Assembly: GCA_020725885.1 (NCBI GenBank)
Contig: DYEA01000008.1
Span: forward strand, 136,119-200,118
Source of the DNA: Slackia sp.
Lineage (GTDB): Bacteria; Actinomycetota; Coriobacteriia; Anaerosomatales; Anaerosomataceae
Reading direction: 5' to 3'
Length of the DNA stretch: 64,000 nucleotides
The notes under the pieces were generated by a model. The model saw nothing but the letters and a program-made list of their open reading frames with translations. It did no database searches and had not been told where the DNA came from. This document shows, piece by piece, positions 1-64,000 of the stretch (the stretch's first letter is position 1; every line of letters starts with the position of its first letter). A program made the position numbers and the translations under genes.

Positions 1-647
1 AACACGCCGCTTTTCGGCGCCATTTCCACCGGCGGCAGCACCTCGGGGCCGTCCGGCCCGTCGAGCACGGACACGGCGATCTCCGTGCCCTCGATCCACC
101 GCTCCACCAGCACCGTCTCGCCGTACGGGAGCGCATCGAGCAGCGCCGAGGGGAGCCGGTCCGCGTCGTCCACCTTCGACAGCCCAAGCGCTGAGCCCTG
201 TCCCGACGGCTTCACGACGAGCGGGAAGCCGCCCAGCGCATCCGGGACCAGGTCGAGCGCGGTCGCCGCGCCCATGTGTTTGAACGCGGCTGCCGTGAAC
301 GCGACCCACGGCGGTGTCGGGATGCCGGCCTTGACGAACAGCCGCTTGGAGAGCGCCTTGTCCCAGGCGAGCGCCGAGGCGGCCACGCCAGGGCCGGTGT
401 AGGGGATGCCGAGGAACTCCAGCAGCCCCTGGACTGCGCCGTCCTCCCCGTCTTTGCCGTGCAGCGCCACGTAGACCGCATCAGGCTTCTCGCGCCTGAG
501 CGTCGGGACCAGCTCCGGCGTCACGTCGAGCGGCACCACCCGATACCCGCGCTCCGCGAGCGCCTCGCTCACGCGCCGGCCGCTCCGCAGCGACACCTCG
601 CGCTCGAGCGAGCGGCCGCCCATCAGCACCGCGACTTTCTCCTTCAT
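1..647 (-). CDS. ddl: D-alanine--D-alanine ligase, C-terminus beyond window edge
   Basis: ATP-dependent ligation of two D-alanines to the dipeptide used in peptidoglycan precursor synthesis, in the cytoplasm. The 215 visible residues hold the N-terminal domain (VAVLMGGRSLEREVSLRSG near residue 5, with the Glu that contacts the first D-Ala) and the start of the ATP-grasp domain (VVKPSGQGSALGLSKV). The catalytic C-terminal part lies left of base 1. The ATG at 645-647 follows a GGAAGG ribosome site. The gene starts 13 bp after the aminotransferase stop, so the two are probably co-transcribed and both fall under the upstream T-box. The family is clear; the truncation is only the window edge. Confidence 0.93.
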   Translation of the reverse strand, partial: MKEKVAVLMGGRSLEREVSLRSGRRVSEALAERGYRVVPLDVTPELVPTLRREKPDAVYVALHGKDGEDGAVQGLLEFLGIPYTGPGVAASALAWDKALSKRLFVKAGIPTPPWVAFTAAAFKHMGAATALDLVPDALGGFPLVVKPSGQGSALGLSKVDDADRLPSALLDALPYGETVLVERWIEGTEIAVSVLDGPDGPEVLPPVEMAPKSGV

Positions 648-660
648 CGCGCCTTCCCTC

Positions 661-1911
661 TCACACCGCCAGCCCGGCGTCCGCGAACGCGCGGTACAGC
701 TCGAGCCGGTCCTCGAACACCTCGGCCAGCCTCCGGACGCCCTCTTCGATCTGCTCGGGCTCCGCGAAGCAGAACGCGAGCCGCATGCAGTTCCGGCCGC
801 GCCCGTCCGGATAGAACGCGTCCCCCGGCACGTACGCGACGCCCCGCTCCACCGCTTCGGCCAGAAGCGGCTTGGTGTCGATGAAGGCCGGCAGCTCCAC
901 CCACACGAAGAAGCCGCCTTGCGGCCGCGTGTAGCGCACCTCCGGGGGCAGATGCTCAGCCAGGGCTGCGAGCATCGCGTCGCGGCGCTCCGCATACGCC
1001 TGCGTGAGGTCCTTGAGCACACGCCGCCACCGCGTTCCTGTGAAGTACCGCTCCGCGACCGCCTGCGAGAACTCGCTTCCGCACAGGTCGGCGGCCTGTT
1101 TGACGAGCAGCACCTTCTGCAGGATGGGCCGCGGCGCGCACACCCAGCCGAGACGGAGGCCCGGCGCGAAGATCTTCGAGAGCGTGCCGAGGTAGATGAC
1201 GTCGTCGTCGAGCGCCTTGAGCGGCTTGCAGTGCCCGCCCTCGAACCGGAGGCGCCCGTACGGGTCGTCCTCGACGATGGGCACCTCGTACTGTCGAGCG
1301 AGCTCGACGAGGCGCCGCCGCCGCTCCGGGGAAAGCGTCACGCCCGCCGGATTCTGGAAGTTCGGGATGGTGTAGATGAACTTCGCGCCACGCAGCCCCA
1401 AGCGTTCGAGCTCGGCCTCCAGCAGGTCGACGCGCATGCCGTCGTCGTCCATCGGGATGCACACGATGCGCGGCCGGTAGGCTGAGAACGCTTGGAGCGC
1501 GCCGAGGTAGGTCGGCCCTTCCGTGATCACGACGTCGCCCGGATCGAGGAACGCCTTTCCGACGAGGTCGAGCGCCTGCTGGGCCCCGGCCGTGACGACC
1601 ACGTCGTCCGGCTTGGCGCGGATGCCGGATTCGGCCATCAGCTCCACGAAGATGCGTCTGAGCCCGGGCCGGCCCTCCGAAGACCCGTACTGCAAGGCAG
1701 TCGCGGCGCTCTCCCGCAGCGCTTCACGCGCGGCCCGTGCGACCGCCTCCGCCGGCACCTTGGTGACATCCGGCATCCCGCCGGCGAACGAGATGACGTC
1801 CGGACGGGTCGCTGCGCCGAACAGGTCGCGCACAGCAGACGAGCGCACCGACGCCATCCGCTCGGCGTACGCCCAGTCCCACCTGTCGAACACCACTCGC
1901 GCGGTACCCAT
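661..1911 (-). CDS. PLP-dependent aminotransferase, LysN / MocR C-domain type
   Basis: Fold-type I aminotransferase of about 416 residues that moves an amino group between an amino acid and a 2-oxo acid in the cytosol. Family features visible: SFAGGMPD near the N-terminus, TIPNFQNPAG, the PLP-ring Asp in IVEDDPYG, and the Schiff-base Lys in LGTLSKIFAPGLRLGW. It resembles 2-aminoadipate/aromatic aminotransferases and the catalytic half of MocR regulators, but has no DNA-binding domain. The ATG at 1909-1911 is chosen because upstream codons in the same frame run through the T-box leader. Substrate is not assigned; the T-box suggests control by the charging of one tRNA. ddl follows 13 bp downstream. 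Confidence 0.88.
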   Translation of the reverse strand: MGTARVVFDRWDWAYAERMASVRSSAVRDLFGAATRPDVISFAGGMPDVTKVPAEAVARAAREALRESAATALQYGSSEGRPGLRRIFVELMAESGIRAKPDDVVVTAGAQQALDLVGKAFLDPGDVVITEGPTYLGALQAFSAYRPRIVCIPMDDDGMRVDLLEAELERLGLRGAKFIYTIPNFQNPAGVTLSPERRRRLVELARQYEVPIVEDDPYGRLRFEGGHCKPLKALDDDVIYLGTLSKIFAPGLRLGWVCAPRPILQKVLLVKQAADLCGSEFSQAVAERYFTGTRWRRVLKDLTQAYAERRDAMLAALAEHLPPEVRYTRPQGGFFVWVELPAFIDTKPLLAEAVERGVAYVPGDAFYPDGRGRNCMRLAFCFAEPEQIEEGVRRLAEVFEDRLELYRAFADAGLAV

Positions 1912-1945
1912 CGCTCGCTCCTGACTGTCCGCCACATCCGCCCAG

Positions 1946-2177
1946 AAACGGCAACGACGACCCTCTCGACAGGGCGAGGGTCGTCGCGGTACCACCTGTC
2001 TTCGCCCGGCGCTCGCACATCCGCCGGGCCTCGGCATCCGGGGTAACGGCCCGGACCGCCCACTTCCGGCGCCTCCCGGGAGACGCCCTGGCGGGGGACC
2101 TGCGGAGGGGTGGCTGGGCTGATGGCGCCCTCTTCCCTCACGTCCACGCATATCGGGGGCACGAAGCCCGCTTGGTG
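1946..2177 (-). promoter_or_regulatory. T-box riboswitch leader of the aminotransferase-ddl operon
   Basis: The minus-strand leader carries the T-box antiterminator sequence GGTGGTACCGCG (complement at 1985-1997), preceded by a stem III-like CCGTTACC segment and followed by a strong terminator hairpin overlapping the T-box side. This is the usual layout of a transcriptional T-box, in which uncharged tRNA stabilises the antiterminator. The stem I specifier codon could not be read with confidence, so the sensed amino acid is open. The leader ends about 35 nt before the aminotransferase ATG. Confidence 0.85.
1955..1986 (-). terminator. Conditional terminator of the T-box
   Basis: Perfect 11-bp stem (CGACGACCCTC at 1955-1965 with GAGGGTCGTCG at 1976-1986) and a 10-nt loop. 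On the minus strand it is followed by the moderately U-rich UUGCCGUUUCU. It shares bases with the end of the T-box sequence, as expected for a mutually exclusive antiterminator/terminator pair. Confidence 0.75.
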
Positions 2178-2183
2178 CGCGTA

Positions 2184-2212
2184 ACCTTACCGCGCTGACA
2201 CACGAAGGTCAA
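2184..2212 (-). promoter_or_regulatory. Promoter of the T-box leader
   Basis: On the minus strand, TTGACC (complement at 2207-2212) and TAAGGT (complement at 2184-2189) are separated by 17 bp, a good sigma-70-type fit placed just ahead of the T-box leader. Predicted start near 2177. Confidence 0.6.
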
Positions 2213-2218
2213 TCGGCG

Positions 2219-2683
2219 CTAGGAGGCCGCGAGCTTGCGAAGCGACCTGAGGCGAGCGGTCTCAGTGGCCACGTCGGGGGCTTCTGCGGCGCCGAGCAGG
2301 TGTTGCATCACCTGGTCCGCGAGCTTGATCGAGCCGAGGCAGACGAGGTCGTCGTCGTACTCGACCGAGACGCGGAACACGCCGCGCCCATCACGCCGGA
2401 AGTCCCACCGCGTCTGGCCCCGCAGCGTCCGGGGGGAGCCCGCAAGCGCCATGATCTCCATGACGACGTGCTCGAACAGGTGCGGGATCTCCGTGTCGGC
2501 GAGCTCTTCCGCGAACGGGCGGCCGGCCGGGTTGTCGCACAGGTGCTTCTCGAGCGTCGGCAGGATCTCCAGCACGCGCTCGGCGAGCCCCGGGACACTC
2601 GAAGTGCGCATCATCTGCGCTCCGTCGACGCCGACGACGACGTCGACGCGGTCGGGACAGACGGTGACTGCGTGGACCTTCAT
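2219..2683 (-). CDS. Stand-alone cyanophycin-synthetase N-domain-like protein
   Basis: A 154-residue soluble protein. The pattern VPGLAERVLEILPTLEKHLC, then FEHVVMEIMALAG, then FRVSVEYDDD matches the N-terminal domain of cyanophycin synthetase (PGf..rL..wLPtL..H.C, HvlEHv.lElq.lAG, y.VvveYe). No ATP-grasp or Mur-ligase domain follows, so it cannot make cyanophycin alone. ATG at 2681-2683 follows a GGAGGGGGAG ribosome site. It is the last gene of a three-gene operon with two small membrane proteins. Role unknown; a scaffold or binding domain is a guess. Confidence 0.65.
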   Translation of the reverse strand: MKVHAVTVCPDRVDVVVGVDGAQMMRTSSVPGLAERVLEILPTLEKHLCDNPAGRPFAEELADTEIPHLFEHVVMEIMALAGSPRTLRGQTRWDFRRDGRGVFRVSVEYDDDLVCLGSIKLADQVMQHLLGAAEAPDVATETARLRSLRKLAAS

Positions 2684-2702
2684 CTCCCCCTCCAAGCAAT
2701 GC

Positions 2703-2897
2703 TCAGCCGCGGCACGCCCTCGTGCCCGCGTAGTACGCCGCCCCGATGGCGACTGCAATCGCCAGCGCTGCGACGACGGCGATCTTCGCCGCGTCCTGCT
2801 GCGCCACCCTGCGCGCCTCAGCGCGAGCCATGTCCTCGATCCGTCGCGCCTTGGCCTTGATGTCGTCGACCGTGATGCTCCGCTCCTGGCTGCTCAT
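2703..2897 (-). CDS. Small single-pass membrane protein
   Basis: 64 residues: a charged N-terminal helix (residues 8-35, rich in Lys/Arg/Ala/Glu) followed by one hydrophobic segment (IAVVAALAIAVAIGAAYYAG, about residues 39-58) near the C-terminus. Its ATG overlaps the stop of the preceding gene (2894-2897, ATGA), indicating translational coupling. No family recognised. Probably works with the holin-like protein encoded immediately upstream. Confidence 0.7.
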   Translation of the reverse strand: MSSQERSITVDDIKAKARRIEDMARAEARRVAQQDAAKIAVVAALAIAVAIGAAYYAGTRACRG

Positions 2898-3244
2898 CGC
2901 TGCATCGTCCTCGCCTTCACGACCACGAACACGGCCGCCGCCACGAGATAGAGGGCGCCGATGAGAGCGAGCGCCCCAGGGTACGTCAGCCGGTCGGCGA
3001 GCGCGATGAACGCCGCGACGCCGATCAGCGCCAGGCCGAATGCGGCGAGGCAGGCCGCCGCGAACGCGGACGCGAGCGTGAGACCGAGCCGTTGGACCGG
3101 CGCGACGACTTTGTCGCGGACCACGGCCTCCGCCTCTTGCCGCAGCCAGTCGACGAGGGTCTGCAGCAGGTCGGCGATCGCATCGATGATGCGCGCGGCA
3201 TCCCCGCCATCAGAACGCCGTGCTTCGTCGGTGCCGTCAGGCAT
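2894..3244 (-). CDS. Phage-holin-superfamily / Act-holin-like membrane protein
   Basis: 116 residues. A soluble N-terminal half with an amphipathic helix (IIDAIADLLQTLVDWLRQEAEAVV) is followed by two transmembrane segments (about 55-80 and 85-108). This layout matches the small 'putative actinobacterial holin' family, which is widespread on chromosomes without phage context and of unproven function. ATG at 3242-3244 has a GGAGGCGCTC ribosome site that lies inside a strong inverted repeat. First gene of a three-gene operon. Confidence 0.7.
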   Translation of the reverse strand: MPDGTDEARRSDGGDAARIIDAIADLLQTLVDWLRQEAEAVVRDKVVAPVQRLGLTLASAFAAACLAAFGLALIGVAAFIALADRLTYPGALALIGALYLVAAAVFVVVKARTMQR

Positions 3245-3296
3245 GAGCGCCTCCGTTCGGTGACCGTTACGGTTGATACCCGAACCGGAGGCGCTC
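3245..3296. repeat. Inverted repeat covering the ribosome site of the holin-like gene
   Basis: Arms GAGCGCCTCCGTTCGG (3245-3260) and its complement at 3280-3296 pair over 16 bp with one bulged C, and a smaller palindrome ACCGTTACGGT (3263-3273) sits in the loop. On the minus strand the second arm contains the GGAGG ribosome site directly before the ATG at 3244. It may act as the rlpA terminator, as a translation-blocking hairpin, or both. Confidence 0.7.
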
Positions 3297-3304
3297 CTCT
3301 GCTG

Positions 3305-3904
3305 TTACCTGACGATCCTCCAACGGACGGTGCCGACGCCCGAGAAGCCGAGTGCTTTCGCGGTGCCCGGGCCGAGGTCGAAGGTGCGTCCGCGCACGTA
3401 CGGCCCGCGGTCCATGACCACCGCCACGACGCGGCGGCCCTTGTACTCGATCTCGACCTTCGTGCCGAACGGCAAGGTGCGATGAGCCACCACCATGCTG
3501 GTCGGCGTGAGCTTGCCGCCTCCGGCCATCGTGTGGCCGTAGAAGCCAGGGCCGTACCACGAGACGCGCGCCGTGCGCCATCCGCCCGTCGAAGTCCTCG
3601 CAGGAGCCTTCGCGGCCTTCCGCGCAGGCCGCGGCTTCTTGGCCTTGGCAACGGGAGTGGCGGACTTGAGCGCAACGGCGGTCAGAGCAGGGGCTGTAGA
3701 AGGGCCGGCGGTCTCGACCGGGTCCATCTTCCCGTCGAGCATCGCGTCGGCATCGGTTCCAGCCACCGGGGAGAGCAAGCCGACCTCGTCGGCCGGCGAG
3801 GCGGCGGCGGACGCAAGGCTGCCGCCAGCGACGACGAGCGCGATCGCCAACGAGATGGCGCTCAACACGCCCGTCATGGGGTGAGACGAACTTCGTACCT
3901 TCAC
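3305..3904 (-). CDS. RlpA-like double-psi beta-barrel protein, secreted
   Basis: 199 residues: N-terminal signal peptide or anchor (MTGVLSAISLAIALVVAGGSLASA), a Lys/Ala/Pro-rich linker (about 85-110), then a C-terminal RlpA-like barrel of about 90 residues with ARVSWYGPGFYGHTMAGG, THRTLPFGTKVEIE-type and VMDRGPYVRGRTFDLG motifs. RlpA proteins bind or cleave peptidoglycan glycan strands; the catalytic Asp region (VMDRGPY) is present. The GTG at 3902-3904 is preferred because GGAGG lies 6 nt upstream; the reading frame continues upstream but without a plausible start. It has a long leader with its own promoter. Confidence 0.82.
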   Translation of the reverse strand: MKVRSSSHPMTGVLSAISLAIALVVAGGSLASAAASPADEVGLLSPVAGTDADAMLDGKMDPVETAGPSTAPALTAVALKSATPVAKAKKPRPARKAAKAPARTSTGGWRTARVSWYGPGFYGHTMAGGGKLTPTSMVVAHRTLPFGTKVEIEYKGRRVVAVVMDRGPYVRGRTFDLGPGTAKALGFSGVGTVRWRIVR

Positions 3905-4218
3905 GCAGAACCTCCGGGTCCGGCTGCAGGACAGGCGGCTCACCGGGCGTGGACATACCACTGGGGTGGAAGACGAGGGGGAGAAAGGGGGATAGCTGCC
4001 TCGTACCCGGCCGCTGGATCGGCGCGCTCGCCGCCGTGGCCACACAAGCATCAGCTATGCTGTTCGGTGTGGACCTGATCCGTTCGAGCCTGGCCGCGCG
4101 GGCTCCCGTCGAGCCTGACGCGACCGCTCGGTTCTCGCTACCTGACGCCTGAACGCTGGTCCATGCGGCCGGCGGTCGATCCGGCGCGCACGCTCGGGCG
4201 TCCCTTCACGCACAACGG
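3905..4218 (-). ncRNA. Long structured 5' leader of the rlpA-like gene, candidate cis-regulatory RNA
   Basis: A strong promoter at 4225-4253 sits about 310 nt ahead of the rlpA-like start, and no convincing reading frame fills the gap. The leader contains a two-tier hairpin at 4040-4072 (outer CCACAC/GTGTGG, inner AGCAT/ATGCT) and, further on, a GGCAGCTATCCCC segment. In Actinobacteria, long leaders of cell-wall hydrolase and rlpA-type genes often hold c-di-AMP (ydaO) riboswitches. The expected conserved words are only partly present here, so the class is not assigned. Confidence 0.4.
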
Positions 4219-4224
4219 CGGCTG

Positions 4225-4253
4225 AGTATACCACATCGTTCGCGCAGAACCAA
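4225..4253 (-). promoter_or_regulatory. Promoter for the rlpA-like transcript
   Basis: On the minus strand, TTGGTT (complement at 4248-4253) and an extended -10 TGGTATACT (TATACT complement at 4225-4230) are spaced by exactly 17 bp. One of the best sigma-70-type matches in the window. Confidence 0.65.
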
Positions 4254-4283
4254 ACTGGCGGCATGGCCGAGGTGACACGCCGG

Positions 4284-7001
4284 CTACCTCGCAGCAGTCG
4301 CCTCCGCAGACGCCGCAAGCGAGGACAGCACGCGTCCGAGCTCCTCGATGTATCGCCCGTACGCGGCCCAGTCTCCGGCCTTCTGGGCCTCGAGAGCCGC
4401 TTCGTACAGCTCGGCCGCGCGCGCGACGCTGGCGCTCGCGCCGTCCGCGCCGTCCTCTGCAGGGGCGCCCTTGCCGAACACTGCGGCAAGCGTGCTCGGC
4501 AAGTCGGCCTGCATCGCCACCGCGTCCCCATACGCGACGATGACGCGCGTCAACTGGGGCATCGCGGTCTGCTCCGCCTGCAGGTACAGCGGCTGTATGT
4601 ACACGATCGAGTCCCTGATGGGAATCACGAGCATGTTCCCGAACAGGACGCCGCTGCCGCGCTGGTTCCACAGCGTGAGCTGTTGCGATATCGCCGGATC
4701 CTGGTTGATGCGGGCGCTGATCTGGTCGGGGCCGAGCACGAGCTTCTGCTTCGGGAAGGTGTAGACGATCCGCCTGCCGTAGCTCTCCGCGTCCGAAGAG
4801 GCCGCCATCCAGCCGATCATGTTGTCCTTGTTCCGCGGCGTGAACGGAAGCATCATCATGAAATCCGTCTTGGGCTCCTGCGGAAGCCGCAGCAGCACGT
4901 AGAAGGGTTCCATCGGCCGGCCGGCACGCTCGCCTGGCAGCGCCCACTGGTCTTCCTTGTTGTAGAAGACCCTCGGGTCTTGCATGTGGTAGGTCTTGTA
5001 CGCCTCGGCCTGGATGCGGAACAGCCCTTCCGGATACCGCAGGTGCGCGCGGACGCCCGCCGGCATCGCCTCGCCGTCCTTCACGAGCCCGGGGAAGATG
5101 CGCCGCCAGGCGGCCAGCACCGGGTCGCGCCCGTCCATCGCATACAGCGTCGTCGTGCCGTCGTATGCGTCGACCGTGACCTTGACGGAGTTGCGCACGT
5201 AGTTCACGCCGCCGATGCGCTGCGAATAGGGATACCGGTCAGACACGGTGTAGCAGTCGATGATCCACACCAGCCGACCGTCGACGATGACAGGGTATGG
5301 GTCGTCGTCCACCTCCAGCCACGGAGCGAGCTCGTTCACGCGGTCTCGGATCGAACGCCGGAACAGCACCTTGCTGTCAGACCGGATGTACTGCGACAGC
5401 AAGAACTGCGGCGAGGAGAACCGCACGGCGAACGCCAGGCGGCGCAGCGCGCCGCCGACCTCCACGCCAGCCGCGCCCGAGTATCGCGTCCCGGCGTTCT
5501 GGTCACCGACCGGGTAATCGAACTCCTCGATCTCCGTGTCGGCGACGACGTAGTCTCTCGTGAGCTCGCCGAAGTACACGGCGGGCTGCTCGATCTTCAG
5601 GTCGGTGCTGGACGCGGGCGGGATGTCCTTCACGATGAACTGCGGCAGCCCCTGGCCGCTCGCCTCGTTCACGGGACTCACGACGACGCCGTACCCGTGC
5701 GTGTACACGAGGTGCTGATTGACCCACGTCTTCGCCTGCTCGGCGAGGCGGCTGGTGTCCAGCTCCCGCACAGAGATGAGCACCTGCCTGAGCTTGCCGT
5801 CGATCGTGTACCGGTCCACGTCGACGTCCGCGAAGTCGTAGTACGGCCTGATGCCTTGCAGCTGCTGGTAGGACTGCCGAACGATGCCCGGATCCCACAG
5901 GCGCACGTTGCTGAGCGTGTCGGCGTTCGCCGCGACGTCGGTCGCAGTGAGGCTCTCCGCGGCAGGGAACGCCCGCACCTCGATCTCGTCGAGCCCGAAG
6001 GCCTTGCGCGTCATCGCGATGTTGCGCTTGATGTACGGCTCTTCCGCCGCAATCTCGTTGGGCGCGACCCGGAACTGCTGAACGAGCGCCGGATACACGC
6101 CGCCGACAAGCACCGATGCGCCGATCCACACCCCAAGGGCCAGGGCCGGCAGCCGCCAGCCTCGGAACCGGATGTTCACAATCAGCGCCAGCCCGCACGC
6201 AATCGCGATGACGATGAGGGCCTGGTACGCAGGGATCTGGGCGTGCACGTCGGTGTAGGACGCGCCCACCACTTGTCCTCTGGGGGAGTAGTTCAGCTCG
6301 AAGATGTCGAGCCAGTACTTGAACGCCTGGACCACGATCATCAGGCCACCGAGGACCGACAGGTGGGCCTTGACGTGCGGATCGAACCCTTTGAGGCGAG
6401 CCCACGGGCGAAGAGCGCCGGTCGCGAGGTGTGCGACCCCGGTCAGCACGAGCACGACGAACAGCAACCCGAGCAGCCAGTCCGCCACCATCCTGAGCGC
6501 AGGCATCGTGAAGAAGAAGAAGGACAGGTCGCGGCCGAACTGCGGGTCCGTCTCGCCGAACGGCACAGCCGCCATCGCCAAGCGAAGCGTCGCCCAGCGA
6601 TCGGAGACGCCGCCGGCAAGCATGAGCCCGACGACCGCGGCGGCGGCGACGGCGCCGAGACCCGCAAACCGCTCCGTGCGGCGCACGAAGTCTTCCAACG
6701 TCGCTTCGAGCCGGTATGTCGCTTCGTCGGTGGCTCGAAGGACAGCCCGCGGCTTGAACCTCCAGGCGACCCGGACGTTCACGTAGACGACGAGCGCAGC
6801 CACGAGGAACGCCGCTCCGAAGACCGCCCACTTGGAGACGAGCCGCGTCCAGAACACCGCCTCCTGGCCGAGGTCCTGGTACCAGAGCAGGTCGGTGTAG
6901 AACCGCGCCACCGCGCCCGCTGCCCCTGACGCCAGCACGAACGCAGCCCCGACCCACAGCGCGCGCCTGACCGCCGATCCGCCCTTCTGCACCGTTGCCA
7001 T
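4284..7001 (-). CDS. UPF0182 family large membrane protein
   Basis: 905 residues, the usual length of the family. The N-terminal third holds about seven membrane helices, including the family signature VARFYTDLLWYQDLGQEAVF near residue 30. The rest is a large, mainly extracytoplasmic domain with conserved stretches such as GYGVVVSPVN and YGRRIVYTFPKQKLVLGP. Function is unknown, although the family is common in Actinobacteria and other phyla. The ATG at 6999-7001 touches the stop of the HD-GYP gene, so it is the third gene of the HEAT/HD-GYP operon. Confidence 0.92.
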   Translation of the reverse strand: MATVQKGGSAVRRALWVGAAFVLASGAAGAVARFYTDLLWYQDLGQEAVFWTRLVSKWAVFGAAFLVAALVVYVNVRVAWRFKPRAVLRATDEATYRLEATLEDFVRRTERFAGLGAVAAAAVVGLMLAGGVSDRWATLRLAMAAVPFGETDPQFGRDLSFFFFTMPALRMVADWLLGLLFVVLVLTGVAHLATGALRPWARLKGFDPHVKAHLSVLGGLMIVVQAFKYWLDIFELNYSPRGQVVGASYTDVHAQIPAYQALIVIAIACGLALIVNIRFRGWRLPALALGVWIGASVLVGGVYPALVQQFRVAPNEIAAEEPYIKRNIAMTRKAFGLDEIEVRAFPAAESLTATDVAANADTLSNVRLWDPGIVRQSYQQLQGIRPYYDFADVDVDRYTIDGKLRQVLISVRELDTSRLAEQAKTWVNQHLVYTHGYGVVVSPVNEASGQGLPQFIVKDIPPASSTDLKIEQPAVYFGELTRDYVVADTEIEEFDYPVGDQNAGTRYSGAAGVEVGGALRRLAFAVRFSSPQFLLSQYIRSDSKVLFRRSIRDRVNELAPWLEVDDDPYPVIVDGRLVWIIDCYTVSDRYPYSQRIGGVNYVRNSVKVTVDAYDGTTTLYAMDGRDPVLAAWRRIFPGLVKDGEAMPAGVRAHLRYPEGLFRIQAEAYKTYHMQDPRVFYNKEDQWALPGERAGRPMEPFYVLLRLPQEPKTDFMMMLPFTPRNKDNMIGWMAASSDAESYGRRIVYTFPKQKLVLGPDQISARINQDPAISQQLTLWNQRGSGVLFGNMLVIPIRDSIVYIQPLYLQAEQTAMPQLTRVIVAYGDAVAMQADLPSTLAAVFGKGAPAEDGADGASASVARAAELYEAALEAQKAGDWAAYGRYIEELGRVLSSLAASAEATAAR

Positions 7002-8578
7002 CAGCCCTCCTCAAGGATGCGTCTGGCAACAAGGCTGGAGTCGTCCAGGTCGACGCACTGCTCGATGACGCGACCCATCGCCTCCGCGCTGTCACTCAGG
7101 TCGACTTCGAAACCGTCGACGACCGCTCCGCTCTCATCCGCCACGATGCGCACGCGCGGCAGCTGCGCCTCGCTCGCTGGCGGCGCGACCACCACCGCAA
7201 TCTCGCCGGTGTTCAGACGCACTACCGAGCCTGGCGGGTACAGGCCGAGCATCGCGACGAACAGGCGCACGAGGTCGGGGTCGAGCGCCGACCCCGCATT
7301 GCGCGCCAACACGGCGACCGCCTCGTCGCGGCGGCGGGCGGCGCTGTAGGCCCGACGAGACGTCATGGCGTCATACGCATCGGCGACGGCGACGATGCGG
7401 CTCGAGATGTGCTGGCGGGAAACGCCACGAAGCGCCGGATACCCGGCCAGATCGTATCTGAGGTGGTGCTCGAGCACCATGATCGCGGCAGCCTTGTCCA
7501 GCCCCGGCGTCAGCATGATGTTCTCGGCGCCGTAAATCGGATGATGCCGGATGATGGCCCACTCCTCGGTGGTCAAGGGCGTGGTCTTGTTGAGCACCTC
7601 AAGCGGCACCATCATCTTGCCGATGTCGTGCAGCAAGGCGCCTGTGCCGAGCGTGGACAGGAACCGGGCATCGTTCGACACCGAGGAGCCGAGCGCGATC
7701 GAAAGGATCGCGACGTTCACCGAGTGGTAGAAGGTGTACTCGTCGAACCGCTTGAGGCTCGCAAGCTCCAGCATGGCGAAGCGGTTCTCCAGGACCGACG
7801 CCACGAGGCTCCGCACGACACCCCGCACGTGCTTTGCATCGATCACGCGGTTGTTTCGCAGGATGCGGTCGATCTCGCGGATCAGGTCGAGCGCGTCAGT
7901 GTAGACGGCGCGCGCGTTCGCGCGCCCCGCGGCCGCTGGGGATTCTCGTCGCACGGCCACCGCGCGGATATCGACGTGCTCGACGCTCCGCTGGCGCACG
8001 ATCTCCGCGACGCCCCCCTGCGCAGCAATCGCGGACGGGTCCTGCGCGATAACGTCCGCCAAGACGAGGACCTCTTCCAGGGTCGTGCCGCGCTTGAGGA
8101 TGATGCTTCCCGCGCCGATCGCCGTCAGGTCCCGCACGAGCTGATCGAACAGCACGCTTTCTTCGAGCAGGACCTGCTCCCCGAGCAGGACCTGGTCCTC
8201 GAAGAACACGAGCGGCAGATCGACCCCCTCCTCGTGATAACGCTCTGCTTCGCGGAGAAAATCTGCCGCAGCCTGGGACACTGCCGGGTGCCCCGACGGA
8301 TAGAGCTGTCGCGCACGCCGCAGCGCGTGCAGCCGCGCGAGCACGTCTCGCGCCCGCGCAAGCTGGCGGGCGGAGAACACGGGCGTCGCCGAAGCGGCGC
8401 CTTCGGCGACCTCATCAGACGACGGCCGGATCCCGAGAACGCCCATGGCCTCGCGGACGCTCTCGGCCTCGGCGACACCCTCGTCAGACGGGGGCGCCTC
8501 GACCCCGTCTGACAACGTTCCGGCGCCGGACGGCTCCTCGACCTGATCCGCAAAGCCTGGTGTCTGCTCGTCTGTCAT
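7001..8578 (-). CDS. HD-GYP domain protein with N-terminal LYP-domain
   Basis: 525 residues. An acidic, disordered N-terminus (1-70) is followed by a domain containing ARQLYPSGHPAVSQAAAD (about 90-200), shared with three other proteins in this window, and then an HD-GYP phosphohydrolase domain (about 290-480). The metal site HDIGK, the HHPIYGAENI motif and DAYDAMTSRRAY are intact. The loop normally HHExxDGxGYP reads HHLRYDLAGYP, losing the Glu and one Gly. HD-GYP proteins degrade c-di-GMP; activity here is uncertain. ATGA overlap with the HEAT gene upstream (8575-8578). Confidence 0.88.
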   Translation of the reverse strand: MTDEQTPGFADQVEEPSGAGTLSDGVEAPPSDEGVAEAESVREAMGVLGIRPSSDEVAEGAASATPVFSARQLARARDVLARLHALRRARQLYPSGHPAVSQAAADFLREAERYHEEGVDLPLVFFEDQVLLGEQVLLEESVLFDQLVRDLTAIGAGSIILKRGTTLEEVLVLADVIAQDPSAIAAQGGVAEIVRQRSVEHVDIRAVAVRRESPAAAGRANARAVYTDALDLIREIDRILRNNRVIDAKHVRGVVRSLVASVLENRFAMLELASLKRFDEYTFYHSVNVAILSIALGSSVSNDARFLSTLGTGALLHDIGKMMVPLEVLNKTTPLTTEEWAIIRHHPIYGAENIMLTPGLDKAAAIMVLEHHLRYDLAGYPALRGVSRQHISSRIVAVADAYDAMTSRRAYSAARRRDEAVAVLARNAGSALDPDLVRLFVAMLGLYPPGSVVRLNTGEIAVVVAPPASEAQLPRVRIVADESGAVVDGFEVDLSDSAEAMGRVIEQCVDLDDSSLVARRILEEG

Positions 8579-10743
8579 CGCTCACCACCCGCCGACGCCG
8601 TCCGGATCTGTCGGATCGCAGCCTCCGCAGCCGCCGCGACTTCGCGATTGCGCTGGCCCCTCAGCAGCCCTCCTCGCCTGCTCGCGATCTGTTCGAGCGC
8701 CGGGAGGGCCTCTTGAGCCCCAAGCCTCGCCAGCGCCTCGATCGCCTCGACGCGCGGAGCGACCTCGCGGCTGCCTGGCCCTGCGCCGCGCGCAACCTCG
8801 ACGAGCGCAGGAACGGCACCTCTCACGCCGAGCGTGCCCAGGAACCGCGCGACGAGCGCGACGTTCTGATCGTCCTCGTCCTCCAGCGCAGCGACGAGCA
8901 GCTCGGCCGCATACCGGTCCCGTATGGCGGCGAGCGCGCGCACGGTCTCGCGACGGACGCGTGCATCGTGATGGCGGATCGTGCGGGCGAGGTACGGCAG
9001 CGCTGCGGGGTCGCGGGTCGATCCCAAGATAGCCACGACGTTGCGAACGAAGAACCAACGGCCGTCCTCGACGTGCTTGCCGAGCTCTTCGATGTGCGAC
9101 GACGCGATCGAAGAAATCAGGTCGACCAGCGACTTGCGGGCAGCCATGTCCTGCTCGGATGCGAGCAACTCGAGCAGCGGGTCGATGCTGATCTCGCCGA
9201 GCATGCGCACGAGCCTGACGCACGCTGTGTGCTGCGGGCTGCCGGGCTCGGCCAGCCGGGCAGCCGCGCACAGGCGTTCGAGCCGCGAGGAGTCGGCGAC
9301 GCCTCCCAGCGCCGCCCTGACGCGGGCCCGAAGCTCCTCCGGGATTCCGCCGTCGTCCTTCACCGCGAGCAACGAGACCACGGCCTCCGCAACGGCTTCG
9401 TGCTCGCCCCGGTCGAGGAGCACCGGCAAGCCGTCCTCGACGAGCGCCAGAAGCGACGCGAAGTTCGGGGGCCGACGCTCAAGCACGAGCAGCCGCACGA
9501 GCGTCTTGAACACCTCGGCGTCTGAGAATCCCTGAGCGACTTCTTTCCGGAGGCGCTCGACGGCCTCGTCGACGACCCGCCCTTCCTGCGTTGCCGCCAT
9601 GTCCACCAGCCGCAGCGCTTCCGAGATGTCTTGCGGGGGCGCCGCAGCGCCGCGCTTCGCCGGCTCGATCCGCTCCGGCAACGCTCTAGCGACGATCCCC
9701 CGTGCGACCGGCTCCGGCACGCCGGCTTCCGCCAGCGCCCTGCTAGCGGCTTCCGCCACGTCCTGCCGCGAATGGATGCCGATCAGCGCGAGGTTGTGGA
9801 GGGCTCGCGCCAGGCCCTCCTTGGAGGCTTCGTCGTCAGTGACCTCCGAAACCAGCGCCGCGCACAGGTCGTCGAGCGCCACTTGGGACAGGAGCTGCGC
9901 GACGGAGTCGTCGATCCGCGCCCTCGGCAGCAGATGCTCGGCGATGAGACGGGCCCTCGTCTCGCCGTCGAGGGCCATCACGGCTTCCGCCGCGGAACGG
10001 CTGAGCTGCTCCTGCTCCTCGTCCAGCTCGGCCGCGACCACGCGGGTCATCGAGAAGATCCTGTCTGCGAGGCGGGCGACGGGGTCCGCGGACGCCATGG
10101 CTGCGACGTGCTCAAGGTATCTACCGACGAGCTTCGGCTCGAGCAGGAATCTGACGAGGATGCGCTGGTCGCGGTCTTCGATGTCTCTGACCGATTCCAG
10201 TAGTTGGTCGATGTCGTCGGGCTCGGGCGGCCACAGCCCGTCTTCGGCGGCGCGCTCCTCCGCGATCGCGGCGTCGGAGGGCTCGTCGGCGTCGACGATC
10301 TTGGTCTCCATCTCGCCCACGGTGATCTGGTGGACGTCGTGGTGCCAGAGCCACGCGGAGAAGCCGCCGTGCTCAGCGACGCTGGCGGGCTCCTCGGACA
10401 ACCCTTTCAGGAACGCGACGACCTCTTCAGGCGTGACTCCTGCGTGGAACCTGACGTCGCCCAACCCGTGACGGAACGCTTCGCGCGCGAAGGCGACGTA
10501 GGCCGACTGGCCAGGCATCGCCTGCAGGCCCTCGAAGAACAGGCCGTCCATGCTGATGACCATCCGGACCTCCGGGGTCCTGCGCAGAAGCGTCTTGAGC
10601 TTCTCGACGGCAAGCACGGCGTTGTCTCGTGGGATGCTGCTCGAAGGCGGGTACAGGCGCACCGCCTTGTACGTCACGACCAGCTGCTTCACGAATGCTT
10701 CAACGTCGCCCGGAGCCCGCTTCGGAACGTCGCGACCTGCCAC
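8575..10743 (-). CDS. HEAT-repeat protein with N-terminal LYP-domain
   Basis: 722 residues. The N-terminal 150 residues carry KAVRLYPPSSSIPRDNAV, matching the N-terminus of the paralogue at 16607-18589 (KTARLYPPSSPIPQQSA). A helical middle region follows, then HEAT repeats from about residue 560 (ALPYLARTIRHHDARVRRET, VRALAAIRDRYAAELLVAAL and similar). HEAT repeats form protein-binding solenoids, so this is probably the partner or scaffold of the HD-GYP protein. GTG at 10741-10743 is chosen after a GAGGCGGGGAA site; longer in-frame starts would run into the divergent maf promoter. Confidence 0.8.
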   Translation of the reverse strand: MAGRDVPKRAPGDVEAFVKQLVVTYKAVRLYPPSSSIPRDNAVLAVEKLKTLLRRTPEVRMVISMDGLFFEGLQAMPGQSAYVAFAREAFRHGLGDVRFHAGVTPEEVVAFLKGLSEEPASVAEHGGFSAWLWHHDVHQITVGEMETKIVDADEPSDAAIAEERAAEDGLWPPEPDDIDQLLESVRDIEDRDQRILVRFLLEPKLVGRYLEHVAAMASADPVARLADRIFSMTRVVAAELDEEQEQLSRSAAEAVMALDGETRARLIAEHLLPRARIDDSVAQLLSQVALDDLCAALVSEVTDDEASKEGLARALHNLALIGIHSRQDVAEAASRALAEAGVPEPVARGIVARALPERIEPAKRGAAAPPQDISEALRLVDMAATQEGRVVDEAVERLRKEVAQGFSDAEVFKTLVRLLVLERRPPNFASLLALVEDGLPVLLDRGEHEAVAEAVVSLLAVKDDGGIPEELRARVRAALGGVADSSRLERLCAAARLAEPGSPQHTACVRLVRMLGEISIDPLLELLASEQDMAARKSLVDLISSIASSHIEELGKHVEDGRWFFVRNVVAILGSTRDPAALPYLARTIRHHDARVRRETVRALAAIRDRYAAELLVAALEDEDDQNVALVARFLGTLGVRGAVPALVEVARGAGPGSREVAPRVEAIEALARLGAQEALPALEQIASRRGGLLRGQRNREVAAAAEAAIRQIRTASAGGER

Positions 10744-10813
10744 TTCCCCGCCTCTCGTCGCTAGGCTTCGGCCCGCCCTCTGATTATGCCCTGTCTGCCC
10801 CCCGGGTGCTATC

Positions 10814-11494
10814 ATGCCCCGCATGGGTCCCGACTCCGCTCCGCTCAGCCTCGTGCTGGCTTCTGCATCCCCGCGGCGGCAGCGGCTCATCGCGTGGCTC
10901 GGACTGCCGGTCGAGGCGCTGCCCGTCGACGTCGACGAGCCGCTCGATGCTCCGCTGCCGCCCGATGCCATCGCCGTGGATCTGGCGGAGTCGAAGGCGC
11001 TCGCCGCCAGCGCGATCGAGCCGGAGGCCGTCTGCCTGGGGTTCGACACCATCGTGGTGCTCGACGGACGGCCGCTCGGCAAGCCTGGCTCGGACGACGA
11101 GGCCCGTCAGATGCTCGATTCGCTCTCGGGCAGGCATCACTTCGTGGTGACAGGCGCCGCCATCGCCGTAGGGGGCCGCGTGATCCAGTCGTTCGCCGTC
11201 CAGACCGACGTCGAGATGCGCACGCTCCACGCGGACGAGGTCGACCGGTGGCTGGCGCGTGGAGAACACCTCGGTTGCGCGGGCGCGTACAACATCGAGC
11301 ACCACCTCGCGCGCGTGACCGAAGACGAGTGCTTCCAGAACGTCGCCGGGCTGCCGTTGTGCCACCTGTACCGGGAGCTCGCTCGCCTTGACTCCGCCCC
11401 GCTTCACGGACTGACCGCGCCGGTCGAGCAGTGCGACCGGGCGCTCGGCCGCCGATGCCGGCTCGGGCCGCGCGTGTGCGGCCTCACTCCCTGA
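10814..11494 (+). CDS. maf: Maf-family nucleoside triphosphate pyrophosphatase
   Basis: 226 residues. Maf proteins hydrolyse non-canonical or regular nucleoside triphosphates to monophosphate and pyrophosphate and affect septum formation. Family motifs: LVLASASPRRQRLI at the N-terminus, ESKALAA, GFDTIVVLDGRPLGKP, and GAYNIEHHLARVTEDECF. The core ends near residue 195; about 30 extra residues with three cysteines (EQCDRALGRRCRLGPRVCGL) follow. The ATG at 10814 or the one at 10823 could be used; neither has a strong ribosome site. It converges with the methyltransferase, overlapping it by 11 bp. Confidence 0.9.
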   Translation: MPRMGPDSAPLSLVLASASPRRQRLIAWLGLPVEALPVDVDEPLDAPLPPDAIAVDLAESKALAASAIEPEAVCLGFDTIVVLDGRPLGKPGSDDEARQMLDSLSGRHHFVVTGAAIAVGGRVIQSFAVQTDVEMRTLHADEVDRWLARGEHLGCAGAYNIEHHLARVTEDECFQNVAGLPLCHLYRELARLDSAPLHGLTAPVEQCDRALGRRCRLGPRVCGLTP

Positions 11495-12302
11495 CCGCCA
11501 CGACGATCACGCTCTCGTCCTCGTCGGGGCGGAACGCGCTGAAGTCGTGGGCGCCGTAGAGCTCGACCTCGCCGAACCCCGCTGCCTCGAGTTCGCGGAC
11601 GAGCACGTCGTGGGGGAGCGCCGTGTGCGCCGACCTGCGGCACGACAGCCGCCACCCGCCGCTCGGATCCGCCTCGAGCGACCTTGGCCACGCCTCGGCA
11701 TCCAGGCCCGCGCGCACGCTCGCATCCCGCACGAGCGTGACGAAGTCGAACAGGATGCGCTCGCCGCGTTCGTCCGGATCCATCAACCGCAAGAAGTACG
11801 CGTCGCCCTCGTCGGTCTCGCGGAACACCGGCGGGACGGTCCGGGCCTTCTTGGCGAGGATCCGGTGGTGGTTGAGCAGGTGGAGCACCAGCAGACCGCC
11901 TGGCGGAACCGAGCGATGGAAGTCGGCAAGGGCCCGCCGAAGCCCCTCGATCCCCTCCACGTGCGGAAGCGCGTTGCCGGTGCAGGTCACTGCGTCGACA
12001 GGCGCCGGAAGCAACGACGACACCTCGCCGAACGCTCCCTGCACGATGCGGACGTCCGCCCCGAAGCGCTCCGCGTTGGCGCGCGCCTGCTCGAGCATCT
12101 CCTCCGACGGGTCGATCGCCCAGACCTCGAGGCCCCACGAATCGAACAGGATGGCGTGCCTGCCGCTTCCCGCGCCGACGTCGGCGACGGAACGCACGCC
12201 GTGCCGCTTGAACAGAGCGCGGAAGAACGGGCCTTCCCGCGCAAGCCGCTTCTCCCAATCGACGAGCACGTCGTAGTCCGTGGAACGCCTGGCGTGTGCC
12301 AT
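11484..12302 (-). CDS. Class I SAM-dependent methyltransferase
   Basis: 272 residues with a Rossmann methyltransferase fold: motif I VADVGAGSGRHAILF (about residue 40), the acidic end of strand 2 in VWAIDPSEEMLEQARAN, and motif IV DAVTCTGNALPHV. The C-terminal strands read AGFGEVELYGAHDFSAF. Substrate unknown; the architecture is like small-molecule or tRNA methyltransferases of the UbiE/Tam type. ATGA overlap (12300-12304 region) with the amidohydrolase upstream places it last in the PspC/CNNM operon. Confidence 0.85.
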   Translation of the reverse strand: MAHARRSTDYDVLVDWEKRLAREGPFFRALFKRHGVRSVADVGAGSGRHAILFDSWGLEVWAIDPSEEMLEQARANAERFGADVRIVQGAFGEVSSLLPAPVDAVTCTGNALPHVEGIEGLRRALADFHRSVPPGGLLVLHLLNHHRILAKKARTVPPVFRETDEGDAYFLRLMDPDERGERILFDFVTLVRDASVRAGLDAEAWPRSLEADPSGGWRLSCRRSAHTALPHDVLVRELEAAGFGEVELYGAHDFSAFRPDEDESVIVVAVRE

Positions 12303-13237
12303 CAGGACGCCCCTTCGTCCAGCCTGAATGCGCGGACCGCATTGGCCCGCAGCACCGCATCACGCTCTCGCTCGCCGAGACCGAGTTCTTCCAGGATCCT
12401 GCGCTGCTGGTACGCGATCCACGACCGGTACGGGGCGGTCGTGTTGGAGTCGGTGCCGAACAGGATGCGCTCCGGGCCCAGCGCGAGCAGCGCACGCTCG
12501 AACACCTGGGCGAGCGAGTATCCGTGCGAGTCGTAGTCGATCCAGTTGTTGGTGCCGGACGAGTCGACGCACACGTTGTCGCACTGGTACGCGAGCCGCA
12601 GCACTTCGCTGAAGTAACCGGCTCCGAAGTGCGCGATCACGAACGTGATCTCCGGGAAGTCCCGCGCGACCGGCGAGAGGTCGGTCGGGTCGGCGTAGCG
12701 AAGGTCGCCGGTCGGGCCGATCGTGACGCCGTAGTGCACCGTGATCGGGCAGCCGAGCTCAGCGGCCTTCTCGAAGAAGGGCCTGCACGCCGGATCCGAA
12801 AGGCGGAAGTGGCGGTTCACCGGCAGCAGCTTCACGCCGCAGAACCCGGCGGCGATCTCGCGCTCGAGGAGCTGCGGCGCCTCGCGGCACCGCGGGTCGA
12901 GGGTGCAGGACGCATACAGGCGGCCGCGGCCCGCCTGGACGAAGCGCCGCATGTACTCCGAGTCCTCGAAGACGGACATCACCACGGCTTTGGCGACGCC
13001 CGCCTCGTCGAGCCGCGCCGCATACCACACGGCCATGTCCTCCGGCTCAAGATCGGGGATCGGCTCGTTCCTCCGGCCGAGCCGGCCCGTCTCGAGCGCG
13101 CGGGCGAGCATCGGCGGCAGCACCCGTCCACGCCGCACCTGCTCCTCGAGCAGGCCCTTCGCGAACAGGTGGACGTGCGCGTCGACGACCTCGCCAGGCG
13201 AGGTCGCACGATGCCGCCAGGGCGCTTCCGGGCTCAT
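12302..13237 (-). CDS. Amidohydrolase-2 family metal-dependent hydrolase
   Basis: 311 residues with a TIM-barrel amidohydrolase pattern: VDAHVHLFAKG near residue 17 (HxH metal site), CGVKLLPVNRHFRLSD, ITVHYGV, FVIAHFGAG (metal or catalytic His) and RILFGTDSNTT (Asp at strand 8). Related enzymes are decarboxylases or hydrolases of the aminocarboxymuconate-semialdehyde decarboxylase group; substrate not assigned. Start ATG at 13235-13237 overlaps the stop of the PspC gene upstream (ATGA), so it is translationally coupled. Confidence 0.85.
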   Translation of the reverse strand: MSPEAPWRHRATSPGEVVDAHVHLFAKGLLEEQVRRGRVLPPMLARALETGRLGRRNEPIPDLEPEDMAVWYAARLDEAGVAKAVVMSVFEDSEYMRRFVQAGRGRLYASCTLDPRCREAPQLLEREIAAGFCGVKLLPVNRHFRLSDPACRPFFEKAAELGCPITVHYGVTIGPTGDLRYADPTDLSPVARDFPEITFVIAHFGAGYFSEVLRLAYQCDNVCVDSSGTNNWIDYDSHGYSLAQVFERALLALGPERILFGTDSNTTAPYRSWIAYQQRRILEELGLGERERDAVLRANAVRAFRLDEGAS

Positions 13238-13683
13238 GCGCTCCCGCCGGCCCCGGTCCCGTCCGCCGGCTCCTCCGGAACGACCAGCGCCATCACCACG
13301 TACGCGATCACCGCCGTGCCGGTGTCGCCGAGCACGGCGAACGCGAGGTACGCGAGCCGGAGCAGCACGGGATCCACCGAGAAGTACCGGGCGAGCCCGC
13401 CGAGCACGCCGGCGACCCACCGGTCGCTGCGCGTCCGCTTGAGAGGCGTTCCTGCTGGCGGCACGTGCGGCCTGTCGCCGCGCGACGCGGCGATCACGAC
13501 CAGCACGCCCATCACGATGAGCGCAAGGCCGCTCCGGGCCGCCCACACGGTCCGCCACCAGGCCCAAAGCGCCTGCGGCAGCAGGCCGGTCTTCTCGGCC
13601 AGCGTCCACACCCCGAACGCCGCGATCAGCGCCCCGATGATCACGAGCGCGTCTTGTCTCGACCGGTGTCCGCTGTCCATCAC
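13234..13683 (-). CDS. PspC-domain membrane protein with reversed domain order
   Basis: 149 residues. Two N-terminal hydrophobic segments (about 12-30 and 48-65) come before a PspC domain (SDRWVAGVLGGLARYFSVDPVLLRLAYLAFAV, about 85-140). PspC-domain proteins are membrane sensors of envelope stress. The order here (transmembrane, then PspC) is the reverse of the neighbour at 14617-15132. ATG at 13681-13683, with a second ATG right after. Part of an operon with a LiaF-like protein. Confidence 0.85.
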   Translation of the reverse strand: MMDSGHRSRQDALVIIGALIAAFGVWTLAEKTGLLPQALWAWWRTVWAARSGLALIVMGVLVVIAASRGDRPHVPPAGTPLKRTRSDRWVAGVLGGLARYFSVDPVLLRLAYLAFAVLGDTGTAVIAYVVMALVVPEEPADGTGAGGSA

Positions 13684-13696
13684 AGCACCTCGTTTC

Positions 13697-14620
13697 TCAG
13701 TACAGCTCGATCCGCAGGGTGCTCACGCCCGCCTGCACCGTGACCTCGTAACGGTCCGGGGCGTCTCCCGCGCCGTGCGAGAACGTCCGCGTGCCGGCGA
13801 CGCTGCCGAGGTCGTCGATGCCCTCGGCCTCCACCGAGGCGAGCGCGCCTTGGACGCTGATCCGGAACGCGCTGTCCCGAGGGAACCGCAAGACCGTCGA
13901 CGAGAGCCCCGCTTCGACCTCGACCGGCACCACCCCATCGGGTGAACCGAACGTCACCTGGCTGTCAGACACCCCGCTCTCGATGCGCGCCCGGGACAGC
14001 CTGACGTCGCTCAGGTCCGCCACAAGCTCGGCCGCGCCGGCCTTTATGGTCAGGTCCCACGGGACGCGCGAGCTCAGCTCGACGTCGAGCTCGGTGAAGG
14101 CGGCGCGGCTCGTCCACGGCCAGGGATGCGAGCCCAGAGACACGTCGACCCGGGCGACGACGCCGTCGCCTTCGTCCTCGAACCTCGGCGTGAACGGCGC
14201 CGCGCCTCGGGTGCGGACGAGGGCGTCGCCCCCGCTCACGGACACCGTGCCGACTCCGCCCCGTATCGTCGCCGCGCCCCTGCGCACCGGCCTTTGCGCG
14301 GGCTCGTCGAACTCGGTCGTCTCCCAGCGCGCTGACATCGTGTCGCGCCGCGCCTGCAGCACCGCAGTGCCGCCCGTCACCGACGCCGCGACCGCGTATG
14401 CGAAGCCCCCGAGCACGAGCAGGCTCGCGAGGACGCGGATCCATTCTCGGCGGAGCCCCTTGCCGACGAGGTCGATGCCGACCGCGACGATCAGGAGCGG
14501 CCACAGCGCGAAGAAGCTCAACCACACGCGCCAGGACAGAGCGTCCAACGTGGTCGCCAACAGAACGCCGCCGACCGCGACGACGGTAAGCCCTTCGATG
14601 ACCCGCCTCGCGCGCATCAT
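13697..14620 (-). CDS. LiaF-like / DUF5668 membrane protein with toast-rack-type domain
   Basis: 307 residues. Three N-terminal membrane helices (about 8-28, 31-48, 58-85) precede a beta-rich extracytoplasmic domain (100-307) of repeating strands such as AATIRGGVGTVSVSGGDALV and LTIKAGAAELVADLSDVRLS. This is the layout of LiaF-type cell-envelope stress proteins. ATG at 14618-14620 overlaps the stop of the upstream PspC gene (ATGA). Sandwiched between two PspC genes, it probably forms a sensory membrane complex with them. Confidence 0.75.
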   Translation of the reverse strand: MMRARRVIEGLTVVAVGGVLLATTLDALSWRVWLSFFALWPLLIVAVGIDLVGKGLRREWIRVLASLLVLGGFAYAVAASVTGGTAVLQARRDTMSARWETTEFDEPAQRPVRRGAATIRGGVGTVSVSGGDALVRTRGAAPFTPRFEDEGDGVVARVDVSLGSHPWPWTSRAAFTELDVELSSRVPWDLTIKAGAAELVADLSDVRLSRARIESGVSDSQVTFGSPDGVVPVEVEAGLSSTVLRFPRDSAFRISVQGALASVEAEGIDDLGSVAGTRTFSHGAGDAPDRYEVTVQAGVSTLRIELY

Positions 14621-15132
14621 GACCGCACCGCCCTGACGATCATACCGAGCCCATACAGGATGATGAACGCGGGCCACAGCCGCCAGACCGGCATGCCGAA
14701 TACCTGGTCGGCCAGCAGCGCGATGCCGAGCACGACGAGGACGGCGCCGACCCACACGGTGCCTCGACGCGGGCGCGCTCCGTCGGCCTGTGCAGGTGCA
14801 GGCGGGGGTCCGGGCTGGCCGGCCTGCGGCTGCGGGGTCTCCTCTTGGCCGTCCGCGTGCGGTGCCTCCGCGCTTGCCTCGCCCGCGGCTTCACCCGCAG
14901 CGGACGGCATGATGGGCTCCGACGCGGCCTCGACCGGGGCCTCGACCGGGGCCTCCGGGACCACCGCCGCCATCACCAAGTAGGCGATCCCGGCCGCGCC
15001 GTTCGTGACGAACAGCAGCGCGACGGCCGCCAGCCGGACGAGCACGGGGTCCCACCCGAAGTGCTCCGCAAGGCCGCCGCACACCCCCGCGATCATCCGG
15101 TCGGACCGGCTACGGTACAGCTTCCCGGCCAT
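14617..15132 (-). CDS. PspC-domain protein with C-terminal LiaI-like helices
   Basis: 171 residues. An N-terminal PspC domain (LYRSRSDRMIAGVCGGLAEH, then a membrane helix AGIAYLVMAAVVPEAP) is followed by a Pro/Ala/Glu-rich linker (about 62-115) and two C-terminal helices (VWVGAVLVVLGIALLADQVF and WPAFIILYGLGMIV) like those of LiaI/DUF5668 proteins. The ATG at 15130-15132 is chosen over the in-frame GTG six bases upstream because GGAGGGGG sits at correct spacing. It overlaps the end of the CNNM gene by 23 bp. Confidence 0.85.
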   Translation of the reverse strand: MAGKLYRSRSDRMIAGVCGGLAEHFGWDPVLVRLAAVALLFVTNGAAGIAYLVMAAVVPEAPVEAPVEAASEPIMPSAAGEAAGEASAEAPHADGQEETPQPQAGQPGPPPAPAQADGARPRRGTVWVGAVLVVLGIALLADQVFGMPVWRLWPAFIILYGLGMIVRAVRS

Positions 15133-16495
15133 CGCCACCCCCTCCCTGGCTCCCGGCGGAGCCGTCGTGTCCAGCCAGCGCGGCCGCGTCCACCCGGCCG
15201 GGCCTGCGCGAGGCCGTGATCCTCACCCGGGCGACGCGACGGCGGCGCATGGCTTCCACCCGCGCCACGAAGCCGTCGCCTTGGATGGTCTCTCCCGGAG
15301 CTGGTATGCGACCCAGCTCGGAGAGCACCCACCCTGCCACCGTGTCATACTCGTCCGATTCGGGCAAGCGGATCCCGAGCATCTCTCGCACGTCGGACAC
15401 GGGAAGCTGGCCGTCGACGAGCCATTCGCCGTCCCGGACGGGCACCACGTAGCGCCGGTCCCGGTCGAACTCGTCGGCGATCTCGCCGACGATCTCCTCC
15501 ACGATGTCCTCGATCGTCACGATCCCCGACGTCCCGCCGTACTCGTCCACGACCACTGCAAGGTGCGTGTGGGCAGACCGCATCTCAGAAAGCAGCGCGA
15601 GGATCGGCTTCGTCTCCGGCACGAACATGGCTGGGCGCGCCAAATCCCGGACGGTCCGGCTTGCGCCCCCCGACGCGAGCACCGGGATGAGGTCCTTGAG
15701 CAGCAAGACGCCCACGATGGAGTCCGGGTCGCCGCCGTGGACCGGCATGCGCGAGAACCCGGATGCCCGGAACGCCCGGACCGCTTCGTCGACGGTCGCC
15801 GAGGCGGGCACCATCTTCACGTCGACGCGCGGCACCATGACCTCCCGCGCGACCGTGTCGCCGAGGGCCAGTATCCCGTGGATCATCTTCTTCTCTTCGT
15901 CCAGCAGGGTGCCCTGCTCAGTGACGAGGAGCTTGATCTCCTCTTCCGTCACCCCTGGTCGCACGGCGCCTCTCGGCACGCCCATCGCAGACGCGACGAC
16001 GTCAGTGCTCCTGGCCAAGAGCCATACGACCGGCGCCATGACCGTCTGCAGCACCGCGATAGGCCCGGCTGCCGCTTTCGCCACCGACTCCGCCCGGTGC
16101 AAGCCCACACGTTTCGGCGCCAGCTCGCCGAAGACCAGCGTGAGGTAGGAGACGGCGAGCGTCACGAGCAGCACGGCGAGCCCGCTCGCGATGCGCGCGA
16201 CCCAGGCGGGCCCCATCTGACGCAACCATGCGGCGAGCGGCACCGCGAGCGTGGCGGTGGCGACGGCAGATGCGCCGAACCCGATGACCGTGATGCCTGC
16301 CTGGATGGCCGCCAAGAAGCGGGAGGGGTCTTCCGCCACCTTGAGCACCGCCGCCGCACGCGCAGAGCCCTGTTCCGCTTCCGCCTTCAGAGCCGACCTC
16401 CTCGCGCTCACCAGCGCGATCTCTGCGGCCGCGAACAGACCGTTCGCGGCGATGAGCGCCAGCACAAGGAGCGCTTGAGCGAGATAGCCGTCCAT
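15110..16495 (-). CDS. CNNM/CorC (hemolysin-C-like) transporter with CBS domains
   Basis: 461 residues: an N-terminal DUF21 membrane domain (about 1-190, four hydrophobic segments, with NGLFAAAEIALVSARRS), two CBS domains (about 205-325; MVPRVDVKMVPASATVDEAV and VVVDEYGGTSGIVTIEDIVE), and a C-terminal CorC_HlyC domain (RYVVPVRDGEWLVDGQLPVS). Such proteins are tied to magnesium or cobalt efflux and membrane integrity. The ATG at 16493-16495 lacks a clear ribosome site, but the family N-terminus fits. First gene of the envelope operon. Confidence 0.9.
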   Translation of the reverse strand: MDGYLAQALLVLALIAANGLFAAAEIALVSARRSALKAEAEQGSARAAAVLKVAEDPSRFLAAIQAGITVIGFGASAVATATLAVPLAAWLRQMGPAWVARIASGLAVLLVTLAVSYLTLVFGELAPKRVGLHRAESVAKAAAGPIAVLQTVMAPVVWLLARSTDVVASAMGVPRGAVRPGVTEEEIKLLVTEQGTLLDEEKKMIHGILALGDTVAREVMVPRVDVKMVPASATVDEAVRAFRASGFSRMPVHGGDPDSIVGVLLLKDLIPVLASGGASRTVRDLARPAMFVPETKPILALLSEMRSAHTHLAVVVDEYGGTSGIVTIEDIVEEIVGEIADEFDRDRRYVVPVRDGEWLVDGQLPVSDVREMLGIRLPESDEYDTVAGWVLSELGRIPAPGETIQGDGFVARVEAMRRRRVARVRITASRRPGRVDAAALAGHDGSAGSQGGGGDGREAVP

Positions 16496-16606
16496 GCCGA
16501 TAAGAGTACCGTAACGGCCTGCGCGGCTAACGAAGACCGCCTGAGGGCTGGACGGCCTGCACCGCCTAGCGCACAATGGCAGCGACTGGCAGCATGGAGC
16601 GTGGCG

Positions 16607-18589
16607 ATGGCAGCGGCAGGGCTTCCGGCAACGATCGAGCACGCCGTCCGGGCGGTCTCCACGGCGCTCAAGACCGCTCGTCTCTATCCGCCCTCGTCCC
16701 CGATCCCGCAGCAGTCCGCGCATGCGGCCGCGATCGCGCTCGCGGACGCGTTCCGCGAGACGGGCGCACCCGTCTTGCCCTTCGTCGTGGCCCGGGACGG
16801 GCTCGCCCTTTCGGGAACCGACTCGCCGCTCGGCGGCCACGACGTGGCGGAGCTGCTCGCCGCTCACGGCATCGCAGAGATCTCGTTCACTCCAGAGGTC
16901 TCCGACGCGGACGTCAGCGCCTTCTTCGCGGCCGCGCTCCGGGACCCGGCGGCCATCCGGTCGGAAGGAGGGCTCGCTGCCGTCTTGGAAGCGAGCGGCG
17001 TGACAGGCGTCCGCGTCGCAGCAGCGGCGATCACGGTCTTGGACGCGAGCGCAGCGCCTGAAACGTCGCGGCACGACGACTTCCTCGCAGAAATGGCCCG
17101 TGACCCATCCGCCGTCACGGCGTGGCTGGAGTCGATGCGCGGCAAGGACCCCTCGGCGGTCGCTGAGGGGCTGGTCGCGCTCGCGCAGGCGGGCCAGGAG
17201 GGCCCGCAGGGGCTCGCCAGCACGCTCGCGCGCGTGTTCGAGTCGCTCTCGCAGGAGGCGAAAGACGCGCTGCTGTCGGCCTCCGTCAAAGACGAGGAGG
17301 CCCTCCGCGCGGTCGCGCCCGCGCTGGGAGCGATCGACGCCGGAGCGATCGCAGCCGCCCTCGCGAACGGCGCGCTGGGCGCGAACGCGCTTTCGCTGTC
17401 GAACGCGCTGGCGCGGCTTCCTCTCGGGCAGCGCCTCAGCGCCGTCCTGGCCGACGTCAAGTCCGAGCTCGCCGCCCGCGGCAAGCAGCCTGCGGAGCTG
17501 CAGCTGCTCGAGCACATGCTGGAGGTCCGGACCCGCAGCGAGCCAGAGCCAGCCCTGGCGGACCTCGAGACGGGATACCGCGACGCTGCGCGTGCGGCCG
17601 AGGCAGCACGGGCAGAGATCGATGCCGCCCGTCAAGAAGTTGCGCGCGGCACCCGCAGCTCGGTCGAGCACTCCGTCCGCCTGATGCTCGACCTGCTCCG
17701 CCAACAGACCGACTTCGCCGCGTACTGCAAGACGCTCGAAGCGCTCGCCACCACGGTCCCCGGCCTGATCGAGACGCGCCGCCTCGACCTCGCTCGCCAC
17801 GTGCTCCAGGAGCTCTCTCGCCTGGAAAGCCGGGCGGACCTCCCGTGGCCGGAACTGTCGAGCCGCATCGGCGAAGCCATCGGCCGCGCCACGGGCCCCG
17901 GAGCGATGCAGGCGCTGCTGCACGCGGTCGTCGACGACGAGCGGGCCGTCCCCGAGGCGAAATCGATCCTGGCGCTGTCCCCCCAGAGCGCGTCCGCGGA
18001 GCTCGTCCGGGCGGCCATCGTCGCCCGCGATCCCGCAGCGCTGGCGGCCGCTCACCTCGTGCTCGGCCGCCGCATCGCAGACGTCGCGGCCGCGCTCGCG
18101 CCGTCCGCCCAGTGGTTCGAGGCCGGACAGATCGTCGCGTTGCTGCTGCAGTCCGAAGACGACCCGCGGGCGGCCTCGGCGATCGAGGCCCTGGCGTCAC
18201 GCCCGGATGCGCAGACCCGGCAGGAAGTCGCGCGCAGCCTGGGGGCCTCCCGTTCGCCGGCCGCGCTGCGGAGGCTGGCTTCGCTGGCTCGCGATCCGGC
18301 GCCGGAGGTCCGCGCAAGCGCCATCCGGTCGCTCGGCAAGGCGACCGCGCCGGGCGCTGCCGGCGTGCTGTCGGCCTTGCTCGACGAGATCGACTGCGAC
18401 GGCAAAGACTTCAGCACGTGCCGCGAGATCATCGCAGCGCTTGAGCGAAGCCCAGACCCCGGATCCGACCGCGTGCTCGAACGCCTCGCGCACCGCAAGG
18501 CCCTGATCAAGCGTGGCCATTTCGCCGACGTCACGGAGGCGGCGCGGCAGGCGCTTGCGGCGCGGCAGCAAGGAGGTGGCCGCGCATGA
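16607..18589 (+). CDS. HEAT-repeat protein, paralogue of the 8.6-10.7 kb gene
   Basis: 660 residues. The N-terminal domain (ALKTARLYPPSSPIPQQSA, residues 18-36) aligns with the protein at 8575-10743, including the following LALSGTD/ISFTPEVSDADVSAFF stretch (compare FFEGLQAM/VRFHAGVTPEEVVAFL). A central Ala-rich helical region (about 330-380) is followed by HEAT repeats near the C-terminus (ALRRLASLARDPAPEVRASA, IRSLGKATAPGAAGVLSALL). The ATG at 16607 has GGAG at 7 nt; a GTG six bases upstream is also in frame. ATGA overlap with the HD-GYP gene. Confidence 0.8.
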   Translation: MAAAGLPATIEHAVRAVSTALKTARLYPPSSPIPQQSAHAAAIALADAFRETGAPVLPFVVARDGLALSGTDSPLGGHDVAELLAAHGIAEISFTPEVSDADVSAFFAAALRDPAAIRSEGGLAAVLEASGVTGVRVAAAAITVLDASAAPETSRHDDFLAEMARDPSAVTAWLESMRGKDPSAVAEGLVALAQAGQEGPQGLASTLARVFESLSQEAKDALLSASVKDEEALRAVAPALGAIDAGAIAAALANGALGANALSLSNALARLPLGQRLSAVLADVKSELAARGKQPAELQLLEHMLEVRTRSEPEPALADLETGYRDAARAAEAARAEIDAARQEVARGTRSSVEHSVRLMLDLLRQQTDFAAYCKTLEALATTVPGLIETRRLDLARHVLQELSRLESRADLPWPELSSRIGEAIGRATGPGAMQALLHAVVDDERAVPEAKSILALSPQSASAELVRAAIVARDPAALAAAHLVLGRRIADVAAALAPSAQWFEAGQIVALLLQSEDDPRAASAIEALASRPDAQTRQEVARSLGASRSPAALRRLASLARDPAPEVRASAIRSLGKATAPGAAGVLSALLDEIDCDGKDFSTCREIIAALERSPDPGSDRVLERLAHRKALIKRGHFADVTEAARQALAARQQGGGRA

Positions 18590-19905
18590 CGCATCCCGCC
18601 GTCGAGCTCGTCGCAGCGCTCGCCGCAGCGCGACGCGCCGCCCACCTGTATCCGCGCTCGCACCCTGCATACGCCGAATCCGTCGCCGCCCTCAGAGCCG
18701 CCGTCGCCGGCTGTCTGGCCTCCGGCGCGTGCACCCTCAGCCTGTACGCCGGCCGCCTCTACCACGGCGAAGACCCGCTGCCTTCGGACGCCCCTGCTGT
18801 GCGGTCGATCGCCGAGACCTTCGAATCGCACGGGATCGAGAGCCTTGCCTTCCACCCCGAAGTCACGGAGCACGAGCTCGTCTCGCTGCTGGACGTGCTC
18901 GCGGCGCGGCCGGAGCCGGGCACGGACGTCGCATCCGAGCTGCAGCGTCTCGGAGTGGCCGGCATCACCGTGGGCATCGTCGTGGACGAGGCCGCCGAAG
19001 AGGCCGAGAGAAGGGACCGCGCGAAAGAGCAGGACCGTGCCCTGTATCAGCGGTTGCTCGCGCTCGTGAGAGGGCTGAGCGAGCAGGTCGCGCAAGGCGG
19101 GGAACCCGACCTCGAAGGAGCCGGCATCCTCGTCGAAGGCGTGCTCGCCCGCCTTATGGAGGACTCCGCCGCAGTCCTCGGCCTGACCACGCTGTCCTCG
19201 ACGAGCGAGCCGGCGCTCTTCCACGCCGTGAACACCATGGCGTACGCGCTGGTGCTGGGCGCCGAGCTCGGCATACCCGAAGAGGGGCTCGCCTCGCTCG
19301 GCGTCTCGGCGCTGCTGCACGACATCGGCAAAGTCGCGTTCGACCTGTCGGACCCCGAGCAGGCGCGGCGGGCCGAGCTCCTGCACCCTGCCGTCGGGGC
19401 CGAGGTCCTGAGCCGCCTGCCTGACTCCGACCGGACGCCGATGCTCGTCGCCTACGAGCACCACATGGCGCCTGACGGCTCAGGATTCCCCGATCGCGAG
19501 CCCGGATACGTCACGCACCCGTACAGCAGGATCGTGGCCGTCGCGAACCGCTACGACCACCTCGTCGCCGCGAGACCAGAGGGGCTCGGCCTGTCGAGAG
19601 ACCGGGCCGTGCTGCAGGTCCTCCACGAAGGCGGCTCTGCGCTCGACGGGATGTTCGCGCGCCTGCTCGCCAAGGCGTTCGGCGTGTTCCCGGTCGGTTG
19701 CGTCGTACGGTTGTCGGATCAGTCGGTCGGGGTCGTGGCCGCGCCCGGTCCCCACCCGCTGAAGCCTCGCGTCCGGATCGTCTTCGAGCCGGACGGCGCG
19801 CAGGCCGAGCGCGCGCGGATCCTCGACCTGTCCAACGAGCACGTCGACATCGTCGAGGTCCTCGATCCCAACAGCCTGCCGTTGGACGTATTCGACAACG
19901 TGTGA
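18586..19905 (+). CDS. HD-GYP-like protein with N-terminal LYP-domain
   Basis: 439 residues. The N-terminal RRAAHLYPRSHPAYAESVAA is the shared LYP-domain. The HD domain (about 205-380) has HDIGK, a HPAVGAEVL helix and HHMAPDGSGFPD, so the HD metal pair and the DGxGFP loop are present. The later segment, normally DAYDAMTSxRxY, reads NRYDHLVAARPEGLGL and is degenerate. Compared with its paralogue (7001-8578) the degenerate positions differ, so the two may divide catalytic and binding roles. Coupled by ATGA to the HEAT gene upstream. Confidence 0.85.
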   Translation: MTHPAVELVAALAAARRAAHLYPRSHPAYAESVAALRAAVAGCLASGACTLSLYAGRLYHGEDPLPSDAPAVRSIAETFESHGIESLAFHPEVTEHELVSLLDVLAARPEPGTDVASELQRLGVAGITVGIVVDEAAEEAERRDRAKEQDRALYQRLLALVRGLSEQVAQGGEPDLEGAGILVEGVLARLMEDSAAVLGLTTLSSTSEPALFHAVNTMAYALVLGAELGIPEEGLASLGVSALLHDIGKVAFDLSDPEQARRAELLHPAVGAEVLSRLPDSDRTPMLVAYEHHMAPDGSGFPDREPGYVTHPYSRIVAVANRYDHLVAARPEGLGLSRDRAVLQVLHEGGSALDGMFARLLAKAFGVFPVGCVVRLSDQSVGVVAAPGPHPLKPRVRIVFEPDGAQAERARILDLSNEHVDIVEVLDPNSLPLDVFDNV

Positions 19906-19926
19906 GCGCCCGCCGAGACGCTCACA
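19901..19926. terminator. Convergent bidirectional terminator hairpin
   Basis: Perfect 8-bp stem TGTGAGCG (19901-19908) / CGCTCACA (19919-19926) with a 10-nt loop. It spans the stops of the convergent HD-GYP and winged-helix genes. No U-run follows, so the terminator role is inferred from position. Confidence 0.45.
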
Positions 19927-20278
19927 TCTCAGAATGCGGCGCGATGCGGTAGAGCACGAGCGCGATCAGGGCGAGCCGCCGGTTGCGGTCTTGACATCCC
20001 CGGACGAACTCCGCGATAGCCTGGCGCATCTCGGGCGTGGGCTTGTATCGGATCAGACCTCCCGCGACGGAGAGGATGCGCGCGTCTTGCAGGGCGGCGA
20101 CCTCAGGCTCGAGCTCTTCCCGCTTGCGGCCGAGCCGCGCGGCAAGCCCGTCCAGGTCGAGGACGGCATCGGGATTCCTGTAGAAGAACACGAGGATGTC
20201 CCAGGTCAGCAGAGACCTGACGTGCTTCTCGACGAACTTCGTGACTTCCGGACCCAGGACACCTTCCAGATCGTACAC
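19922..20278 (-). CDS. Small winged-helix-like protein of unknown function
   Basis: 118 residues. The central part (LTWDILVFFYRNPDAVLDLD, then GLAARLGRKREELEPEVAAL and ARILSVAGGLIRYKP) has the helix-turn-helix and wing pattern of ArsR/MarR-like DNA-binding proteins. A charged C-terminal helix (CQDRNRRLALIALVLYRIAP) could dimerise or contact the membrane. The GTG at 20276-20278 is preferred because GAGAAGGG lies 6 nt upstream; a start at 20323 would add 15 low-complexity residues. No family name recognised. Confidence 0.65.
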   Translation of the reverse strand: MYDLEGVLGPEVTKFVEKHVRSLLTWDILVFFYRNPDAVLDLDGLAARLGRKREELEPEVAALQDARILSVAGGLIRYKPTPEMRQAIAEFVRGCQDRNRRLALIALVLYRIAPHSEM

Positions 20279-20505
20279 CCACGGCCCTTCTCGCTCGGAG
20301 CGTCCGCGCGCTCCACCCCTCACCCGAAGAACGGCGCGCCGCTAGCCCGTGCAGCACACCGTCGTAGAGTGTAGCCGATGGCAGCCGGGTTTCAAACCGC
20401 GCACACCGAACGGGGCATGATGCGGTACGAACGGCCTTCAAGGAGGACGAACGGCTCGACGAGCGGATTGTTTGCACCGAGGGCGCGCGCCTGCAACACC
20501 TCCGC

Positions 20506-22131
20506 TCAACCCCCGATCCACCCCGCACCGCTTACGGCCAGCCGCACGAACGCATCCGGAGCCAGAGGCCGCGAGAACACGTACCCTTGGGCCATGTCGC
20601 ACTTGAGCGCCTTGAGATACGAGAGCTGATCTTGGGTCTCCACGCCTTCCGCGATCGCCGTGGACTGGAAGCTGTGCGCGAGCGCCACCATCGCTGCCAC
20701 GAGCGCGGCATCGCGCGCGTGGACGTCCACCGACTGGAGAAACGACCGGTCGATCTTGAGCTCGTTGAACGGCATCTCGCGCATGCGGCTCAGCGAAGAG
20801 TACCCTGTGCCGAAATCGTCGAGCGCGACGCGGGCGCCCTTCGCTCGAACGGCCTCCAGAACCTCGTATGCCACGTCCGGATCTTCGAGCAGCGCGGTCT
20901 CGGTCACCTCGAGCACGCACCGCTCGGGCTCGACCCCGGTATCGGCGAGAGCGGCGCTGAGATGTCCGACGACCTCGCCCGTCCGCAGCTGCCGTGCGCT
21001 CACGTTCACTGACACCCAGATGGACTCGAGGCCCGACGAGCTCCACTCCCTCATCTGCCGACAGGCTTCGTGGATCACCCACGCGCCTATGTCTGAGATG
21101 AGCCCGGACTCCTCTGCTGCTGCGACGAACTCGCCCGGCATCACCAAACCGCGCTGCGGGTGGTCCCACCTGATGAGCGCCTCTGCTCCCACGATCGCCT
21201 GACGGGAGATGTCGATCACCGGCTGGTAATGCAGCACGAACTCCGCGCGCTCCAACGCAGCTCGCAACGACCCCACGAGCTGCTCAGCCCGGCCGATCTC
21301 ACGGGCAAGATCGGGGTCGTACACGCGCCAACGTGCCGGCCCGCCCGACTTCGCAGCCCGAGCGGCCGCCTCGGCGCGCTTGACCGCCTCCTCGATCGGC
21401 ACGCCATTCTCGACCTGCGCTATCCCGACGGTCAGCGTCGCCTGCACGTGCCTTCCCGCCGCCTCGAATGCTTCCTGGGACGAGTCCACGACTCGCTGGG
21501 CAGCCTCGCGCGCCTCGCGCTCCTCCGTCCGGTCTGAAAGCAGGGCGAGGAACTCGTCTGCGCCGAAACGCACGATCAGGTCGCTTCCGCGAAGCGCGCG
21601 CGCGATCCTCTGGAACACGGACGCCAGGACACGCTCAGCTTCGACGTGGCCTACGTCGTCCACGACCCGCCGGAAGCGGTCGATGTCGGCGAACAGCAGC
21701 CACGCCGGGCGGCCCGCCCGCTCCACGTGTTCCTCGAGGGCAGCCAGCACCGCGCGCCGGTCGGCATGCACGGAGGACGCACCGGACGATGCGATGTCTG
21801 CGGCGGATACGATCCCTATGACCGCGAGCTCACGGCCTTCCACGACAGCGCGCGAGCACGTCAAGAACAGCTCGCGCTCACGTCCGTCGGCCAAGGTCAC
21901 GGCCGCAGGGAAGTCGGGACTGCACGTATCGGAGAGCAGCGCCGCCACGGCTTCCCTGCTCGCCGGGTCGAACAGGTCGAACACGGACGCGCCCGCCAGC
22001 GACGCCGGATCCGCCCGCAGCAGCGACGCCGCCCGCGTGTTCACCCGGACGATCGCGCCAGTGGCTGGCTCGACCGCCAGGAGACCCAGGGGGGCGGCGT
22101 CGAACAATACGGTGTCCGCGTGATGCGCCAT
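20506..22131 (-). CDS. PAS-GGDEF-EAL c-di-GMP protein, likely phosphodiesterase
   Basis: 541 residues: PAS (about 1-110), GGDEF (about 125-280), EAL (about 295-535). The GGDEF signature reads GADEF, preceded five residues earlier by an intact RxxD product-inhibition site (RGSD). The EAL domain keeps all usual residues: AEALIRW, VSVNVSARQL, LEVTETAL, ALDDFGTGYSS, LKIDRSF, AEGVET, AQGYVFSRPL. It should therefore hydrolyse c-di-GMP to pGpG, with the GGDEF half either regulatory or weakly active. The ATG at 22129-22131 has GAGG close by. Cytoplasmic; no membrane segment. Confidence 0.9.
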   Translation of the reverse strand: MAHHADTVLFDAAPLGLLAVEPATGAIVRVNTRAASLLRADPASLAGASVFDLFDPASREAVAALLSDTCSPDFPAAVTLADGRERELFLTCSRAVVEGRELAVIGIVSAADIASSGASSVHADRRAVLAALEEHVERAGRPAWLLFADIDRFRRVVDDVGHVEAERVLASVFQRIARALRGSDLIVRFGADEFLALLSDRTEEREAREAAQRVVDSSQEAFEAAGRHVQATLTVGIAQVENGVPIEEAVKRAEAAARAAKSGGPARWRVYDPDLAREIGRAEQLVGSLRAALERAEFVLHYQPVIDISRQAIVGAEALIRWDHPQRGLVMPGEFVAAAEESGLISDIGAWVIHEACRQMREWSSSGLESIWVSVNVSARQLRTGEVVGHLSAALADTGVEPERCVLEVTETALLEDPDVAYEVLEAVRAKGARVALDDFGTGYSSLSRMREMPFNELKIDRSFLQSVDVHARDAALVAAMVALAHSFQSTAIAEGVETQDQLSYLKALKCDMAQGYVFSRPLAPDAFVRLAVSGAGWIGG

Positions 22132-22251
22132 CGCCTCGTGTATGCCCGAGCTTCGACCGTCCGAAGCGGTGCAGGCGGAGGGAATAGTAACCCTGGGGAG
22201 CCCGCGCGGTCTGTGACGGACGACCAGACGCGTCGAACGAGCGGGGTGGCC

Positions 22252-23100
22252 GTGTTCGAACGAGCGGCGATATGCACCGACCTCACGCAGTCCTCCGCGA
22301 GCGTCGTGGCGTGCGCCGGCGCGCTCGGCGAGCTCGGGATCCGCGAAGCGGTGTTGATCCACGTGATCGACGTGCGCTCAGCGGCTCTCAGCGACGTGCC
22401 GCACGGGAACGTCTTCGAGCGGCAAGCGCGGCTGCTGGAGGAAGCGGGCATCGCCGTGACCGTGGACGCCGGGCTCGGATACCCTGCGTACGAGATCGAG
22501 ACGATAGCCGACAGACACCGAGCGGACGTCATCGTGATCGGCTCGCACCGCTCCGGGTTGTTCCCCGAGGCGTTCTCGGGGAGCACCTCGTCCGACGTCG
22601 TCCGCATCAGCACGCGGCCGGTGCTGGTGGTCGCGCTCGAGATCCTCGGGTCGCCGGAGCAGAGCAGGACCGTATGCTCCCGGCTGCTGGCGTCGGCGCT
22701 CTTCTTGACGGACCTGTCCTCGCGCTCTGAGGTGGCTGCCCGGTACCTCCTCTCTCTCGCACGAACGGGCCTGCGGAGCGTCGACCTGGTGCACGTCGTG
22801 CCGCTCGGCGAGCGCTCCCCGGCGGACCGGGCTCGCGAGGCAGCGGATCGGCTGGGCGTGCTCGCCGTGGACCTCGAAGTCGCCGGCGCTGAAGCGCGCG
22901 TCTGCGTGGTCCACGGACGGCCCGTCGCCGTCGCGACGGACCGTGTGCGCTCAGGGAGCTACTCGCTCGTGCTCGTCGCGCCGCACGAGCAGCCGCCCGG
23001 CCTGCCCGCGCTCGACAGCGTCACCAACGCAGTCATCAAGAACACCGAGGCGCCCGTGCTGGTGATCCCGCCGCGTTGCCAGCGCTCGCCTGGAGCCTGA
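22252..23100 (+). CDS. Tandem universal stress protein (two UspA domains)
   Basis: 282 residues in two Usp halves. The first (1-140) has FERAAICTDLTQSS, VLIHVID, and the ATP-loop-like VIVIGSHRSGLFPEAFSGS with DVVRISTRPVLVVAL. The second (about 150-280) has ALFLTDLSSRSEVAARYLL, VDLVHVVPLG and a weakened loop (LVLVAPHEQPPGLPALDSV) ending TEAPVLVIPP. The first domain keeps the G-2x-G-9x-GS-type pattern, so it may bind ATP; the second probably does not. The GTG at 22252 places the start where Usp proteins begin; upstream in-frame GTGs exist at 22213 and 22246. Confidence 0.85.
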   Translation: MFERAAICTDLTQSSASVVACAGALGELGIREAVLIHVIDVRSAALSDVPHGNVFERQARLLEEAGIAVTVDAGLGYPAYEIETIADRHRADVIVIGSHRSGLFPEAFSGSTSSDVVRISTRPVLVVALEILGSPEQSRTVCSRLLASALFLTDLSSRSEVAARYLLSLARTGLRSVDLVHVVPLGERSPADRAREAADRLGVLAVDLEVAGAEARVCVVHGRPVAVATDRVRSGSYSLVLVAPHEQPPGLPALDSVTNAVIKNTEAPVLVIPPRCQRSPGA

Positions 23101-23101
23101 G

Positions 23102-23791
23102 TCAGGACGCCGGCAGCACGTACAGCGCCACGGCGAGCACGTGCAGGGCGCTGCCGGCGAGCACGAACAGGTGCCAGACCATGTGCATGTACCGGAAACG
23201 CTTCAGAAGGTAGAACGCCGTGCCCAGCGTGTAGGCAACGCCGCCCGCGGCAAGCAGTGCCAGCCCTCCTGGCGCGAGCGTCCCGACGAGCGGCTTGATG
23301 ACGGCGACGACCAGCCAGCCCATGGCGAGGTACACGACCGTCGAGACCCAGCGGGGCCGGTAGACCCAGAACGACTCCAGCGCCACGCCCGCGGCTGCGA
23401 GCCCCCAGACGACCGCCAGCAACGCGATCCCGCCGCGCTCACGGAGGGTCACCAGCGTGAACGGCGTGTACGTGCCGGCGATGAGCAGGTAGATGCTCGC
23501 GTGATCGAGCACCTTGAGCACGTGGCGCGCCCGTTCGTTCGGGATGCTGTGATAGAGCGTCGACGCGGCGTACAGCAGCACCAGCGTCACGCCGAACGTC
23601 ACCGCGCTCGCGATGCGGACCGGGTCGCGGGTGAACGCGCTCAGCACGGAGAGCACGACCAGCGCCGCGATGGCGAGCGCGACGCCCACCCCGTGCGTGA
23701 CGGCGTTGGCGATCTCCTCGCCGAGGGAGTACTCCTGTCGCGGCTTCCGCGGCCCATCAGGCCGCCGGTCCTGGACGGACGTCCTCGTCAT
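23102..23791 (-). CDS. Hemolysin III family (PAQR-like) membrane protein
   Basis: 229 residues with seven membrane helices. Family motifs: EEIANAVTHGVGVALAI near residue 26, STLYHSIPNERARHVLKVLDH (conserved Ser, His and Asp of the PAQR metal site), YLLIAGTYTPF, and the C-terminal MHMVWHLFVLAGSALH. Bacterial members are TrhA-type homeostasis or hydrolase-like proteins of incompletely known role. ATG at 23789-23791 follows GGGAG. It converges with the universal stress gene one base away. Confidence 0.92.
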   Translation of the reverse strand: MTRTSVQDRRPDGPRKPRQEYSLGEEIANAVTHGVGVALAIAALVVLSVLSAFTRDPVRIASAVTFGVTLVLLYAASTLYHSIPNERARHVLKVLDHASIYLLIAGTYTPFTLVTLRERGGIALLAVVWGLAAAGVALESFWVYRPRWVSTVVYLAMGWLVVAVIKPLVGTLAPGGLALLAAGGVAYTLGTAFYLLKRFRYMHMVWHLFVLAGSALHVLAVALYVLPAS

Positions 23792-23876
23792 GCTCGCGCT
23801 CCCATCCCGCACGCCTCGGCGTGCGCGCACCCTGCCAGCCTGCTACTGTACCAGGAAGCGGCGCGGAGGAGCGGGG

Positions 23877-24716
23877 ATGTGCGAGTTCTGCCATCGGCAC
23901 GGGGACGGCCAGACCTGGTACCTGGCCGCATCGTCGTACGCCGCCGACCTGCAGAGCGACCTGGCGCGGCGGGGCTACCTCGTGGAGTTCGTGAGCGGCT
24001 TCGATTCGCGCATGCGACGGACGGCGCCGCTCCTCGAGCGGTTGGGCGCCGTGCCGCTGCCCATCGCGAACGTCGTGCGCGCCGCGGTCCAGCGCCGCAT
24101 GCAGCGCGACCACTTCGGCCAGCCGGTGACCATCGAAGACTGCGAGCGCATCTTCGACATCGCGACGAGCATCGTGCGCGTGCCGTGCGTCTGCCGCCAC
24201 TTCTCGAAGGTCCCGGACGAAGGCGTGTGCCTCGCCGTCACCGTGCGGCCCGTCGACGACGTCATACTCGAGGCCTTCGCAGGCCACCTGTCGGAGCCGG
24301 ACACGCCCGGCCTCGAGCGGCTGTCCCGGGCGGAAACGCTCGCGCTGCTGAGGCGTTGCGAGGAGCAAGGGCTCATGCATTCGGCGTGGACCTTCAAGAC
24401 GCCGTTCATCGCCGGCATCTGCAACTGCTCGCTCGCTGCGGGCTGCATGGCGATGCGCACGACGCTCGAACACGGCGTGAAGACGATGTGGAAGGGCGAG
24501 CGCATCGCGGTCCTGGACGGGCGATCGTGCACTGGGTGCGGTGCGTGCGTGGAGCGCTGCCCGTTCGGCGCCCTCTCGCTCGACCGAGCGCGCCGGGTCG
24601 CTGAGCTCGACCCCTCCCGCTGCTACGGATGCGGCATCTGCCGCTCGGCTTGCCGAAAGGGCGCTCTTGCGCTTGTCGACCGCGCGTCCGTGCCAGCGCA
24701 CGCGCGCGACTGGTGA
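23877..24716 (+). CDS. Ferredoxin-type 4Fe-4S protein with CxxCH N-terminus
   Basis: 279 residues. It begins MCEFCHRHGDG (CxxCH, but no signal peptide, so a zinc or Fe-S site is likelier than heme c). A central region holds further cysteine pairs (VPCVCRHFS, GICNCSLAAGCMA), and the C-terminus has two ferredoxin motifs (SCTGCGACVERCPFG and RCYGCGICRSACRKG, residues about 220-265). Proteins of this shape occur in anaerobes as electron carriers or reductase subunits; partner unknown. ATG at 23877 has GGAGGAGCGGGG. Stand-alone between hemolysin III and the kinase-like gene. Confidence 0.8.
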   Translation: MCEFCHRHGDGQTWYLAASSYAADLQSDLARRGYLVEFVSGFDSRMRRTAPLLERLGAVPLPIANVVRAAVQRRMQRDHFGQPVTIEDCERIFDIATSIVRVPCVCRHFSKVPDEGVCLAVTVRPVDDVILEAFAGHLSEPDTPGLERLSRAETLALLRRCEEQGLMHSAWTFKTPFIAGICNCSLAAGCMAMRTTLEHGVKTMWKGERIAVLDGRSCTGCGACVERCPFGALSLDRARRVAELDPSRCYGCGICRSACRKGALALVDRASVPAHARDW

Positions 24717-24725
24717 CGCCAGGCG

Positions 24726-26735
24726 CTACTTCGGGTCGCGGGCTTTCGCCGCCTGCATCGGGAACACGATCGTGAACGTCGTTCCGACGCCCACCTCGCT
24801 CGCGACCTCGATCCGCCCGCCGAGGACCTCTGCGAGGCGCTTGCACAGCGCCAGTCCGAGACCGGTGCCTTCGTGAAGACCGGAGGGCTCCGTGCGCAGG
24901 TGCCGGAACTCCTCGAAGATGTGCGGCAGCTCCTCCGGCGGGATGCCCACGCCGGTGTCTGCCACCTCGATGGTCGCCCTCCCGTCCGACGGCTTCAGCA
25001 CGCGCACCGTGACGCCGCCTTGCCGCGTGTACTTGAGCGCGTTCGACACCAGCTCGACGAGGATCTGCTCGAGCCGCGTCCGGTCTGTCTCGACCGCGAT
25101 CGGTTCGCCGGGGACTTCTGCGGCGATCGTCAGGCCCTTGTCCGCAGCCTCGGCACGCGCACTCACCACGACCTGCTCCGCGAGGTGCCGGAGGTCGAAC
25201 GGCTCGACCCGCATCTCCTCGACGGCGCCCGTCTCGAGACGAGAGAACTCCAAGACGTCTTCTACCAGCGCTCCGAGCTTCTTCGCGGCTTCCCCGATCA
25301 TGAGGACCTGGCGCATCTGCTCTGCGTTGAGCTCGCCTGCCAAGCCGGTCGCAAGCGTCTCTGAGAATCCCAGTATGGTCTGCAGCGGCGTCTTGAGCTC
25401 GAGCCCCATGTCGCGGAACACCCGCGCCCGCCGCTCGCGCTCCGCCTCGATGGTGCTCGTGGCGTCGAGCAGGTCGGCGGTCCGGCGCTGCACGAGCAGT
25501 TCGAGCTCCTTGCGATACCGTGCCGCCTCCGCCTCTGCCCGGCGCTTCTCGGTGACGTCGTGCAGCACCGCGTAGACGAGCGTGCGCCCGCCCATCTCGA
25601 GCGGGCCCGCGAACACCTCCAGCTCGCGGACGTCCCCTCGGGCGGTGATCTGCTTGGTGACGAAGCGGTCCCGGAAACCGCGGGCCGCCGACCTGACCTC
25701 GGCCCGGAGAGACTCTGGGGACCCCGCGGCCAGCTGCAGCACGCTCATGGTGACCAGCTCGTCTTGCGGGATGCCGTACAACCTGCTCGCGGCCGGGTTG
25801 GCCTCCACGACCTGGGTCGAGGCTGGGTCGATCAGCAGGATCGGCAGGTGCCCGTGAGCGAACAACGCAGCCGCACGCTGCTCGCTCTCGACCAGGGCGC
25901 GAGCGGCGCGCATCGATTCCAACGGCCTGGCCGCGAGCGACGCGAACAGGCGGAGCACGCCCCGCGCGGAGGCCGCGTGCGAGATCGGCTCCAAGAAGTA
26001 AGCGCCGAGCGCCCCGATCCGCTCGCCCGTCCGGCTCAATACCAACGCCCCCGCGAAAGCGCGGTAGCCGCGGCTCCTCGCGAGGTCGTCGTCTGCGAAC
26101 CGGTCGTGCAACCCGTCAGCCACGACGACCAGGGGCTTGCCTGGAGCCGACGGCGCCGGCGACGACGCGAGGTCCCACACGAGGTCAGGACGCGCCGCCC
26201 CGTCGACGAAGGCCGCGAGCGTGCGTCCGGTACGAGGCTGGTCTGGCTCCAGCTCTGCGAGCAGGACCGCGTCCGCGCGGGTCGCTTGCGCGACGCCTTC
26301 CACGATCCATCCGAGCTCGTCCGGCCGTCGGTCTGCATGCTCCGGCCTGACCGAGCTCATCAACTGCTCGCTCGTCGCGTCGTAGACGAGGACGACGGCC
26401 CCCATGAGCTCGCCTTGGTGCGTCGCGGCCGGGAAGCCCGCGTACCAGATCGTCGCCGGGTCGCCGCCCGAGACGAGGACGCGCGCGCTGCCGCTCAACA
26501 GCGGAGCCCCTGACAAGGCCTCCGCCGCGATCGCGTCCCAGAACTCCCGTCCGTCCGACAGCAGCACGCGACGACCGTCGCCCGGGCCGGGCTCCGTGAG
26601 CAGCGGCTGCGCCAGCGAGTTGGCGATCAACACCCGTCCGGACGGCCCGAACTGGATCACGGGACAGGGCATCGTCTCGGCGAGCACAGCGAAGTAGCGC
26701 GCGACCTCGGAAGGCTCGTGGGCAAGTTGCGACAT
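24726..26735 (-). CDS. PAS/GAF sensor kinase-like protein lacking the phospho-acceptor histidine
   Basis: 669 residues: PAS-like (about 10-120), GAF-like (about 135-275), PAS (about 290-395), coiled coil (400-440), a HisKA-like dimerisation domain (435-505), and HATPase (about 550-662). The HATPase boxes are intact (VELVSNALKYT, VADTGVGIPP, FEEFRHL, GTGLGLALCKRL). The H-box that usually reads SHELRTPL is GLELKTPL, with Leu445 (codon CTC at 25401-25403) in place of His. It therefore cannot autophosphorylate at the normal site. No response-regulator gene adjoins. Probably a signalling pseudokinase; a base error would be CAC to CTC. Confidence 0.88.
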   Translation of the reverse strand: MSQLAHEPSEVARYFAVLAETMPCPVIQFGPSGRVLIANSLAQPLLTEPGPGDGRRVLLSDGREFWDAIAAEALSGAPLLSGSARVLVSGGDPATIWYAGFPAATHQGELMGAVVLVYDATSEQLMSSVRPEHADRRPDELGWIVEGVAQATRADAVLLAELEPDQPRTGRTLAAFVDGAARPDLVWDLASSPAPSAPGKPLVVVADGLHDRFADDDLARSRGYRAFAGALVLSRTGERIGALGAYFLEPISHAASARGVLRLFASLAARPLESMRAARALVESEQRAAALFAHGHLPILLIDPASTQVVEANPAASRLYGIPQDELVTMSVLQLAAGSPESLRAEVRSAARGFRDRFVTKQITARGDVRELEVFAGPLEMGGRTLVYAVLHDVTEKRRAEAEAARYRKELELLVQRRTADLLDATSTIEAERERRARVFRDMGLELKTPLQTILGFSETLATGLAGELNAEQMRQVLMIGEAAKKLGALVEDVLEFSRLETGAVEEMRVEPFDLRHLAEQVVVSARAEAADKGLTIAAEVPGEPIAVETDRTRLEQILVELVSNALKYTRQGGVTVRVLKPSDGRATIEVADTGVGIPPEELPHIFEEFRHLRTEPSGLHEGTGLGLALCKRLAEVLGGRIEVASEVGVGTTFTIVFPMQAAKARDPK

Positions 26736-26814
26736 GCGGTGCGGCTCCGTTCGACCCGTCGTCCGGTATCTACATAATGATGCCCGTTCTGCAAGACCGC
26801 TAGGGAGGACGGCG

Positions 26815-27087
26815 ATGGAGAGGATCCGCGTCCACGTGTGGGTCTCAGGGATCGTGCAGGGTGTGTTCTACCGCGCGAGCACGGCCGAGGCCGCGCGCTC
26901 CGCCGGGCTGGACGGCTGGGTCCGCAACCTTCCGGACGGCCGGGTGGAAGCCGTCCTGGAAGGCCCGCGGGACTCTGTCGAACGGGTCGTAGACTGGATG
27001 CGGACGGGGCCGCCGCGCGCCGTCGTCGAGAGCCTCGAAGCGATCGAGGAGCCCGTCGAGGGGATGGCCGGGTTCACCGTCAGGTGA
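26815..27087 (+). CDS. acyP: Acylphosphatase
   Basis: 90 residues, the usual size. Hydrolyses acyl phosphates to carboxylate and phosphate. Motifs: VSGIVQGVFYRAST (phosphate-binding loop with catalytic Arg) and GLDGWVRNLPDGRVEAVLEG (catalytic Asn in RN). ATG at 26815 after GGGAGGACGGCG. A plausible promoter lies at 26750-26778 (TTCGAC, 17 bp, CATAAT). Overlaps the transporter tail-to-tail by 8 bp. Confidence 0.93.
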   Translation: MERIRVHVWVSGIVQGVFYRASTAEAARSAGLDGWVRNLPDGRVEAVLEGPRDSVERVVDWMRTGPPRAVVESLEAIEEPVEGMAGFTVR

Positions 27088-27967
27088 CCGTTGCCGCCCG
27101 TCCTTTGATCGTGACCAGCGCGACTCCTGCGAGAGCCACCGCGCCTCCGGCGACGGTGAGCGGCTGAGGGAGCTCGCCGATCCACGCCCACGCGATGATC
27201 GCAGCCAGCACGGGCTGCACGTACAGGAAGCTCGAGGCGACCGACGCCGAAAGCTTGGTGAGGGCGCGCGAGTACAGCAGGTAGGCCAGCGCTCCGGGGA
27301 AGACCCCGAGGTACACAGCCGCGGTCACGGCGTCGAGCGGAGCGGAACCCAGGTGACCGGCGAGGCCGGGCGCGAAGACCAGCATCGGCACGGTCCCCAT
27401 CCACATCGAGTACGCGGTGTACTCGAGCGGGCTGTATCGAGCCAGCAACGGCTTCGAGACCACGAAGTAACCCGCGGTGGACATGGCCGCGACGGCGACG
27501 AGCGCGGCCGCAGGCTCCAAGGCCGCGCCGCCGCCTTCCGCACGAGCGATGGCGGCAACGCCCGAGAACGCCACGGCGATCCCGAGCCAGCCCCAGGGCG
27601 TCAACCGTTCCTTGAGCAGGAAACGCGAAAGGATCGCCGTGAAGACGGGCCCCGAGGCGATGATCAGGCTCGCGGCTCCGGCAGACACGGAGGTCTCGCC
27701 GTAGTTCAGCGCGAGGTGGTAGACGGTGATCCCGAACAGGCCACCGAGCGCGATGCGGCCGAGGTCCTCGCGCTGCGGCAGCCTCATGTGCGAGAGCAGC
27801 GCGTAGACACCGAGCACCGACGAGGCCGTCAAGAACCGAAGGAGCGCGAGCTCTCCCGGCGCGAACCCGCGGAGGCCGGCCTTGATCCCGGCGAAGGCCG
27901 AAGACCACAAGAGCAACGCAGCGCCGACGGAGAGCAGCGTGCCTGCCTCGATGCCGTCGCGTCGCAC
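27080..27967 (-). CDS. EamA / DMT-family transporter
   Basis: 295 residues with ten membrane helices in two EamA repeats (1-140 and 150-290). Repeat motifs are LLLWSSAFAGIKAGLRGFAP, the second-repeat GAVALAGVALVTI end, and the internal ASLIIASGPVFTAILSRFLLKERLT. Such proteins export or exchange amino acids or other metabolites; substrate not predictable. GTG start at 27965-27967 has GGAGG four bases upstream. It lies downstream of tRNA-Ala and its terminator-like hairpin. Confidence 0.88.
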   Translation of the reverse strand: MRRDGIEAGTLLSVGAALLLWSSAFAGIKAGLRGFAPGELALLRFLTASSVLGVYALLSHMRLPQREDLGRIALGGLFGITVYHLALNYGETSVSAGAASLIIASGPVFTAILSRFLLKERLTPWGWLGIAVAFSGVAAIARAEGGGAALEPAAALVAVAAMSTAGYFVVSKPLLARYSPLEYTAYSMWMGTVPMLVFAPGLAGHLGSAPLDAVTAAVYLGVFPGALAYLLYSRALTKLSASVASSFLYVQPVLAAIIAWAWIGELPQPLTVAGGAVALAGVALVTIKGRAATVT

Positions 27968-28008
27968 CTAGCCTCCTCGTGTCGCGCCGGATGCCGTGAG
28001 AACCGAAC

Positions 28009-28032
28009 GGAGCGGGCCTTCTGGCCCGCTCC
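28009..28032 (-). terminator. Terminator-like hairpin after tRNA-Ala
   Basis: Perfect 10-bp GC stem: GGAGCGGGCC (28009-28018) with GGCCCGCTCC (28023-28032), and a 4-nt loop. Lies 12 nt past the tRNA 3' end and is followed on the minus strand by GTTCGGTTCT. Confidence 0.65.
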
Positions 28033-28043
28033 TGATCGTCGTC

Positions 28044-28119
28044 TGGTGGAGACGAAGGGGCTCGAACCCTCGACCTCAGGCTTGCAAAGCCCGCGCTCTC
28101 CCAACTGAGCTACGTCCCC
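28044..28119 (-). tRNA. tRNA-Ala (anticodon TGC)
   Basis: 76 nt including an encoded CCA. Acceptor GGGGACG pairs with CGTCTCC, giving the G3:U70 wobble that marks alanine tRNAs. D-arm TAGCTCAGTTGGGAGAGC, anticodon loop CTTTGCAAG, T-arm GGTTCGAGCC. Confidence 0.97.
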
Positions 28120-28146
28120 GCGAACGCGAAGTATACCACCCACGAC

Positions 28147-28172
28147 GAGGGGCCCGCATCAGCGGACCCCTC
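28147..28172 (-). terminator. Strong hairpin ending the structured non-coding stretch
   Basis: Eleven-bp stem (one G-U) between 28147-28157 and 28162-28172, with a 4-nt loop. On the minus strand it closes the candidate RNA ahead of tRNA-Ala. No U-run follows. Confidence 0.45.
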
Positions 28173-28443
28173 GACGCCGTAGCCGGGACGGCCTTCGCAC
28201 CGCCCGAGCTGCCCCTCCACAGGGCTATCCTCGGAGGCTCTTGGCCAAGCGAGCGTTCCCTCTCGGCCGCACCTCCCGGGCCAACAGGAGCTTATGCCCG
28301 GCTGCCGGATGGTTCCTCTCGCCCCTTGGCGAGGATCCCGGCGCCTTCCTCTGCCGCCCCGGCCGAAGCGTGGTGCTCTGTCTGTCCCACCGAGATAGCC
28401 TCACCTCCGTCGGCAGAGTCCTCTGGAGGATCCTCCTGCACCT
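28147..28443 (-). ncRNA. Unassigned structured RNA candidate
   Basis: About 350 bp between the selenoprotein gene and tRNA-Ala lack a plausible reading frame but hold strong, nested complementarity. There is a 12-bp palindrome GGAGGATCCTCC (28425-28436), a long-range 8-bp pair CTCTGCCG (28349-28356) / CGGCAGAG (28411-28418), and a final GC hairpin at 28147-28172. A TATAGAAT box (complement at 28444-28451) sits just upstream on the minus strand. Segments such as AGGTGAGGCT, CGCCAAGGGG and GCATAAG recall the magnesium M-box, but key M-box words are missing and no magnesium transporter follows. RNase P, tmRNA and SRP signatures were not found. Confidence 0.4.
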
Positions 28444-28476
28444 ATTCTATACCCGTCGGGCAAGGCATGCCGTGGC

Positions 28477-29244
28477 TCACTCGAGCGCGTCGAGCGCCTC
28501 CCGCATCTTCGCCTCGGTCATCTCCCCCACGACCTTCTGCTGGATCGCGCCGTCCGACGAGACGAACACGAACGTCGGCACGTACTGGACCCCCAGCGAG
28601 TTCGCGAGGTCGGAGCCCTGCTTGTCCTTCTCCACGTCGTACAGCTTGAACTCGACCTTGCCCTCGTACGCTGCCTTCAGCCGGTCGACCACCGGCGCCA
28701 TCTTGCGGCACGTGGGTCACCAGTCGGTGTAGAACTCGTACATGGCAGGCAGCCCGCTCGGGAGCGGCTGGAGCCCTTGCGCGGTCCGCGTCGCCGCGCC
28801 GGACGTCACGTCTCCGTCCCACGCGACGATGCCGTCCTTGAGGTTGTAGAGGTGCTCGAATCCGGCCTGCGCGAGCTGCTGGAACGCCCACGCGGAGCGC
28901 TCGCCGGTCGCGCAGTACAAGAGCACCGGCTTGGTCTTGTCCCACGTCTGCGCCTGCGCCACGACGGCATCCACGGGAACGTTCTCGGCGCCGGGGATGT
29001 GGGCCGCCGCGAACTCCTCGGGAGTCCGTACGTCCACGACGCGGGCGCCGCGCTTGATCAACGCTTCGGCCTGGGCGTTGGAGACGTCACCGGAAGCCGG
29101 AAGCGGGGCAAGCCTGCCCGAGAGGGCGATCGCGGCCACCGCAGCGACGGCGATGAGCACGACGCCTCCGACGAGCCACGGCGCCTTCGAGGGCGCCTTC
29201 GCCGCAGACGGCTGCGCGCCCGAGCGCTTCTTCTTGTCTGCCAT
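28477..29244 (-). CDS. Membrane-anchored rhodanese-thioredoxin fusion with in-frame UGA (probable selenocysteine)
   Basis: Read through a UGA at 28717-28719, this is a 255-residue protein. It has a Lys-rich N-terminus, one membrane anchor (residues 23-42), and a rhodanese domain (about 52-148; DVRTPEEFAAAHIPGAENV and the active loop YCATGERSAW with Cys111). A thioredoxin-like domain follows (about 165-255; MYEFYTDW-U-PTCRKMAP, then VQYVPTFVFVSSDG with the cis-Pro). Residue 176 is exactly the first cysteine of the CxxC site, giving UPTC. The frame continues for 79 sensible residues after the UGA. A candidate SECIS hairpin lies 20 nt downstream. ATG at 29242-29244 follows AGGAGCC. Alternative: an ordinary nonsense mutation of Cys. 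Confidence 0.82.
28680..28696 (-). promoter_or_regulatory. Candidate bacterial SECIS hairpin
   Basis: On the minus strand, a 6-bp stem (GCCGGU / ACCGGC) closes a 5-nt loop GGUCG. The loop starts with G and lies 26 nt past the UGA, within the distance known for bacterial SECIS elements (about 16-37 nt), which carry a G at one of the first two loop positions. Position relative to UGA and loop sequence are seen; function is inferred. Confidence 0.6.
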
Positions 29245-29388
29245 GGGTGGCTCCTGTCGCTTGGTTCTATCAGCAATATACCCCGTATGGTATCGCTTGA
29301 GCAAGGTCCGTGCCGGTCCTGGGCGCAGCACGCGGCCGCGTTCGTGGCAGAATAGCAGGCGGAGCATCACACGAGCGTTGGAGACCGC

Positions 29389-32300
29389 ATGCAGGAAGCG
29401 CGCGCTGCGTTGTGGAAGGCGCTCGCCGAGAGCGAGCCGCTTCGTATCGAGCTGCTGAGCGCACAGCGCCTGGCAGACGAGGCGCGGGCGCTCGCCGCCG
29501 TGCAATCGTGGACCGCTGCCCGCCTGGCGGGACGCACGCCCCTGCTGGACCTGCTCGACGACGCCGAAGCCGCGGTGTCGGCGACGCACCGGCGCCTGGC
29601 GCAGGACGCGCACGAGAACGTCCCCGTGTCGGTCGCCGCCGAGTGGCTCCTCGACAACCAGTACCTCGTCGAAGAGCAGATCCGCGCCGTGCGCGACGAC
29701 CTCCCTGCCGCATTCGCCGCCGAGCTCCCGCGCCTGACCGAGGGGCCGCTTGCCGGGTCGCCGCGCGCCTTCGAGGCGGTCGCGCTGCTCGTCGCAGGCA
29801 CAGACGCCAGGCTCGACCAGGACCTGCTGAGGCAGTACGTGATGGCCTATCAGGACGTCTCCCCGCTCACCATCGGGGAGCTCTGGGCCGTGCCGATCAT
29901 GCTGCGGATCGCGCTCGTGGAGAACCTCGCGCGGCTCGGGCGCCGCGTCTTGGCAGCCCACGTCGCAAGCGTCGACGCCGACGCGTGGGCGAACCGCGCG
30001 ATCGAGGCCGCCATCCGTTCGGCCGGCGAGGTCGAGCCTCTCGTGCGCGCGCTCGCTCAGGCGGTTCCGAAGCCGCCGGCGGCGTTCCTCGTCCGCTTCC
30101 TGCAGCGCCTGCGCGACCAGGACCCGTCCGTCGAGCCTGCGGTCGCGTGGGCCGACGAGCAGCTCGCCGAACTGGGGCTGTCGCTCGAAGAGCTCACGCT
30201 CGAGGAGCAACGGACGCAGGCCGCGGACCAGGTCTCCGTAGCGAACACCATCACCGCGATGCGCTTCCTGTCCGCCCTCGAGTGGCGCGACTTCTTCGAG
30301 GACTGCTGCCTGGTCGACCACGTCCTCCGGCAGGATCCCGCAGGCGTCTACGAGCGCATGGACTTCGCGTCTCGGGACCGCTACCGCAAGGCGGTGGAGG
30401 AGATCGCGAAACGCAGCCCGCTTTCCGAGGTCGAGGTGGCGGAGGCGGTCGTGAGCCACGCTCTCGCGGCCCTGGACGAGGATCCGACCGACGCCGTCGG
30501 GGCGCACGTCGGCTACTACCTGATCAGCCGAGGACGCTACCGGTTCGAGAACAGCGTCCGCTACCGCGCGAAGCTCCGCGAGCTCGTGTACCGCGGACCG
30601 TTGGCCAGCAAGGGCCTCATCTACTGGGGCCTGCTGGGCGCTCTCACGGCCGGCCTCTGCACGAGCGTGGCGTGTTTGGCCGCAAGCTTCGGGGCGGATG
30701 GGTGGCGCGCCGCTCTGCTCGCCGTTCTCGCGATCGTCCCCGCCTCGGACCTGGCGCTCAACGTCGTCAACCGCATAGCGGCGTGGCTCTGGCCGCCCAG
30801 AGTGCTTCCCAAGCTCGACTTCCGCAAGCCGCTTCTGCCAGCGCACAAGACCCTCGTGGTGATTCCCGCGCTGCTGTCCTCGCCCGAGGCGGCACAGCGG
30901 GTCGTCGACAACCTCGAAGTGGCCTACCTCGCGAACGAGGACGAGAACCTGTGGTTCGCCATCCTCGGCGACCTGCCCGTGGCTGCCGAGCGCACGACGG
31001 AACGCGACGCGGCGATCGTCGAGGCCGCCCGCAACGGCATCGCCGAGCTGAATGCGCGGCACGGCTCCGCGGGCAGACCCCCGTTCGCGCTCCTCGTCCG
31101 CGAGCGCTCGTACTCCGAGCGCGACGGCGTGTGGATGGGCTGGGAGCGCAAGCGTGGCGCGCTCGAGCAGCTCGCAGCGTTCTTGCGCGGCGCTGACGGC
31201 GGCGCCTTCTTGGTAGCGGACGGGCCTGTCGAAGCCCTCCACGACGTCACCTTCGTGATCACGCTGGACGCCGACACCGTCCTGCCGCGGGACGCGGCCC
31301 GCAAGCTGGTCTGCACGATCGCCCACCCGCTCAACCGCGCGAAGGTCGACGTTGCCCGGCGCAGGGTGGTGCGCGGCTATGGGCTGGTGCAGCCGCGCGT
31401 CGGCATGTCGCTCGAGGGCTCGATGCGCTCGCCGTTCGCCTGGCTGTACTCCGGCGCCACGGGAATCGACCCGTACGCGGGAGCAGTCTCAGACACCTAC
31501 CAAGACGTCTTCGGCGAGGGATCGTTCACTGGAAAAGGCATCTTCGAGGTCGACGTGTACAACGCCGTCCTCGCGGACCGGCTGCCGGAAAGCATCTTGC
31601 TGTCCCACGACCTGCTCGAAGGCAGCTACCTGCGCACGGCGCTTGCGAGCGACATCGAGGTGCTCGACGACCAGCCGTCGACGTATGCGTCGCACACAGC
31701 CCGGCTTCACCGCTGGGTGCGCGGCGACTGGCAGACCGTGCTGTGGCTGTTCCCGCGCGTGCCCCGCAAGGGCGGGCACGAGCGATCGCCGCTTTCCGGC
31801 CTGCACCGTTGGAAGATCCTCGACAACCTGAGGCGGAGCCTGTTCGCGCCGTCGATGGTGGCCCTGACCGCGGCGGGTGCTGCGCTTGTGCCTGGAGCCG
31901 ACTGGGGGCTGCTGGTCGCGGTGCTCGCCGTCGTCTTCTTCCCGGTGTACTTCAGCTTCGCGGACTCCCTGCTGTTCCGGCCTCGAGGCGCCGACGTCCG
32001 CGGCGACGTCCCGTCGATCGTGCGCGACTTCTGGCGGGACTCGGCGCGCGCCTTGTTCAGCCTCGCGGTGCTGCCGCACCAGGCCTGGGTGATGCTCGAC
32101 GCGATCGCGCGCGCCCTGTGGCGGCTGTTCGTCTCGAAGCGGAACCTCCTCGAATGGGAGACCGCAGCGGAGGCGGAGCGGCGTTCTGCCCGCGACCTCT
32201 CCGGACACGTCAGGCGCATGGCGCCCGCTCAGGGCGGAGCGGTCGCCTTGCTGGCCGGCGCCGCCGCCGCAGACCCGTCCTCCGCGCTCGCGCTCGCCTT

Positions 32301-35300
32301 CCTCGCCGCGCCGTGGCTCGCCGGCCCGTACGCGGCATGGCGCATGAGCCAGCCGACCGTGCCTGCGAAACCGCCGCTGGACGAAGCGATGCGGGCCTCG
32401 CTGCGCAGCGTGGCGAGACGGACCTGGCGGTTCTTCGAGACCTTCGTCACCGCCGAGGACCACTACCTCGCGCCGGACAACTTCCAGGAGGACCCTGAGC
32501 CGACGGTCGCGCACCGCACTTCCCCGACGAACATGGGGCTTCAGCTGCTCGCTACGCTCACCGCATACGACCTCGGCTACGTGACGGTCTCGGCGGCGGT
32601 CGACCGCACCTCGCGCACGCTGGCGACCATGGCCGGCCTCGAGCGGTTCCGCGGGCACTTCTACAACTGGTACGACACCCGCACGCTGCAGCCGCTCAGG
32701 CCGACGTACGTCTCGACCGTGGACAGCGGCAACCTCGCGGGCCACCTCATCGCGCTGCGCCAGGGGCTCCTCGAGGTCTCGGAGGGCCCGCTCATCCAGC
32801 CGCGCGCCCGCGACGGCGTCGCGGACACCGTGCGCGTCGCGCTCGAGGACGTGATCGAGAACCGGGCCGCGTATGGCGACGCGCGCGTCGCCGCTGCGGT
32901 GCGGACGGCGCTCGAGGAGCTCCTGCGCCGCATCGACCTCGACACGCTGCCGCGCGACCTCGGTGAGTGGCGCACGGCGCTCACGGTGTGGCGGCCGCTC
33001 GCCGAGAAGGCGGCGGCTCTCGCCGAAGGGCTCGCTCCGGCTTCCGACGCCGCGTCGTGCGACTGCGAGGCGGCACGCGACGCGGTCGCTGCCGTGGCCA
33101 GGCACATCGACGCGCTGCTCGACGAGATCGACACGATGGCCCCGTGGGCGCGCTCGCTCGCGTCCGCCCCGCCCGCCGCGCGGCGCGACGCGCTGCTCGA
33201 GCCGCTGTTCGAGCACGTGCCGAGCCTCGTCGGGCTCGCGGAGGGGCTGGACGTCGTCGAGCGCAGGCTCGAGGAGCTCGTGTCAGACGACGAAGCCGGC
33301 GAGTGGGCCGGGCGCGTGCTTGCAGACCTGCGCTCCGCGCGGCCTCGCTGCGCCCGCGTGCTCGCCGAGCTGCGGCTGTGCGCCGAGATCGCGCAGCAGA
33401 TGTGGCAGAGCATGGACTTCCGGATGCTGTTCGACGAGAGCCGCAAGGTGTTCTCGATCGGCTACAACACCGCGGAAGGACGGCTCGACCCGTCGTTCTA
33501 CGACATGCTGGCGAGCGAGTGCCGCCTCGCGAGCTTCGTCGCCATCGCGAAGGGCGACGTGCCCCAGGAGCACTGGTTCCGCCTCGGCAGGCCGATCACG
33601 GAGACCGGCGTCGGCAAAGCGCTCGTGAGCTGGAGCGCGAGCATGTTCGAGTACCTCATGCCGCTCCTGGTCATGCGGAGCTACCCGGGAACCCTGCTGG
33701 ACATCACGTATCGGTCGGTGGTCCGCAGGCAGATCCAGTACGGACGGCAGCGCGGCGTGCCGTGGGGCGTCTCGGAGTCCGCGTTCGCCGCGCGCGACGC
33801 GAACCTCACCTACCAGTACCAGGCGTTCGGCGTGCCCGGCCTGGGGCTGAAGCGCGGCCTGTCCGACGACGTGGTCGTAGCGCCGTACGCGACGCTGCTC
33901 GCACTGCTCGTGGACCCGGTGGCGGCGTCCCAGAACCTGGTCGCGCTCGCCGACCAGGGAGCGCGAGGCCGTTACGGATACTACGAGGCGATCGACTACA
34001 CCCCTGGCCGCGTCCCAGCAGGGCGCGAGCGCGCGATCGTGCGCGCGTACATGGCCCACCACCAGGGCATGGGGCTCGTCGCGCTCGGCAACGTGCTCGA
34101 AGACGGAGCCATGCAGGAGCGGTTCCACCGCGACCCCGTCGTCCAGACCGCCGAGCTGCTGCTGCAGGAGCGCACGCCGCGCCGCGTGCAGCTCGCGAAG
34201 CCGCACGTCGAGGAAGTGGAGTTCGTCCGTTCTGTGCGCGAGGTGCCGCCGCCCGTCACCCGGTCGTACCCGACGCCGCACACGCCCGTCCCGGCGACGC
34301 ACTTCCTGTCGAACGGCTCGTACTCCGTCATGGTCACCAACGCGGGAGGCGGCTACTCGCGCTGGCGCGACCGCACGGTGACCCGCTACCGCGAGGACCT
34401 CACCCGCGACTGCTGGGGCTTCTTCGTCTACCTCAAAGACGTCGAGAGCAAGAAGGCCTGGTCCGCGGCCTATCAGCCGACGTGCACCGAGCCGGACGAC
34501 TACCACGTGGTGTTCTCGCCGGACAAGGCCGAGTTCCGGCGCCTCGACGACGGCATCGAGACGCACACCGAGATCGTGGTCTCGCCGGAAGACGACGTCG
34601 AAGTGCGGCGGCTCACGGTCACGAACCGGCGCCGCGAGCCTGCGTACCTCGAGGTGACCTCGTACGCCGAGATCACCCTCGCTCCGCGAGGCGCCGACCA
34701 GGCCCATCGGGCGTTCAGCAACCTCTTCGTCGAGACCGAGGCGCTCGACGAGCTCGGCGCGCTGCTGTTCTCTCGCCGGCCTCGCTCCGCCGAGGAGCCG
34801 CGCGTCTGGGCCGTGCACGCGATCGCGTGCGACCTCGGCACGCGGTGCACCTGGTCGTACGAGACCGACCGGGCCGCGTTCCTCGGACGGCTCGGCACGC
34901 CGGCGAATGCCCGGGCGATCGCTGGAGACGGCCGTCTCACGGGCACGACCGGCCCGGTGCTCGATCCGATCTGCGCGATCCGCCAGACGCTGGCCCTGGA
35001 GCCTGGGCAGTCGGCCCGGCTCGCCATCTCGCTCGGAGCGGCGGACAGCCGCGAGCAGGCGGTCGCGTACGCCGAGAAGTACCGCGACATCCGCAGCGCG
35101 CAGCGGGCGCTCGACCTGGCGTGGTCGACGAGCCAGATCGAGCTCAGGGACCTCGGGATCACCCCGCAAGAGGCGGTGGTCTACCAGCGGTTGGCCTCGC
35201 GGCTGCTGCTCACTGACCCGTACTCGCGGCTCAAGGCGTACACCGAGTCGGAGAACCGGCTGCCGATGTCGGCGCTGTGGTCCATCGGCATCTCCGGCGA

Positions 35301-38136
35301 CTACCCGATCCTCCTCGTGGAGATCGAGCGGCTCGAAGACACCCCGCTGGTACGGCAGGCGCTCCTCGCGCACCAGTACTGGCGCAGCCGCGGCTTCGAG
35401 TGCGACCTGGTGATCCTCAACACGAAGCCGAGCGCGTACGCATCGGCCCTCGACGGGCGGCTGCGTGCTCTGGTGCGGACCGGCCATGCGCTGCAGATGC
35501 TCGACCGGCCTGCAGGCGTCCACCTGCGCGCCGCCGATCAGATCGCCCCTGAGATCGTCGAGGCGCTCCGGAGCGTCGCGCGCGCCGTCCTCAAGGCGGA
35601 GGCGGGCCCCATCGTCTTGCAGCTCGACCAACGCGCGGAGCGGCCCGCCCCTCCGAACACTCTGGCGCCGACGTCCCAGCCCATCGCCGACCCGCTCCCC
35701 CCGTTCGAGCGCCCTGCTTTGCTGTTCGACAACGGCTACGGCGGCTTCGACCCTGCCACCGGCGAGTACGTCGTGGTGCTCGAGCCCGGCGCGACGACGC
35801 CGGCTCCGTGGATCAACGTGCTCGCGAACCCGGAGTTCGGGTCGTACGTGTCCGAGGCAGGCATCGGTTGCACCTGGGCGCTGAACAGCCACGAGAACCG
35901 CCTGACGACCTGGAACAACGATCCCGTCAGCGACGGCACCGGCGAGGTCTTCTACCTGCGCGACGACGACACCGGCGAGTTTTGGAGCCCGACCCCGGCT
36001 CCGGCCCGTGCCGACGCGCCCTACGTCGTCCGCCACGCACCGGGCTGCACCGTCTTCGAGCACGCGAGCCACGGGCTCAAGCAGCGCGTGACGTACTTCG
36101 TCTCCGCCGACAAGCCGGCCCGCGTCGCCCGCGTCCGGATCGAGAACGTCTCGGACCGGGAGCGCCGGATCTCGTTGTTCCACGTCGTCGAATGGAGCCT
36201 CGGCGACTCCCGGAGCAAAGCGCAGCAGCGCGTCGTGACCTGGTGGGACGAGCACGCGAGCGCGCTGATGGCGCACAACTGGTTCAACCTCGACTTCCCG
36301 GGGCGCCCCGCGTTCCTGGCCGCCGATCAGGAGATCACGTCGTTCACCGCCGACCGTACCGAGTTCCTCGGCCGCAACGGGCACCCTGCCTCGCCCGCCG
36401 CCATGCGGTACGAGCGGCTCGCCGGCACCACCGGCCGCTTCCTGGACAACTGCGGCGCGCTGCACCGCTCGCTCACGCTCGCCCCCGGCGCACACGCGGA
36501 GGTGTCGTTCTTCCTCGGACAGACAGAGACCGTCGAGGCCGCGCACGCGCTCATCCACGAACTGCGCGCGCCTGGCGCCGTCGAGCGCGAGCTCGAGGCC
36601 GCTCGTGCGATGTGGCGCGGGCTGCTCGGCACGCTCGAGATCCGCACGCCGGACGAGCTCCTGGACAGGCTCGTGAACGGCCCTGTGCTGTACCAGGCGC
36701 TCGCGTGCCGCTTCTGGGGACGCACCGCGCTCTACCAGTCAAGCGGCGCGTTCGGCTTCCGCGACCAGCTCCAGGATTGCCTCGCTCTGCTTTACGTCCG
36801 GCCCGACCTCGTGCGCGAGCACATCGTCGAGGCGTCGCGTCGCCAGTTCCCAGAGGGCGACGTCTTGCACTGGTGGCAGCCGATGAGCGGCCGGGGCGTG
36901 CGGACGCGGTTCGTGGACGACCGCCTGTGGCTGCCGCTGGTCGTGGCGGAGTACGTGAACGCGACCGGCGACGAGAGCGTGCTCGACGTCGAGACGCCGT
37001 TCGTGGAAGGCCCGCCGGTCCCCGAGGGCCGCGAGGACCTCTACTTCGAGCCGCAGCCGTCAGTGCAGGTCGCAACCGTCTACGAGCACTGCGTCAGCGC
37101 GATCGAGGCGAGCGCGGCCGTCGGCCCGCACGGCCTGCCGCTCATGGGGGGCGGCGACTGGAACGACGGCATGAACCGGGTGGGCATCGGCGGGACCGGC
37201 GAGAGCGTGTGGATGGCGTGGTTCCTCGACGTCGTGCTCCGCTCGTTCGCGGAGGTCGCAGAGCGGCGAGGCGACGCCGAGCACGCGGAGCGCTGGCGCG
37301 CCCGGGCCGAGGCGCTCATCGCGGCGGTCGAGCGCGAGGCGTGGGACGGCGCGTGGTACCGCCGCGCGTACTTCGACGACGGGACGCCCCTCGGCAGCCG
37401 CTCCTCGGAGGAGTGCAAGATCGACGCCATCGCCCAGGCGTGGGCGGCCGTCTCGGGCTCGGGCGACCCTGCGCGCGTCCAGCGTGCGCTCGAAAGCGTC
37501 GAGGAGCGCCTGATCCGCTGGGACGACGGGCTCGTGGCGCTGCTTGCGCCGCCGTTCGACCGCATGGCGCACGATCCCGGCTACATCAAGGGGTACGTGC
37601 CTGGCGTGCGCGAGAACGGCGGGCAGTACACGCACGCCGCCGTGTGGGTCGCGCTCGCGTACGCGGCGATGGGGGACGGCGACGAGGCGGTGGCTATCCT
37701 CGACCTGATCAACCCGCTGTCCCATGCCGCGGACGCCGCCTCGGTGGAGCGGTACAAGGTGGAGCCGTACGCGCTGGCCGCCGACGTGTACTCCGCCGAA
37801 CCGCACGTCGGGCGCGGCGGCTGGACTTGGTACACCGGCTCGGCGGCCTGGTACTACCGCGTGGCGGTGCGGGACATCTGCGGCCTGCACCTCGTGGCCC
37901 GCGACGGGAAGCGCTACCTCGCGTTCGAGCCGTGCGTGCCGAAGTCGTGGCCGGCGTGGTCGATCCGCTACCGGTTCGGTTCGAGCACCTACGAGATCGC
38001 GTTCGAGAACCCACGCGGTGTGAACCGCGGCGTCGAGCGCGTGGAGTGCGACGGTGAAGCAGTGGCCGACGGCCTGGTCCCGCTCGTCGACGACGGCCGC
38101 GCGCACCTCGTGCGCGTCGTCATGCTCGGCGGATAG
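29389..38136 (+). CDS. Cyclic beta-1,2-glucan synthase (GT84-glucoamylase-GH94), giant
   Basis: 2915 residues, close to the roughly 2800-residue NdvB/ChvB class. It makes and cyclises beta-1,2-glucan from UDP-glucose. The order is: N-terminal region (1-410) with two membrane helices near 410-460; GT84 glycosyltransferase (about 470-860; LDADTVLPRD, QPRVGMSLEG, GKGIFEVDVYN, LHRWVRGDWQ); further helices; glucoamylase-like domain (about 990-1560; YNTAEGRLDPSFYDMLASEC, HHQGMGLVALGN); and GH94 phosphorylase-like C-terminal half (about 1600-2915; GGDWNDGMNRVG, YIKGYVPGVRENGGQYTHA). ATG at 29389 has GGAG. Stand-alone; no exporter gene (ndvA) adjoins. Confidence 0.92.
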   Translation: MQEARAALWKALAESEPLRIELLSAQRLADEARALAAVQSWTAARLAGRTPLLDLLDDAEAAVSATHRRLAQDAHENVPVSVAAEWLLDNQYLVEEQIRAVRDDLPAAFAAELPRLTEGPLAGSPRAFEAVALLVAGTDARLDQDLLRQYVMAYQDVSPLTIGELWAVPIMLRIALVENLARLGRRVLAAHVASVDADAWANRAIEAAIRSAGEVEPLVRALAQAVPKPPAAFLVRFLQRLRDQDPSVEPAVAWADEQLAELGLSLEELTLEEQRTQAADQVSVANTITAMRFLSALEWRDFFEDCCLVDHVLRQDPAGVYERMDFASRDRYRKAVEEIAKRSPLSEVEVAEAVVSHALAALDEDPTDAVGAHVGYYLISRGRYRFENSVRYRAKLRELVYRGPLASKGLIYWGLLGALTAGLCTSVACLAASFGADGWRAALLAVLAIVPASDLALNVVNRIAAWLWPPRVLPKLDFRKPLLPAHKTLVVIPALLSSPEAAQRVVDNLEVAYLANEDENLWFAILGDLPVAAERTTERDAAIVEAARNGIAELNARHGSAGRPPFALLVRERSYSERDGVWMGWERKRGALEQLAAFLRGADGGAFLVADGPVEALHDVTFVITLDADTVLPRDAARKLVCTIAHPLNRAKVDVARRRVVRGYGLVQPRVGMSLEGSMRSPFAWLYSGATGIDPYAGAVSDTYQDVFGEGSFTGKGIFEVDVYNAVLADRLPESILLSHDLLEGSYLRTALASDIEVLDDQPSTYASHTARLHRWVRGDWQTVLWLFPRVPRKGGHERSPLSGLHRWKILDNLRRSLFAPSMVALTAAGAALVPGADWGLLVAVLAVVFFPVYFSFADSLLFRPRGADVRGDVPSIVRDFWRDSARALFSLAVLPHQAWVMLDAIARALWRLFVSKRNLLEWETAAEAERRSARDLSGHVRRMAPAQGGAVALLAGAAAADPSSALALAFLAAPWLAGPYAAWRMSQPTVPAKPPLDEAMRASLRSVARRTWRFFETFVTAEDHYLAPDNFQEDPEPTVAHRTSPTNMGLQLLATLTAYDLGYVTVSAAVDRTSRTLATMAGLERFRGHFYNWYDTRTLQPLRPTYVSTVDSGNLAGHLIALRQGLLEVSEGPLIQPRARDGVADTVRVALEDVIENRAAYGDARVAAAVRTALEELLRRIDLDTLPRDLGEWRTALTVWRPLAEKAAALAEGLAPASDAASCDCEAARDAVAAVARHIDALLDEIDTMAPWARSLASAPPAARRDALLEPLFEHVPSLVGLAEGLDVVERRLEELVSDDEAGEWAGRVLADLRSARPRCARVLAELRLCAEIAQQMWQSMDFRMLFDESRKVFSIGYNTAEGRLDPSFYDMLASECRLASFVAIAKGDVPQEHWFRLGRPITETGVGKALVSWSASMFEYLMPLLVMRSYPGTLLDITYRSVVRRQIQYGRQRGVPWGVSESAFAARDANLTYQYQAFGVPGLGLKRGLSDDVVVAPYATLLALLVDPVAASQNLVALADQGARGRYGYYEAIDYTPGRVPAGRERAIVRAYMAHHQGMGLVALGNVLEDGAMQERFHRDPVVQTAELLLQERTPRRVQLAKPHVEEVEFVRSVREVPPPVTRSYPTPHTPVPATHFLSNGSYSVMVTNAGGGYSRWRDRTVTRYREDLTRDCWGFFVYLKDVESKKAWSAAYQPTCTEPDDYHVVFSPDKAEFRRLDDGIETHTEIVVSPEDDVEVRRLTVTNRRREPAYLEVTSYAEITLAPRGADQAHRAFSNLFVETEALDELGALLFSRRPRSAEEPRVWAVHAIACDLGTRCTWSYETDRAAFLGRLGTPANARAIAGDGRLTGTTGPVLDPICAIRQTLALEPGQSARLAISLGAADSREQAVAYAEKYRDIRSAQRALDLAWSTSQIELRDLGITPQEAVVYQRLASRLLLTDPYSRLKAYTESENRLPMSALWSIGISGDYPILLVEIERLEDTPLVRQALLAHQYWRSRGFECDLVILNTKPSAYASALDGRLRALVRTGHALQMLDRPAGVHLRAADQIAPEIVEALRSVARAVLKAEAGPIVLQLDQRAERPAPPNTLAPTSQPIADPLPPFERPALLFDNGYGGFDPATGEYVVVLEPGATTPAPWINVLANPEFGSYVSEAGIGCTWALNSHENRLTTWNNDPVSDGTGEVFYLRDDDTGEFWSPTPAPARADAPYVVRHAPGCTVFEHASHGLKQRVTYFVSADKPARVARVRIENVSDRERRISLFHVVEWSLGDSRSKAQQRVVTWWDEHASALMAHNWFNLDFPGRPAFLAADQEITSFTADRTEFLGRNGHPASPAAMRYERLAGTTGRFLDNCGALHRSLTLAPGAHAEVSFFLGQTETVEAAHALIHELRAPGAVERELEAARAMWRGLLGTLEIRTPDELLDRLVNGPVLYQALACRFWGRTALYQSSGAFGFRDQLQDCLALLYVRPDLVREHIVEASRRQFPEGDVLHWWQPMSGRGVRTRFVDDRLWLPLVVAEYVNATGDESVLDVETPFVEGPPVPEGREDLYFEPQPSVQVATVYEHCVSAIEASAAVGPHGLPLMGGGDWNDGMNRVGIGGTGESVWMAWFLDVVLRSFAEVAERRGDAEHAERWRARAEALIAAVEREAWDGAWYRRAYFDDGTPLGSRSSEECKIDAIAQAWAAVSGSGDPARVQRALESVEERLIRWDDGLVALLAPPFDRMAHDPGYIKGYVPGVRENGGQYTHAAVWVALAYAAMGDGDEAVAILDLINPLSHAADAASVERYKVEPYALAADVYSAEPHVGRGGWTWYTGSAAWYYRVAVRDICGLHLVARDGKRYLAFEPCVPKSWPAWSIRYRFGSSTYEIAFENPRGVNRGVERVECDGEAVADGLVPLVDDGRAHLVRVVMLGG

Positions 38137-38142
38137 CGACCG

Positions 38143-40320
38143 TCACGGCATCGCACGGATGACGGCGGCCTGCACGGCGTAGCTGAGCGCCCCCGGGCCG
38201 CCGAGCGTCCACGCCGCCCCGCCAGGCGCGAGCCGCCGCACGATGTGGCTCCTCGTGACGTCCGGCAAGACGTCGGGCCGAGAGAGCAGCAGCGCGCCGC
38301 GAAGCGCGCCCGCAGCCGCCCCGCCGGCGAGCGCATCAGGGAAGTCCGACCCGCTCGCCACCGCGACGAGGCCGTCGTCGCACATGCCGCTCGCCACCGC
38401 AGCGGCCGCCACCGCAGCAGCCGTTGCGTAACGGTCGGAGCCGCTCCATCGCTCGACGGCCTCGACGCCGGGGATCGATGCGATGGCGGCCTCGACATCT
38501 GGCGACACCGCCGCTTCTCCACCGACCACGACGACTCGGCACGGAGCAAATCCGGCGATGGCGGTCCGCGCAGCGTCTGGCAGCTCCGAGGGCTTCACGA
38601 GCACGACCGGGCTGCCGGACGAGGCGGCCGGGGCGCCCGCCGCCGTCGCGTCTGGGAAAAGGTCTCCTCGCGTCACGAGCACGGTCCGCGTACCGGGGCT
38701 TGATGCCGCTACCCACGCAGCGACGAGCGCAGCGGTCTCGTACCGGTCGCGCCCGCCGATGCGCTCCACGTCCAGGCCGAGCCCGGCGAGCGCACCGGCC
38801 GTCGTCGTGGAGACGGCGCCCGGCCCGCCCACGACCACCGCGCGTGTCGCGCCCAGCCGCGCGATCTCGGCTGCCGTGGAGGCCGGCACGCTCGTGCGTC
38901 TGACCAGCAGCACCGGCGCTCCGCGCGTGCCCGCGAGGGGCGCCGCAGCGAGCGCGTCCGGGAAGTCCTCCCCGCTCGCTATCACGACCGTGTCGCACGT
39001 GCCGGTGGCGAACGCCGCTCTGGAGGCAGCGGCTGCCGTCGCGTACCGGTCGGCGCCTGCGATCCGCGTGACGCGGGAGAGCCGCGCGAGCGCCGCGTTC
39101 GCCTGCGCCAAGCCGTGGCCGGTCTGCTGGTCGAAACCAGGGGCGCCGATGTCGCGTGCGCTCGCTTCAAGCGCTGCCCGCACCGTGTCCGCGGTCGCGC
39201 TCGGGCACGCCGACATGAGCAGCGCGGCGATCCCTGCAACGTGCGGCGCGGCCATCGAGGTCCCTTGCCTATAGCCGTACACGCTGCCTTTCAGCGTCGA
39301 GATGATGCCGTTCTCGAGCACCACAGGAGACCCGAACCACCCGCCGGGCGCGGCGAGGTCGACCTGCGGTCCCGTGCTGGAGTACGGTGCGACGTCGCCG
39401 GCCCTGGTCGTCGCCGACACGGCGATCGCGCCGTCGCACGCTGCTGGGTACCACACAGGCGGTCCGCTGCCGTTGCCGGAAGCGGCAACCACGAGAACGC
39501 CCTTCGCTCTCGCATAGTCCACGGCCTCTTGCAGCAGCGCGATCTCCGCGGCGTCAGACGGCACGGCCGGGTCGAGCGCCTCCCCGAGGCTCGCGTTGAT
39601 GATGCAGGCCCCTTTGTCCGTGGCGTACCGGACCGCGTCGACGAAGTCGGCGGTGGTCGCGATCCCGTTCCTGTCGATCACTTTCAGCGGCAGCACCTTC
39701 ACGCCGGGTGCCGCACCGGCGACCCCAACGGCGTTGTCCGCCACCGCGGCGACGATGCCTGCCACGTGCGTGCCGTGCGGATACTCCTCCTCGGCCGTCG
39801 CGTCGCCATTCGCGAAGTCCCAGTCGTTCGCGAGGTCGAGGTTCGCGCGCAGGTCCGGGTGCGACAGGTACACGCCGCTGTCGATCACGGCGACGCGCAC
39901 CGTCGGTGAGCCCCGAGTGATGTCCCACACCCCGAGGACGTCCGCAGCGGGAAGCGCCCACTGCTTGGAAAAGAAGGGGTCGTTCGGTATCGATGCGGGC
40001 CGCAGCCGGCCGTTCGGCGCTATCGCGCGCACAGCCGATGAAGACCGCTTCACACGCACCCGCACAGACTCGACGCTCTGGCCTTTCGGGAACACCACGA
40101 GGGCCTCGGTGCCGCTGCGCAGCATCCGCTTCACGCGTCCGCCGCTCGCCTCCACCGCAGCGAGCGCCTCGGAGGCGCGCGCCGCATCGAACGACACGAT
40201 GGCCTCGACCCCGTCCGCTCCGCGTCCGTCCGGCACGGCGGCGCGAACGGGCGCGGACCAGGTTGCCGCTACCAAGGCGGCCAGGACTGCGGCGATGAAG
40301 CGCGTCCGGGGCAGGCTCAT
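38143..40320 (-). CDS. Secreted S8 subtilisin-like protease with cell-wall-binding (CWB2) repeats
   Basis: 725 residues: signal peptide (1-28, cleaved near VRAAVP), inhibitor-like propeptide (about 36-100), and an S8 catalytic domain (about 120-405) with the triad Asp147 (AVIDSGV), His182 (HGTHVAG) and Ser355 (GTSMAAPHVAG). Three CWB2 repeats follow (from RIAGADRYATA near 410, RIGGRDRYETA near 505, RWSGSDRYATA near 600). CWB2 triplets hold proteins non-covalently in the cell wall. Probably a surface protease for processing or nutrition. ATG at 40318-40320 is chosen for its signal peptide. Confidence 0.92.
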   Translation of the reverse strand: MSLPRTRFIAAVLAALVAATWSAPVRAAVPDGRGADGVEAIVSFDAARASEALAAVEASGGRVKRMLRSGTEALVVFPKGQSVESVRVRVKRSSSAVRAIAPNGRLRPASIPNDPFFSKQWALPAADVLGVWDITRGSPTVRVAVIDSGVYLSHPDLRANLDLANDWDFANGDATAEEEYPHGTHVAGIVAAVADNAVGVAGAAPGVKVLPLKVIDRNGIATTADFVDAVRYATDKGACIINASLGEALDPAVPSDAAEIALLQEAVDYARAKGVLVVAASGNGSGPPVWYPAACDGAIAVSATTRAGDVAPYSSTGPQVDLAAPGGWFGSPVVLENGIISTLKGSVYGYRQGTSMAAPHVAGIAALLMSACPSATADTVRAALEASARDIGAPGFDQQTGHGLAQANAALARLSRVTRIAGADRYATAAAASRAAFATGTCDTVVIASGEDFPDALAAAPLAGTRGAPVLLVRRTSVPASTAAEIARLGATRAVVVGGPGAVSTTTAGALAGLGLDVERIGGRDRYETAALVAAWVAASSPGTRTVLVTRGDLFPDATAAGAPAASSGSPVVLVKPSELPDAARTAIAGFAPCRVVVVGGEAAVSPDVEAAIASIPGVEAVERWSGSDRYATAAAVAAAAVASGMCDDGLVAVASGSDFPDALAGGAAAGALRGALLLSRPDVLPDVTRSHIVRRLAPGGAAWTLGGPGALSYAVQAAVIRAMP

Positions 40321-40384
40321 GTCCGAGGATCCTTTCCGTGTGCGTGAGCGGAGCTTGGCACCCGGCGCGGTTTGGCGCAACCCC

Positions 40385-41196
40385 CTACCTCCCCGGGCCC
40401 ATCCACCGCCGGTGCATGAAGCGCATCACGCGCTGCGGGCCGAGCAGCGCCCTCGCTGCGAGGAGCGGGCGCGCGTACGCGGCCACCGGATACCGGAGGC
40501 GGTCGCTCTCGTCCAGGATCGCGCGCATGGTCCGACGGCCGCGGCCTCGGGCGTCGTGCGCTTCTCCACGCCGTCGCTGAACGCGTTCATGGCCTCCAGG
40601 TACGGGGCGTACGGCCCCGTCGGACGCGCTTGCTCGTCCATCGCTCTGTAGATGGGGGTCTCGACGTACCCGGGCTCGATCGCCTTGACGCGGATGCCGA
40701 ACGGCTTGAGCTCGTGCCACAGCCCTTCTGAGAACCCCTCGAGCGCATGCTTCGTGGCGTTGTAGGTAGTGAAGAACGGGAACACCATCCTGCCGCCGAG
40801 CGACGTGACGTTCGCGATGGTGCCGGAGCCCCGCTCGCGCATCGCTGGCAGCAGCGCCTGCGTGAGCTCGACCGGCGAGAAGACGTTCACCTGGAACAGG
40901 GCGCGCACGCGCTCCTGCGGCGTCTCCTCGACAGGCCCGTAGATCACGGCGCCGGCGTTGTTGACGAGCACGTCCGGGCACCCGTGGGTCTCGAGCACCC
41001 GCTCGGCGAGCGAACGCGACGCGCCCGGCGAGGATGCGTCGTACTGCTCCAGCCGCACCGTCGGCGGCAGGCCGTACGCCTCAGGCGCAACGTCCCCGCG
41101 CACCGTGCCGACCGCCGTCCAACCCGTCTCTGCAGCGAGGCGCGCGAGCGCGTTGCCGATGCCCGACGACACGCCTGTGATGAGCATGAGTCCCAT
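40385..41196 (-). pseudogene. Short-chain dehydrogenase/reductase with a C-terminal frameshift
   Basis: The first 220 residues are a normal SDR: LITGVSSGIGNALA (nucleotide loop), NNAGAVIYG, the catalytic Ser in VTSLGG and the YNATK motif. Near 40527-40540 the reading frame breaks. Frame 1 turns into an Arg-rich tail ending at 40426. The other frame carries the expected SDR end (TMRAILDESDRLRYPVAAYA ... MHRRWMGPGR) to a stop at 40385. A single missing base explains it. Start ATG 41194-41196 after GGAAGGAG. Divergent to the FAD oxidase. In other bacteria an SDR belongs to the same CFA/DUF1365 cluster. Confidence 0.8.
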
Positions 41197-41278
41197 GCGG
41201 CTCCTTCCGACGAGCCCTTTCGGAGCGCCGTTCCGTTGGGCATATTCCCCTGCGACACGGCAATGGCGAGGAGGGTGC

Positions 41279-42562
41279 GTGAAGATCTGCGTCGTGGGCT
41301 CCGGCATCTCGGGCATGGCGGCGGCCTGGCTGCTCTCTCAGCGGCACGAGGTCGACCTGGTCGAGCAGGAGCAGTCGCTCGGCGGCCACACGCGGACGGT
41401 CGACGTCCTGATCGGGAATCGACGGGTCCCGTGCGACGTTGGGTTCATGGTCTTCAACCACCGCACCTATCCCAACCTCGTCCGGCTGTTCGAGCACTTC
41501 GGCATCCCCGAGCAAGACGCCGACATGTCGTTCTCGGTGCACGACGCCGCGGCCGGCGTCACCTGGCGCGGCGACCTCCGGGGCGTGTTCGCCGACCCGA
41601 AGACATTCGTGCGGCCCGCTTACTGGCGCATGCTCGCGGACATCGTGCGGTTCTCGCGCTCAGGGGAGCGGCTTCTTCGGGACCCCGCGCTCGCGTCCAT
41701 GACGCTGGGCGAGCTCCTGGAGCGCGACGGGTACGGGCCCGGGTTCCGCGAGTGGTACCTCGTCCCGATGGCGGGCTCGATCTGGTCCATGCCGAGCGAG
41801 CGGGTGCTCCGGTTCCCGGCCGCTTCGATGATCCGGTTCTTCGACAACCACGGATTGATCCGCATCGCCGGCAAGCCGCAGTGGAAAAGCGTCCCCGGCG
41901 GGGCCCGCCGGTACGTGGAGCGGATGGCGCGCGAGGTGAGCGGTGCGGTGCGTATCGGAGACGGCGCGGCATCGATCGTGCGGGGCCCCGAAGGGGTCGA
42001 GGTCGCTCTTCGCTCTGGAGAGCGCCTCCGGTACGACGCCGTCGTCCTCGCGTGCCACGCCGATCAGGCGCTCGCCGTGCTGCACGACGCCGACGAGGAG
42101 GAGCGGGCGGTCCTGAGCGCGATCCCGTACGAGCCGAACGACGTCGTGCTCCACTCCGACACGGCCTTCCTGCCGCCTCGCCGCGCAGCGTGGGCCGCAT
42201 GGAACCACGCCTCGGCTGGAGCCGCCGAGCCTCGCGTCAGCGTGACCTACCGGCTCCGCGTCTTGCAGCGGCTGCCCGTCGAAGACGAGGTCCTCGTGAC
42301 GCTCAATCCGCTGCGCCCTGTGCCCGGCGACGCGGTCTTCGGACGGTTCTCGCTCGCCCACCCCCAGTTCGGGCCCGGTTCCGTGGAAGCGCAGCGCGCC
42401 CTCGAACGGATCCAGGGCAGACGGCGCACGTGGTTCGCGGGCGCCTGGACCCGCTACGGATTCCACGAAGACGGCCTGATCTCCGGCCTCCGCGTCGCGA
42501 AGGCGTTCGGGGTCGACCCGCCGTGGGGCCTCATCCTCGATCCGGAGGAAGCCGCGCGATGA
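41279..42562 (+). CDS. FAD-dependent amine-oxidase-like oxidoreductase of the CFA cluster
   Basis: 427 residues. N-terminal FAD-binding motif KICVVGSGISGMAAAWLL and the second-strand EQEQSLGGHTRTVDV, then PCDVGFMVFNHRTYPNL typical of the NAD/FAD-binding proteins found beside cyclopropane synthases; C-terminal WFAGAWTRYGFHEDGLISGL closes the FAD site. In Rhodobacter, a homologous neighbour set acts on methylated fatty acids (furan fatty acid pathway); that link is from context. GTG at 41279 follows GAGGAGG. It overlaps DUF1365 by ATGA. Confidence 0.85.
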   Translation: MKICVVGSGISGMAAAWLLSQRHEVDLVEQEQSLGGHTRTVDVLIGNRRVPCDVGFMVFNHRTYPNLVRLFEHFGIPEQDADMSFSVHDAAAGVTWRGDLRGVFADPKTFVRPAYWRMLADIVRFSRSGERLLRDPALASMTLGELLERDGYGPGFREWYLVPMAGSIWSMPSERVLRFPAASMIRFFDNHGLIRIAGKPQWKSVPGGARRYVERMAREVSGAVRIGDGAASIVRGPEGVEVALRSGERLRYDAVVLACHADQALAVLHDADEEERAVLSAIPYEPNDVVLHSDTAFLPPRRAAWAAWNHASAGAAEPRVSVTYRLRVLQRLPVEDEVLVTLNPLRPVPGDAVFGRFSLAHPQFGPGSVEAQRALERIQGRRRTWFAGAWTRYGFHEDGLISGLRVAKAFGVDPPWGLILDPEEAAR

Positions 42563-43329
42563 TCAGCCGCGTGTACGAAGGCCACGTCGCGCACGACCGG
42601 CTGCGCCCGCGCCGGAACCGCTTCCGGTACCGTGCGTACATGCTCTACCTCGACCTCGACGAGCTCGACGCGTTGCCCGAGCACGCGAGGCTGTTCAAGC
42701 GCGACCGGCTCGGCATGGTCTCGTTCTACGACGCCGACCACGGGCCACGCGACGGCTCGCCGCTCAAGCCGTGGATCGAGCGCCTGCTCGCGGGGGCTGG
42801 CGTCGACCTCGCCGGAGGCCCAGTCCGCGTGCTCGCGTTCCCGCGGGGGCTCTGGTTCCGCTTCTACCCGGTGGCGTTCTGGTACTGCTTCCACGCCGAC
42901 GGGAGCCTGCGCGCGATCATGGCAGAGGTCCACAACACCTTCGGCGGCCGTCACAACTACCTCATGCACCGCGGCGGCGCGCCGATCCGGTTCTCGGAGG
43001 ACCTGTTCGCTGCCAAGGTCTTCCACGTCTCGCCGTTCATCGGCATGGACGCTCGCTACCGATTCCGCTTCACGGAGCCCGGCGACGCGGTGTCCGTGAG
43101 CATCCACGAAGACGTCGAGGGCGAGCCGCTCTTGATCGCGGGCTTCGCCGGGCGCGCTCGGCCGCTTTCCGACGAGACGCTCCGCGAGCTCGCCCGGCGG
43201 TATGGTCCGCTGCCGCTTAGGATCTGGCTGCTCATCCACGCGCAGGCGCTGCGCCTGTTCGCGAAGCGCATCCGCTTCCACCACGACCCCGGTCCGCCGA
43301 AGGAGGAGACGAGCTTTGTCGCGCAGTGA
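42559..43329 (+). CDS. DUF1365 family protein of the CFA cluster
   Basis: 256 residues. Family features: YEGHVAHDRLRPRRNRFRYR at the N-terminus, FRYRAYMLYLDLDEL, FYPVAFWYCFHADGSL, ImAEVHNTFGGRHNYL and KVFHVSPFIGMDARYRFRF. The family lies almost always between an FAD oxidoreductase and a cyclopropane-fatty-acid synthase; biochemical role is unknown but lipid-linked. ATG overlaps the upstream stop (42559-42562). Confidence 0.9.
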   Translation: MISRVYEGHVAHDRLRPRRNRFRYRAYMLYLDLDELDALPEHARLFKRDRLGMVSFYDADHGPRDGSPLKPWIERLLAGAGVDLAGGPVRVLAFPRGLWFRFYPVAFWYCFHADGSLRAIMAEVHNTFGGRHNYLMHRGGAPIRFSEDLFAAKVFHVSPFIGMDARYRFRFTEPGDAVSVSIHEDVEGEPLLIAGFAGRARPLSDETLRELARRYGPLPLRIWLLIHAQALRLFAKRIRFHHDPGPPKEETSFVAQ

Positions 43330-44533
43330 GACCCGGATGCCCGACCTTGCCGCACCCGTTTCGCGTCCGGCCGAGACGGCTCTCGACCTCGTGCTCCGGC
43401 GCGTCCGTTCCGGGAGCGTCACCGTCCATTGGCCGGACGGCCGCGTGAGGGCCTACGCCGGACCGCTCGACGGCCCCGCGGCCGAGATCCGCGTCCACGA
43501 CGGCCGGGCGGTCTTCCGAGCGCTGCTGGGAGGGTCGATCGGTCTCGCAGACGCCTACGTGGAAGGCCAGTGGGATACCCCCGACCTCCTGTCGGTGCTG
43601 CGCTTCGCGACGGCGAACCTCGACACGCACGAGTCCCGCATCGCCGGATCTGCCCCGGCCGTGTGGTGGCACCGGCTCCTGCACGCCCTCAGGGCGAACA
43701 CCCGCGCCGGCGCGAAGAAGAACATCCTGGCGCACTACGACCTCGGCAACGAGTTCTACGCGGCGTGGCTCGACCCTGACATGACGTACTCGTGCGCCCT
43801 GTTCGATGGCTCGCAGACCGACCTCTCCCAGGCCCAGCGAGCGAAGTGGGACCGGCTGCTCGACCTGCTCGACCTGCGTCCAGGACAGCGCCTGCTCGAG
43901 ATCGGCTGCGGGTGGGGCGGGTTCGCGATCCACGCCGCGAAGACCCGCGGCGTCCACGTCACGGCGATAACGATATCCGACGCGCAGCACCAGTGGGCGG
44001 CCAGGCGCGTGCGTGAAGAGGGTCTGGATGGCATGGTCGACGTCAGGCTCGAGGACTACCGCGACGTCCGGGGGACGTTCGACGGCGTCGCCTCGATCGA
44101 GATGTTCGAAGCGGTCGGCGAGCGGTACTGGCGCCGGTTCTTCGAGTGCGTGCACGACCGGCTCGCGGACGGCGGCCGGGCGGCGCTGCAGGTCATCACC
44201 ATCGCGGACCGCCTGTTCGAGCGCTACCGTGCCAAGCCGGACTTCATCCAGCGCCGGATCTTCCCGGGCGGCATGCTGCCGAGCCCGTCGCGCTTCATCC
44301 GGGACGCGTCGCAGGCCGGGCTCCACGCCGAACAGCCGTTCTTCTTCGGCCGAGACTACGCCATGACGCTCGCTGCCTGGCGCGACCGCTTCGACGCAGC
44401 CGTCCAGCAGGTCCGCCGGCTGGGCTTCGACGAGCGCTTCGAGCGCCTGTGGCGCTTCTACCTCTCGTATTGCGAGGCCGGGTTCTTGAGCGGCCGCATC
44501 GACGTCATGCAAGTCGCCCTCGATCGCCGGTGA
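43316..44533 (+). CDS. cfa: Cyclopropane-fatty-acyl-phospholipid synthase family methyltransferase
   Basis: 405 residues. SAM-dependent methylene or methyl transfer to unsaturated acyl chains of membrane phospholipids. Motifs: HYDLGNEFYAAWLDPDMTYS (substrate/bicarbonate region), LLEIGCGWGGFAIHAA (SAM motif I), SIEMFEAVGERYW, FIQRRIFPGGMLPS and the C-terminal FYLSYCEAGF. The TTG at 43316 is chosen because GGAGGAG lies at good spacing and it overlaps DUF1365; ATG 43337 is the alternative and has a weaker site. Third gene of the lipid-modification operon. Confidence 0.9.
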   Translation: MSRSETRMPDLAAPVSRPAETALDLVLRRVRSGSVTVHWPDGRVRAYAGPLDGPAAEIRVHDGRAVFRALLGGSIGLADAYVEGQWDTPDLLSVLRFATANLDTHESRIAGSAPAVWWHRLLHALRANTRAGAKKNILAHYDLGNEFYAAWLDPDMTYSCALFDGSQTDLSQAQRAKWDRLLDLLDLRPGQRLLEIGCGWGGFAIHAAKTRGVHVTAITISDAQHQWAARRVREEGLDGMVDVRLEDYRDVRGTFDGVASIEMFEAVGERYWRRFFECVHDRLADGGRAALQVITIADRLFERYRAKPDFIQRRIFPGGMLPSPSRFIRDASQAGLHAEQPFFFGRDYAMTLAAWRDRFDAAVQQVRRLGFDERFERLWRFYLSYCEAGFLSGRIDVMQVALDRR

Positions 44534-44559
44534 GACGTCGGGCCTTGTGAGGGTATGAA

Positions 44560-45225
44560 ATGCGTATGGGCGAGCACGTCACAGGACGGCTGCTTGCAGA
44601 ACGTGTCCGTTCGTCGGTCAGCGCTCTGTGGCTGCTGTGCGTGGCGCTCGCGCTCGGCGGAGCGCTCGCCGCCTGTTCAGCGCCCCCCGCCGCCCAGCAG
44701 CCCGAGCGGCCTGAGCAGACCCCGGACTCGACGGAGCCTCAAGGAGGTGTCGGGCCGATGCTTCTCACATCCAGCGCGTTCCAGGACGGCGGCCGCATCC
44801 CGGTCGAGCACTGCATGGCGGGCGTCCCTGGCGGAGGGAACGTCTCGCTGCCTCTGGCTTGGTCTCAAGCGCCAGCCGGGACGGCCTCGTTCGCGGTGTT
44901 CGTCGTGGACCGCCACCCCATCGCGCAGAACTGGGTGCACTGGGCGGTGGTCGACCTGCCCCCGTCCGTCACCGGCCTGCCGGCTGGCGCTTCCGGTTCG
45001 CTCGACCCGCCTGCCCGAGAGCTCGTGAACACCTTCGGCGAACGCGGCTACGGCGGGCCGATGCCGCCGCCTGGCAGCGGCGAGCATCCCTACGAGGTGG
45101 CCGTGTACGCCCTGGATGTGGGTCGCCTCGAGATCCCAGACGCTCCGACGGCGGCCGACATCGAGCGAGCCGTCGCCGGCCACGTGCTCGCGAGAGCGGT
45201 CCTGACGGGCGCGTTCTCGCGCTGA
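44560..45225 (+). CDS. YbhB/YbcL-type (PEBP/RKIP-like) lipoprotein
   Basis: 221 residues with an N-terminal signal and lipobox (LALGGALAAC, Cys at about 39), a Pro/Gln/Glu-rich spacer, then a PEBP-like fold (about 65-221): LPLAWSQAPAGTASFAVFVVD, NWVHWAVVDLP and GYGGPMPPPGSGEHPYEVAVYALD. The conserved anion-pocket residues (D/H in VVDRHP and HW) are present. Probably an anchored extracytoplasmic ligand-binding protein; ligand unknown. ATG at 44560 after GAGGG. Confidence 0.85.
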   Translation: MRMGEHVTGRLLAERVRSSVSALWLLCVALALGGALAACSAPPAAQQPERPEQTPDSTEPQGGVGPMLLTSSAFQDGGRIPVEHCMAGVPGGGNVSLPLAWSQAPAGTASFAVFVVDRHPIAQNWVHWAVVDLPPSVTGLPAGASGSLDPPARELVNTFGERGYGGPMPPPGSGEHPYEVAVYALDVGRLEIPDAPTAADIERAVAGHVLARAVLTGAFSR

Positions 45226-45263
45226 GCCGGTAGCCTCTCGCACGCTGATCGAAAGGAGCGGGC

Positions 45264-46409
45264 ATGGACGTCTTGTCTTCCGAGACCCTCCGTGAGCTCG
45301 CCTCGTCGCAGGGCGGGACGCACGTGTCGATCTACCTTCCGACCAAACGGTTCGCCCCCGAGGCCGTAGCCGAGAACGGGACGCGCCTGAAGAACCTCTT
45401 GAAGGAGGCGCGCGAACAGCTCGTCCAGCGCGGGATGCGCGCCGGCGAGGCGGACGCTCTCCTCAAGCAAGCGTCGGCCCTCGTCGAGGACCGTCCGTTC
45501 TGGCTGGAGGCCCGAGACGGCCTAGCCGTGTTCGTGGACGGCGGCACGCGGACGTTCAGGCTGCCGGTGGCCTTCGAGGAGTCCGTGTTTGTGGGCGACC
45601 GCTTCCGCATCCGGCCGCTGCTGACGGCGCCGCGCGCGGACGAGCGCTTCTACGTGCTGTCGCTCTCGCTCAAGCGGCCGCGGGTCTTGGTCGGCTCCCC
45701 TGCGGGACTCCGCGAGCTCGCCGTCGAGGAGATGCCGGAGGGCCTCGCTGACGCTCTGAAGTGGGACGACTTCGAGAAGCGCTCGCTGCAGTTCCACACG
45801 CGTACGGCCCAAGCCCCAGGCGGACGCAGGCCGGCGGTCTTCCACGGGTCGGGCGAGCCGGACCCGAAAGAGGAGATCGCGCGGTACTTCCGGGGGATCG
45901 ATCGGGTCCTTTCGGAGCAGCTCGATGCCGGGACGCCGGTCGTCCTGGCCGCCGTAGACTACCTCGTCCCGCTCTACCGCGCCGTGAGCTCGCTGCCGTC
46001 GCTCGCAGCCGAAGCCGTGACCGGCAGCCCGGACGGCATGTCCGACCAGGAGCTGCACGCCAGGGCGTGGGACATCGCACGGCCGGCGCTCGAACGCGAG
46101 CGAGCCGCCGCGCTGCAGCGAGCGGTCGAGATGTGGTCGTCGCCGCGCGTCGTGACCGATCCTGCCGCTCTCGTCTCGGCCGCGGCCGACCGGCGCGTCG
46201 AGACGCTCTTCGTCGCCGTCGATGCTGAGCTGTGGGGCGTGTGGCGCGACGGGCGCGGCACCGAAACGCATCCGGTGCGGCTCCCCGGAGACGAGGACTT
46301 GCTCGACCTCGCGGCTGCCTTTACGCTGAGAGCCGGAGGCGCCGTGCACGCCGTCGAGCACGAGCACATGCCGCAGCGAGAGGCTGCTGTCGCGCTCCTC
46401 CGATACTGA
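45264..46409 (+). CDS. Bacterial archaeo-eukaryotic release-factor-like (baeRF) protein
   Basis: 381 residues. Begins LSSETLRELASSQGGTHVSIYLPTKRFAPE and continues RFYVLSLSLKRPRVLVGSP, PVVLAAVDYLVPLYRAV and a C-terminal VETLFVAVDAELWGVW domain. This matches the baeRF group, thought to relate to eRF1/Pelota-like ribosome rescue; function in bacteria is unproven. Cytoplasmic. ATG at 45264 follows AAAGGAGCGGGC. Precedes a membrane-anchored hypothetical by 12 bp. Confidence 0.78.
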   Translation: MDVLSSETLRELASSQGGTHVSIYLPTKRFAPEAVAENGTRLKNLLKEAREQLVQRGMRAGEADALLKQASALVEDRPFWLEARDGLAVFVDGGTRTFRLPVAFEESVFVGDRFRIRPLLTAPRADERFYVLSLSLKRPRVLVGSPAGLRELAVEEMPEGLADALKWDDFEKRSLQFHTRTAQAPGGRRPAVFHGSGEPDPKEEIARYFRGIDRVLSEQLDAGTPVVLAAVDYLVPLYRAVSSLPSLAAEAVTGSPDGMSDQELHARAWDIARPALERERAAALQRAVEMWSSPRVVTDPAALVSAAADRRVETLFVAVDAELWGVWRDGRGTETHPVRLPGDEDLLDLAAAFTLRAGGAVHAVEHEHMPQREAAVALLRY

Positions 46410-46421
46410 CGAGGAGGTTCT

Positions 46422-46931
46422 GTGACTCCACGGAGGCTGTTCGACCTGGTGCTCTCGATCGCCGTCGGCGCCGCGATCGTCGTCGGCCTGCTGTTCGGCG
46501 TCCGTGCGCTCGCCGGCCGTACCGGCATGGGGCTTCCGGCGGTGGATGCCGTGTTCGTCCCGCAAGACTGGTTCTCGCCCACCAACGTCCGGCTGATCGA
46601 CGACACCACCGTCGAGCTCGAAGGCGTGGTGGCGGTTCCCGGAGAGCCGCAAGGCGCTCAGGAGCTGGTCGTCAGCGGTGCGACGCTCCTGCTGTGGGAA
46701 GGCGCCACCGAGTCGTACCCCTTGGCGTCTGACGGAGAAGTGCGGGTCCGCCACACCTTCAGCGGCGGCGGCGGGCTGAGCCGGCCGGTCGGATGGAGGG
46801 TCGTGCGCGTCGAGCACCGGGCCGGCGGCGTCCCTACCGGAGCCGCCTACGTGCTGGTCGATCTCACGAAACTCGTGTGGCTGAAACGCACCGGGCCGGT
46901 GGAGTGGCGGACGCTGCCCATCGAGCAGTGA
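46422..46931 (+). CDS. Membrane-anchored hypothetical protein
   Basis: 169 residues: one N-terminal membrane segment (LVLSIAVGAAIVVGLLFGVR, residues 9-28) then a beta-rich outside domain (about 45-169) with VRLIDDTTVELEGVVAVPGE and GWRVVRVEH. No family recognised. GTG start at 46422 follows GAGGAGG. Probably in one transcript with the baeRF gene. Converges with tRNA-Ile 7 bp downstream. Confidence 0.7.
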   Translation: MTPRRLFDLVLSIAVGAAIVVGLLFGVRALAGRTGMGLPAVDAVFVPQDWFSPTNVRLIDDTTVELEGVVAVPGEPQGAQELVVSGATLLLWEGATESYPLASDGEVRVRHTFSGGGGLSRPVGWRVVRVEHRAGGVPTGAAYVLVDLTKLVWLKRTGPVEWRTLPIEQ

Positions 46932-46938
46932 AGCTGGA

Positions 46939-47015
46939 TGGTGGGCCCGAGTGGATTCGAACCACTGACCTCACGGTTATCAGCCGTGCGCTCTAACCGA
47001 CTGAGCTACGGGCCC
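46939..47015 (-). tRNA. tRNA-Ile (anticodon GAT)
   Basis: 77 nt including an encoded CCA. Acceptor GGGCCCG pairs perfectly with CGGGCCC. Anticodon loop CTGATAA gives GAT, reading AUC/AUU. D-arm and T-arm (GGTTCGAATCC) are canonical. Confidence 0.97.
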
Positions 47016-47105
47016 CTGGGCAGCCCCGATACCATAGCCCAGCCCCCCGAGAGCGTCAAGATGGGCCGAGCCGCCGCGGCAGGCGTCCAGCACGCTCCCG
47101 TTCGT

Positions 47106-47507
47106 TCAGCCGGCCGCCGGCGTCACCGTGATGCACAGCCTGCGCTGCCGAGGGCCGTCGAACTCGCAGAAGAACACCGCTTGCCACGTCCCGAGCGCGA
47201 GCCTGCCGTCGTGCACGGGGATCGCCACGCTTGGGCCCACCAGCGTCGCTTTGACGTGCGCGTCGCTGTTGCCCTCGCGGTGCTCCCACGGCCCGCTCGC
47301 CGCCACGAGCCGCCGAAGCGCAGCCAGCAGATCGCGCCCCACCGAGGGGTCTGCGCCCTCGTTCACCGTCACGGCGGCCGTCGTGTGAGGGACCCAGACG
47401 AATGCGACGCCCTCGCGCACGCCGGCTCTCACCGCGGCCGCCTCGACGTGCTGGGTGACGTCGACGAGCTCCTCCCGCCGAGCGGTCCGGATGACCACGT
47501 CGTCCAT
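47106..47507 (-). CDS. YjbQ / UPF0047 family protein
   Basis: 133 residues, the usual size. Family motifs: DVTQHVEAAAVRAGVREGVA, FVWVPHTTAAVTVNEGADPSV, NSDAHVKATLVGPSVAIPV and GRLALGTWQAVFFCEFDGPR. Family members are compact trimers with weak thiamine-phosphate-synthase activity; the true role is unsettled. ATG at 47505-47507 after GAGAGGGA. Divergent to the bifunctional nuclease gene. Confidence 0.92.
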   Translation of the reverse strand: MDDVVIRTARREELVDVTQHVEAAAVRAGVREGVAFVWVPHTTAAVTVNEGADPSVGRDLLAALRRLVAASGPWEHREGNSDAHVKATLVGPSVAIPVHDGRLALGTWQAVFFCEFDGPRQRRLCITVTPAAG

Positions 47508-47579
47508 AGCAGTCCCTCTCTCGTCTCCGCTTAGAGCGCCTGCAATCGTGGTACCGTAACGGTGAGGTGTTGCGCAACC

Positions 47580-48077
47580 ATGATCGAGGTACGCATAGCG
47601 AGCCTGAACGCCGACGCCGCGACGGGACAGCCGATCGTGCTCCTCAAGCCGCTCGAGGACGAGCTGCTCGGGTACGACGGGCGGATGCTGCCGATCTGGA
47701 TCGGGCACCCGGAGGCCACCGCGATCCTGCTCGCGCTCGAAGGCGAGGAGTTCCCTCGCCCGCTCACGCACGATCTGCTCAAGAGCGCCATCGACGCGCT
47801 CGGGGCGACGGTGCTGCGCGTCGCGGTCACCCGCCTGGAAGAGGGCACGTACTACGCGGAGATCGTCCTTGACGCCGACGCTCGCGAGGTCGTGCTGGAC
47901 GCCCGGCCGTCCGACAGCATCGCGCTCGCGGTGCGATGCGGGTGTCCGATCTACGTCGCTGACGAGGTATTCGACGAGGCGGCCGTCCGCATCGAGACCG
48001 AGGAGGACGTCGAGGAGGAGCTCCGGCGCTTCCGGGAGTTCCTCGACCACGTCGACCCGAGTGATTTCACCTCGTAG
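47580..48077 (+). CDS. Bifunctional nuclease (BFN/DUF151) family protein
   Basis: 165 residues. Family core: RMLPIWIGHPEATAILLALE, THDLLKSAIDALGATVLRV, YYAEIVLDADAREVVLDARP and SDSIALAVRCGCPIYVADEV, then an acidic C-terminal tail. Plant and mycobacterial homologues bind or cut nucleic acid; activity here is untested. The ATG at 47580 is preferred over an upstream in-frame GTG (47562) with no ribosome site. Confidence 0.88.
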   Translation: MIEVRIASLNADAATGQPIVLLKPLEDELLGYDGRMLPIWIGHPEATAILLALEGEEFPRPLTHDLLKSAIDALGATVLRVAVTRLEEGTYYAEIVLDADAREVVLDARPSDSIALAVRCGCPIYVADEVFDEAAVRIETEEDVEEELRRFREFLDHVDPSDFTS

Positions 48078-48080
48078 GCG

Positions 48081-50040
<1,960 letters not shown>

Positions 50041-50044
<4 letters not shown>

Positions 50045-51561
50045 TTCACCTTGACGGGCGCGCCGTCTTTGAGCGACGACAGCCCCGTGACGATGACCTC
50101 GTCGCCTGCCTTCAGCCCTCGCACGATCTCGGCGCGGGTCTCGGTCAAGCGGCCCGTCTCCACGTCGACCCGCACGGCTCGCCCATTCCGCACGACGTAC
50201 ACGTACGACGCGCCCGCGTCGTCGAGCACTGCTTCGACCGGGACGCTCAGCACGTCCGCGAGGGATTCGACGACGATCTCGGCGGTGCCGTTCATGCCGA
50301 GGAGCACCGTGCCCTTCGCGCCCACCAGACGCAGCACGACGGGGAACGCCGTGCCGCCGGTCGGGGTCACCACCGACGCGGCGCCAATCCGCTCGACGGT
50401 CGTCGAGAACGACCGCCCCGGCAGCGAGTCGAGCGAGACCGTCGCCTTCATGCCGGGCTTGACGTTCGCGACGTCGGCCTCGTCCACTTGCGCCTCGAAC
50501 GCGAGGTCGTCGAACGCGACCACGGTGAACGGCGCGGAGGCCGGCGACACTGCTCCACCGACGACGGGCTTCCCGGCGGCCGTCGCGGCCCCGGCGCCGC
50601 CGAATGCGCTCGCGGACAATCCCCCGGTGGCGCTGTTGAACACGACCCGCCCGTCTATCGGCGCGCGGAGCGTGGCCCGCTCGAGCACGTCGACGGCGTA
50701 CTCGAGCGCCTGCCGAGCCGCCTCGACGCCCGAGGACGCGGACGCTCTGGCCTTTCGCGTGTCCGCGCGTGCGAGCTTCTGCTGCTGCGCCAATGCGGCC
50801 TGATACGCCGCCCAGGCCTGGTCTCGCGCCGCCTTGGCGCTTGCGAGCGCCACCGGGCTGGCGCCGGCGGACGACACGGCCGTGAGGTTCGCCTCGGCTG
50901 CCGCGACGGCGTCGGCAGCCTGCTCTTTCGCGTCTTCCAGCGCAGCCAGCGCTTCGACGATGGCCGGGTCTTTCGGCTCAGGCGCTGGATCGTAGACGCC
51001 CGTCTTGAACGCGTCGTACGCGGCCTCCGCCGCGGCATACGCCGCCTCCGCGAGGGCAAGCGCGGCCTGCGCCTGCTGGATCGCGGCGGGGTCGGACACG
51101 CCGCCCGAGCTCAGCAGTTCGTACTGCTTCGCCGCCGCCTGATACGCCGACCACGCCGCGCTGACGGCTGCGGACGCGGCCCGCTCATCAGCCGATGACG
51201 GGGTCTGCTGGCCGATGGCGTCAGCCTGGGCAAGCGCCGCGTCGTACGCCGCCTGGGCCTGCGCGACCTGCAGCTCGAGCGGCCGAACGTCCATGACTGC
51301 GATGACGTCTCCTGCTTTGACGTCTTGGCCCTCCGTCACCTCGATCGATGCAAGGGTGCCGGCGGCCGGCGGGAACACGTCGGCCTTGCTTCCTGGTCCG
51401 ACCGATCCGGCGGCGCTCACGGTCACTTCGAGCGGTCCTCGCGAGGCCTTCTCGACCACCACCTCGGTGGCCCCCGCGTCGCGCCCAAACACCGCCCACG
51501 CGACGCCTGCGCCTACCACAGCCACGGCCACAGCCGCAGCGATCACGCGCTTCTTCGACAT
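50041..51561 (-). CDS. MacA/HlyD-type efflux adaptor protein
   Basis: 506 residues: N-terminal membrane anchor (AAAVAVAVVGAGVAWAVFG), then lipoyl and barrel-sandwich halves flanking an unusually long Ala/Gln-rich alpha-hairpin (about 95-300), a beta-barrel (about 340-430; FDDLAFEAQVDEADVANVKP) and a membrane-proximal end (ETRAEIVRGLKAGDEVIVTG). First gene of the MacAB-like operon. No TolC-like gene nearby, in line with a cell lacking an outer membrane or using another exit. ATG at 51559-51561 after GGAGGCGAAG. Confidence 0.88.
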
Positions 51562-51598
51562 CTTCGCCTCCGTCGTCGCGACTCCGCTCTGCCAGTTA

Positions 51599-52292
51599 CT
51601 ACCCGCCGCGCGCCGTCGAGCCGCGCGCCGTCGCCAGGCCGAGCGCAGCGGGGACGTCCGCGAGGGACTCGACGACGACGTCCGGTCCGGCCTCGATCAG
51701 GCGCTCCCGGGATGCGACGCCCCACGTCGCCGCGACCGCGAGCGCCCCTGCGGCCTTCGCCGACGCGACGTCGGCCGGGCTGTCGCCCACGTACGCCGCG
51801 TGCTCCGGCGGCACGCCGATCGCGCCCAAAGCGTGCAGCAACGGCGTCGGGTCGGGCTTGTGGGCGGCGACGTCGTCCGCCGTCACGACGACGTCGAAGG
51901 CGTCGCTCATCTCGAGCAACGCGATGCCCCGCTCGGCGATGGCTCTGCTCTTCGAGGTCACGAGCCCGAGCCGTGCTCCCGCTTCCTTGACGGCCATCAG
52001 CACGTCGTGCGCGCCCGGGAACGCGCGCACCATCTCGTCGTGCGTCGCGTGGTTGTACGCGCGGTACTCCTGCAACAGACGCTCGGCCAGCGCCTCGTCC
52101 TCGACGAGGATGCGCATCTGCGCCGCGAGCGGCATCCCGACGTTGCGCAGCAGCACCTCGTCGGGAAGCTCGCGGCCGAGCACCGCCCGCGAGGCGTGCC
52201 GGAACGAGGCGCGGATGTGCGGGATGCTGTCCGCGAGCGTGCCGTCGAAATCGAACAGGACCGCTTCGAGCCGCGGCGCCGGCCGCGCTGCG

Positions 52293-52306
<14 letters not shown>
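51599..52306 (-). CDS. HAD-superfamily phosphatase (phosphoglycolate-phosphatase-like)
   Basis: 235 residues. Motif [13 protein letters not shown] (nucleophile Asp), motif [11 protein letters not shown], Lys in [11 protein letters not shown], and motif [18 protein letters not shown], all in place. Cap domain of the Gph/PgmB type at about 25-95. Dephosphorylates small sugars or phosphoglycolate; substrate not fixed. The start ATG at 52304-52306 overlaps the end of gyrA by 14 bp. Confidence 0.9.
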
Positions 52307-54854
<2,548 letters not shown>

Positions 54855-54875
54855 GCTTCCGCTCCTCACCGTCTC

Positions 54876-55418
54876 TTAGCGGACGTTGTGCTTCCTCCAC
54901 AGGAGCACGCCGCCCCCGATCATCATGAAGCCCCACAGCATCATCAACAGCGACGCGATCGTGGTCACCAGAGGCGATGCCGCCGCGACCGCGTCGCCGC
55001 CGGTCGCCCGCGTGCGGGCGAACAGCACCGCTGACCAGACCACGAACCCGAGCCCCGCTGCGGCCATGCCGGCCGCGACCGCGTTCGCGAACGTCCCTAC
55101 GTGCTGCGTCGCCTTCGGCTCTTCTAACGCAAGCTGGATGAGCATCCGCTCGACTTGCCGTTCGTCCAGCGCCGGCTTTCCGGCTTCGGACTGGCCGACC
55201 TCCTCGGCCGCCTTCGACGGCGCCGGCGCAGCCTGCTCGGAAGCGCCGGGCTGCTGCGCTTCGCCCTGCACTTCCGCGGCCTTCGCCCTCCGCAGGGCCT
55301 CCTCGAGCTCGCGCTCCGCTTGCTCCTGTTCCTTGCGGCGCCTGAGCTCTTCGAAGGCGTCGCGCTCCCAGGGCGGCGGCTCGAACTTCCGTGGCTCTCT
55401 GCGCGGGACGTCTCCCAT
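54876..55418 (-). CDS. Two-helix membrane protein encoded between gyrB and gyrA
   Basis: 180 residues. A charged, soluble N-terminal half (RKFEPPPWERDAFEELRRRK, then a Glu/Gln/Ala-rich coiled coil about 22-75) is followed by two C-terminal membrane helices (about 112-135 and 148-172). ATG at 55416-55418. No family recognised; small transmembrane genes near gyrA occur in Actinobacteria (DUF3566), but this sequence does not clearly show that domain. Confidence 0.72.
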   Translation of the reverse strand: MGDVPRREPRKFEPPPWERDAFEELRRRKEQEQAERELEEALRRAKAAEVQGEAQQPGASEQAAPAPSKAAEEVGQSEAGKPALDERQVERMLIQLALEEPKATQHVGTFANAVAAGMAAAGLGFVVWSAVLFARTRATGGDAVAAASPLVTTIASLLMMLWGFMMIGGGVLLWRKHNVR

Positions 55419-55447
55419 GTCGCGGCCCCTGCCTTCGGACGCCGGCC

Positions 55448-57978
<2,531 letters not shown>

Positions 57979-57986
<8 letters not shown>

Positions 57987-59097
57987 GGGGTCCTCCAAGG
58001 GCGATCACCAGCGCCCGCCGGCCCGCGCCGGGGACGTGTCCTTCGTCCGTCGTCGTGAGCACCGCCTGTGATGCGCTCGCGATGCAATCCTGCAGCGCCG
58101 CACGCCGCCGCTCGTCCAGTTCGGACATCACGTCGTCCAGCAGCAGTATCGGCGATGAGCCCGACACGTCCTCGATCGTGCGCATCTCCGCGATCCTCCA
58201 CGCGAGGGCTATGCTCCGTCGCTGTCCCTGCGACGCGAACCGCCGGGCCTCCCTGCCATCCAACAGCAGCACGACGTCGTCGCGGTGCGGCCCGACCACC
58301 GTCGTCGCACGCTGCCGCTCTTCGTCCCGCCTCGCGGCGAACGCGGCGCGCAACGCCGCCTTTGCGTCATCGCCCGACACTTCGACCGCCGGGTCTGTCG
58401 CCCCAAGGCCGCAACGATCGTGATATTCCATGGACAGGCGCGCGCCGTCGCTCAAGGAGTCGTGTTCCCGGGCTGCGTGGGCCGCCAAGCGCGCCAAGAG
58501 CCGCCTGCGGTGCACGAGCAGCCGGGCGCCGAGAGCGATCGCCTGCTCCGTCCAGACCTCCAGGTCGGCCTGTGTGGCGCGCCACTCCCGCAGAAGCGCG
58601 TTTCGGTGTCGGACGACGCGCGTGTACTCGCGCCTCGTGTGCCCGTACGCTTCGGACAGGCGGGCGCCAAGCGCGTCGAGCGCGTCCCGGCGCACGTCCG
58701 AGGGCCCTTTGACCAGCTCGAGGTCGTCCGGCCGGAAGACGACGGTGTGCTCTTTCCCGACGACGTCGCTGCGGCGTCGCTTCTCGACCCCGTTGACGTA
58801 CAGGCGCCTCCCGCCCTCCGCGCTCAGCCGTTCCTCCACGACGAACGCAGCGTCCTGCCGTGCGAGAGCCAGACGGACGACTGCGTCGTCGCTCCCCCAC
58901 TGGACGACGTCTTCGATCCGAGCCTGCCGGAAGGACCGCCCGCTTATCACGAGGTCGATCGCTTCGAGGACGTTGGTCTTCCCCGAGCCGTTCGGCCCGA
59001 CGAGCACGGTCGTCTGGTCGAGAGACCCGATCTCGAGGTGCTGGTGGTTCCTGAACCGTTCGAGTGTGACGCTCGTGACCGGCACGTGCTCGCTCAC
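57979..59097 (-). CDS. recF: DNA replication and repair protein RecF
   Basis: 372 residues. SMC-like ATPase that loads RecA at gaps. Walker A LVGPNGSGKTNVLEAI, family motif VVFRPDDLELVKG, signature FASQGQRRSIALAW, and Walker B ILLLDDVMSELDERRR. The GTG start overlaps the dnaN stop (GTGA, 59094-59097). Confidence 0.97.
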
Positions 59098-60191
59098 CCG
59101 AGGCGGACTGGCATGAGCAGGTACGTATACTTCATGCCTTCCGTCGACCTGATGACGCCCGGTTTCATCGGGCTGATGATGTCGATCGTTATCTTCTCGG
59201 AGTCAGCCCCCGCGATGCCATCGGCGAGGTATGCGTGATTGAACGCCATCTCGACCGCTTGTCCTTGCGCATCTGCCTCGATGGCTTCTGTCGCTTCGCC
59301 GACGTCGTGCGTCTGTGCTGAGAGCGTGAGCGTCCGCTCCTCAGGCACGACCGCGACCCTCAACGGAGCGCTGTGCTGGGCCATCAAAGACACGCGTTTG
59401 ACTGCTGCGAGGAGCTCGTCCTTGTTCGCGGTGACCTGCGTCTCCCATTCCGTTGGGAGGAGCTGACGGAAGTTCGGGAACACGCCTTCTATCCTGCGTG
59501 TGACGAACACAGAGTGTCCGAACCGGAACGAGATCTGATTTTGCGCCGAGCTCACGACGACGCTCTCTTCCTCTCCGAGCAACCTTGCTACGTCGTCGAG
59601 CGCACGCCCGGGGATCACCGCTTCGAAGTCCTGCTGCCCCACCCCAGGCTCGGTCTCCACGAGGCACAGGCGGTACGAGTCAGTCGCAACCATCGTCAGC
59701 GTGCCGTTCTTCATCTCGACGAGTGCGCCCGTCAACACAGGCCTCGTCTCGTCACGGCTCACCGCACGCGTCACCTTCTGGACCATATCAGTGAACGTCG
59801 CGCTTTCGAGCGTCACCTCGTTCTCGGGGTCCATCTCAGGGAAGCGCGGGAATTCCTCTGCCGGCAGCGTCTTCAGCGTGAAAGCGCTCGTCCCACAGGT
59901 CAGGTTCGCAGTGCTGCCGTCCACATCGATGTTCACGGCTCCCTCATCGAGGCTGCGGACGATGTCTCCGAACAGCCTGCCGGGAAACACCGCGCTTCCC
60001 GTGCGTTCGACGCGTGCTGGAACGCTCGTCTGGACCGACACGTCGAGGTCCGTCGAGTTCAGCACGAGACGTTCGCCTTCTGCTCTCAACAAGACGCCTG
60101 AGAGGATCGACAGCGTCGTCCGTGACGAGAGGCCTTTGTTGATGATCGAGAGAGCTGTGACGAGTTCCGCTCGCGCAAGGGATGCCTTCAT
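59094..60191 (-). CDS. dnaN: DNA polymerase III sliding clamp (beta subunit)
   Basis: 365 residues in three clamp domains. Recognised by LVTALSIINKGLSSRTTLSI, VKRVSLMAQHSAPLRVAV, and a C-terminal SPMKPGVIRSTEGMKYTYLLMPVRL. ATG at 60189-60191 with AGAGGA 7 nt upstream is preferred over a longer start at 60209. A DnaA-box cluster lies upstream. Confidence 0.97.
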   Translation of the reverse strand: MKASLARAELVTALSIINKGLSSRTTLSILSGVLLRAEGERLVLNSTDLDVSVQTSVPARVERTGSAVFPGRLFGDIVRSLDEGAVNIDVDGSTANLTCGTSAFTLKTLPAEEFPRFPEMDPENEVTLESATFTDMVQKVTRAVSRDETRPVLTGALVEMKNGTLTMVATDSYRLCLVETEPGVGQQDFEAVIPGRALDDVARLLGEEESVVVSSAQNQISFRFGHSVFVTRRIEGVFPNFRQLLPTEWETQVTANKDELLAAVKRVSLMAQHSAPLRVAVVPEERTLTLSAQTHDVGEATEAIEADAQGQAVEMAFNHAYLADGIAGADSEKITIDIISPMKPGVIRSTEGMKYTYLLMPVRLG

Positions 60192-60238
60192 TGCTATTCC
60201 TCTCTTCAAAACGACAAAGCCATCGTAACAGTCAGTCC

Positions 60239-60379
60239 TGTGGATAGTGTGGAAAAGAGCGGTTCTTCGAGTTGGCGGCAGGTGTGTCTATGAGGATTGC
60301 GGTTGTGGAAAACCATGCTGGATACCCACAGCTCGTGCCAGGAACGACATCCATGCACAGTGCCGCCGGGTTTTCCACA
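60239..60379. other. DnaA-box cluster between dnaA and dnaN
   Basis: Four DnaA-box-like nonamers in 141 bp: TGTGGATAG (60239-60247), TGTGGAAAA (60248-60256 and 60304-60312) and TTTTCCACA (60371-60379), plus a weaker one near 60322-60330. Each differs from TGTGGATAA by one or two bases. The region also holds the dnaN promoter, so it may serve autoregulation or a second origin element. Confidence 0.7.
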
Positions 60380-60407
60380 AGGTTTGCACGGGCTGCGAAC
60401 ACAGTCA

Positions 60408-61784
60408 TCAACTCCGTTGCTTGATCTGGTTGGTCAAAGTCTGGACCTGGTTGTAGACCTCGCGCTGCTCGTTCATGAGCTTCCGGATCTTCGCCGTCGC
60501 ATGGATGACCGTCGTGTGGTCGCGGCCTCCGAACTCCTGGCCGATCCGCGGCAGCGAGAAGTCGGTGAGCTCACGAGCGAGGTACATCGCTATCTGTCGA
60601 GGATACACGTAGCTCTGCGAGCGCTTGCTGCCGACAAGGTCGTTGCGAGAGATGCCGTAGAACTTGCAGACCTCTTGCTGGATCGTCGCTATCGAGATCG
60701 GGCGAGCCGTCCGCTCGGGGAAGATGTCTTTGAGCACGCTCGCGGCGAGCGCGAGGTCGATAGGCGCCCGCGTGAGGGAGCTGAACGCGACGACGCGTAT
60801 CAGAGCCCCTTCGAGCTCCCGGATGTTGCTCGATATCCGCTCGGCCACGAACGACAGGACTTCGTCAGGGACCAGAAGCCGTTCCGCTTCGACTTTGCGC
60901 CGCAAGATGGCGATGCGCGTCTCGAGCTCAGGGGGCTGTATGTCTGTGATGAGCCCCATTTCGAACCGGCTGCGGAGACGGTCCTCGATGTTGCCGATGT
61001 CTTTCGGGGGTTTGTCTGAGGACAAGACGATCTGCTTTCCGGCCTGCTGGAGAGCGTTGAAGGTGTGGAAGAACTCTTCTTGCGTCTGCTCTTTGCCGGC
61101 TATGAACTGGATGTCGTCCACCAGCAAGACGTCGTTCGTGCGGTACTGCCGCCGGAAACCGTCGATGCGGCGCTTGTCCCTGTCGCCGATGGAGTTGATG
61201 AAGTCGTTCGTGAACTGCTCGCTCGAGACGTACTTGACTCGCTTGTGGGGGAAGCTCGCAGACACGTAGTGGCCGATCGCCTGCAGCAAGTGGGTCTTCC
61301 CCAACCCGACGCCGCCGTAGATGTACAGCGGGTTGTATGCTCCGCCGGGAGTCTCCGCCACGGCGAGCGCAGCGTGGTACGCGAACTCGTTCGAGGATCC
61401 GACCACGAATGACTCGAAGGTGTACTTCGGGTTGAGCTCAGCTTCGGAGGCCTCCGGGCTTCGTCTTCGCGGGGCCTCCTGCTGGGGCTGCGCCGGTTCA
61501 GCAGGAGGCGTGTCGGCGCGCACCACGGCCGAGTCCGAGACCTCGAAGACGACGCTGGCGTCGAGTCCAGAGACCTGGCTGAGCGCAGCGGAGAGAAGAC
61601 CGGAGTACCGAGACTCCAGCCAGTCCCGCGCGAACTCGTTCGGGACCCCGACCACGAAGACCCCATCGACCACTCCGAGCAGCGTGGTGTGTTCGAACCA
61701 CGTCTTGAACGTCGGTGTGTTGAGCTCGGAGCGCACGACGTCCAGAGCCTCGGACCACACCGTCGCCGCGTCAACCGGACTCAC
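60408..61784 (-). CDS. dnaA: Chromosomal replication initiator DnaA
   Basis: 458 residues: N-terminal domain I (1-80, [20 protein letters not shown]), acidic linker (85-115), AAA+ domain (about 120-335; [39 protein letters not shown]) and the DNA-binding domain IV with signature [22 protein letters not shown] start at 61784 overlaps the stop of the upstream ATPase gene (GTGA), so the two are translationally coupled. Confidence 0.98.
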
Positions 61785-62614
61785 GGCTCCACGCTCCCGC
61801 CCAGGAACCGAGCCAACGCCGACTCGCCGCGCTCGGTCAGCCTCCGCTTGCCTGAGGCGTCAGAGACGATGAGCGACGCGCGTTCGAGCGCCTCCAGGTC
61901 GCGGTGCGCCGTCGACAAGCCGACGCCGAGCTCGCGAGCGACCACGGACGGACCCACCGAACCAAGCTCGAGCGCCAAGGAGAGGATCTGTTTTTGGCGC
62001 GTGGTAAGCCTCGATGGCGAGACGAAGTCCGGATCCGATACCTGCGCGTCACGACCGAAGGGCGGCCGCAGCGAAAGCGTCACCACGGTGCCTCGGCCGA
62101 GGTTGTCATCGAGCGTGACCGACCCGCCCGAGAAGGCGAGACACTCCCTGGCGATGGGGAGCCCGGAGCCGACGCCGCGGATGACCGACTTCATGGCTGC
62201 CGTCGCGGTGGAGAATCCCGGCATCATGGCTCGCTCTTTGTCGCAGATGCCAGGGCCTTGGTCTGAGAAGCGGATGGTGTTGCCGTCATCGGCGATGGTC
62301 ACGACCGCCTCGCGGAACTCGGCGTGGATCAGGTTCTCGGCGACCTCGCGCACGACGATGAACGGGATGCCGCCGCCTGCCTGGCGCGCGAGCTCGTACG
62401 TCGTGGAAGCGAGCGCGTCGATGAACGCGCGCGGATCGTCCGCGACGACCTCCTCTACGCGAGGTGGAGCCGCGGGGGCGTCGTACACGGCGATGCGGGC
62501 GCGCAGCGGGAAGCGGCTTCCCGGCCGCCGATCTTCCGCGGGAGCGACGGTCCGTCCCGCCGGAGGCTGAGCGAGGGCGGCGGCCCCAGAAGCACGTCCG
62601 TAGAATCCTCTCAT
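61781..62614 (-). CDS. GHKL ATPase with C-terminal helix-turn-helix, coupled to dnaA
   Basis: 277 residues. A basic N-terminal tail (1-45) leads into a GHKL ATPase domain (about 60-200). The N-box is [11 protein letters not shown], the G1 box FSDQGPGIC, and the G2 box [19 protein letters not shown]; this is an anti-sigma-factor-like fold rather than a full histidine kinase. A winged helix-turn-helix follows (about 205-270; [42 protein letters not shown]). ATG at 62612-62614 after GAGAGGGG. It sits between oriC and dnaA; a role in tuning initiation or transcription there is inferred. Confidence 0.8.
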
Positions 62615-62642
62615 ACCGCCCCTCTCGTTCCACACCCTCACG

Positions 62643-63168
62643 GAATCCACAAGGCTATCCACAGGCCTGCCCACAGGGCGGCCCGGCGCGCCCGGCCCCC
62701 TCAAACGCTGACGGAGAGCCTGGCGCATCGGCTTTCCCAAGCCCAGCCCCCGGCCGACCTGCCGGTTTCCGGGAGTTTCCACAGACGTTTCCACATCTGT
62801 GGACAAGTCCGCGGAAGCACCCTGGCCAGACCCGGAAAGCGCCCCGCCCGAACCCTGTGGCGGTGGAAAGCCGACGTGCGCGAGGGGGTGTCGACCGGTG
62901 GCCGATGCCGCCGTTGTGGATAGGCGGCGACGCGTGCCCCCAGACCGTTCCGGACGGCGCGGGCGGCGGGCTGGCGATCCCAGCGGTTGGAGCACCGCAG
63001 CCGGTTCTCGGGCCTCTGACCTGCAGGTTTTCAACATCGCACACCGGCACCCGCCGGCGCAGCGACAGCGGCGATTCTAACAGAGGCCCGGAAAGCCCAA
63101 CAATCGCCCCGTGAGCGTTGTCCACAGGTTCCACACGATGGAATCCTGCGTTTTCCACACTATCCACA
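62643..63168. other. oriC: Chromosomal replication origin (oriC), upstream DnaA-box array
   Basis: This 728-bp gap between the ATPase and rpmH genes (62615-63342) holds many DnaA-box-like nonamers: CTATCCACA (62655-62663, 63160-63168), GAATCCACA (62643-62651), GTTTCCACA (62775-62783, 62787-62795), TGTGGACAA (62798-62806), TGTGGATAG (62915-62923), TTGTCCACA (63118-63126) and TTTTCCACA (63151-63159). An A+T-richer stretch follows at 63169-63196 and could be the unwinding element. Gene order on both sides is the classic origin neighbourhood. Confidence 0.85.
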
Positions 63169-63264
63169 GATTTCGAAGAATTTGTTTCCTGCTTCCGTGA
63201 GCGCGCAGTGGAGGAAGGCTTGCATTCTGGAAGCACCTGCGGCGGAGATGGCGGGGCGCGTGCC

Positions 63265-63294
63265 TTGACCAGGGAGCGACCGAGCGGGTAGTAT
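63265..63294 (+). promoter_or_regulatory. Promoter of rpmH-rnpA-yidD
   Basis: TTGACC (63265-63270) and TAGTAT (63289-63294), 18-bp spacer, 48 nt before the rpmH start. Confidence 0.55.
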
Positions 63295-63342
63295 CATTCG
63301 GCTTACGTGCCAGCTGTGTGCTCGGCTCCGAGGAGGATCACC

Positions 63343-63486
63343 GTGAAGCGTACATATCAGCCCAACAACCGCAAGCGTGCGAAGACGCACGGATTCCGGG
63401 CGCGGATGGCGACCCGTGGTGGCCGCGCCGTCCTTGCCGCTCGCCGACGCAAGGGGCGGAAAGTCCTCGCGCCGAGCGCTGCGTGA
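63343..63486 (+). CDS. rpmH: 50S ribosomal protein L34
   Basis: 47 residues with the full L34 pattern: [20 protein letters not shown] at the N-terminus, then [21 protein letters not shown] start at 63343 with AGGAGGATCACC upstream. First gene of the rpmH-rnpA-yidD operon, divergent from the dnaA side of the origin. Confidence 0.98.
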
Positions 63487-63511
63487 TGGCTTGGCGCTGG
63501 TCTGAGCAGCC

Positions 63512-63844
63512 ATGCGCGGCACGCTGACCAGCAAGCGCGAAATCGAACGCCTGTTCGAATCGGGCGTTGCAGGAAGAACCCATATTCTGACAGTTATCGC
63601 GAGAAGAACGGACGACGGCGACTCGCCCGGGCGCGTGATGGTGGTAGCCGGCCGGAGCGTCGGCAGCGCGGTACGGCGGAACAGAGCGAAACGCATGTTG
63701 CGCGAAGCAGTGAAGCGAGCGGACGGGCCCTGGCCGGGCTGCCATGTGGCCGTCATCGCAAAGAGGCCGTTGACGGAGGCCCGGCTCGAGCAGGTAGACG
63801 AGGCTCTTCGCCGAGCGCTGAAGCAGGCGGGTGTGATGGAATGA
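63512..63844 (+). CDS. rnpA: Ribonuclease P protein component
   Basis: 110 residues. Protein subunit that helps the RNase P RNA cleave 5' leaders from tRNA precursors. Signature [20 protein letters not shown] (RNR motif) and an N-terminal [17 protein letters not shown] at 63512. ATGA overlap with yidD. Confidence 0.96.
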
Positions 63845-64000
63845 CTTCGCCGCTGGCCCGGGGCGCAGTAGTCTTGATACGTGCGTACCAGAAGATCGTG
63901 TCCCCGCTTCTCCCGCCCTCGTGCAGGTTCTACCCCACTTGCTCCAGCTATGCGATCGAGGCCCTTGAACGTCATGGTCTGGTGAAAGGCGCGGCGTTGG
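63841..64000 (+). CDS. yidD: Membrane protein insertion efficiency factor YidD, C-terminus beyond window edge
   Basis: The visible 53 residues carry the family core: [39 protein letters not shown]. YidD helps YidC insert membrane proteins. ATG overlaps the rnpA stop (63841-63844). The right window edge cuts the gene. Confidence 0.95.

Follow-up and report, generated by a model that had tools for sequence, protein, structure and literature searches.

A predicted membrane-anchored rhodanese–selenocysteine-thioredoxin fusion protein conserved in an order of subsurface actinobacteria

A TGA codon inside an otherwise open reading frame may end the protein or may be read as an amino acid, and a gene in a 64,000-nucleotide stretch of Slackia sp. 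DNA (contig DYEA01000008.1; hereafter the window) raises the question of which of the two holds and what the product would do. The frame lies on the minus strand (28477..29244), starts with an ATG at 29244, is preceded by a Shine-Dalgarno motif AGGAG (29251..29255, minus strand, 6 nt before the ATG, as read from the sequence) and ends with a TGA at 28477-28479; read to this end it would encode a rhodanese–selenocysteine (Sec, U)-thioredoxin fusion of 255 amino acids. Its single in-frame interruption is a TGA at codon 176 (28717..28719, minus strand), the first active-site residue of a U-P-T-C motif within TDW-U-PTC-RKM, with 79 residues beyond. A preliminary description had reported that the frame is broken only by this TGA, that the TGA sits at the first Cys site of a thioredoxin CxxC and that 79 normal residues follow to a proper end, and reading the frame bears out all three points. 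A chance open reading frame (28717-31326), much longer than the gene, ends at the same TGA as the Sec176 codon.

We searched 61 genomes of the family and the order, which the nearest named relative suggests is Anaerosomatales (OPB41) within the Coriobacteriia. Most of them have a full-length match broken by exactly one TGA, and a class-wide search gave 53 copies of nearly full length, each with one TGA, spread over 51 of the order's 69 genomes. Among 47 aligned full-length copies from the same order, comprising the window's own and relatives of about 40-77% identity, the position of codon 176 is TGA in all 47. Because the TGA falls at exactly the same codon in every copy, the interruption is not due to chance, in agreement with the earlier argument that a chance mutation on a residue replaceable by Sec is unlikely. 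None of the orthologues detected in the order has Cys at the Sec176 position. Among proteins of the order, a comparable layout without the TGA was seen only in L108, L109 and partly L110, which were rejected as Cys versions because they are distant paralogues whose active sites are altered or missing; G181 was rejected as a Cys-version fusion, as its two adjacent genes are not fused. In close pairs, dN/dS is 0-0.34 after the TGA and 0.04-0.24 in the rhodanese part. These purifying values past the TGA indicate that the downstream protein is translated and under selection; the decay after the stop that the preliminary description had named as evidence against Sec is not seen in the homologues.

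Downstream of the UGA lies a hairpin of the bacterial SECIS type, GCCGGU-GGUCG-ACCGGC (28680..28696, minus strand), inside the interval 28640-28720 where the preliminary description had proposed to look for one. The hairpin begins 20 nt past the TGA and conforms to the bacterial consensus quoted in PMC13188914, with a 6-bp stem, a 5-nt loop starting with GG that begins after 26 nt from the UGA, and an MFE of -11.8 kcal/mol. All six pairs are complete in 47 of 47 copies, which share the general form GCC-X-GU GGUCG AC-Y-GGC; the central X-Y pair occurs as U-A, C-G or G-C, and covariation extends to other pairs. In an alignment that includes stand-alone relatives, both partners have changed in five of the six pairs, and covariation scores 0.372, whereas shuffles score 0.146 and slid registers no more than 0.166. 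The hairpin pairing fixes the codon choice, so that the Pro and Arg/Gly codons involved are found in just three combinations, CCT+AGG (20 copies), CCC+GGG (8) and CCG+CGG (2); in four window genes, CCT makes up about 12% of the Pro codons and AGG about 6% of the Arg codons.

The genome also carries all four Sec genes that the preliminary description had proposed to search for. These are selA (520 bits), the adjoining selB (378 bits), tRNA-Sec (selC; 74 bits, cut-off 47) and selD (378 bits), and they sit on a different contig from the fusion gene. Thus the lack of selB or selC, also named in advance as evidence against Sec, does not apply to this genome. The SelD of the same genome is itself a selenoprotein, with a TGA in its STKSGUAAK motif (L040, 1501-2418, minus strand). 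Across the order, neither selA nor selB was found in G040 and G045, and the fusion is absent there too; four genomes (G023, G044, G060 and G116) have selB but no fusion. The genomes G012 (L020) and G015 (L024), 96% and 98% complete, have the fusion gene with an intact TGA and hairpin, and selA, selB and tRNA-Sec were not found in them. A likely cause is missing assembly sequence, because the sel genes are clustered and both assemblies are multi-contig.

From these sequence comparisons, the gene almost certainly encodes a full-length selenoprotein with Sec at residue 176, and the earlier reading of a probable selenoprotein with Sec at the thioredoxin redox Cys is supported by the invariant UGA, the SECIS, the selection and the sel genes together. 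Standard annotation would truncate the protein at Trp175 or lose the catalytic half, in dozens of genomes. That the TGA is a true stop, leaving either a pseudogene or a membrane-anchored rhodanese alone, is very improbable: G012 and G015 do retain the gene though neither yielded the Sec machinery genes, but the conserved TGA, the covarying hairpin, the purifying selection past the TGA and the full Sec machinery in the genome all argue against it. Still less credible is decoding as another residue, for example Trp through code reassignment or a suppressor tRNA. The open frame agrees with it and nothing further does, whereas the fusion gene itself, 11 of the 47 copies and neighbouring genes terminate with TGA, and the site is the redox Cys of a thioredoxin in a genome with Sec genes and a SECIS. 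A sequencing error or assembly artefact hiding a TGC or TGT can be dismissed, for single-base differences commonly cause isolated in-frame stops but the identical TGA is found in dozens of independent genomes.

The preliminary description had also predicted a membrane-anchored rhodanese joined to a Sec-thioredoxin. Pfam finds both domains, and the AlphaFold model consists of an N-terminal helix, a rhodanese fold and a thioredoxin fold, consistent with this prediction; the pTM of the model is 0.55, too low for judging the distance between Cys111 and Sec176. The putative membrane helix (residues 25-43; 29116..29172, minus strand) is modeled with low local confidence and is preceded by positive charges, and a lipobox scan found a lipobox in its place in 10 of 30 relatives, about one third. 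In view of this helix with its preceding charges, or the lipobox in a third of the relatives, both catalytic domains are probably exposed on the outside of the cytoplasmic membrane. The rhodanese domain (residues 57-143; 28816..29076, minus strand) has a GlpE-type fold and matches PF00581 at 70.5 bits (cut-off 22.2; E = 1.7e-19). Its active-site Cys111 (28912..28914, minus strand), in the six-residue loop CATGER, is Cys in 46 of 47 copies. The thioredoxin domain (residues 168-252; 28489..28743, minus strand) matches PF00085 above the cut-off (E = 4.4e-15), its Foldseek matches are thioredoxins, and it contains the UxxC motif, an invariant P223 in the cis-Pro loop, and a resolving Cys179 (28708..28710, minus strand) encoded by TGC in 30 of 30. 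A PHROGs search gave a thioredoxin match only, and no solved structure spanning both domains was among the structure-search matches.

Conserved in 51 of its 69 genomes, the fusion architecture extends across this order of anaerobic subsurface bacteria, and Sec use is thus a nearly fixed trait in an order of subsurface actinobacteria. No full-length fusion turned up in 130 Coriobacteriia sampled from outside the order, and a 396-genome sample of the phylum yielded none beyond the window's genus. Many genomes of the order have stand-alone Sec-thioredoxins of the same family, with TGA, and so do sampled genomes from other classes of the phylum. This wider family (L151-L169, e.g. L151:2144-2431 and L162:2059-2358) is lipoprotein or membrane-anchored, with UPxC or UGAC and the same SECIS type, and neither of two stand-alone proteins tested passed an NCBIfam cut-off. 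In L156 (about 2124-2399, minus strand) and L167, an N-terminal zinc-ribbon and membrane helix precede a C-terminal Sec-thioredoxin, so that this Sec domain has further fusion partners.

How does the fusion relate to known systems? A 2026 inventory of selenoproteins (PMC13188914) lists thioredoxin with UxxC, rhodanese forms 1-4 and, as form 5, TsoB, a rhodanese/DsbD-like protein with two Sec residues. A rhodanese fused to a Sec-thioredoxin is absent from that list, an absence that does not prove the lack of an earlier description; a literature search for such a fusion or for OPB41 selenoproteins returned nothing relevant. The Sec-thioredoxin of the inventory (PF00085, UxxC), whose biochemistry is cited there to Kim et al. 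2015, shares with our protein a Sec that replaces the Cys at the first active-site position, a resolving Cys at +3 and a SECIS directly downstream, but the fusion protein is membrane-anchored and its thioredoxin stands behind a rhodanese domain. The single-domain rhodaneses GlpE and PspE likewise have a Cys in a CxxGxR loop, and PspE is extracytoplasmic like the probable location of the fusion; GlpE is reported to interact with thioredoxin in a reference cited by another source. Unlike both of these, the rhodanese of the fusion has its own Sec-carrying thioredoxin covalently attached. Rhodanese-like selenoproteins of forms 1-4 (e.g. NF041203) also have a rhodanese domain, but their motifs are UxxS, UxxG and CxU, whereas the fusion keeps Cys in the rhodanese and has Sec in the thioredoxin. 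TsoB (NF045694, a rhodanese/DsbD fusion-like protein), attributed to Haft and Tolstoy 2025 as cited in PMC13188914, combines a rhodanese with a thioredoxin-fold part in one selenoprotein; its model has 572 positions and a UxxxxU motif with two Sec, different from the single Sec in the UxxC of the fusion. In G181 and L111, for example, a rhodanese gene and trxA stand in tandem, which places both domains side by side, but as separate genes with a classical WCGPC thioredoxin and no Sec.

No NCBIfam model scored above its cut-off for the fusion protein or three relatives tested. Rejected assignments include classical TrxA (TIGR01068 equivalog, 52.2 bits against 96.8; the protein is thioredoxin-like only), the CxU rhodanese-related (seleno)protein NF041203 (37 against 115; the rhodanese has Cys and no Sec), TsoB (34.9 against 805, with only part of the model's C-terminal end matched) and NF045521, rhoda_near_glyco (50 against 145). 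Sec-thioredoxins and Sec-rhodaneses are known separately, and what is new relative to the inventory is the fusion of domains of their kind with Sec in the thioredoxin, by which the selenoproteome gains a domain architecture. The phrase "unusual thiol or sulfur-transfer enzyme" in the preliminary description stands only in part: both halves come from families already associated with selenoproteins, in this order the fusion is commonplace, and the enzymatic role is one that we infer.

SelB and Sec-tRNA almost certainly read UGA 176 owing to the hairpin that follows it, giving a product with an N-terminal anchor, a GlpE/PspE-like rhodanese and a C-terminal thioredoxin with Sec-Pro-Thr-Cys. For the function we propose that thiosulfate, polysulfide or persulfides would supply sulfane sulfur to Cys111 of the rhodanese, which would hold it as a persulfide. 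The fused Sec-thioredoxin would attack this persulfide, releasing sulfide and leaving a Sec176-Cys179 selenenylsulfide; a membrane protein of the CcdA/DsbD type would then re-reduce the selenenylsulfide with cytoplasmic electrons. The fusion would make the persulfide reduction intramolecular, and Sec would speed it up and give better protection from over-oxidation. Several observations are consistent with such a relay. In G043 the rhodanese and the Sec-thioredoxin are adjacent separate frames; thioredoxin is recorded as a sulfur acceptor and partner of rhodaneses in work cited on GlpE and TST; and the genome has one clear CcdA-like candidate reductant, a DsbD_TM protein of 247 aa. On the other side, the conserved neighbor of the gene is glucan-synthase-like and not a sulfur gene. 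One fusion (L011, 622-1320, minus strand) has Tyr in place of the rhodanese Cys, so the relay would not be universal. Judged from domain identity and family chemistry, reduction of the Cys111 persulfide by the Sec-thioredoxin has about an even chance of being what the protein does, and for the proposal as a whole, a selenoprotein with an outside-facing rhodanese-to-Sec-thioredoxin sulfur relay, the balance tips slightly in favor.

The role of the relay can be narrowed by comparing two cultured species of the order. One respires sulfur and thiosulfate, which speaks in favor of the relay, and the other, the order's cultured Fe(III) reducer, cannot reduce either of them (PMC9686372). As the fusion is widespread in an order that includes this Fe(III) reducer, respiration itself is an unlikely role, and housekeeping of the sulfane-sulfur or thiol balance is the likelier one. 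The protein also provides a naturally occurring single chain in which to test the long-held idea that rhodaneses have thioredoxin as their physiological partner, because with Cys kept in the rhodanese and Sec in the thioredoxin the two half-reactions are separable by single mutations.

The strongest competitor of the sulfur relay, less probable but a serious one, is that the selenoprotein is a general extracytoplasmic thiol-disulfide reductase or a peroxidase-type enzyme, with surface proteins or peroxides as targets of the Sec-thioredoxin and a docking or sensing part for the rhodanese. Anchored Sec-thioredoxins that stand alone without a rhodanese, in the order and in other sampled classes, would suit this role, as would the different partner in the zinc-ribbon/membrane proteins and the one fusion lacking the rhodanese Cys, and CcdA could supply electrons to any such enzyme. 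A mere docking domain, however, would not need the rhodanese Cys that 46 of 47 fusions keep. Much weaker is a function in selenium handling, where the rhodanese would carry a perselenide and the Sec-thioredoxin would aid selenium supply. Rhodanese binds selenium as perselenide in vitro according to earlier work, as cited, but the sel genes are unlinked to the fusion, the protein is probably anchored outside the cell and nothing specific speaks for this function, which we consider improbable.

No sulfur genes were found next to the fusion gene. Divergent from it across a short gap is a gene (29389..38136, plus strand) for a 2915-aa protein with GH94 and glucoamylase domains (Pfam), which resembles cyclic beta-1,2-glucan synthase. 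Since the two genes share their intergenic region, joint regulation is suggested. Taking this further, an order-wide selenium-dependent cell-surface sulfane-sulfur reductase whose expression or role is tied to the divergent envelope GH94 gene is a tentative idea that we regard as rather doubtful. A GH94/glucoamylase-domain gene of about 2900 aa occupies this divergent position in 33 of 34 loci, L126 being the exception, and the genes on the other side of the fusion differ among loci.
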